The notes below the pieces were generated by a model, which saw only the letters and a program-made list of their open reading frames with translations, made no database searches and was not told where the DNA came from. Below, in pieces: positions 1-28,657 of a stretch of DNA of 28,657 bases; position 1 is the stretch's first letter; the number at the start of each line of letters is the position of its first letter. The stretch is from a virus, in IMG/VR virus record IMGVR_UViG_3300011114_000679, positions 1 through 28,657 of that record. One strand, given 5' to 3'. Position numbers and translations under genes: made by a program.

Positions 1-572
1 TGTGTCGACGCCACGCGGCGTTGGGGGGGGGTCAAAAGAGATGCCTTTACCCCCCTTTTCCCCACTTGTGCATCAAACGCGGTGGGCGTCAGCGTGTCCG
101 GTATGCCGGCAGACATGGCTCGGCGCTTGTCGATGTGGGCAAGCATGCCCTTGGCTTGTATGCTGATGGCTTGCTTGGTGACGCCGAAGAGCTTGCCGAT
201 CTCCTTGCCGTTAAGATGACCAGGGGCTCGCAGGATCAGGCGCATCAACTCCCAGTGCCGGCGCACCTTGGGGTCTCGCGTGTAGCCGAGCATCTGCACC
301 ACGTCGTTCACGATGCTGGCCACCTGCTCGCGAGAGATGAAGGCGTCCTGCTCAGTGCGGTCCTCGTTGGGGTTGTAAGCCCAAATCTCTGAGCGCTCAT
401 ACACAGGGAAGACGTAATCGTGAGACCGGGCTTCACAGTACGGTCCGGCGCCTTCCTCGCGTAACCGATCCTGCTGCGCCTTGGGCAACGCTTTGAACCA
501 GGCGTCGTAGCGCTTGGCATGTGCACGGTCTGCTTTGTCCGCGCTATGGTCGAAGCCGTTTAGTCCAGGCAT
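1..572 (-). CDS. Helix-turn-helix DNA-binding protein, runs off the window
   Basis: An ATG at 572 opens a frame that stays open to position 1, giving at least 190 residues. The N-terminal 110 residues are charged and unrecognised. Residues about 121-150 read NGKEIGKLFGVTKQAISIQA and onward, a clear helix-turn-helix of the sigma-region-4/LuxR-like type (KEIGKLFGVTKQAIS). The start overlaps the upstream gene's stop by 13 nt and has GAAGG a few bases before it. If the window edges are joined through the 12-bp repeat, the frame continues 21 codons and ends at TGA overlapping the terS ATG, for about 211 aa. It is probably a regulator, possibly of late genes. A packaging accessory role is possible because it sits directly before terS. 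Confidence 0.7.
   Translation of the reverse strand, partial: MPGLNGFDHSADKADRAHAKRYDAWFKALPKAQQDRLREEGAGPYCEARSHDYVFPVYERSEIWAYNPNEDRTEQDAFISREQVASIVNDVVQMLGYTRDPKVRRHWELMRLILRAPGHLNGKEIGKLFGVTKQAISIQAKGMLAHIDKRRAMSAGIPDTLTPTAFDAQVGKRGVKASLLTPPQRRVAST
2..13. repeat. 12-bp terminal direct repeat, left copy
   Basis: GTGTCGACGCCA lies here and again, identically, at the extreme right end (28646-28657). Position 1 is T, whereas the base before the right copy is A, so the match is exactly 12 bp. It could be a circular-assembly overlap or the trace of a 12-nt cohesive end, which is the length lambda uses. Joining the edges through it keeps the leftmost gene open up to the terS start. Confidence 0.7.
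26..55. other. G-run/C-run hairpin near the left end
   Basis: Six G (26-31) can pair with six C (50-55), and AAAG (35-38) with CTTT (45-48), giving a compact hairpin inside the 3' part of the leftmost gene. On the minus strand this stretch also reads CTTTTGACC followed by a C-run and CCAA, resembling the first half of the motif found before structural genes. It may belong to a cos/packaging region. No function is shown. Confidence 0.3.
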
Positions 573-841
573 GGGCCTTCGGTCTCATCCATCCATAGCT
601 CGAGGAACTCGGCATCATACTCGCAGGTGAACTTCTCACCGTCGATGTGCACCAGCATGCCCTTGCGCTCGTGGGTCAGCTCCTCGTTGGATAGATGGAC
701 GCGGTCATAGTTGAGGGTCTTCTGGACGTTCACGATGTCCACGACCTCGACCGCATAGACTTGCGCCGTATCGACATAGAGCTCGCCACGTGTAGCGAGG
801 TCGAGGATGTAGCGCATGAAGTCAGACCATAGGCAGGCCAC
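560..841 (-). CDS. Hypothetical protein, 93 aa
   Basis: I do not recognise this protein. The frame runs from GTG at 841, with an alternative ATG at 817 that gives 85 aa (MRYILDLATRGELY). Neither start has a clear Shine-Dalgarno site. The product is acidic, with a C-terminus rich in Glu and Asp (LELWMDETEGPCLD). It lies between a small basic protein and the HTH gene, in the same direction, and its 3' end overlaps the HTH start. The minus-strand gene layout supports it more than its composition does. Confidence 0.55.
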   Translation of the reverse strand: MACLWSDFMRYILDLATRGELYVDTAQVYAVEVVDIVNVQKTLNYDRVHLSNEELTHERKGMLVHIDGEKFTCEYDAEFLELWMDETEGPCLD

Positions 842-862
842 TGTGGCGAGTAAGACAAAAGT

Positions 863-1207
863 CTAAGCCACCGGGAAAACGTGGCATAGGTTCAGCCATC
901 GGCCACTTGCCGCGTCGTAGCGCATCAACCCGTGCCGGCGTAGTCTGTTCTGGAAACTGTGGTAGGTGCCGCGGTAGGTCGAGGCCTTGACGATGGCCTG
1001 CAGCTCCTCGGTCGAGAGGGAGGCCGCGAGGGTCGACAGGTTGCGGATCAGGGCAAGGTGATTGCGGGCTCTGCTTACCGTTGCTCTTTCCGTGGCTCTT
1101 ACCCGGATGGCTTCCATGTGGTCTGGCTTATCTCTCCAGGCTCTCTGTCTTACCCTGGTCCATTTTAGTTTGTCCTGTATTGCCCTGCTCAGGTTTGGCT
1201 TGCTCAT
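863..1207 (-). CDS. Small basic protein, 114 aa
   Basis: It starts with ATG at 1207 in the MSKP context shared by two other genes of this phage (4382 and 5651). The N-terminal half is strongly basic and Arg-rich (residues 9-50), which suggests nucleic-acid binding. A helical middle (LSTLAASLSTEELQAIVK) and a compact C-terminal part (FQNRLRRHGLMRYD) resemble a winged-helix fold, but I see no certain family. It is the first gene after the repeat-rich gap following the primase-helicase gene, so a role in replication or its control is plausible and unproven. Confidence 0.6.
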   Translation of the reverse strand: MSKPNLSRAIQDKLKWTRVRQRAWRDKPDHMEAIRVRATERATVSRARNHLALIRNLSTLAASLSTEELQAIVKASTYRGTYHSFQNRLRRHGLMRYDAASGRWLNLCHVFPVA

Positions 1208-1229
1208 AGGTTTGTAGTGCTAGGTGAGG

Positions 1230-1349
1230 TCATGCTAGGCCTACGACCGTAGGGAGGTAAAAGGCCGAAGCATACCTACCTACGAAGTAGGACGGAAGTA
1301 GACTAGGAAGTAGACTAGGAAGTAGACAGGGCAAAAGGTTTGTGAGCAT
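1230..1349 (-). CDS. Possible 39-aa hydrophobic peptide built on 12-bp repeats
   Basis: An ATG at 1349 opens a 39-codon frame ending at TGA 1230-1232. The 12-bp tandem repeat is a multiple of three, so it is read in frame as repeated LLPS units (LLPCLLPSLLPSLLPS), followed by a hydrophobic, aromatic stretch. No Shine-Dalgarno site precedes it. The frame may be real (a leader or membrane peptide), or an accident of a DNA-level repeat that works as an origin or operator. I favour the DNA-level reading. Confidence 0.25.
   Translation of the reverse strand: MLTNLLPCLLPSLLPSLLPSYFVGRYASAFYLPTVVGLA
1240..1253. repeat. Small palindrome CCTAC-GACC-GTAGG
   Basis: A perfect 5-bp inverted repeat with a 4-nt spacer. 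The same arms occur again at 1279-1291 with a GAA spacer, so two like palindromes flank the start of the 12-bp repeat array. They are candidate protein-binding sites at a replication origin or operator. Confidence 0.5.
1279..1291. repeat. Small palindrome CCTAC-GAA-GTAGG
   Basis: This is the second copy of the CCTAC/GTAGG inverted repeat, and it abuts the tandem array. Its right arm overlaps a degenerate repeat unit (CGAAGTAGGAC). Confidence 0.5.
1294..1329. repeat. Three tandem 12-bp repeats (GGAAGTAGACTA)
   Basis: Units lie at 1294-1305, 1306-1317 and 1318-1329. The first two are identical and the third ends in AG instead of TA. A degenerate fourth unit precedes them at about 1283-1293. 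They lie in the gap between the primase-helicase gene and the next small gene, where theta-replicating phages and plasmids often keep iterons. This suggests a replication origin or an autoregulatory operator. Confidence 0.7.
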
Positions 1350-1401
1350 GGCCTAGGATTGGTTATGAGAGGGGGGTATCAGTGGGGGGCTGTCTTGCCC
1401 C

Positions 1402-3312
1402 TCAGTTGATGTCAAAGCCGCCTACAGAGCCCGCTGAGGGGCTAGGATTGGGCTTCCTACGGGTAGGCTGGTTAAGCAGGGCATCTCCGCCTGCGTATTC
1501 CCACCTGATGACGCCGGGCTCGTCGCTGTGGGCAATCTTGGCAAACTGCGTGAACTTGCCCTCGCTGTTCTTGAGCCCACTGCGGGACTGGCGCTTGCTG
1601 AAGCCGAACTTGTAGACCGGTGTCTCGCCGTCGCCCTTGGTTCGGAATAAATACCCTGAATCGCGCGCGAAGTTTACCCACTCACTGCAGCCGGCCCCTA
1701 GGTAGGCCAGTTGGGTGGGGGTCATGCTGTCGAGGTCGTCAGCGCTCTTGGGCTTGGTGGTGTGGTGCATGTAGATCAGGGCGATGCCGGTCTCTTGCAC
1801 GATGGGGAAGATCTGGTTGCGCAGCCAGTCGGTGGTCAGTGCCTGGTCGGCGATGTCAAAGCCCGCATACGCGAGCAACGGGTCGACGAGCACGATGTCA
1901 GGCTTGTGGCGTTCGCATAGGCGCTTGAGGAAGACCGGGAAGGCTGGGCCGATGGCCTTGGAGTTGCGCACGATGACCAGGTTGTCCTTCAGCTTCAGCT
2001 TCTCTTGTGAGGTCAGGCCGCGCACACTGCCGGCGAAGGCCTCTGCGGTGTCTCCGAAGTCATTTTCGCTTTGGCAGATAACGATGCGGAGGGGGCGGAC
2101 GGGTTGGAGGCCAAAGAGGTTAAGGCCGCGAGCCCACTGGACGCACATCTGCATTGCCAACGAACTTTTGCCCGAGCCCGAGAAGCCGACGATCTGGAGC
2201 ACGTAGCCTTTGCAGAGCCAGCGGCGCTCTTTGCCGACTAGGACGGTGGCGTCGGCCTTGGGGTCGAAAGCGTCGAGGGCCTCGAGGTCGAAGTGCTCGG
2301 TGCCGTCAGCCTTCTCTTGCTCGGCGGCGTCTAGGTCTGCCTTCCAGTCTGACCAGGTTGCCCAGTCAGCGAAACCGACGCAGGTCTTGATGAGGGCCTG
2401 CAGGGCGTTGCCGCGTTTGGCAAACGGGAGGCGGGTGAAGCGTGAGGGGTTTTTGTTCTGCTTGTCAGGGGGGCAGTCAGCGAAAAGGTCGTACACTTGG
2501 CCGACGCGGGCATCGTACTCGGCCCGGTCAGCTGCATCGACGCGGACCCAAGCGTGGACGGACTTGCCACCCGAGTCGACGATGGCCGACACGGGCAGGT
2601 TAGAGCGATAGATGCGGGCCAGTTGCTCCTGCTTCTCTCCGGTGTCCCATTCCAGCAGGACGTGGCGATAGGCGCTGACGCTGGTGTCCTTGCCCTCGGC
2701 GTCCTTGACGGGGTTGATGCGGACAAAGGCGCCGGCGGGGCCACCGTAGAGCGCGGGGTCGAGGTCGACGCTGTTCTGCCAGTCGGCCACGGTCTTCACG
2801 ATGCCCTTGCCAGTGGGTCGGCCCTTGCCATCGGCATTTAGCTCGGCGGGGGTCTCGATTTGCACCTGGTCCTCGGGATTGAAGCAAGCCGCAAAGAAGT
2901 CGACGATGGTCAGGGTGTCGGATGGCTTGAAGGCAACGGGCTCGACGGGGGGGAGGTTGGCCAGCGTAGCCTTCTTAGGGGCCTCAGCGGGCTTCTGAGG
3001 CGTCTTGAGGGGGCGGTGGGTGGTCTGGGCAGGGGAGTCGCCTAGGAGGTAGCCACGGGGCTTGGTGTGGGTTCGGTTGTTGGCCTCGCGGATCTTGCGC
3101 TCGAGGGCCTTCTCGTCCCAAGCGGGCGAGCACCGGGCGACGTTGTACTCGCGGAGCAGGTCGAGGGCGGTGGCCTCGTCGAAGGCAAAGCCGTGGGCCA
3201 GCACGGTGGCGGCACGGAAGAGGGCAGCGTGTCCTTGCTGGCCTTCAATGGAGTCGGGGAGCGTGACAAGGTACTTCCTTGCCCTGGCGATAAGGTCGTC
3301 GGGGTTTTGCAT
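1402..3312 (-). CDS. Fused primase (AEP) and RecA-like helicase
   Basis: This 636-aa replication protein appears to have three parts. Residues 1-90 form a helical module like the PriCT-type domains that accompany phage primases. Residues about 215-310 resemble an archaeo-eukaryotic (prim-pol) primase, with EWD at 221-223 as the metal-binding motif, SGGKSVH at 247-253, and NKNPSRFTRLP following. Residues about 360-540 form a RepA-like (AAA_25/RecA) ATPase with Walker A GFSGSGKS (376-383), Walker B IVLVDP (473-478) and MHH near 507. It probably unwinds and primes phage DNA for the host polymerase, since no phage polymerase is present. The ATG at 3312 sits in a CAAGCCATG context, without a Shine-Dalgarno site. 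Repeats that may be the origin lie just downstream. Confidence 0.85.
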   Translation of the reverse strand: MQNPDDLIARARKYLVTLPDSIEGQQGHAALFRAATVLAHGFAFDEATALDLLREYNVARCSPAWDEKALERKIREANNRTHTKPRGYLLGDSPAQTTHRPLKTPQKPAEAPKKATLANLPPVEPVAFKPSDTLTIVDFFAACFNPEDQVQIETPAELNADGKGRPTGKGIVKTVADWQNSVDLDPALYGGPAGAFVRINPVKDAEGKDTSVSAYRHVLLEWDTGEKQEQLARIYRSNLPVSAIVDSGGKSVHAWVRVDAADRAEYDARVGQVYDLFADCPPDKQNKNPSRFTRLPFAKRGNALQALIKTCVGFADWATWSDWKADLDAAEQEKADGTEHFDLEALDAFDPKADATVLVGKERRWLCKGYVLQIVGFSGSGKSSLAMQMCVQWARGLNLFGLQPVRPLRIVICQSENDFGDTAEAFAGSVRGLTSQEKLKLKDNLVIVRNSKAIGPAFPVFLKRLCERHKPDIVLVDPLLAYAGFDIADQALTTDWLRNQIFPIVQETGIALIYMHHTTKPKSADDLDSMTPTQLAYLGAGCSEWVNFARDSGYLFRTKGDGETPVYKFGFSKRQSRSGLKNSEGKFTQFAKIAHSDEPGVIRWEYAGGDALLNQPTRRKPNPSPSAGSVGGFDIN

Positions 3313-3333
3313 GGCTTGCGGGGAGGGGTATGG

Positions 3334-3621
3334 CTAGGGCTTGCGGGACTGTCGAGCCTTCTTGCTAGTGAGGCCCCAGAAGGGAGCGCGGCGAACATAG
3401 GCGCCGACGTCCTGGCGGATCATGACGGTCTTGAGGATGCCTGACTTCACGCCGGTCTCGAGGTAGCGCATGGTGGAGGTGCGCTTGAGGCCCCAGCGCT
3501 TCGCCCAGGTCTGCCAGTTGTAAAAGCCGGGAGGGGGCTGCTCTGCTTGGTTTTGGAGAGCGCCAACGATGGCCCGCAGGGTGGCATCGGTCAGGGGCGG
3601 GCGCTTGCCTTGGGTGCCCAT
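3334..3621 (-). CDS. Small basic winged-helix-like protein, 95 aa
   Basis: I place the start at ATG 3621, which shares its A with the TGA stop of the phosphoesterase gene (TGATG), the usual coupled arrangement here. The product is basic. It has an N-terminal helix (TDATLRAIVGALQNQ) and then FYNWQTWAKRWGLKRTSTMRYL, which reads as a helix-turn-helix or winged helix, followed by an Arg/Lys-rich tail. It is probably a DNA-binding accessory of the adjacent primase-helicase, such as a loader or origin-binding protein. This is inferred from position and composition only. Confidence 0.65.
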   Translation of the reverse strand: MGTQGKRPPLTDATLRAIVGALQNQAEQPPPGFYNWQTWAKRWGLKRTSTMRYLETGVKSGILKTVMIRQDVGAYVRRAPFWGLTSKKARQSRKP

Positions 3622-4382
3622 CAGAAAGGGGAGTAAAAGCGAAGGCCAGTTTGCCAGACCCACTGAGGGCCGACCTTGTGGACCAGCCAGGCCTTCCAGT
3701 TGCGACCATTGACGACGCCGGCGACAAAGCCTGAGCCCCAGCGGGCAGTAGCTAGGCGGTGCGACGCGTAGCCCATTTCTTCCTTGAGGCATAGGCATCC
3801 GGCGCTGAAGGCGTTACCTGATCCGTGCTGGGTAAGGGCGATGCTGGCCAAGTTATGGGTGTGGCCGTGGATAAGGGCGCCACCGTGCTCGGCGTAATGC
3901 AGGCCTTGTAAGGTCGTCGCGTTGATGCCGTACGCATAGCCGTGGACCATCGCCACGGGTCCGAGACGGTAGACGCCACGGTCGGCGTGGTAAGGCAGGA
4001 TGGTCTTGCATCCGGCGGCCTTGGCGTTGGCGTTGATGGCGTCCTTGATGTCCTGACAGTAGTCGCGTACCAAGGCCGAGGAGCTCGTGCTGATCAGGTT
4101 ATCTAGTCGGTGCTCGTGGTTGCCATACAGCCAGACGGTCGGGCGGAAGCGGCGCATGAAGTCGTTGCCGGCCTCGATGTCAGCCTTAAGGGACTCGCCT
4201 GACTCGGCGTCGTTATTGCCTACGCCCCGGCGCAGGGCTCGGAAGTCGTAGTGGTCACCGCCTGCCACGCGCACGTCTGGCTTGTAGTCCTTGCAGAAGG
4301 CCCAGAGGGCATCGAGCGCTTGCGGGTCGGCCATGTCGCCATGGGAGTCAGACGCGAAGACAAAGGTGACAGGCTTGCTCAT
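3621..4382 (-). CDS. Calcineurin-like metallophosphoesterase, 253 aa
   Basis: The full set of metallophosphoesterase motifs is visible: D-S-H (residues 12-14), GGDHYD (41-46), GNHEHR (87-92), a later HG (about 146) and GHTHN (about 172-176). These ligate the two metals of phosphodiesterases and phosphatases. Length is normal for a phage stand-alone enzyme. Phage relatives hydrolyse nucleic-acid ends, cyclic nucleotides or other phosphoesters, and the substrate cannot be read from the sequence. Its start overlaps the HTH gene stop as ATGA, and its stop overlaps the next start. It lies among replication genes, so a role in DNA or nucleotide processing is likely. Removal of a cyclic-nucleotide defence signal is a further possibility. 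Confidence 0.85.
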   Translation of the reverse strand: MSKPVTFVFASDSHGDMADPQALDALWAFCKDYKPDVRVAGGDHYDFRALRRGVGNNDAESGESLKADIEAGNDFMRRFRPTVWLYGNHEHRLDNLISTSSSALVRDYCQDIKDAINANAKAAGCKTILPYHADRGVYRLGPVAMVHGYAYGINATTLQGLHYAEHGGALIHGHTHNLASIALTQHGSGNAFSAGCLCLKEEMGYASHRLATARWGSGFVAGVVNGRNWKAWLVHKVGPQWVWQTGLRFYSPF

Positions 4383-4963
4383 TTTTTAGAACGTGGGCCA
4401 CGTAGGCCTTTCGAGAGTTTAATGCGGTACTTCTTGCAGGCGCAGAAGAGGGTGCAGATGTTGATGCCATACTTGCGGGAGGCCTCGGAGAGCGTCAGGC
4501 CTTCAGCCAGGGCCTTGTATGCATACTCCTTGCCCGAGCCGCGCTTGATACGACCGGGCACCGGGCTGGCGTCTGGGTCGTTGGCCTTGGTGGATCCGAG
4601 CAGGTTGCCCTCCATGCGGGTCATGGCCGCAGCTCGACCGCCCCAGGTTGCCTTGCGCTTGCAACCATCGGGCCAGACGATGCCCTTGGCGTTGAGCCAG
4701 CGGGTGAGCTTGTTGGCCGACATGCCTAGCTTCTCGGCGGCCTCGTAGTGGGTCCAGCCTTGGCGGAAGATAAGGCGGCAGCAGACAGCGTTGATGCGGT
4801 CCTGCCCGGTAAACTTGTCGTAGTCAGGGATGAAGGTCTTAGAGCGATTGGTTGGGCACTTAGCCAGGTACTGGAGGCGCTCCATGCTGATGCCCCACTT
4901 CTTGGACAGGTCGTAGAGGTCGGCAGGCTCCTCGCCGTGGTACTTGTAGAGGATGTCGCTCAC
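4379..4963 (-). CDS. Protein with two helix-turn-helix segments, 194 aa
   Basis: I choose the GTG at 4963, which overlaps the previous stop as GTGA; a longer frame to 4993 is less likely. The N-terminal 36 residues (ending YLAKCP) match a separate 48-aa gene at 5805-5951, so this gene has a local paralogue. Two helix-turn-helix-like segments follow: THYEAAEKLGMSANKLTRWL (about residues 71-90) and LSEASRKYGINICTLF near residue 160. The tail is basic. It is probably a DNA-binding regulator or a homing/terminase-like accessory; I cannot identify the family. It sits between a coiled-coil gene and the phosphoesterase. Confidence 0.7.
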   Translation of the reverse strand: MSDILYKYHGEEPADLYDLSKKWGISMERLQYLAKCPTNRSKTFIPDYDKFTGQDRINAVCCRLIFRQGWTHYEAAEKLGMSANKLTRWLNAKGIVWPDGCKRKATWGGRAAAMTRMEGNLLGSTKANDPDASPVPGRIKRGSGKEYAYKALAEGLTLSEASRKYGINICTLFCACKKYRIKLSKGLRGPRSKK

Positions 4964-5379
4964 GACTTCTTGCCCTCCTTGGCGGCGTTCCATTCCTTCG
5001 TCACAAAATCAAACCGAAGCAGACCGCACATCCAATCCCCCGCCTTGCGGAGCCGCTCGACCTCGGCCTTGAGGCGGGCGTTTTCCTTGTGCATATTGGC
5101 GTTGGCGCACGATGCGGTGAACAACTCCCCGTTGAGGTCTTGCAGGCGTTCGCACAGGGCCATGTTGTGTTCCTCGGTCTTGTTGTAGTCGGCCAGCAGG
5201 CGGGCGTTCTCTTCCTGCAATCCGCCAATCTGGTTCAGGTCGTGGATGCGTTCCATGCGCAGGCGGGCGTAGTCGGCGTACTCGACCAGCGGGCCAGCGG
5301 GGTCGACGACGAGGATGTTGCCGCCATAGACGCGTTGCACCTGGTTGTCGGCGATGCGGTATCGGGTTGGTTCGCTCAT
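4960..5379 (-). CDS. Coiled-coil protein, 139 aa
   Basis: The start ATG overlaps the lipoprotein stop as ATGA. After an N-terminal module (residues 1-35, with YGGNILVVDPAGPLVEY), residues about 37-112 form a long heptad-patterned helix (ENARL, ENARLKAEVERLRK). The end is WMCGLLRFDFVTKEW. The ENxRLKAEVERL segment is also present in the 60-aa protein at 5648-5830, and 26 bp of underlying DNA are identical, which points to a local duplication. Function unknown; oligomerisation through the coiled coil is the only safe inference. Confidence 0.65.
   Translation of the reverse strand: MSEPTRYRIADNQVQRVYGGNILVVDPAGPLVEYADYARLRMERIHDLNQIGGLQEENARLLADYNKTEEHNMALCERLQDLNGELFTASCANANMHKENARLKAEVERLRKAGDWMCGLLRFDFVTKEWNAAKEGKKS
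5051..5076. repeat. 26-bp direct repeat, copy 1
   Basis: These 26 bases are identical to 5739-5764. Both copies encode the LKAEVERL part of a coiled coil in neighbouring genes. Exact identity over 26 bp, with divergence outside it, suggests recent duplication or gene conversion. Confidence 0.85.
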
Positions 5380-5651
5380 TTGGTTCGGGTGGTTTGTTCG
5401 ATGACGACGCTACCAGAGACATACACGGCACGACCGGAGTCAGTCGTGAAGTAGTAGCCAGGGCCGAGCGGTACGGGAGTGTTCTTGGTAAACCATTCCC
5501 TGTCGAAAGTCCTATATTGAGTCGGTGGCATGTAATAGATGCGCCAGCAGGGTTCGCGGACTTCGGTCTGGCCGACGGAGGCGACGCGCTGGTCGCACCC
5601 AGATAGTCCACAGATGACGGCGCAAAGGATGGCTAAGGTGGGCTTGCTCAT
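5376..5651 (-). CDS. Small lipoprotein, 91 aa
   Basis: The N-terminus is a lipoprotein signal: MSKP, a hydrophobic stretch LAILCAVICG, then the lipobox LSGC with the acceptor Cys at residue 19, followed by DQ. Asp after the Cys favours inner-membrane retention in enterobacteria, but host rules may differ. The mature part (about 72 residues) is short and aromatic and looks beta-rich. It is coupled on both sides by ATGA overlaps within the early module and lies away from the lysis genes. A lipoprotein there could block superinfection, as known phage lipoproteins such as T5 Llp do. This is inference; I see no specific family. Confidence 0.65.
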   Translation of the reverse strand: MSKPTLAILCAVICGLSGCDQRVASVGQTEVREPCWRIYYMPPTQYRTFDREWFTKNTPVPLGPGYYFTTDSGRAVYVSGSVVIEQTTRTK

Positions 5652-5830
5652 CGTTTGTATTTCAGTTTGTAGAGTGTTTTAGCGTGTTCATTGTGCGACT
5701 TTTGCAGGCTGGCGATAAGACGCTCGACCTGTTCAGTCAGCCGCTCGACCTCGGCCTTGAGGCGTGTATTCTCTGCCTGCATCAGCGCGTAACGCTCCAT
5801 CAGCTTAGCTTCGACGGGGATGGCCTTCAT
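5648..5830 (-). CDS. Coiled-coil protein, 60 aa
   Basis: Almost the whole protein is one heptad-patterned helix (MERYALMQAENTRLKAEVER and onward, residues 11-45) with a basic tail (YKLKYKR). It shares the ENxRLKAEVERL segment with the 139-aa protein downstream. Its ATG lies inside the 3' end of the 48-aa gene (26-nt overlap), and its stop overlaps the lipoprotein start as ATGA. The two coiled-coil proteins could pair with each other. Function unknown. Confidence 0.6.
   Translation of the reverse strand: MKAIPVEAKLMERYALMQAENTRLKAEVERLTEQVERLIASLQKSHNEHAKTLYKLKYKR
5739..5764. repeat. 26-bp direct repeat, copy 2
   Basis: Identical to 5051-5076; see that entry. The flanks diverge immediately on both sides. 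Confidence 0.85.
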
Positions 5831-5951
5831 GCGCTGCTCGCGGGCAGTTGGCCAGGAAGGTGAGTCGGGCGGGGGTCATGCCCCACTTCTTGGCGAGGTC
5901 GTAGATGTCGCCCGGTTCGGATCCGTAGCCGGCGAAGAGGTCGGAGCTCAT
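5805..5951 (-). CDS. Short paralogue of the HTH protein N-terminus, 48 aa
   Basis: The ATG at 5951 overlaps the dNMP kinase stop as ATGA, and the frame ends at TAA 5805-5807. About 20 of 35 aligned residues match the start of the 194-aa HTH protein at 4379-4963: both contain a YDLxKKWG core, an RL pair and end the shared block with LAxCP. After that block it diverges into a short His/Arg-rich tail and stops. It is either a free-standing single-domain version or the remnant of a duplicated gene that lost its C-terminal HTH domains. The KKWG helix may itself be half of an HTH. Confidence 0.65.
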   Translation of the reverse strand: MSSDLFAGYGSEPGDIYDLAKKWGMTPARLTFLANCPRAAHEGHPRRS

Positions 5952-6502
5952 AGGTTGAGGGTCTTGGCTAGGTCGATGCCCTTCTGGCGGACGTTGTCGG
6001 CGTCGTAGGCTTCGCCGTCGATAAGGTAGTCAAACTTCACGTGCTCGAGCACCTCGCGGATACTGTCGCGCTCTTCGATGTTGGCGTAGGTATTGCCCTC
6101 ACGCCATACGTAGACAGTGGTCAATGAATAGCCATGCTCCTTGGCCCACTCTGCAACGAACTGATACTCGTTGAAGTAGCGCGCGTCGGTGATGACGTGG
6201 TGTTCTCTTCCTACAGACGGGTTGCCTATCCAATAGCAAAGGCGCTTGGCAAAGGCCATGGGGTCTCGGCGTCGGACGGCCCGGCCGAACTCGACCAGGA
6301 GGTCGCGGTCCTGCAGCTTGTCGGCCTCGACGTCATAATCCACAGTGTCGATGAACTCACGTACCGCGATGTTGACCGCGAACTTGAGAGACTTGGCAAA
6401 CGAGCACCGCCAGACCTCATTCTCGGCGCCTTCGATGATGCCATCAGCCAAGGTATCCTTGCCAGCCCTAGCATACCCGTAGAGAATGATGATTTGAGCC
6501 AT
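5948..6502 (-). CDS. Deoxynucleoside monophosphate kinase-like P-loop protein
   Basis: This 184-aa protein starts at ATG 6502, two bases after the previous stop. The N-terminus is a beta-strand plus Walker A, YGYARAGKDT (residues 8-17), the form typical of T4 gene 1-type dNMP kinases, where GKDT replaces GKS/T. HVITDARYFNEYQF near the middle fits the DxRxxNE motif of that family. It presumably phosphorylates dNMPs to raise dNTP supply for phage replication. It sits between the recombination genes and the duplicated small-gene cluster. Another P-loop nucleoside kinase specificity is possible. Confidence 0.75.
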   Translation of the reverse strand: MAQIIILYGYARAGKDTLADGIIEGAENEVWRCSFAKSLKFAVNIAVREFIDTVDYDVEADKLQDRDLLVEFGRAVRRRDPMAFAKRLCYWIGNPSVGREHHVITDARYFNEYQFVAEWAKEHGYSLTTVYVWREGNTYANIEERDSIREVLEHVKFDYLIDGEAYDADNVRQKGIDLAKTLNL

Positions 6503-6504
6503 GA

Positions 6505-6921
6505 TCAGAAGGAGTCGGGGGGGGTAAGCGTCAAGCCCTTCTTGGCCCACGTGAGCTTGTACTTGTAGGTGGGCTTGCCGTTGTAGGGCGTCCCCTCGGT
6601 GACCTCGACGAGCGTCTCGACGGTCTTGCCGCAGGCCTTCTCGACGTAGGCCAGGTAATCATCGACGGTCGTGCCGGCGAACTCGCTAGTGAAGGTGCCG
6701 GACATCTTGCCGACCATCATGGCGAGGGACTTGGTGAACTTGGTGCCGTAGCTCTGCGAGAGGCAGTGGCCGTCGGCGGTCATGAAGAAGAGCCGGGCCG
6801 ACATGGTCTGATCGTCCCAGACCCGGACCTTCTCGGCCTTGGGTTTGGAGAGTCGGAGCATGTAGATGCCGTTCTTGGTGATGGTCTGGAGAGGCGGCCG
6901 GTCCGCGTTGGGTTGGGTCAT
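6505..6921 (-). CDS. Hypothetical protein next to the exonuclease, 138 aa
   Basis: The leader is A-rich (AACAACAACACC before ATG 6921) with no Shine-Dalgarno site. The protein is mixed alpha/beta, with beta-like stretches at residues 15-50 (GIYMLRLSKPKAEKVRVWDD and LFFMTADGHCLSQ) and the acidic pair EVTEGTPYNGKPTYKYKLTW near the C-terminus. I do not recognise a family. Its position directly after the exonuclease and two genes past an ERF annealing protein makes a recombination-associated or single-strand-binding role plausible, but not shown. Confidence 0.6.
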   Translation of the reverse strand: MTQPNADRPPLQTITKNGIYMLRLSKPKAEKVRVWDDQTMSARLFFMTADGHCLSQSYGTKFTKSLAMMVGKMSGTFTSEFAGTTVDDYLAYVEKACGKTVETLVEVTEGTPYNGKPTYKYKLTWAKKGLTLTPPDSF

Positions 6922-6939
6922 GGTGTTGTTGTTTCTGGG

Positions 6940-7788
6940 TTAGGAAAAGGAGAGAGGGATGGCTTCACCGGGCTTTTTCCAAGGCTCGACCTTGATGACC
7001 TCGGCGGGGTAGGTGGGCCACGTGTCGAACTCGGTGCACTTCTGGAAGGTCGTGATGGCCTCCAGCATCTTCATGCCACCGTCGGCAATCAGCTCCTGGT
7101 CGAGTTCGAAGACGGCGCCTTCAAAGGGGGCTTCCTTCTCGACGGCGATGATGCGGAAGCCACGGGGGCTCTCGCCGAAGTTAAGTTTCCACAGGTGCAT
7201 GTACCAGGCGGCCTGCAGGCGGAAGTCCGGGTTGCGCTGGATCTCGCGGCCGAAGCCGTACTGCGTGGCCTCCTCGCGGGTGGTCTTCAGGTCGTAGATG
7301 AAACCGTCCTCGCCGATGAAGTCCAGCGAGCCCTTGAGCGGGGTGCCCATGTAGGTGGCCGACAGCGCGATCTCGGCAGCGTGTACGCGGATGGCGTGGC
7401 TGGCCATCACGGCGCGGAGCCCGTCGGCGTAGTGCAGGGCGTTGTCGTACTCGTCGCAGTCGCAGGGGATGTCGTCGGCAGACAGGGTGGTCTTCCAGTA
7501 CTCAAAGGCGGCCTTGCCTTCTTTCGTGTTCTTTTTCACGTCGGGCTCGGGCTTGTACTTGGCGAACAGGTCCGGCTGCAGGACGCAGGCATGGGTGAGG
7601 ATGCCCTCACGGAGCGCGGCGGTAGGCTTGGGCGGGTTGGCCAGGCGGTGCTTGTACTTAGCCGGCGAGCGCAGCAGGACCTTGGCGTTGGTCTGGTTGA
7701 GGTACCCGGTCAGGGTGTCGTACCCGATGCGGGTGACGGTGAATAACTTGGCAGTAATCTCGGTGATGGTGGGGGGCTTGTATGTCAT
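6940..7788 (-). CDS. PD-(D/E)XK exonuclease, RecB/RecE-like
   Basis: This 282-aa protein has the core of the RecB-like nuclease fold used by phage exonucleases (DUF3799/RecE C-terminal type). Visible residues are His66 (GILTHACVL), Asp156 (KGSLDFIG), Asp166 with Lys168 (IYDLKTT) and the QxxxY motif Gln192/Tyr196 (LQAAWYMHL). Such enzymes resect double-stranded ends so that a partner annealing protein can act. That partner, an ERF protein, is encoded four genes upstream. The ATG at 7788 follows a hairpin-containing spacer. The acidic pair and QxxxY appear intact, so it is probably active. Confidence 0.85.
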   Translation of the reverse strand: MTYKPPTITEITAKLFTVTRIGYDTLTGYLNQTNAKVLLRSPAKYKHRLANPPKPTAALREGILTHACVLQPDLFAKYKPEPDVKKNTKEGKAAFEYWKTTLSADDIPCDCDEYDNALHYADGLRAVMASHAIRVHAAEIALSATYMGTPLKGSLDFIGEDGFIYDLKTTREEATQYGFGREIQRNPDFRLQAAWYMHLWKLNFGESPRGFRIIAVEKEAPFEGAVFELDQELIADGGMKMLEAITTFQKCTEFDTWPTYPAEVIKVEPWKKPGEAIPLSFS

Positions 7789-7827
7789 GATGTATGTCTG
7801 TTGTATGTTATCGGGTGGGAAAGGGGA

Positions 7828-7888
7828 GGGGCCAGCCGTGGACTATGGGTCATACCCGGATCCAATCGGGCGAACCACGGCCAGCCCC
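7828..7888 (-). promoter_or_regulatory. Structured intergenic hairpin before the exonuclease gene
   Basis: Arms 7828-7841 and 7875-7888 pair at 12 of 14 positions (GGGGCCAGCCGTGG against CCACGGCCAGCCCC). The 33-nt loop contains two further short stems. On the minus strand no U-tract follows, so it is not a classical terminator. It lies in the 106-bp gap between the 111-aa gene and the exonuclease gene and could be a cis-acting RNA element, attenuator or protein-binding site. A 22-codon frame starting in the loop (7853) ends at TGA overlapping the exonuclease ATG, so a leader-peptide mechanism is conceivable. Confidence 0.5.
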
Positions 7889-7894
7889 AGATTG

Positions 7895-8230
7895 TTAGAG
7901 GGCTTCGTCGGGGTTGTCGATAGCGTCCTCGATGGAAGACAGGGTCGCGTTGCAGGCTTCGGCCTTCTCGTGAAGGTTCTGCATGGAGACGAGGAGCACG
8001 CTGATGTCCGACCGCAGGGCGTTCAGGCGCTCGCGCAGCTCGTCGATGTCGTGGATGTCGTCGACCAGGTTGAGGTCAGTGACGGCCAGCACGGCACGGA
8101 AGCGGGTCAGGTCTTGGCCGATGCGGTTGATGTCGGTCTGGGTGACAAAGGCGCCGAGGTAGGTCTCGAGGGCGTTGGCCTCGGTCGAGAGGCGGGTCAG
8201 GTTAGCCAGGGCGGAGTCTTGGGGGCTCAT
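7895..8230 (-). CDS. Coiled-coil hypothetical protein, 111 aa
   Basis: The ATG at 8230 overlaps the previous stop as ATGA. The sequence is almost wholly helical with a low-aromatic, acidic composition (pI clearly acidic from Asp/Glu count). It contains heptad-like stretches at residues 8-25 and 55-105 (LRERLNALRSDISVLLVSMQ). No domain is recognised. It belongs to a run of three small genes between the ERF protein and the exonuclease. Confidence 0.6.
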   Translation of the reverse strand: MSPQDSALANLTRLSTEANALETYLGAFVTQTDINRIGQDLTRFRAVLAVTDLNLVDDIHDIDELRERLNALRSDISVLLVSMQNLHEKAEACNATLSSIEDAIDNPDEAL

Positions 8231-8469
8231 AGAGAGTTGAGGGTGATCTCCTTGATGGTGCCCGGTGACTTCACGAAGTAGCGGACCTGAGACCGGCGAA
8301 GGGAAGGCAGGGTGTGGACACGCCAAGCGCGCATGGTGGTCTCGAGGCCCTTGGCCGTCGCGGCGGTGCACTCCCAGAAGGCCTCACCGTCCAGCAGGAT
8401 CAGGAGCCCGTAGAGATAGATGGCGTCCTTCTCGGCGAGGCGCTCGATGGCCTTGGGGATTTCAGCCAT
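8227..8469 (-). CDS. Hypothetical protein, 80 aa
   Basis: I start it at ATG 8469, overlapping the end of the 82-aa gene by 8 nt, because this fits the coupled layout; the open frame extends further upstream without support. The N-terminal half is helical (IPKAIERLAEKDAIYLYGLL) and the C-terminal half basic (HTLPSLRRSQVRYFVKSPGT). No family is recognised. The stop overlaps the next start as ATGA. Confidence 0.55.
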   Translation of the reverse strand: MAEIPKAIERLAEKDAIYLYGLLILLDGEAFWECTAATAKGLETTMRAWRVHTLPSLRRSQVRYFVKSPGTIKEITLNSL

Positions 8470-8710
8470 GACGGCGCTTCTCCTGCCAGATGGTGCAGGC
8501 CTCGATGATGTCCTCGGGTTTAACCTGGGCGGCGTGGCGGACCACGTACCAGATGTTATCGCCGGCCTCACGCATCTGCTCGTTGCGCTCTTCAAGCTGC
8601 TTGATGCGGGCGTTGGCTGCCGCGAGCTGATTGGACAGGCTCAGGGCATTGAAGGCGTCAGCGATAGGGTCGAAGGGCTGACCTTTCGGGAGGCGGAGGT
8701 CGTCGCTCAC
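8462..8710 (-). CDS. Coiled-coil hypothetical protein, 82 aa
   Basis: It starts with GTG at 8710 in a GTGA overlap with the ERF gene stop. Residues about 26-50 are a heptad helix (SNQLAAANARIKQLEERNEQ), followed by a Trp-containing amphipathic part (NIWYVVRHAAQVKPEDIIEA) and a basic end. Function unknown. Tight coupling to the ERF gene suggests that the two products are needed together. Confidence 0.6.
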   Translation of the reverse strand: MSDDLRLPKGQPFDPIADAFNALSLSNQLAAANARIKQLEERNEQMREAGDNIWYVVRHAAQVKPEDIIEACTIWQEKRRHG

Positions 8711-9315
8711 TGTTGGGCCTCCTTGGTGACGGCCGCGTTGAAGGCGGCGTTGTTGGCGATGGCGGCGAAGTGCTCACCGGATAGGTCGGCCAGCCCTTGG
8801 CCTTCCTTGAGCCAACCCTTGCGGATCAGGACGCGGCAGGCGGCGTCGGGGTGGTTGGTGTAGTCGCTGGCGAAGGTCTTTTGAGGGGTCTGGCTGGCCT
8901 TCTGGGGCGAGATGATGGACTGCGAAGGGGTGAGGCCGTTTCCATCGAGGTCGGCGTCTACAGAGACGCATGCGGCCGTCTGGACTGACTGCCGGCGGAT
9001 GTAGGTTAGCGCAGAGCCAATCTGCTGGGGGCTCATGCCGTCGGCCCGGATGAAGAGAGACCCGCCGGGGAAGACGGTCCCGTCGCGGTGACGGAAGGAG
9101 GTCTGCACGCCGATCCGGCCGTCGGCGGTCGTGTCGACAACCTGGCACAAGGCGAGATTGTTGGCGGCCAGCACGGGCTTCACGGCGTCTAGCAGCTGGT
9201 CCAAGGTGACATACTTGGAGCCCTTGAAGGCTGGGTTGGACTTGTTAGCGCTGACGTTCTCCAGCGCGTTGAGGGCGGTGACGAAGTCCGCGTTGGCGTC
9301 AGTGGCTTGTTTCAT
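8707..9315 (-). CDS. erf: ERF-family single-strand annealing protein
   Basis: This 202-aa protein matches the ERF family in order: AFKGSKYVTLDQLLDAVKPV (about residues 29-48) and NNLALCQ, then a beta-rich core (GRIGVQTSFRHRDG), the conserved TYIRRQSVQTAAC segment, and D-L-D-G-N. The C-terminal 70 residues form a linker and a helical domain (HPDAACRVLIRKGWLKEGQG). ERF proteins bind ssDNA and anneal complementary strands, giving RecA-independent recombination and genome circularisation. Its nuclease partner is the PD-(D/E)XK protein downstream, and a RuvC-like resolvase lies upstream. The start is ATG 9315. Confidence 0.85.
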   Translation of the reverse strand: MKQATDANADFVTALNALENVSANKSNPAFKGSKYVTLDQLLDAVKPVLAANNLALCQVVDTTADGRIGVQTSFRHRDGTVFPGGSLFIRADGMSPQQIGSALTYIRRQSVQTAACVSVDADLDGNGLTPSQSIISPQKASQTPQKTFASDYTNHPDAACRVLIRKGWLKEGQGLADLSGEHFAAIANNAAFNAAVTKEAQQ

Positions 9316-9329
9316 GGGTACGGGAAAAG

Positions 9330-9545
9330 TTACTGCTTGGCGAGGTCGTCGATGGTCTTCTGCGTCAGGACCTGCAAGCGGCCGCCGAGGTTCAGAGACC
9401 AGTAGTTGATGTTGCCCTTGCGCCGGGGCTTCAGGAGCCGGGCGACGGTGCCGTCGTGCAGGATGATGTAGGACGAGTCCTTGATTGGCGCGGGGGGCCA
9501 TACCAGGCTCTTAGTGATTTGTTTTTCGGGAGGTATGTCGGACAT
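9330..9545 (-). CDS. Hypothetical protein, 71 aa
   Basis: The ATG at 9545 is preceded by the palindromic repeat region. The middle and end (YIILHDGTVARLLKPRRKGN and WSLNLGG) look like the strand-turn-strand module seen at the N-terminus of some phage HNH/NUMOD proteins, but no HNH residues are present. It is basic. A DNA-contacting accessory of the recombination genes is possible; I cannot name it. Confidence 0.6.
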   Translation of the reverse strand: MSDIPPEKQITKSLVWPPAPIKDSSYIILHDGTVARLLKPRRKGNINYWSLNLGGRLQVLTQKTIDDLAKQ

Positions 9546-9559
9546 GGTGGAAAAGGTGA

Positions 9560-9586
9560 GCTTAACAAATGTTAAGCAATGTTAAG
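9560..9586. promoter_or_regulatory. Operator-like GTTAAG repeats
   Basis: GCTTAAC-AAAT-GTTAAGC (9560-9577) is a perfect 7-bp inverted repeat, and AATGTTAAG occurs twice in direct orientation (9568-9576 and 9578-9586). The cluster fills the short gap between the resolvase stop and the next start. Three half-sites at about 10-bp spacing suit a dimeric DNA-binding protein or a stem in the mRNA leader. Confidence 0.5.
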
Positions 9587-10066
9587 TTAGTTGATGGCGC
9601 CACGCTTGGCGGCGTCGAGGATGAGCAGGGCGTCTGAGTTGGCCAACGTCACCTTGATGCCGGGCACCGATCCAAAGAGCTCGCCGGCGCGGGCCTTCAG
9701 CTTGTTCTTCCAAGCGGTGGTGGAGAGGTCGCCCTTCGTGCCGACCGGGTGGGCCTTCTGCCAGATCGCGGGACGGACCCGGTGGACTTCCCACCCGCAG
9801 GCCACGGCGGCGCCGTAAAGCACACCCGTGTTCCACATCAGTTTGCCGATGGCCGAGCCGGGGATGTTGCGGCCGGCGTAGAGCGGGGGCTCCTCAAGGT
9901 ACAGCACGACCTTGTTGGCCTGCGTGGTGATGTCGGCCACTAGCTTGCAGACTTCCCAGTCGGTGCCGGGCATGTTGTAAGACGAGAGGCCGAGGTGCTG
10001 GTGCCAGGTCACGATAGCACCGGACACGCCAGGGTCCACGGCGACGAGCAAAGGTTGATTAGACAT
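9587..10066 (-). CDS. RuvC-like Holliday junction resolvase
   Basis: This 159-aa protein has the RNase H-fold catalytic residues of the RuvC family: Asp11 in VAVDPGVSGAIV, Glu58/Glu59 in LYLEEPP, and a C-terminal helix with Asp145 and Asp151 (SDALLILDAAKR). RuvC enzymes cut four-way junctions made by recombination or replication before packaging. It fits the neighbouring ERF and exonuclease genes. Its length is slightly below cellular RuvC (about 170). The start ATG 10066 has the CCAAGCC leader used by several genes in this module. Confidence 0.85.
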   Translation of the reverse strand: MSNQPLLVAVDPGVSGAIVTWHQHLGLSSYNMPGTDWEVCKLVADITTQANKVVLYLEEPPLYAGRNIPGSAIGKLMWNTGVLYGAAVACGWEVHRVRPAIWQKAHPVGTKGDLSTTAWKNKLKARAGELFGSVPGIKVTLANSDALLILDAAKRGAIN

Positions 10067-10075
10067 GGCTTGGCT

Positions 10076-10510
10076 TCAGCGTGTCGCCTTTGCCAATCGG
10101 GCGGCGACGACCTTGGTGATGGTCGGGCAGCGCGAGAGGTCAAACCCTTTCGAGCGGAAGCCGGAGAAGCCGAGCTGGTGCGCCGCGTAGAGTTCGCCGA
10201 TCGTCGGGCGGCGGCCGAGGGTTGCGGTCAGGCGGTCCTCGAGCAGAGTCAACCAGGAGGTGGCGTACGCAAGGCCGGCCTCGGGGTCGTGGGCCAGTCC
10301 GTAGGAGTAGACGGGCAGGCCGTGGGCACGGCGCCAGCGGGAGGTATCGGCCCAAGCTGCGGGGAAGAATTGGCACAGGCCACGCTCCCCGAGTCGGCCG
10401 ACGGCGGCCGGGTTGCCGGCGGACTCGACGCGGATGATGGCGTCACGCCACGCGGGGGAGACTTTCGCCGAGGCGCTGGCCGACAGCAGGAGAAGGAAGA
10501 GGCGGGTCAT
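10076..10510 (-). CDS. Exported SLT-type lysozyme (endolysin candidate)
   Basis: This 144-aa protein begins with a signal sequence, MTRLFLLLLSASASA, probably cut near residue 15. The rest is a transglycosylase SLT domain: catalytic Glu29 in RVESAGNP, then GERGLCQFFPAAW (about residues 41-53), the glycosidase pocket YGLAHDPEAGLAYA, and GELYAAHQLG. Cleaving peptidoglycan after Sec export makes it a candidate signal-endolysin. Its start overlaps the previous stop as ATGA. It is separated from the holin by over 1.6 kb and lies beside the resolvase, which is unusual. It might instead help DNA entry, but it lies outside the virion gene block. Confidence 0.75.
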   Translation of the reverse strand: MTRLFLLLLSASASAKVSPAWRDAIIRVESAGNPAAVGRLGERGLCQFFPAAWADTSRWRRAHGLPVYSYGLAHDPEAGLAYATSWLTLLEDRLTATLGRRPTIGELYAAHQLGFSGFRSKGFDLSRCPTITKVVAARLAKATR

Positions 10511-10911
10511 CGGTTGTAATTGATGTAGTGTGAGTCCCGCTGGAAGCGCTGGGCCTTCAGCCGGATCTTGGCCCACTTGCCGCCAATCAATCCGCTGGTG
10601 TCGGCCGTCTCGGTTATAACGTACCGCTTGCGCTGGAAAGACAGGATGAACCCGCCCCAACAAGGCAGGAGATAGGTGCCGTCCGGGGCAAGGTGCTTAG
10701 TCGCGTCGATGACGGCGCCGATGTCGATGGTATGTTGCCAGCCGTGACGCATGGTTGCGTCGGGCAATCCCCGGTGAACGCTACGCTCTCCGCCCCACTG
10801 AATGTCGTCGCTGACCATCTTGGTCTCATGCCAGTACTCGGCCACGACGATGGTTTCCTTGCGGCGGCCTTGGAGTACCACGGCGGTGAGGGTCTCTTCT
10901 TTCTTTTTCAC
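10507..10911 (-). CDS. Hypothetical protein, 134 aa
   Basis: The start I accept is GTG at 10911, two bases after the preceding stop (VKKKEETLTAVV). The protein looks beta-rich with many aromatics (EYWHETKMVSDDIQWGGE, THE core GWQHTIDIGAVIDATK) and a basic end (KAQRFQRDSHYINYNR). No known domain is recognised. It is translationally coupled to the lysozyme gene through ATGA, so it might act with it, but that is only position. Confidence 0.55.
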   Translation of the reverse strand: MKKKEETLTAVVLQGRRKETIVVAEYWHETKMVSDDIQWGGERSVHRGLPDATMRHGWQHTIDIGAVIDATKHLAPDGTYLLPCWGGFILSFQRKRYVITETADTSGLIGGKWAKIRLKAQRFQRDSHYINYNR

Positions 10912-10913
10912 GA

Positions 10914-11195
10914 TCAGAAGCCGGTCGGGATGATGTCGCCGGTGAAGAGCTCGCCGGTGGTGTCGCGGTAAGACCACTTGAGCAGCGCACGTCCAGACGG
11001 GGACAAGTGGGCGTAGATGTCGACGTCCTTGCAGCCGAAGAAGACCAGCATCTGCTCGGCGGCGTTAGCCTCGATGGTCACCTGCTCGTTGGCATACTTG
11101 GGGGTCCAGTCGCCCTGCAGGACCCGGTCACGGGTGTAACCGATGGTACGGATCAGCGTCTGTATCTCCTGCGCGGGAGAGCCTAGGTTGCTCAT
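10914..11195 (-). CDS. Hypothetical protein, 93 aa
   Basis: ATG 11195 stands in an ACAAGCCATG context; an upstream in-frame ATG (11270) is less likely because the 33-aa gene lies there. The first part is helical (AQEIQTLIRTIGYTRDRVLQ) and the second beta-like (DVDIYAHLSPSGRALLKWSY). There is no recognisable family or membrane segment. It is the third gene after the long regulatory gap, so probably expressed early. Confidence 0.55.
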   Translation of the reverse strand: MSNLGSPAQEIQTLIRTIGYTRDRVLQGDWTPKYANEQVTIEANAAEQMLVFFGCKDVDIYAHLSPSGRALLKWSYRDTTGELFTGDIIPTGF

Positions 11196-11232
11196 GGCTT
11201 GTTTACGTTTGGGCTGATTTGCTAAGTGTGGC

Positions 11233-11334
11233 TTAGTAGTTGTTGAGAATGTCAAACAAGTTGGGGCCATCGGCGAGAGCGACGATGTAGGCGGCCAGCG
11301 CGAGGCCGGCGAGGAGGGCGAGGATGAGTTTCAT
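11233..11334 (-). CDS. 33-aa single-span membrane peptide
   Basis: ATG 11334 is preceded by CCCACCAAGCC, the same leader as the gene upstream. The product is a short hydrophobic helix (KLILALLAGLALAAYIVALA) followed by a small polar tail (DGPNLFDILNNY), so one membrane span. This is the size class of phage toxic or regulatory membrane peptides, and a small holin-like role is conceivable. The shared leader and the clean fit between neighbours support that it is real. Confidence 0.6.
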   Translation of the reverse strand: MKLILALLAGLALAAYIVALADGPNLFDILNNY

Positions 11335-11353
11335 GGCTTGGTGGGTTGGGAGA

Positions 11354-11644
11354 TTAGAGGATGCCGGTCATGCAAAGGCAGCACTCGATAGTGTCGGTCT
11401 GCTGCTTGTTGATGCGCTTGCCTTTGATGAGCTGCAGGGCGGCGTTGTAAGCCACGAGGGCGAGGATGTGGCCGTCGTTCGCGTCTTCGAGGTCGCACTC
11501 GTAAGAGTCGTGATCCATGTAGAGGCCGGTCTTGTGCTTGGCCTGCACATCGGCGACGAGGCCGGCCTGCTCCTGGACGAGATTAGCGAGGGCGCCGAGC
11601 ACATCAGGGCGCTCGACGATGGTGGTGATGTTGGTAGGGGTCAT
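11354..11644 (-). CDS. Hypothetical protein, 96 aa, first gene after regulatory gap
   Basis: I choose ATG 11644 (MTPTNITTIVERPDVLGA) over the longer frame from 11686, because 11644 has the CCCACCAAGCC leader and the longer version would run into the repeats. The protein is acidic and mostly helical, with a Cys-containing end (TIECCLCMTGIL) that may bind metal or form disulfides. As the first gene behind the candidate promoter region, it is a good guess for an immediate-early product acting on the host. No family is recognised. Confidence 0.55.
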   Translation of the reverse strand: MTPTNITTIVERPDVLGALANLVQEQAGLVADVQAKHKTGLYMDHDSYECDLEDANDGHILALVAYNAALQLIKGKRINKQQTDTIECCLCMTGIL

Positions 11645-11843
11645 GGCTTGGTGGGTACGGGAGCCACTAGACCAAACCTTTGCCATATTGTCCAGACCAA
11701 TCTTTTGCCAAGTTACCGAGCGGGGTCTTTGGAACGTTTAGGGGGGCAAAGTTTCCATAACTTCCCGAGCGGGCACTTTTAGGAACCTTTAGACCCTATC
11801 GACACATGCCACGGGATAGGCCGATTGACCCCTCTGGCTTGCC
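11645..11843 (-). promoter_or_regulatory. 199-bp intergenic region with imperfect direct repeats
   Basis: This is the longest non-coding gap. AGACCAA-type 17-mers at 11669-11685 and 11694-11710 match at 15 of 17 positions (25-bp period). CCGAGCGGG recurs at 11716-11724 and 11765-11773, each followed by a CTTT..GGAAC..TTTA stretch (49-bp period). On the minus strand a weak sigma70-like pair (TTGGCA, 17 nt, ATATGG) can be drawn across the 17-mers. It divides late (lysis) from early (recombination) genes, so it is the best place for the early promoter and its operators. Confidence 0.6.
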
Positions 11844-12176
11844 TTAGGAGGCGTCTTGACCGTCAGACCGACCGAAGACCCGCACCCCTAGGGCTACGCC
11901 CACTCCTGTGCACCCGATGGCCAGGCAGGTCGCTAGGTCTCGGACCACCTTAAGCGCCGCCGTGGACATCCGCAGCTGGCTCTCGGTGTTCTTGTCGTCG
12001 AGGATCACCGCGTCGTTGGTCAGGAGGGCGGCGAAGGCATGGCTGTCGCGGAAGGCCGCCAGCACTTGCTCACAAATCCAAGCCGTGGCCAACGCAGTCA
12101 GGCCCGACGCAATCGTCAGGATGGCCACTGCCCAGAGCAGGTTCGTGTCAACGACGGGCTTTTGCTTTGGCTCCAC
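11844..12176 (-). CDS. Two-helix membrane protein, second holin candidate
   Basis: It starts with GTG at 12176 inside the 3' end of the holin gene (29-nt overlap). There are two hydrophobic segments: about residues 13-35 (LLWAVAILTIASGLTALATA) and 82-102 (LATCLAIGCTGVGVALGVRV), with a polar stretch of about 45 residues between and a short polar end. It follows a LydA-like holin directly, which suggests a holin partner or antiholin. Topology was judged by eye. Confidence 0.6.
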   Translation of the reverse strand: MEPKQKPVVDTNLLWAVAILTIASGLTALATAWICEQVLAAFRDSHAFAALLTNDAVILDDKNTESQLRMSTAALKVVRDLATCLAIGCTGVGVALGVRVFGRSDGQDAS

Positions 12177-12534
12177 GGGGTTTGGTTTTGGCGGGTTTGA
12201 GGCCGGCGGCCTTCTGGGCTTTGTTCAGCTCGCCGGACAGACGGGCACGCACGACTCCCTCGGCCCAGGCTACGACCTCCAAGGCCATGTAACCGGAAAG
12301 ACCGTTGAGCGCCCAGAGCATCTTCTTGTTCTCGATGTAACTGTCTAGGGCGAAGCCGGAGAGAACGGCCACGACGACGGCCACGAAGAGCTTGGTGAGC
12401 ACCTTGCCAATCTTCAGCTTTTCGTCGGTCAGGATAATCTTCACGGCCATGCCCATCATGCCGATAAGGCCAGCCAGGACGCCCTGCTTGACCTCGGGGC
12501 TGATGTCCTCCGGGCTCATAGGGGAAGCGCTCAT
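12148..12534 (-). CDS. Holin, superfamily III (LydA)-like
   Basis: This 128-aa protein has three probable membrane segments: about residues 16-34 (VLAGLIGMMGMAVKIILT), 46-65 (TKLFVAVVVAVLSGFALDSY) and a weaker one around 75-90 (ALNGLSGYMALEVVAW). It ends in a strongly basic tail (KPAKTKPRGAKAKARR), as holins do. Order and spacing fit phage holin superfamily III. It would form the inner-membrane lesion that triggers lysis. The start ATG overlaps the previous stop as ATGA; a second in-frame ATG six codons in might give a dual start, as in many holins. Confidence 0.7.
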   Translation of the reverse strand: MSASPMSPEDISPEVKQGVLAGLIGMMGMAVKIILTDEKLKIGKVLTKLFVAVVVAVLSGFALDSYIENKKMLWALNGLSGYMALEVVAWAEGVVRARLSGELNKAQKAAGLKPAKTKPRGAKAKARR

Positions 12535-12860
12535 GAGATGCGGACCGGGGTGGTGTGCTTGCCCTGCACGACGCGGCGGTAGTTTTCCTGCCAGAGCACT
12601 TTGCTCACGACCTTGCCGATGCGGTCTATCTCGGCCTCGCCTTTTCTGTACTCTTTGCTCTTCAGCGGATGGGCAGTAAGAAGGGGCAGGGCGATGTGGA
12701 GGGCCTCATGTGCCAAAGTCTCGAGCTCGCGGCGGGGTGACAGCCTAGGGTCAATCTCGATGACCGGGTTGTCAGGATCAGTATGGGCCTGTCCCCACGC
12801 CTGCTCTTTTCCTAGAGCCCGCCAAATGACCTTAACCTTCTTTGCTTTCTTGCGGGCCAT
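12531..12860 (-). CDS. Small HExxH metallopeptidase-like protein, 109 aa
   Basis: A zincin motif is visible: LAHEALHIALP with His51, Glu52 and His55, and a candidate third ligand among Glu75/Glu77 in KGEAEIDRIG, the spacing seen in minimal metallopeptidases (ImmA/SprT-like). Before it are VIEIDPRLSPRRELETL and a very basic N-terminus (MARKKAKKVKVIW). No signal peptide is evident. It overlaps the lipoprotein gene by 29 nt and is coupled to the holin by ATGA, so it belongs to the lysis group. It may cut a host or phage protein; a wall endopeptidase role is less likely without export. Confidence 0.65.
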   Translation of the reverse strand: MARKKAKKVKVIWRALGKEQAWGQAHTDPDNPVIEIDPRLSPRRELETLAHEALHIALPLLTAHPLKSKEYRKGEAEIDRIGKVVSKVLWQENYRRVVQGKHTTPVRIS

Positions 12861-13539
12861 CTGGGCAGGCGGGTTTGCGGAAGTGGAGCCAGACTAGCAG
12901 CACGACCAGGAGCACGAGCCCGCCGGCAGACGGGAGGAAATAAGGGGAGGAGAACAGGAAGGGTAGGCCACCGACGCCGGCACCGACAGCGAAGGCCACG
13001 CCAGCCCTGATGTATTGGCCGAGCAAGGCCATAGCCAGGGCGGCAAGGAAGCAAACCCCAGCGGCCACGGCGAAGGCGTTACGCACTCCCTCCGTGCGGA
13101 CCTGCTCGACCTCGACCTTCAGCGCCGTGATCTGCTTGTTGGCGGAGTCGAGCGCGGCCTTGTTCTTAGCGGCGTCCTGCTCGGCCTTGTTCCAGTTGGC
13201 GTCGATGACGGCCAGAAGCTTGCGGCCTGCGTCCTCGGCCAGCTTGTACTCCTCGGCGCTCGCCCTGGTTGCCCGGTTGCGGGCATAGGCTAACGCGTCA
13301 GGGGTAGGGGGCGGGAGATAGGAGAGGGCCACGCCAGTCTCGGCCTTAACGACGGCGGGTTTATCGGCGTTCTCGCGGGCCACGGTCACGGCGGCAGCGA
13401 CACGGGCGTCAGCCTTGTCAATCTGCTGGCCGACCTTGGCGAAGTTATCCGCCGGCGGGGTGGCCGTCCCAGTGCCCTCGGTATCCGGCGATGTAGCGCA
13501 GGCCGAGAAAAGCAGGGGGATGACCAGGAGCGCCTTCAC
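12832..13539 (-). CDS. Lipoprotein with coiled coil and C-terminal membrane segments (spanin candidate)
   Basis: It starts with GTG at 13539 in a GTGA overlap with the 46-aa gene. The 235-aa product begins with a lipoprotein signal (KALLVIPLLFSAC, acceptor Cys14). A Pro/Ala linker follows, then a helical/coiled-coil region (about residues 85-150), then three hydrophobic segments at about 155-174, 178-198 and 204-220, and a short polar end. A lipid anchor at one end, a periplasmic coiled coil and membrane helices at the other is the plan of unimolecular spanins such as T1 gp11, which fuse inner and outer membranes. T1-type spanins have a single C-terminal helix, so three is unusual. It could instead be an o-spanin paired with the 46-aa protein. 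Confidence 0.6.
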   Translation of the reverse strand: MKALLVIPLLFSACATSPDTEGTGTATPPADNFAKVGQQIDKADARVAAAVTVARENADKPAVVKAETGVALSYLPPPTPDALAYARNRATRASAEEYKLAEDAGRKLLAVIDANWNKAEQDAAKNKAALDSANKQITALKVEVEQVRTEGVRNAFAVAAGVCFLAALAMALLGQYIRAGVAFAVGAGVGGLPFLFSSPYFLPSAGGLVLLVVLLVWLHFRKPACPDGPQESKEG

Positions 13540-13676
13540 TTGCCTTTCAGGGCGTCGAGGAGTTTCTTGCCCTCGGACTCTTTGCTCTGGAGCTTGGCGA
13601 CGTTGTTGCGGTACATGAGCAAGCCAGCGACAAAGCCGGCCAGCAGGCAGATGGTATGGGAGACGATGAAAAACAT
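13536..13676 (-). CDS. 46-aa single-span membrane protein
   Basis: ATG 13676 to TGA 13536-13538. The N-terminus is one membrane segment (FFIVSHTICLLAGFVAGLLM) followed by a charged helix (NVAKLQSKESEGKKLLDALK). It overlaps the lipoprotein gene as GTGA. N-terminal anchor plus helix next to a lipoprotein recalls Rz/Rz1 pairs, but the helix is very short and the Arg/Lys just after the span favour a cytoplasmic C-terminus. It may be a small holin-type or accessory protein. Confidence 0.6.
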   Translation of the reverse strand: MFFIVSHTICLLAGFVAGLLMYRNNVAKLQSKESEGKKLLDALKGK

Positions 13677-13679
13677 AAG

Positions 13680-14216
13680 TTAGTCGATGTACCAGGTATC
13701 CGCGGCGACCTTCACCAGCTTGGTGACGTAGCGGCTGATTGTATAGGTGCCAGTGGTGCCGTTGAGGGTGTTGCTACCTGAGCCCACTAGGCCCATGGTG
13801 ATGCTCGAAAGGTTCTGCACGACAATCGTGACCTCGGTGCCCGTAGGGATGAGCAGGTAGCCGTCGTCCCAGATGGTGATGCCGTACATGCTACCGGTGG
13901 CGCCGATGATGTTGTTGGCGTCGCTGAGTTGCAGGGTGTAGTTGCTCGAGATGACGTTGACCGTCTTGCTGGCCGCGACAGGCGAGCCCCAGACTAGGTC
14001 GGCGCCGTCGTACTTCAGAACCTGCTCAGTGGCCGATGGGCCAGCGGTCGGGTTGGCCGAGATCGCGGCGTTGGTCAACTGACTCGCGGCAGTGGTGCCA
14101 CCGGTGACAGCCTCCCAGGCTCCATCCTTGCGGCCATAGATGCTGCCGTCAATCGGGGCGTCGCTGAGTTTGGCGGCCAGCAGGTTGTCCGTCGAGTCCT
14201 TGTCGTAGAGCTGCAT
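13680..14216 (-). CDS. Tail-fibre-associated protein, 178 aa
   Basis: This protein is rich in Thr, Ser, Gly and Ala and beta-like throughout. It contains YGRKDGAWEAV, TEQVLKYDGADLVW (the latter like the QVLxKVDGTDYxxxW unit repeated in the large fibre) and a C-terminal half with DGYLLIPTGTEVTIVVQN, a pattern common in phage receptor-binding tips. It is the last gene of the tail block, one small gene past the fibre. It is probably a fibre tip or a second fibre component; no specific receptor domain is recognised. Confidence 0.6.
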   Translation of the reverse strand: MQLYDKDSTDNLLAAKLSDAPIDGSIYGRKDGAWEAVTGGTTAASQLTNAAISANPTAGPSATEQVLKYDGADLVWGSPVAASKTVNVISSNYTLQLSDANNIIGATGSMYGITIWDDGYLLIPTGTEVTIVVQNLSSITMGLVGSGSNTLNGTTGTYTISRYVTKLVKVAADTWYID

Positions 14217-14218
14217 GG

Positions 14219-14440
14219 TTACGAGAGGCGGGCCAGTAGGGCGGCGAGTTGGGCCTCGAGCTCGGCGATGCGCTCGGCGTCGGACTTAATCACTGGGGCG
14301 TCGCGGGTCGTGTTGATCATGTCAACGACAGCATGGTCAGGCCATTCGGGATTGATGATGATGACTTGCCCAGTGGACGATGTTATCTGCGTCCGCTCCT
14401 GGTTGAACTCCCAAGTAAGGCCAGTGTTGTCGGTAATCAT
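14219..14440 (-). CDS. Small fibre-linked protein with C-terminal coiled coil, 73 aa
   Basis: ATG 14440 comes one base after the fibre stop (TAAAATG). The N-terminal 40 residues are mixed (TWEFNQERTQITSSTGQVII), and the end is a clear heptad helix (DAERIAELEAQLAALLARLS). Genes of this size and place often encode fibre assembly chaperones or fibre-bound oligomerisation factors. Family not recognised. Confidence 0.6.
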   Translation of the reverse strand: MITDNTGLTWEFNQERTQITSSTGQVIIINPEWPDHAVVDMINTTRDAPVIKSDAERIAELEAQLAALLARLS

Positions 14441-14441
14441 T

Positions 14442-16439
14442 TTAGGAATAGGTGATAATTACGACGATGCCGTTGGCCCCGTTGCCGCCGGCCCCGCTGG
14501 TCTGGCCGTTGTCGGAAGCGCCGCCGCCACCGCCGCCGCCGCCGGGCCAGGCGCCGTTGCCGCCGGTGCCTCCTGGCTGGCCGGAGATGTAATACCCGCC
14601 GCCGCCGCCGGTGCCAGCGCGGAAACTGGAGAAGCTGGAACTGAAGCCCCCTGAGACGCCATTGCCCGCAGGGGTCAGGGGCGAAGGTTGGCCACGGGTG
14701 CCGCCTGCGATGGCAGTTTGAAGACCGGGTCCAGTGCTGTTAGAAAAAATACCATAGCCACTGCCAAAGCCGCCCGTTGTGGAGGCCGTTAGGGTAGCGT
14801 TTTGCCCAGCGCCACCGCCGCCACCGCAAGCGGTCAATCCACCTTGGTAGCTGTTGCTAGAATTAGTGTTGTCGGTAATGGCCCCATTTTGACCAGCAAC
14901 GCCGATGACGGTCACGACTGTGTTGAAGTCCACCAAGTGGTTGCCGGTGCTGCCACCAGTGCCGCCGGCGATAGTGGTGCCACCAGTGCCGCCGCCGTAG
15001 CTTCCGTATGTGCGGAAACCGCCGAAGGCGCTGAACACAGTTGTCGATGTGGCGGGCGTACCGCCGTTGGTGTCGTTGACAGTGATGCCTGCAGCACCAG
15101 TTACGCCCGTGCCAACTGTAACAGTTTCGGTCGCACCGAGACCAGCCGCATTAAACCATCGGGCGTAGGCATTGCCACCGCCGCCACCGCCGCCGCCACC
15201 CCGGCTCGAGGTAGTCGCACGACGCGCGCCAGATCCGCCGCCAGCGCCGCCGCCAACCATCCACACGTAAACCATCTTGGCGTTGGCAGGCTTGGTCCAG
15301 GTAAAGGTTCCGCTGCTGCTAGGTCCGCCGAACACTTGAACGTCAACGCCACCACCGCCAGCCGTGGCCCATTGCACGTTATAGTCAGTGCCGTCTACCT
15401 TGCTTAATACCTGAGCCGCACTTCCGCCCGTTGGCAGGGGGTTCAGGTGAACGTGATCAGCCCGCGCGTATTTAAGAGATGTGCCGATTGCCGCCGTGCC
15501 CGTTGCGGCAGGGGTGGAGGCCGACGCCTGACCAATAACAAAGGCCGTGCTCGCGATCTGTGTCGTGTTGGTATTAGCCGAGGCCGTCGTGGTCGTCGGC
15601 GTCCCGGTCAGACCAGGGCTTGCCAAGGGGGCGGCGTCAGAGACGTCAGCCACGGTCAAGACGATGGCACCAGTGCGGCCCGCAACAGAAGTGACCGGGG
15701 CGGGGGTAGGAGTAGACCAGGTTGTATCGTAGTTGGTGGCGCTTACTTTGGTGAGCACCTGCCCGGTCGTGCCGCCTACCACAACACCGGCACCCGTGGC
15801 CCCGGTCGCCCCGGTGGCACCCGTCGCCCCGGTGGCCCCGACGTCGCCGCGGGGAATAGTAAAGTCGAAGACCGCCGCCGAAGTCGTGCCCGAGTTAGTG
15901 ACCGAGGCCGACGATCCTGGAGCCCCGGTCGTGGTCGTGCCAGCCGTGGCCGTAGCCGCCGTGCCCGTGGCTCCAGTAGCCCCAGTAGCCCCAGTATCGC
16001 CGGTGTTTCCAGTCTCGCCCTTGTCGCCGCGAGGGATGGTAAAGTCGAAGACTGCTGCCGAGGTCGTGCCCGAGTTAGTGACCGAGGCCGACGAGCCAGG
16101 AGCGCCCGTTGTAGTCGTTCCAGCCGTGGCCGTGGCCGCCGTGCCGGGGATGCCCTGACTGCCAGCCGTCCCTTGCGGGATGCCGAAGTTGAAGACCGCC
16201 GCCGAAGATGTGCCAGCGTTCGTCACCGTGGCCGATGAGCCAGGGGAGAGGGTCGTGGTCGTACCCGCCGCGATGGTCGCCGCCGTGCCGGCAGGGCCTT
16301 GAGCCCCAGGGGTGCCGAGCTCGATGGATAGGCTGGCCGGCGCCGTGGCCAAGACCGAGAGGGCCAGTGTGCTGTCCGTACCCTCGACCGAGACGGTCAG
16401 AGTGCCTAATACCTCAGAGGTGACCGTGATGCTGGACAT
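14442..16439 (-). CDS. Collagen-like, glycine-rich tail fibre (adhesin), 665 aa
   Basis: Residues 1-45 are a beta-like head. Three related units of about 40 aa start near residues 51, 99 and 159 (GTAATxAxGTTTT, PGSSAxVTNxGTxSAAVF), separated by collagen-like Gly-X-Y runs (GDTGATGATG, 146-160 and 201-216). Residues 230-360 hold phage-fibre motifs (QVLTKVSATNYDTTW, GLTGTPTTTTASANTNTTQI, ARADHVH). From about 370 there is a glycine-rich domain (GTFTWTKPANAKMVYVWMVG, then long Gly runs) like glycine-rich adhesin tips. It should be a trimeric fibre that binds the host receptor. Length and repeats fit the role; the strongly polymeric tip is likely the variable part. Confidence 0.8.
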   Translation of the reverse strand: MSSITVTSEVLGTLTVSVEGTDSTLALSVLATAPASLSIELGTPGAQGPAGTAATIAAGTTTTLSPGSSATVTNAGTSSAAVFNFGIPQGTAGSQGIPGTAATATAGTTTTGAPGSSASVTNSGTTSAAVFDFTIPRGDKGETGNTGDTGATGATGATGTAATATAGTTTTGAPGSSASVTNSGTTSAAVFDFTIPRGDVGATGATGATGATGATGAGVVVGGTTGQVLTKVSATNYDTTWSTPTPAPVTSVAGRTGAIVLTVADVSDAAPLASPGLTGTPTTTTASANTNTTQIASTAFVIGQASASTPAATGTAAIGTSLKYARADHVHLNPLPTGGSAAQVLSKVDGTDYNVQWATAGGGGVDVQVFGGPSSSGTFTWTKPANAKMVYVWMVGGGAGGGSGARRATTSSRGGGGGGGGGNAYARWFNAAGLGATETVTVGTGVTGAAGITVNDTNGGTPATSTTVFSAFGGFRTYGSYGGGTGGTTIAGGTGGSTGNHLVDFNTVVTVIGVAGQNGAITDNTNSSNSYQGGLTACGGGGGAGQNATLTASTTGGFGSGYGIFSNSTGPGLQTAIAGGTRGQPSPLTPAGNGVSGGFSSSFSSFRAGTGGGGGYYISGQPGGTGGNGAWPGGGGGGGGASDNGQTSGAGGNGANGIVVIITYS
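15843..15965 (-). repeat. Fibre repeat unit, copy 3
   Basis: It encodes fibre residues 159-199. The 41 amino acids are identical to those encoded at 16023-16145, although the DNA differs at many third codon positions. The unit follows a collagen-like triplet run. Confidence 0.8.
16023..16145 (-). repeat. Fibre repeat unit, copy 2
   Basis: It encodes fibre residues 99-139 and pairs with 15843-15965 (period 180 bp). A more diverged first copy lies just upstream on the minus strand (residues 51-90). Confidence 0.8.
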
Positions 16440-16445
16440 GTTGGC

Positions 16446-16760
16446 TTAGGCGGTAACTTGGTCGACGACGGTGAGGCGGAAGGTGTCCGAAAAGAAGGTG
16501 GTGCCGCCGTAGACGAACTTGATGTCAGACCGGGCGGTGCCGAGCGAGAAGCCAGCAGTGGTCGACGCGGGGAGGCTGGCCACAAAGGAGAGCCCATTGC
16601 CGGCCATGGTGATCGTGCAGCTGTAGGTCGCCCCTGACGAGTCGATGATGTCCGAGGTCACCGTGGTGGTCAAAAGGTTGGCCGGGCCGCCAGCGGCGGG
16701 GGTGTAGGTGACCGTGCCCGAGTAGGTCGTGCCGCGCTTGAAGGTGACCGTGTTGCTCAT
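16446..16760 (-). CDS. Small beta-rich tail protein, 104 aa
   Basis: ATG 16760 is preceded by a copy of the structural-gene motif. The sequence is beta-rich and Thr/Ser-heavy (FKRGTTYSGTVTYTPAAGGP, SDIIDSSGATYSCTITMAG), ends with DTFRLTVVDQVTA and resembles Ig-like or baseplate-upper-protein folds. It directly precedes the fibre gene, so it is probably a fibre base or tail-tip component. No family is certain. Confidence 0.6.
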   Translation of the reverse strand: MSNTVTFKRGTTYSGTVTYTPAAGGPANLLTTTVTSDIIDSSGATYSCTITMAGNGLSFVASLPASTTAGFSLGTARSDIKFVYGGTTFFSDTFRLTVVDQVTA

Positions 16761-16784
16761 CTTAACCTTGGCGGGGGGTTAAAG
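16761..16784 (-). promoter_or_regulatory. Structural-gene motif, site D
   Basis: On the minus strand this reads CTTTAACC, 5 nt, CCAAGG, TTAAG, with the ATG of the 104-aa gene 5 nt after CCAAGG. It has one substitution and a shorter spacer compared with the consensus. The upstream gene's stop lies within the first half. Confidence 0.55.
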
Positions 16785-17594
16785 CGTGACCGTCGCGTCG
16801 GCCGTGTTCTTGGTGTACCCAGCCCAGCCACCAAACCAGAGGTCTTTCTCGGCCTCATAGTAGGGGTCCGCAATCCAGGGCGGGGTATAGCCTGAACTAT
16901 TCAACGCAGGGGTATTCATAACGCAGGCGTTTGGGAGGGCCAGCGGTCCGAGGTGCTGCTGGTCTACCTTGAAGACGCCGTCCTCCCATGTCAGGTCAGC
17001 AATCTTCCACTTCTGGCAGTTGTAGTTGTACGCGTAAACGGAAGGCGCGTTGATGATGGTAATGTACTCACTGCCAGCCGGCGTTAAAATCTCTAGAGGG
17101 TCGTTCTGATACGTCACCAGCTTGTAGTATACGTACATGTTGAAGCCACCGGGGAAGGGGTCGGTGTAGTTGTCAGCCTCAGACGCTATCTCAAAGACGG
17201 CCAAATAGGGCACGGGCGCGGCTTCATCATCAGCGCACATCACGATGAAAACGCCGTAGTGCTTGCTCTCTTCAATCTTGATGTAGCCACCCTTGTCGAC
17301 CCAAGGTGTGGAGGCCTCATCCGCGAAAGGGCCGTCGACCTGGGCGTCGTCTGGGTATGCCCAAACCTTCTGGACCTCGGCCTGAATGGGACTAGCCGCA
17401 TAGGGAGCGGTGGCAAAATACGAGAAGTAGCGCACGAACCCCTTGCGCACAAAGACGCCCCAATAGCCAGGTGCGACCTTACTGCAGTTAACCTTGAACT
17501 GGTCAGGATCAGACTGCTGCTCAGGGAAGTCGACCGTGAGGGAGGTGCCGTTCTGGCCCGCGCTCAGGCTGTAGCCGTTGCCGGGTTGCATCAT
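16779..17594 (-). CDS. Unrecognised tail protein, 271 aa
   Basis: The ATG at 17594 shares its A with the upstream TAA (TAATG), so the two genes are coupled. The protein is aromatic-rich (many Tyr, Trp and Phe) and looks beta-rich, with stretches such as GYWGVFVRKGFVRYFSYF and MYVYYKLVTYQNDPLEIL. I recognise no domain. Its place between the tape measure region and the fibre suggests a distal tail or baseplate component. The aromatic surface would suit saccharide binding, but that is speculation. Confidence 0.6.
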   Translation of the reverse strand: MMQPGNGYSLSAGQNGTSLTVDFPEQQSDPDQFKVNCSKVAPGYWGVFVRKGFVRYFSYFATAPYAASPIQAEVQKVWAYPDDAQVDGPFADEASTPWVDKGGYIKIEESKHYGVFIVMCADDEAAPVPYLAVFEIASEADNYTDPFPGGFNMYVYYKLVTYQNDPLEILTPAGSEYITIINAPSVYAYNYNCQKWKIADLTWEDGVFKVDQQHLGPLALPNACVMNTPALNSSGYTPPWIADPYYEAEKDLWFGGWAGYTKNTADATVTL

Positions 17595-18487
17595 TAGGTC
17601 CCTAAGAGGGGATAGACTTCCGGCACCCAGCCCTCAACCGAGTAGCGCAGGGTGTAGCTGATCTTGTAGATGTTCAGGCCGTAGTCCTCGAAGTTAACGG
17701 AAGCCAGGAGCAGTTGGCCACCGGCCTCGCCGTCATAGACCGTGCCCATGTAGTTGGGAACTAGGACGGGCAGGAACCCTTGGAAGGTCTGGTCAGTTGA
17801 CGAGAAGCCGACCGCCGACCGCATGGTCTGCACTAGCGTGTCCCCTTCTGGGTTGGCGTCGCCGCCCTTGACGTAGATGACGCCAGAGAAGCCAGTCGTT
17901 GGCGAGAGGTATGACTTGCGGCCGTAGTAGTATGGGAACTCCGGATCGAGGAAGCCGACGAACTTGCCACCCGTTACTTGGGTAAAGTGTGCGCCGTGGT
18001 CGCCTGCATAAAGCAAGGTTCCACTGGCATCTACTTTGAAAGTAGAAGCTTCATAGATGGGGGCCGTTACCGTGCCGGTGCCGTAGCCAGCGATAGCGTT
18101 GATGCTGTCGGTGTTAGTGAAAAAGTTGCGGTGCGTTTCGATTGGCTCGCTGCTGGTGGCCACGGCGCCTGAGACGTTGGGGGCGGTGACGGTGGGCTCG
18201 CCTTCACCGGGGGCCGTACCCGTATTGATGCCGACGTAGTCGATGGTCAGCGTGGCGATGCCGTTGCGATCGTACGAGGCCGAGCACCGATTGGACCACA
18301 TGAAGGCGTCGAAGGGAGCCACCGGGTGAGCAACGCCACGGTCAAACTCAGCGATGGCCACGGCGTAGTCACGGTCTAGCTTGAATGTACACTTGCCAGT
18401 CCATAGCCCGTAGCCGTCCTGGCCTACGGTCCAGCCTGCTTGGAGGACCGGGCTGGAGAGGTCGTTGCCTTTGTCGATGCGGGCCAT
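17594..18487 (-). CDS. Unrecognised distal-tail candidate, 297 aa
   Basis: It is the first gene after the tape measure gene, the slot of distal tail proteins in siphoviruses. The N-terminus (residues 1-100) is beta-rich (GLWTGKCTFKLDRDYAVAIA, ASYDRNGIATLTIDYVGI), as expected of a tail-tube-like collar. The middle holds Gly/Thr-rich loops and FVGFLDPEFPYYYGRKSYLS, and the end has SYTLRYSVEGWVPEVYPL. There is no clear similarity to lambda M/L or Dit. ATG 18487 comes two bases after the tape measure stop. Confidence 0.6.
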   Translation of the reverse strand: MARIDKGNDLSSPVLQAGWTVGQDGYGLWTGKCTFKLDRDYAVAIAEFDRGVAHPVAPFDAFMWSNRCSASYDRNGIATLTIDYVGINTGTAPGEGEPTVTAPNVSGAVATSSEPIETHRNFFTNTDSINAIAGYGTGTVTAPIYEASTFKVDASGTLLYAGDHGAHFTQVTGGKFVGFLDPEFPYYYGRKSYLSPTTGFSGVIYVKGGDANPEGDTLVQTMRSAVGFSSTDQTFQGFLPVLVPNYMGTVYDGEAGGQLLLASVNFEDYGLNIYKISYTLRYSVEGWVPEVYPLLGT

Positions 18488-18489
18488 GA

Positions 18490-19296
18490 TTAGGAGACGT
18501 TGGTGGTTTCGTAGTAGACGTTCTTAGAGGCGTTGCCGTTGCTGGTGTCCTTGGTAAAGTCAGTAGGCAAGCCGTTCGCGTTGGCGATGATGGCCAGGTA
18601 CTCGTTGGCCTGCTTCTGCAGCTCGACCTGCTGGTTGAGTAGGTTCATCTGCGGGGACAGGCCGACGCCGAAGGTCGAGTTATCGCCGGCGAAGAGGGAA
18701 GGCTCCTTCTTGTTCTTCTCATCTTGGGCTTTCTGTTGTTCAGCAGCTAGGGCTTTCTTGGCATCTTCTTCAGCCATTTTAAAAACTGCATCTTGAATGT
18801 CTTTATTAAATGCTAAGATTGCAGCACTTTCTTGTTTGCCACTTGCAAGGTCAACAGGTGCATTCTTTTTGTAATACTCTTGGCCGCGAGGATCGCGCAT
18901 GAGAAACTCACGCGTCACTGCGACCCTTGCATCTTTTGCATTTTCAATCTCTTCCTTGCTTCGGATGTCTACCTTAAGTTTCTGAGACAAATAGCGGGTT
19001 GTAAAATCAACGGGTGATTTGTTTAAATCTTCCAGCTTAACACTAGCCGCAAAATCTACCGCGTCCTTGGCGTGTTGCCGTGCATTTGAGATGGCGTCGC
19101 TGATGAAGCTGATGGCGTGCTGGATCAGGACCATAGGGGCGAGGAACGATAGAAACAGATCCTTACCAACCTCGCTGAACTTCTTGCCGATGGCTGCCGT
19201 CTGCTTGTCCATTTCAGACATGGCTTTCTTGGCCTTCTCGGTCTGCTGCGGGACATCGGAGGTGCCCTTGATGTTGTAGGTGACGTCCTGGCTCAT
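18490..19296 (-). CDS. Short tail tape measure protein, 268 aa
   Basis: The start resembles phage tape measures (TYNIKGTSDVPQQTEKAKKA then MSEMDKQTAAI), followed by one hydrophobic segment (FLSFLAPMVLIQHAISFISD, about residues 50-69) and long helices. At roughly 0.15 nm per residue, a 268-aa ruler would set a tail of about 40 nm, far shorter than lambda's. It follows a chaperone-like gene, as expected. Residues about 79-175 are encoded by unusually AT-rich DNA. If it is not the ruler, it could be an internal virion protein, because no longer candidate exists in the window. Confidence 0.65.
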   Translation of the reverse strand: MSQDVTYNIKGTSDVPQQTEKAKKAMSEMDKQTAAIGKKFSEVGKDLFLSFLAPMVLIQHAISFISDAISNARQHAKDAVDFAASVKLEDLNKSPVDFTTRYLSQKLKVDIRSKEEIENAKDARVAVTREFLMRDPRGQEYYKKNAPVDLASGKQESAAILAFNKDIQDAVFKMAEEDAKKALAAEQQKAQDEKNKKEPSLFAGDNSTFGVGLSPQMNLLNQQVELQKQANEYLAIIANANGLPTDFTKDTSNGNASKNVYYETTNVS

Positions 19297-19303
19297 GGTC
19301 TCT

Positions 19304-19843
19304 TCACTCTTGGGAAGTCGTAAAGGCCGCCATTGCCTCCTCTTCCTCAGTGGTCATGATGTTGACGTCCACCCCCTTCAGGCCGGCAAAGGCCGTGGAG
19401 AGCCAGACCGCCTGACATTCGGGCATCTCCCAAGCCCGGCGCTCCTCGATGCCGTTGGCAATCAGGTTGGCCACCATGTTGAGCGCCCAAGGCATGCCGA
19501 CGCCAGAGGCCCGCTGGCTCTCCGTCTTCTCCCAGAACTTAGGCCAGTGACCCTCGAGCATGTAGACGCGGAAGTCGGCCATGGTCTTGTAGAAGGTCTC
19601 AGGGTCCTTGTTCCAGCGCTTGAGGATTAACTTATCCTTGGCGGTGATGTCGTCGATAGGTGACTCGGCGCAGGTTTTGATGGCGGCTAGCATGGCGCCG
19701 GCGGTATACTCCCCAGGCTGGACAAAGGGCGAGCCGATCGCGTGAAGCCTAACGCGGTACTTCAGGCAAAAGGGATACACGACATAGCCCAGGATGTTAA
19801 CCTGGGCCGGGTCGGTGAAGGCGTTAATGAAGCGGGCGTCCAA
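19304..19843 (-). CDS. Tail assembly chaperone candidate, 179 aa
   Basis: The frame's usable start is TTG at 19843 with AGAGTAGGG just before it; no ATG fits nearby. The product is helical, with an acidic end (TTEEEEAMAAFTTSQE). It contains YPFCLKYRVRLHAIGSPF near the N-terminus and NMVANLIANGIEERRAW near the middle. Its slot between tube and tape measure genes is that of lambda gpG. The usual frameshifted extension (gpGT) is missing, because the tape measure ATG follows after only 7 nt and I see no slippery site. Confidence 0.6.
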   Translation of the reverse strand: MDARFINAFTDPAQVNILGYVVYPFCLKYRVRLHAIGSPFVQPGEYTAGAMLAAIKTCAESPIDDITAKDKLILKRWNKDPETFYKTMADFRVYMLEGHWPKFWEKTESQRASGVGMPWALNMVANLIANGIEERRAWEMPECQAVWLSTAFAGLKGVDVNIMTTEEEEAMAAFTTSQE

Positions 19844-19854
19844 GGCCCTACTCT

Positions 19855-20229
19855 TTACGCGTAGCTGGCGATGGCGTCAAGCTGCTTGACCTTGACCGTC
19901 ACCCGCACGAAGTCCTTGTTGCTACCCTTTTCCTCGACGGACTCCACCACGCCGGTGATGGACTGGGAAACGCCCACGTCAGTCTTGGTGGCGATGGTGC
20001 AAGGGTCCCCGACCTCGGGCATGTCCACCGTCTTGGCGATGCCTTCAATGCTGATCTCACGGCCAACGCCGTCGTAGCGGAGGGTCACCGTTACACCCGT
20101 CTCGTCGGCCGCCTTGTCGTTAAGCTCGAAGTTCTTAGTGACCGTCAGGGACTGGGGAAGGAAGTTGCTGATTCCGGACTGCGTAGCAACGCCGAACAGT
20201 ACCGTCACGCCTTTGAGAGTAGCTGCCAT
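19855..20229 (-). CDS. Tail tube protein candidate, 124 aa
   Basis: A small beta-rich protein with an alternating strand pattern (VTVLFGVATQSGISNFLP, VTVTLRYDGVGREISIEG, DFVRVTVKVKQLDAI). Position between the tail-completion gene and the chaperone is that of lambda V. It is shorter than most tube proteins. ATG 20229 is preceded by a copy of the structural-gene motif, consistent with high expression. Confidence 0.6.
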   Translation of the reverse strand: MAATLKGVTVLFGVATQSGISNFLPQSLTVTKNFELNDKAADETGVTVTLRYDGVGREISIEGIAKTVDMPEVGDPCTIATKTDVGVSQSITGVVESVEEKGSNKDFVRVTVKVKQLDAIASYA

Positions 20230-20232
20230 AGG

Positions 20233-20258
20233 TTCTTAACCTTGGGCCCTTGGTCAAG
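20233..20258 (-). promoter_or_regulatory. Structural-gene motif, site B
   Basis: The minus strand reads CCTTGACC, 6 nt, CCAAGG, TTAAGAA, with CCAAGG 10 nt before the ATG of the tube candidate. The upstream half overlaps the end of the tail-terminator gene. CCTTG and CAAGG also form a small inverted repeat here. Confidence 0.6.
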
Positions 20259-20691
20259 GGGCCAGCACACAAAGCACCGACAGGCGCAAGACGGTGGCCC
20301 ACGCCCCGGTCTGCTCGTCGAGGCCCTGATCCTCGGACTGCACGGTCACGTCATAGAGGGCCGCGTCGCCGTTGCTCGTAAACTGGGCGGCCATGGCGGT
20401 CACGTCGGCCAGAGCCCCGACCATCGCGGCGGCCTTATCCCGGTGCTCAGACAGGGTCACGTCGTTGGCGTTGTCGTGCAGGACGCAGCGCACTTGGCAG
20501 TCATAGTTGCCCAGGCCATCAGGTAGGCCACTGGGGGTGCCGGCGGAGTCGCAGACCACGACCACCTTGGGCATCGCCGAGTCGGCGGTGCTGTCGCCAG
20601 GGTAGATGTTAGTGCCCGTCAGGCCGACCTCAGCCTGGAGCATGGTGACGAGGTTTCCCTCGACGATGTGTCGGATAGATGCGGTGCCCAT
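20254..20691 (-). CDS. Tail terminator (gpU-like position), 145 aa
   Basis: It starts three bases after the upstream stop (CAATAACCCATG). The order is an N-terminal helix (ASIRHIVEGNLVTMLQAEVG), then strands typical of tail-completion proteins (PKVVVVCDSAG, CQVRCVLHDNA), a helix (SEHRDKAAAMVGALADVTA) and C-terminal strands (WATVLRLSVLCVLAP). This pattern suits lambda gpU or the tail-completion fold, which caps the tube at the head end. Evidence is fold-like pattern plus gene order. Confidence 0.6.
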   Translation of the reverse strand: MGTASIRHIVEGNLVTMLQAEVGLTGTNIYPGDSTADSAMPKVVVVCDSAGTPSGLPDGLGNYDCQVRCVLHDNANDVTLSEHRDKAAAMVGALADVTAMAAQFTSNGDAALYDVTVQSEDQGLDEQTGAWATVLRLSVLCVLAP

Positions 20692-20694
20692 GGG

Positions 20695-21669
20695 TTATTG
20701 TTTTTTGTTAAAGTTGTCGGCCGCCTTCTTGAGCCGTTGCTCAAGGTCTAGCCTGAGCTGCTTATAGCGTAAGCCTAAAACGGTATGCTTCACATCAGCC
20801 TCGGTGCTAACGTTGTTCAGGTCGGCGATGCCGTTGACTAACATGAGGGCCACGTTGCTTTGCGTGTCGGTGAAGGTGTAGTTGCCCGCCGTGCCGGCAT
20901 GGGCCTTGATGTAGTTACCGATGCCCGATGTGCCGAAGTTGGTCTTGTTCTCGCGGCTCGATGGCTTGGGCAGGGACATCAGGATTTTATACCAGCCTGA
21001 CTTGAGCTTCCCGACCATAGGGGTGCGGGTGTCGATGTAGGCCTGGATCTCGGCGTCGGTCTCGACCAGGACCTTGTTGCGCCAGTTGGTCAGTGGCTCC
21101 ATAGGTCGACCAAGCTTCTTAAATCGGCCACCAGATTTGGCTAAGAGGGTCTGGTGTAAGGGCTCAAGGTTACGCTGGAAGCCGAGGCCGTACGCGTTTG
21201 TCCGGAACTGGGACCGGTTGAAGTAGTTTTTTGCCTTACGGAAAGCCCGGTCGTCGTCGTAGTCGTTAGCGATAGCCTGCAGAATACGGGTGCCGCGCTT
21301 GAGCGCCGTGCGTCCGGCGCCGTCGAGCAAGTTGCGGAACTCAGACGGGTTGCCTGCTTTTGTCGCGTAGGCCAGCTGGGTGGTCAGCAAGATCAGCGGG
21401 GCGATGCCCTTGCGGTTGTCGGCCGCCGTGTAGATCTTGCGCACGTCCGCAGAGATAGCCCGCTTGCCAGCCTTCTCGCCTGTTACCGTCAGGCCTCCCT
21501 TTCTGCCGGCACCCATCGGCGGGGTCAGCATCATAGACTCTCGGCAGATAAGGGCGGCGTTCTTGAGGGCGATGTCGCGGATGGTCTCGTGGCAGGCAAA
21601 CGCGTACTCGGTCATAGCCTGGTTAAACTCGGCCAGACTCTTGGGGTCGAACTTGAGCGTAGCGCTCAC
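20695..21669 (-). CDS. Neck/minor tail protein candidate (gpZ position), 324 aa
   Basis: I choose GTG at 21669, which overlaps the previous stop as GTGA; the frame is open upstream but without support. The protein is large, basic and mostly helical (FNQAMTEYAFACHETIRDIA, RTALKRGTRILQAIANDY, and a C-terminal DLEQRLKKAADNFNKKQ). Its place between the head-tail joiner and the tail terminator is that of lambda gpZ or HK97 gp10-type neck proteins, and the N-terminal half has the same helical, basic character. Family not certain. Confidence 0.55.
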   Translation of the reverse strand: MSATLKFDPKSLAEFNQAMTEYAFACHETIRDIALKNAALICRESMMLTPPMGAGRKGGLTVTGEKAGKRAISADVRKIYTAADNRKGIAPLILLTTQLAYATKAGNPSEFRNLLDGAGRTALKRGTRILQAIANDYDDDRAFRKAKNYFNRSQFRTNAYGLGFQRNLEPLHQTLLAKSGGRFKKLGRPMEPLTNWRNKVLVETDAEIQAYIDTRTPMVGKLKSGWYKILMSLPKPSSRENKTNFGTSGIGNYIKAHAGTAGNYTFTDTQSNVALMLVNGIADLNNVSTEADVKHTVLGLRYKQLRLDLEQRLKKAADNFNKKQ

Positions 21670-22049
21670 TGGTTGAGCAGGATGACTTGCAGGGTCACCC
21701 ATGCGCTCGGGCGCTTGTGGGTCTGGGCAATGATGCGCAGGCTCTTACCATCAACGGCAATAAGTTTGCCAATCCCTAGGGAGGCAATGGGCTCCTGACT
21801 CACGACGATGGCAGCCGATGCCCCATTAGACCCGTCTGGGAGGCTCCAGGAGGCCGTTGCAGCGGGGATGCGGACCGTGTGCTGGGTCCGGTCTACAAAG
21901 CCCCCCTCTTGGAAGGACTGGCTGACCATCGGGTCCGAGATGAGGCACTGAAAGGTGATGGCCCCAGAGTTGCACGATCCAGACACGCCGAAGTCGTCGA
22001 CCATCAGCTTGGCGTCGTCGAGGAAGGTGCCGTCAGCGTAGAGGCTCAT
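21666..22049 (-). CDS. Head-tail joining protein candidate (gpFII position), 127 aa
   Basis: A beta-rich 127-aa protein of the size of lambda FII. Strands include AITFQCLISDPMVSQSF, HTVRIPAATASWSLPDG, and SLRIIAQTHKRPSAWVTLQV near the end. It is the first gene after the capsid terminator, and its ATG lies 7 nt after the CCAAGG of a motif copy. Its stop is coupled by GTGA to the next gene. Function is inferred from order and length. Confidence 0.6.
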   Translation of the reverse strand: MSLYADGTFLDDAKLMVDDFGVSGSCNSGAITFQCLISDPMVSQSFQEGGFVDRTQHTVRIPAATASWSLPDGSNGASAAIVVSQEPIASLGIGKLIAVDGKSLRIIAQTHKRPSAWVTLQVILLNQ

Positions 22050-22078
22050 GTCTTAACCTTGGGCACTAGGTCAAAAAA
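22050..22078 (-). promoter_or_regulatory. Structural-gene motif, site A
   Basis: The minus strand reads TTTTGACC, 6 nt, CCAAGG, TTAAGAC, ATG. The first half overlaps the U-tract of the capsid terminator. Transcription arriving from the capsid gene should mostly stop here, so expression of the tail genes needs a new start, which makes this site the best argument that the motif is a promoter. Confidence 0.6.
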
Positions 22079-22100
22079 AAGGGGCCCCGTAAGGAGCCCC
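22073..22100 (-). terminator. Rho-independent terminator after the capsid gene
   Basis: On the minus strand, GGGGCTCC-TTAC-GGGGCCCC forms an 8-bp stem with one mismatch and a 4-nt loop, followed directly by eight U. It lies 24 nt after the capsid stop. This is a textbook intrinsic terminator and the only strong one I find. Confidence 0.9.
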
Positions 22101-22123
22101 AGTGTTTTCTAAGCCGGTTAGGC

Positions 22124-22990
22124 TTAGGCGCTCTTGATGCGCTTCAGGTTCGAACGACCCTTCGCGGCGCCGAAACGGATGGCGGCCGTCAGATAGAGGA
22201 TACCAGCGGTGTACTCGGACTCGACCATCAGGGACAGGCCACCCATGGTGGACACAGCGGAGTTGGTGCCGATGGACCAGATGGAACCGGTGCCGATCGC
22301 GATGGCGTCCTTGGCGGCCGCAAAGCCGACGAGGTTTTCGCCGTTACCCGGCAGGCCAGCGTACTGCATGATCTGCAGGGTGCCGATGTTGCCGACGACG
22401 CCAGTGCGGACGACGCTGTTATTGCCCTGGGTGTTGAACGCCGAGGTCAGCTTGGCGTCCTTACGGAGCGCGCCGATGTAGGCGGAGTTGAGAACGAGAC
22501 CGCGCTGTTCCGGGGCGTAGAGGTCGTCGAGGAAGGTGTCGAGGTCGACCACGTCATTGTAGTCGAAGTCGCCAGAAGCGATGACCACGTTGCTCGAGTA
22601 GTTCGCGTTGGTGATGAGGGCGGCCACGGCGGCGTTGGCCTTCTTCACGATCTTAGCCTGGACTTCTTCGCGGAAAGCATTGATGACGCCTTCCGGGCCC
22701 CAAGAGGCGAGCTCCTGCGCGTCGAAGCTGCGGGTCGCGTGGTAGTGGACGAGCTCGACCGAGGCCTTGGTGATGTCAGCGTTGCCGACTTCATGGTAGC
22801 CGCCAGCCGCCTTGTCGAAGACGATAGCGTCGTCGCCGGCCACGAAGGGCACGTCGATTTGGATGCCGCGGTCATCGCGGGACTGCGCGAGCGTCGTGAA
22901 GACGTCGAGCATGGGGAGTTTGGGGCGGACGTCCGCGACGATGATGTCAGCGAGCGCGGCCGGAGCGATGTCGAAACCAGAATTAGCCAT
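22124..22990 (-). CDS. Major capsid protein, 288 aa
   Basis: The place (after protease and scaffold candidate, before head-tail joiners), size and composition fit a HK97-fold capsid subunit. Visible are an N-terminal helix (APAALADIIVADVRPKLPML), an E-loop-like segment (IVFDKAAGGYHEVGNADI), a long spine-like helix (VINAFREEVQAKIVKKANAA), and a P-domain/A-domain alternation ending in GILYLTAAIRFGAAKGRS. Under 300 aa, it is compact. The ATG at 22990 has an AT-rich leader without a clear Shine-Dalgarno site. A terminator directly downstream would confine a high-level transcript to this gene and those before it. Confidence 0.8.
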   Translation of the reverse strand: MANSGFDIAPAALADIIVADVRPKLPMLDVFTTLAQSRDDRGIQIDVPFVAGDDAIVFDKAAGGYHEVGNADITKASVELVHYHATRSFDAQELASWGPEGVINAFREEVQAKIVKKANAAVAALITNANYSSNVVIASGDFDYNDVVDLDTFLDDLYAPEQRGLVLNSAYIGALRKDAKLTSAFNTQGNNSVVRTGVVGNIGTLQIMQYAGLPGNGENLVGFAAAKDAIAIGTGSIWSIGTNSAVSTMGGLSLMVESEYTAGILYLTAAIRFGAAKGRSNLKRIKSA

Positions 22991-23028
22991 GGTGATGTAT
23001 TAGTATTTAGGGATGAATTAGGGGGAAA

Positions 23029-23457
23029 TTACTTGAGACGGCCAAAGAGGATGGCGGTCTTGTGCTTCTGCAGGAAGGCGTGACGCTCAGCGCTGGGCTG
23101 CATCGCGGCATACTCCTCGCGGATCTGCTGGACCGTCAAGGCCGGGGCAGAGGTCGCAGTCTCGGCGGCGACGGGGGTCGTGCCGGTGCTGGCCACGATC
23201 TCGGCGGCCTGCTTGGCGGCGGAGACATGGGTGGCTTCGAGGGCGGTCACCTTCTCGGTGAGAGCCGTGACTTCGGCAGTGAGCTCAGCGATGCGGGTAT
23301 CCTTGGCAACGACGTCGGCCTTGGCGGAAGTGAGCTCGTCGGCGGCGCCAACGGTCAGCTTCTCGACGGTCGCACGGAGGTCGTCGCGCTCGGCGGTCAA
23401 CGCCAGGGAAACGGTGCGCAGCTCGGTGACTTCAGCTTCAGGGGTCAGTTTGCTCAT
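23029..23457 (-). CDS. Coiled-coil scaffold candidate, 142 aa
   Basis: Residues 5-90 are almost uninterrupted heptads (LTAERDDLRATVEKLTVG, IAELTAEVTALTEKVTALEA), followed by a Thr/Ala-rich linker and a C-terminal helix with basic end (HAFLQKHKTAILFGRLK). A long coiled coil with a basic C-terminal hook, coded between protease and capsid genes, is the usual design of scaffolding proteins, whose end binds the capsid. In lambda, scaffold Nu3 is nested in the protease gene; here it is separate. A head decoration protein is a less likely alternative. Confidence 0.7.
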   Translation of the reverse strand: MSKLTPEAEVTELRTVSLALTAERDDLRATVEKLTVGAADELTSAKADVVAKDTRIAELTAEVTALTEKVTALEATHVSAAKQAAEIVASTGTTPVAAETATSAPALTVQQIREEYAAMQPSAERHAFLQKHKTAILFGRLK

Positions 23458-23461
23458 GATG

Positions 23462-23488
23462 TTCTTAAACTTGGAGATGCGGTCAAAG
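23462..23488 (-). promoter_or_regulatory. Structural-gene motif, site C
   Basis: The minus strand reads CTTTGACC, 6 nt, CCAAGT, TTAAGAA, with CCAAGT 11 nt before the scaffold ATG. It lies entirely between the protease stop and the scaffold start, so no coding constraint explains it. Confidence 0.6.
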
Positions 23489-23489
23489 G

Positions 23490-24284
23490 TTAGAAGGCGG
23501 CGAGGGCTTCCTCAAAGGAGTCGGCCAGCCCGGTGACAAGGCCCAAGCTCACTGCTTCACGGCCAGAGAAAGTGCCGCCGGTGAAGGCGTCCTTGGAGAC
23601 ATTGGCGCGGGTCATCTTCACTGCAGTCTGGAACTCTTCAGCGATAGAGTCGACCTGCCGCTGTAGGTCCGCAACCTGCTCAGGCGTTAAGCTGGTCCCC
23701 TCGATGCCAGCCCCCTTCAGGGGAGATTGGCTAGACTTGATGACCACCATCTTCACGCCGGCGTCGGCGTAGGCCTGGCTGTAATCGGGCACGACCATGT
23801 AAACACCTACCGAGCCAATCGAGCCGGAGGGCATAGCGACAAACCGATCTGCGGCGGTGGCCAGCCACAGGGCGGCGCTGTTTGCTTCTTCACCGTAGGC
23901 CATGGTGGGCTTCTTCATTCGGCGCATCTTGCTCGCGAGCTCAGGCACACCAGTGACGGTGCCGCCAGGGGAGTTAACGCGGAAGGCAATCTTCTTGACC
24001 GCAGGGTCAGCCTCGAAGGCGTCGATGGCTTTGGAGATGTCGTTGACGTCAGCGGCGCCAAGCATGCCCTCGAGGGGCGAGATGCCGCGACCGATTGGGC
24101 CATCAATCGGGATGACCCCCTTGCCGTCAGCGGTGACGTAGGCCACCGGGCGAGCGCCGAGCAGCTTGGAAAGAACGTCGCTGAAGCCGTACTTGTCCAG
24201 GCGGGCGGCGTAGTCAGCGGCCTTGGTCGGGTCGATAAGCAAAGGCTCAAGGCCTTTCATGCCGTTGGAGAAGATGAAGCGCAT
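23490..24284 (-). CDS. S49-family head maturation protease
   Basis: This 264-aa protein is a ClpP-fold S49 peptidase like lambda gpC. It has FRVNSPGGTVTGVPEL (about residues 101-116), the nucleophile Ser136 in GEEANSAALWLATAADRF, GSIGSVGVYMVVPDYSQA, and the likely general base Lys190 in SPLKGAG. It trims scaffold and other head proteins during procapsid maturation. ATG 24284 follows the portal stop by 6 nt. Unlike lambda gpC, it has no C-terminal scaffold extension; a separate coiled-coil gene follows. Both catalytic residues appear intact. Confidence 0.85.
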   Translation of the reverse strand: MRFIFSNGMKGLEPLLIDPTKAADYAARLDKYGFSDVLSKLLGARPVAYVTADGKGVIPIDGPIGRGISPLEGMLGAADVNDISKAIDAFEADPAVKKIAFRVNSPGGTVTGVPELASKMRRMKKPTMAYGEEANSAALWLATAADRFVAMPSGSIGSVGVYMVVPDYSQAYADAGVKMVVIKSSQSPLKGAGIEGTSLTPEQVADLQRQVDSIAEEFQTAVKMTRANVSKDAFTGGTFSGREAVSLGLVTGLADSFEEALAAF

Positions 24285-24290
24285 GGGAAG

Positions 24291-25850
24291 TTATTCGGTG
24301 ATGTCGTTGGTGTTGTCCTCGGGGACCGCTGAAGTGTCTTTCTCGACAGGGTCCTCGGCGGTGTCCTCGGCGTCGTCGGCCATGGTTGCCTCGGCTTCCT
24401 TGGCTGGGGCCTGCATGTTCTGGAAGCGTTGCATGGCCTCCTCGAAGGCCACCTTGCCGCCAGTCATGGCCGTGGCTTCCTTGGCGAACAGGATGTCGTT
24501 TACTAATTCAGTGAAAGTCTTGCGGAAGTCCACGCCACGCTTCTTGGCAATCGCCGAGAAAGAGGTCAGGCCAGCTCGTAGGTCTTCGCGGTCGTTGTTG
24601 CTGTCGCGGCCGTTGTCGATGCTGGGGGACTGGGGGACGCTGAACTCGACGTCGGCCCACTTCGGATCGTCAGGCAAGTCGCCGTTAGCGATGCCGGTGC
24701 CGATGCGCCATTGCCAATCGGGCACTAGGTAGCAATCGTGGAGCATGCACTGCTTATCGCCGACGTAGCGGTCGGCCTTGCCGAGTACCATGCGTACCAG
24801 GGCAGAGCCGGCCTTGCTGCCGTCGTTGACCACCTCATAGGGCAGGCCACCAGACGCGATCATGCGCGAGAGCACGGCATTGAACATCTCCATGCTCTGC
24901 CGGGGGAAGTTAGGGGACACGCTCTTGAGGTCCTCACCAGGCTCGAGCACCAGCAGCTTGCCGCCCATCTGGGCACCGATGGCGCCAAAGTCAGACGTGC
25001 CGGAGCCGTTAAGCTCGGCCGCCATGCTGTCGTTAATTGAGCCGCCGTTCTTGGTAAGAATGGTCGGGACGTCCGTCACCTGTTTAGTCGCCCGGAGCTC
25101 CAGCTGCATCACCTCGAGCTGGTCCTGCATGCTGTTGAGGGCGTGGGCCATCGGAGGCAGACCGTGCGCGCCGCTAGCCCGCTTGAAGTCGGCGATGTGA
25201 AAATAAGTGCCGGCCTCCTTAAACTCAAATTGGCCGTCGCCGAACTGGATCCAAATGCCTTTGACCTCGCCGTACTTGCCAAAGACAAAGCCGTCCCAAG
25301 TCTCAGGCGTGACCTGGTTGGGCGTGGTAGGGCTGACCACCCGGTGGCCCTCGATGATTTGCACGGTAGCCTTGCCTTGAGCGTCAATCACTTTGAGCGC
25401 GTAGACTTCGCCGTCGACCGCCCAAGTGTTGATGATGATGCGCTGGAGTTGCTCGCCCGTGTAGCGATTGGTGGCATCCGCTTTGCGCGTCTCGCGGTAG
25501 TAGTATGCCTCGTAGAGTCGGGCTTTCACCGGGTCGAGCGCGTGGCTCGTCGGAAGTGAACCGTCGCCGACTACGTACATGACCATGTCGTTCACGTACT
25601 GCACCATGCTCGGATAGTTTTTCTCGGCGTAGCGGGCCTTCTGTAGCAGGGACTGGCGGTCGTACTGGCTGACGTCCTTGCGGGCGTCCTGCGGGGCCGA
25701 TCCATACCAGGCACGACGGGCAAAGGACATCCCAGCGTTCTGGAAGTTGCTGGACCAAGACGTCGAGGCCTGCGCCTTGGGAGCACCGGTAGACCCAGCC
25801 GTAGGCTTGGGAACTTCGACGGCCTTGATGGTCTTCTTGCGGGGTGCCAT
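24291..25850 (-). CDS. Portal protein, lambda gpB-like
   Basis: This 519-aa protein matches the lambda-type portal family by size, by neighbours and by segments such as SFARRAWYGSAPQDARKDVS (about residues 43-62), VQYVNDMVMYVVGDG (80-94), a helical stem region with LEVMQLELRATKQVTDVPTI, and the FNAVLSRMIASGGLPYEVV helix near the crown. Portals form the 12-subunit ring that motors DNA into the head. The last 70 residues are acidic and low in complexity. ATG 25850 follows the gpW-like stop by 3 nt. Confidence 0.85.
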   Translation of the reverse strand: MAPRKKTIKAVEVPKPTAGSTGAPKAQASTSWSSNFQNAGMSFARRAWYGSAPQDARKDVSQYDRQSLLQKARYAEKNYPSMVQYVNDMVMYVVGDGSLPTSHALDPVKARLYEAYYYRETRKADATNRYTGEQLQRIIINTWAVDGEVYALKVIDAQGKATVQIIEGHRVVSPTTPNQVTPETWDGFVFGKYGEVKGIWIQFGDGQFEFKEAGTYFHIADFKRASGAHGLPPMAHALNSMQDQLEVMQLELRATKQVTDVPTILTKNGGSINDSMAAELNGSGTSDFGAIGAQMGGKLLVLEPGEDLKSVSPNFPRQSMEMFNAVLSRMIASGGLPYEVVNDGSKAGSALVRMVLGKADRYVGDKQCMLHDCYLVPDWQWRIGTGIANGDLPDDPKWADVEFSVPQSPSIDNGRDSNNDREDLRAGLTSFSAIAKKRGVDFRKTFTELVNDILFAKEATAMTGGKVAFEEAMQRFQNMQAPAKEAEATMADDAEDTAEDPVEKDTSAVPEDNTNDITE

Positions 25851-25853
25851 AAA

Positions 25854-26114
25854 TCAAAAGGTCCGGCTGTCCCATCGGACAGACAAGACAGACGTCCGGC
25901 GGTATACCGCGTAGGCTTGACTATCGAGCTGGTACAGCGCGTAGCCGGCCTCGTCGAGCATCTCCTTGGGCGGAAGCGCCCACTGCTTGCTAACGCTCGA
26001 CCCGCTGTCGGAATAGGACACGACATTCAGCCCGGTAGTGATGGCCGCAACAGCCTTGTCGCGGATGGCCAGCAATTCGGTTTCAGTGAGTCCAATAAGT
26101 AAGCCGCGAGCCAT
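25854..26114 (-). CDS. gpW-like head-tail joining protein, 86 aa
   Basis: A small, mostly helical protein between terminase and portal genes, as in lambda (A-W-B). It opens with a helix (TETELLAIRDKAVAAITTG), then a short beta hairpin region (NVVSYSDSGSSVSKQWALPP) and a second helix (KEMLDEAGYALYQLDSQAYA), which is the gpW pattern. It would plug the portal after packaging. A motif copy precedes it. Confidence 0.75.
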   Translation of the reverse strand: MARGLLIGLTETELLAIRDKAVAAITTGLNVVSYSDSGSSVSKQWALPPKEMLDEAGYALYQLDSQAYAVYRRTSVLSVRWDSRTF

Positions 26115-26120
26115 AGTGGG

Positions 26121-26146
26121 TTCTTAACCTTGGGAGGGGGGTAAAG
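26121..26146 (-). promoter_or_regulatory. Structural-gene motif, site E
   Basis: The minus strand reads CTTTACC (one base short of the consensus half), 6 nt, CCAAGG, TTAAGAA, with CCAAGG 13 nt before the gpW-like ATG. It lies in a 143-bp gap after terL, the longest gap in the structural region, which otherwise holds no gene I accept. Confidence 0.6.
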
Positions 26147-26257
26147 AGGGGACTGACCGCCGGGTTCCATGTACCCGAGCGCCGCAAGCCATCACAGCAC
26201 CACAACAACGTTCCGACGGCCAGTCCTGCAAGGAAGGTGAATGGGTTGCCATAAAGG

Positions 26258-28051
26258 TCAAGCGTCCAAGGGCACCGGGTCAGCGGCGCCTTCCCTCCCG
26301 ACGATGCCCCAGCGCACAGCCGCCAGCATGGCCAGAAGCTCGCAGTCCAGGGCGTGGTTATCCTTCTTGCCCGCCGGCAGGATCCACTGAGGCTTGCCCG
26401 TGCGGGAGTCGCGGACCCGGACCTCGGCGTTCATCTGCTCCACGTAGTCGGCCACCGTGTCGCGGGCGTAGGTGTGCACCTTGCGGACCCGTAGGCCTGA
26501 CAGCAGGTCCTTGCCGGCGAGGTTTGACCAGACGATGAGCCGGGCTCGGTTGGTCTGCCCTGGTACAACGTAGCTCTGGATGTCCGAGTAGAAGCGTTTG
26601 CTCGTCTGCCCGTTCGTACCCTTCACCGTGAAGTCATCCTGCCCGGAGCCCTTCGCACACTTCCAGCTGCGCTTGGCCGTCTCGGCGTAGACCACTTGGG
26701 CGTTGTCCCCTGCATCGACTAAAACGAGCGCACGGTGGACCCCATGGAGTTTGGCAAAGTCCTCGACCGCCTGCCACGTCTCGAGACGGGCAAAGGCCTT
26801 GAGCCGACTATGCCCGGTCTTGCTCCAGCTGCGGACCGTCGCCCAGAAGTGGCCGCGCTGACAGTCCACGCCCATCGTGCGGAAAGGCGTCGACCCTTGT
26901 GGGGCGTCCTTCTGGTCGGCCAGCGTGGCCTTGGGCGTGATCATAGCCTCGGCCTCCCAGGCGTCCGCAAGCCCGTAGTCGCTCGCGGTGGCCGCCGTAA
27001 CCATCGACCCGCCGTCGTCTGACCAGGGCAGGGCAAGGTACTTTTGTTTAAAGATGCGGCGCTGGTCCTCGTCTCCATAGGTGTCGCTGGCCTCCTTGGC
27101 CTTGAGCATGTCGACCCCTAGGGAGCCCCAGCTCGTTGAGGCCAACGCATTGACGTGCAGGCCGACCCAGCCGCGCTTCTGGCTCACGGTCGTCGGGACA
27201 AACTCGCCGGCATCGTTGCACCTGATCCGCGTCTCGTTGGTGTCGGGTAACCGAGCCGCACACTTGGCGCACTCATACGTCGTGCCGTCCTCAACCTTCC
27301 GATGGTCCCAGCCTGAGTCGGTCTTCGCGTCGTCAGGGAAGCGCACGTAATCCCATAGCCAGGGCTGCAGGTGGTCGCAGGCCGAGCATCGGAACTGCCA
27401 TTCGCGCTGGTCGGTCGTGCCGTACAGGTTCGCAAAGTCATCGCCCACCAGACCAGGCTGGCTCGCGTAGAGTTTCTTGCTCGTCCACTCGTAGGCCTTG
27501 GTTCTGGCCATCGATTCCTGCAAACTTCCTTTCGGCCACTGCCAAAGCTCATCTCCGAAAACGTACCGCGTTGAGATGCGCTGCAGGTCCTTGTGCGTCG
27601 TGGCCGAGTTATTGTAAACGATGGTGCCGTCGCTGAAGTCGATGGTGTCGCTCTTAGCATTGTCGTGCGGGCTCATCGCGTCTCTCACCACCGGCACGAT
27701 GTTGAACAGCGGCCGCAGGTAACGCAGGGTGAAGTCCTTTGCGTTGTCCTGGTTGTCCATGTAGATGACCAGGTTGCCGCGATCGTTGGCCATCAGGTGC
27801 GTGGCCAGCAGCCGCATCGTTAGCGTCTTGCCGCATTGGATAGCCCAAGGCATAGCCAGCAGCCGCGTCGAGGGCTCAGCGAAGATGCGGATGGCGTGAG
27901 CAATCCACGGCCAGCGCTCGGGACGGTAGCCGCCCTTGAAGGGCGAGTCGGGGATGTTGGTAACGTTGCGGGCCAGCCAGGTCACCGGGTCGGCGTTGTC
28001 CGGTGGCGCCAAGGCCTTGCGCCCGACGGCCAGCAGCTCCTCGGTCTTCAC
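26258..28051 (-). CDS. Terminase large subunit, GpA family
   Basis: The start is GTG 28051, overlapping the terS stop as GTGA; a TTG further up (28084) is weaker. The 597-aa product has the GpA-type ATPase with a variant Walker A, AIQCGKTL (residues 70-77), Walker B VFGDE (164-168), a zinc-ribbon-like insert with Cys222/Cys225 and Cys261/Cys264, and an RNase H-like nuclease with Asp396 (GVDCQRG), Asp446 (VLVDAGDN) and a late Asp (NHALDCELL). It cuts the concatemer and drives DNA into the head. Known members of this family are mainly cos cutters, in keeping with the 12-base identity of the window ends. Confidence 0.9.
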   Translation of the reverse strand: MKTEELLAVGRKALAPPDNADPVTWLARNVTNIPDSPFKGGYRPERWPWIAHAIRIFAEPSTRLLAMPWAIQCGKTLTMRLLATHLMANDRGNLVIYMDNQDNAKDFTLRYLRPLFNIVPVVRDAMSPHDNAKSDTIDFSDGTIVYNNSATTHKDLQRISTRYVFGDELWQWPKGSLQESMARTKAYEWTSKKLYASQPGLVGDDFANLYGTTDQREWQFRCSACDHLQPWLWDYVRFPDDAKTDSGWDHRKVEDGTTYECAKCAARLPDTNETRIRCNDAGEFVPTTVSQKRGWVGLHVNALASTSWGSLGVDMLKAKEASDTYGDEDQRRIFKQKYLALPWSDDGGSMVTAATASDYGLADAWEAEAMITPKATLADQKDAPQGSTPFRTMGVDCQRGHFWATVRSWSKTGHSRLKAFARLETWQAVEDFAKLHGVHRALVLVDAGDNAQVVYAETAKRSWKCAKGSGQDDFTVKGTNGQTSKRFYSDIQSYVVPGQTNRARLIVWSNLAGKDLLSGLRVRKVHTYARDTVADYVEQMNAEVRVRDSRTGKPQWILPAGKKDNHALDCELLAMLAAVRWGIVGREGAADPVPLDA

Positions 28052-28584
28052 TTGCTCAGGTCCTCTCGCGTCTTGCGTACCCAAGCCTGCAAAGCCTCGA
28101 TTGCCTTGGGCGGGTCGTTCGGGTTGCAGGCCTCACCAATCTCGGCAGGCATCTTGTCCAGCCGTGCCACCACTTCGCCCACGATCCGGAGCATAGCCTC
28201 CTGCGCGTCGCTCGCCTTGATGTAGTCGCGGGCCAGCAGTGCCCGGCGCTCCTGCTCCTCCTCCAGATTGATAAGCGTCTTAAGGCTCTGGTTGTACGCG
28301 GTCTGGTACTTCCCCTGGTTGGGGTCGCCCATTTCCATCGCGGCCTCCCAGACGCCACGCGCCCGACCGACCAGACCACGGTGCTCGTCGATGGTGTCGG
28401 CCAGTGAGCCGTCATCTAGCTCGACCACCTTGGGCTTCGGTGCCCCCTGCCGGCGAGCCGCCTGCTTTTCCTCACGCCAAGCGCGCGCGGCCTCGACGCT
28501 TGAGTCGGGCATGCCGTCTTTGATCAGGATGCTGACGCGTTGAGCAGTCACGCCCAGGGCTGAGGCCAAATCTTTAAGCTTCAT
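28048..28584 (-). CDS. Terminase small subunit, Nu1-like
   Basis: The N-terminus of this 178-aa protein is a MerR/Nu1-type winged helix (LKDLASALGVTAQRVSILIK, then DGMP), which in lambda gpNu1 binds the cos region. A basic linker (REEKQAARRQGAPKPK) leads to a helical oligomerisation and TerL-binding part. ATG 28584 lies in an AT-rich leader with no Shine-Dalgarno site; upstream translation across the edge join would end here in ATGA. Directly upstream is a strong inverted repeat that may be its binding site. Confidence 0.8.
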   Translation of the reverse strand: MKLKDLASALGVTAQRVSILIKDGMPDSSVEAARAWREEKQAARRQGAPKPKVVELDDGSLADTIDEHRGLVGRARGVWEAAMEMGDPNQGKYQTAYNQSLKTLINLEEEQERRALLARDYIKASDAQEAMLRIVGEVVARLDKMPAEIGEACNPNDPPKAIEALQAWVRKTREDLSK

Positions 28585-28614
28585 TTTTGGGGTTTTTTGC
28601 TAAATCCACCAAAT

Positions 28615-28644
28615 CCGCCGAAAACCCCCGTTTTTTTTCGACGG
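28615..28644. repeat. Inverted repeat upstream of terS (cos-site candidate)
   Basis: CCGCCGAAAA (28615-28624) and TTTTCGACGG (28635-28644) pair at 9 of 10 positions (plus a G-U in RNA) around a 10-nt C-rich loop. It touches the terminal 12-bp repeat and lies 31-60 bp before terS. Its place and symmetry suit terminase recognition near a cos cut. It is not followed by a U-tract on the minus strand, so it is not a terminator there. Confidence 0.5.
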
Positions 28645-28645
28645 A

Positions 28646-28657
28646 GTGTCGACGCCA
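28646..28657. repeat. 12-bp terminal direct repeat, right copy
   Basis: GTGTCGACGCCA, identical to positions 2-13. It contains the palindrome GTCGAC. See the left copy. Confidence 0.7.

Follow-up and report, generated by a model that had tools for sequence, protein, structure and literature searches.

Why should five structural genes of one uncultivated phage each carry the same pair of short words directly before the start codon? The stretch analyzed here (the window) comprises all 28,657 nt of IMG/VR record IMGVR_UViG_3300011114_000679, in which an earlier note had described five two-part sites on the minus strand and suggested a promoter, a late-activator site or an RNA-processing signal. 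We confirmed the five-site observation and extended it from the window to a phage group. We establish the sequence of the sites, their placement and specificity, their uniformity within genomes and drift between lineages, their terminator context and their correlation with a helix-turn-helix (HTH) protein. Site scans and gene-by-gene comparison support a signal specific to late genes. The reading that we favor, with a probability of about 0.55, is that the sites are compact late promoters that would produce near-leaderless mRNAs and have a phage factor as their reader, probably the HTH protein.

The window is the near-complete genome (28.6 kb, with 12 nt common to both contig ends) of a tailed phage. 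It encodes a lambda-type terminase, a portal, a protease and a major capsid protein (MCP), together with an Erf-like annealing protein, an exonuclease and a primase-helicase. We found no RNA polymerase gene in this genome, where only the terminase, the primase and a tail protein exceed 600 aa; a tRNA search of the window returned none, and no Shine-Dalgarno (SD) sequence is evident at its genes. Genomes with few SD sequences have been reported for some Verrucomicrobia (PMC10783764). Megablast against GenBank phages gave no close record, terminase relatives among these phages are only ~24% identical, and neither the HTH protein nor the MCP had a match among them. All bacterial contigs with terminase relatives belong to Verrucomicrobiota, and one Opitutae bin includes a relative of 28 kb as well as a piece of the window's lineage that carries the tube-site motif. 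When an HTH profile was run against 79 genomes of the family of this bin, it matched only in the bin with the phage contigs. Terminase and motif searches retrieved about 150 related contigs.

All five sites are present, at most one base away from where the earlier note had placed them, and its distances from CCAAGG to ATG (13, 11, 7, 10 and 5 nt) are exact. The motif of the window lineage reads TTKACC-N5/6-CCAAGGTTAAGA, box 2 being perfect at four sites and CCAAGTTTAAGA at the other, with a spacer of 5 or 6 nt between the boxes (Table 1). At the position of motif 2, the scaffold gene of relatives keeps CCAAGTTT or CCAAGATT. Box 1 of motif 3 overlaps the T-run of a terminator, the TGA within box 1 of motif 4 doubles as stop codon of the gene before it, and the final A of motif 5 is the A of the ATG of gene 16446. 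Gene 18490 is preceded by a degenerate copy in the window and by a good one, TTTACG..CCAAGGTTGAGA, in relatives such as L042, L071 and L072. A half-site that had been suggested near positions 20-38 had to be discarded because the frame of the HTH gene reads across the contig ends there; it falls within HTH coding sequence (SFDPP in relatives).

Table 1. Late motifs and associated features of the window
Feature	Position	Strand	Sequence and context	Matrix score (bits)
Late motif 1	26122..26145	-	TTTACC-N6-CCAAGGTTAAGA, 7 nt before ATG of gpW-like gene 25854-26114; kept in relatives	35.6
Late motif 2	23463..23486	-	TTGACC-N6-CCAAGTTTAAGA, before scaffold-like gene 23029-23457	35.5
Late motif 3	22051..22074	-	TTGACC-N6-CCAAGGTTAAGA, before head-tail joiner gene 21666-22049	37.0
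Late motif 4	20234..20257	-	TTGACC-N6-CCAAGGTTAAGA, before tube gene 19855-20229	37.0
Late motif 5	16760..16782	-	TTAACC-N5-CCAAGGTTAAGA, before gene 16446-16760	33.7
Degenerate late motif 6	about 19301..19324	-	TTTACG-N5-CCAAGAGTGAAGA, before gene 18490-19296	
HTH gene	1..572	-	MPGLNGFDHSADK...GKLFGVTKQAISIQAKGML...; reads across contig ends to just before terS	
Intrinsic terminator after MCP gene	22073..22100	-	8-bp stem, T8; runs directly into motif 3	
MCP gene	22124..22990	-	Between motif 2 and terminator; without own motif	
terS, terminase small subunit gene	28048..28584	-	Directly after HTH gene once contig closed	

The two boxes together are highly specific. Allowing up to two mismatches, CCAAGGTTAAGA occurs 9 times against 1.07 expected, and CTTTGACC alone is a weak signal (38 against 20). 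We trained a two-box matrix on 88 sites of relatives, leaving out the window and its 98% relative. On both strands of the window, the five sites scored 33.7-37.0 bits and the next best place 7.3; 13.5 bits was the most that any of 100 genome-size Markov-1 shuffles reached. The 1.53 Mb of retrieved DNA contain 96 distinct sites of at least 18 bits, all but three of which precede start codons of late genes or of an inserted HNH gene, the three exceptions lying in unrelated or host contigs. The matrix scan, which the earlier note had itself proposed, thus found no equally good matches inside genes and left its idea unrefuted; the absence that it had noted before early genes was borne out in the window and across the 1.53 Mb.

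We compared upstream regions gene by gene, with orthologues set by profiles. In about 60 related IMG/VR contigs the motif stands before the equivalents of the window's motif genes: the frame TTD-N9/10-CAR precedes 84-96% of the gpW-like, scaffold, joiner, tube, 18490 and 16446 genes and 0-6% of the portal, protease, MCP, 20695, 17594 and 16779 genes. Values are intermediate for 19304 (16%), 20254 (30%) and terS (52%), many of the terS cases being a different word, TTTTGACCAAAACAGCAAACG. Common to the lineages is TTG-N10-CAR, about 19-33 nt 5' of the start codon. The wording is the same within one genome and differs between lineages: GTTGCCAANNNGGGCAAAGATAT in L118, GTTGCCAATNNCCGCARGATTAAG in L126 and L152, CTTGACGNNNGGGGCAACTGTAGAGAA in L140, GTTGCC..CCGCAGATTT in L106, GTTGCC..TGCAAAAC in L030 and CTTACC-N7-CAATAGTAT in L027. 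The longest shared word measured 12.1 nt, against 7.6 nt at other genes (p=3e-11). Such uniformity within genomes, combined with lineage specificity, is expected if one trans-acting factor reads the sites. L026 and L115 have no clear box 1 and box 2 at most, and L026 still has the HTH gene. In L017 and L104, homing-endonuclease genes of the HNH type have entered between the HTH gene and terS, and they carry the motif of the local lineage, which fits a self-contained expression signal.

The late block has a single intrinsic terminator (hairpin and T-run), located after the MCP gene in 80 of 80 genomes, and in all of them its T-run lies about 20-34 nt 5' of the joiner start codon. A terminator so near this ATG means that only the motif, which fills the gap, offers a place for an independent restart, provided that termination is not leaky. 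The late units defined by the motif are gpW-portal-protease, scaffold-MCP, the joiner and next genes, the tube, the 18490 block and the 16446 block. Sigma-70-like promoters in the late block numbered 2 against 3.1 expected, and host sigma-70 promoters were rejected there for want of any excess. No -10-like hexamer was found 17 bp from TTGACC, nor was the pattern TTGACA-N16-18-TATAAT found at the sites.

In the promoter reading, one compact copy would head each late transcription unit. A phage-encoded factor would bind both boxes as DNA, box 1 (TTKACC; TTG in most lineages) and box 2 (CCAAGGTTAAGA; CAR core) starting about 12-13 bp apart, and would direct the host RNA polymerase to begin transcription at or just before the ATG. 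The shortest arrangements between motif and ATG, AAG-ATG at gene 16446 and GATAT-ATG in L118, leave room for no leader, or almost none, on a transcript from the motif; leaderless mRNAs would suit a host with few SD sequences. We infer promoter activity, start points and binding by the HTH protein. Against this reading, no standard promoter class has the layout that a start near the ATG would entail, with box 1 at about -20 to -23 and box 2 at about -10. Tentatively, and with more doubt than belief, one may see here a so far undescribed type of promoter, its boxes lying close to -22 and -10 of a leaderless start, where a small HTH reader, not recognizable as a sigma factor, would co-diversify with its promoters into a private late-gene code for each lineage. 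The MCP gene, whose product is presumably the most abundant, has no site of its own, which also sits awkwardly with promoters.

The motif points to a late-gene switch in Verrucomicrobia (Opitutae-type) phages, a widespread group so far uncultivated, and it could be used to delimit late transcription units in metagenomic phages. It suggests leaderless late mRNAs in an SD-poor phylum whose transcription and translation starts are little known. From dozens of natural variants of promoter and regulator, one could learn how specificity shifts jointly in a small DNA-binding protein and in its promoters.

We further investigated the HTH protein, which had been named as a candidate reader. Its position before terS and its divergence, which tracks that of the motif, both back this proposal. 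The gene lies just upstream of terS at 23 loci, in nearly all lineages with the region recovered, and its homologues end directly before terS. The 25-kb fragment of the L030 lineage has the motif, another small ORF before terS and no match to the HTH gene. L065 stands as far from the window as do L152 and L119 (54% identity in terminase, 40% in portal and 34% in MCP), yet it shares the window's motif, and its HTH protein is 64% identical, compared with 32-33% HTH identity for L152 and L119; its tube and gpW-like proteins are also rather close to the window's (63-64%). Given terminase divergence, HTH and motif divergence were correlated across 18 genomes (partial Mantel r=0.63, permutation p=0.0005), a correlation carried by few independent lineages, mainly L065; the same statistic for the neighboring terS was 0.03. 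The HTH protein is the most likely candidate for the reader, alone or with a partner, as judged from gene order and covarying divergence.

No known regulator could be matched to the HTH protein with confidence, and the protein is not confidently recognizable as a sigma factor. Among Pfam models, MarR_2 stayed below the cut-off and Sigma70_r4 was weak in 2 of 20 homologues; RinA and ArpU models from NCBIfam, Pfam and PHROG gave no match, and sequence comparison with solved structures found no relative. A first AlphaFold model (pLDDT 43) was unusable and a second (pLDDT 67) is usable mainly for its helical parts, where the predicted fold is HTH-like. With this model, sigma factors topped the Foldseek list, only at E about 1, and VIA-align gave a best Z of 4.8 to homeodomain-type HTH folds, with sigma region 4 at Z about 4. 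In the L032 lineage, the HTH protein has the helix TKQAISVRAKKIL.

Could the motif act as RNA instead? A transcribed element, recognized by a protein of phage or host or else cleaved, might coordinate translation or processing of the structural-protein mRNAs; a start codon does always follow the motif within about 19-33 nt, and the motif can sit in the coding end of the preceding gene. We consider this unlikely: the distance to the ATG varies by at least 13 nt, the presumably best-expressed gene, that of the MCP, goes without a copy, the joiner site comes directly after a terminator, and Rfam gave no match. TTAACC and GGTTAA could pair in the window lineage, but the boxes pair no better than with shuffled partners, and the hairpin was rejected since it is lost from other lineages and shows no covariation. 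Somewhat less probable again is an operator, a TTG-N10-CAA dyad for a dimeric activator or repressor acting on separate promoters. The inverted TTG and CAA triplets, extended to TTGCC..GGCAA in L118/L142-type lineages, speak for it, as does P8625 (NC_029047), a cultured Verrucomicrobia phage of a Puniceicoccales host, in which a true dyad overlaps sigma-70-like promoters. However, the conserved tail GGTTAAGA is asymmetric, no other promoter-like sequence was found near the sites, and the interval between terminator and joiner ATG leaves little space for a separate promoter.

Promoters of a host alternative sigma factor, borrowed by the phages and differing between lineages as their hosts do, would accord with the lack of a confident phage sigma factor and with lineages whose hosts differ in principle. 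This is improbable, as the Opitutae bin contains two phage lineages with different motifs (bins can be mixed), it has only 8 near matches (up to three mismatches) to the motif of the window, the best of them in phage sequence, and HTH gene divergence tracks the motif. Against the favored reading, too, a phage factor would be unneeded if each lineage infected a host with its own sigma factor. Least probable is an SD-like or other ordinary ribosome-binding sequence. Although AAGG could pair with the 16S tail, the scaffold site has AAGT or AAGA and other lineages have CAAAGATAT, CAGATTT or CAATAGTAT; the interval from AAGG to the ATG reaches 15 nt, with no conserved anti-SD complement at a fixed distance. 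At the remaining genes of the phage no SD sequence is seen, and some Verrucomicrobia are reported to be SD-scarce. The earlier note's view that the motif is not merely an SD sequence is therefore supported, AAGG not being kept and the distance to the ATG being variable.

Late promoters read by phage sigma factors (T4 gp55; phiEco32 and 7-11) resemble the promoters proposed here, as a short, lineage-specific motif is repeated before late and not early genes of phages without an RNA polymerase. The late motif of phage 7-11 is a single -10-like element, TGTGATGTTATA (PMC4331800); the window, by contrast, has two boxes directly against the start codon and no confidently recognizable sigma factor. 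RinA, Ltr and ArpU of Gram-positive phages activate one promoter for one long late transcript, from sites at about -107 to -42 (PMC13123087). The genomic position of the HTH gene recalls RinA and Ltr, but the window has five to six distinct sites right against start codons, and no similarity of sequence to these proteins was found. Together with the internal terminator, this number of sites suggests an arrangement other than one single late transcript. T7-type promoters are likewise about 23-24 bp long, stand before late genes and start transcription inside or at the end of the motif; unlike them, the motif leaves its central 6 bp free, and a T7-type promoter was rejected because the window has no single-subunit RNA polymerase gene. 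In P2/P4, several late promoters of one phage are under one small phage protein, as may be the case here. This protein, Ogr, is a zinc-finger protein that binds TGT-N12-ACA near -55, whereas the site in the window abuts the ATG and the candidate protein is of the HTH type. P8625 has a similar gene set and also carries repeated promoter-like elements at a fixed spacing from the ATG of late genes, and no HTH homologue was found in it. Its elements, unlike those of the window, resemble sigma-70 promoters, with TTGACA at -36, and include the dyad GTATCCA..TGGATAC. In favor of the promoter reading, at four genes of P8625 TTGACA lies exactly 36 nt before the ATG, a spacing that, as read from the sequence, is the geometry of leaderless sigma-70 promoters.

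The two ends of the window share a 12-nt sequence, GTGTCGACGCCA, and the reading frame of the helix-turn-helix (HTH) gene, the candidate reader of the late motif, runs on across the joined ends. Together, this points to a probably complete genome of ~28.6 kb that closes into a circle, despite its linear classification. Close upstream of the HTH gene, a second small basic protein is encoded, possibly a winged-helix protein and a candidate further regulator besides the HTH protein; several relatives carry a counterpart at the same location.

Coordinates of the features described (L-numbers, related contigs; L091, Verrucomicrobia phage P8625)
Feature	Contig	Position
Shared ends	window	1-13; 28646-28657
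Second small basic protein	window	863-1207
Terminator 3' of major capsid gene	window	22073-22100
Leader of major capsid gene	window	22991-23028
HNH gene	L017	346-1011
HNH gene	L104	858-1532
TTGACA sites	L091	5412; 10736; 15558; 22406

In two related phages, an HNH homing-endonuclease-like gene is inserted between the HTH gene and the terminase small subunit gene (terS), each with its own lineage's version of the late motif. Differing late motifs are also found in two phage lineages (L092/L175 and L166/L167) from one Opitutae metagenomic bin. If these share one host, a host factor cannot account for motif specificity.

Other elements precede genes in relatives and in P8625. Ahead of the terS ATG, L126, L130, L142, L152 and relatives keep TTTTGACCAAAACAGCAAACGGGGGAACTCCAGCACTCGGCC, which matches the TTG-N10-CAA frame with a different tail and a more distant ATG. 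In the same four contigs and L111, TTGACW-N15-TAGTCT/TAGACT adjoins the GTG start of the orthologue of the window's gene 19304-19843, with a C-run/G-run hairpin in between; this may be a further leaderless promoter or a small operator. In P8625, TTGACA lies exactly 36 nt upstream of the ATG of four genes with sigma-70-like -10 spacing, apparently forming leaderless promoters, and three of the four sites overlap a GTATCCA-N5-TGGATAC-type dyad.

At the major capsid gene, a conserved C/A-rich leader of 30-40 nt without the motif precedes the start in the window and relatives, and the intrinsic terminator is kept in 80/80 relatives.
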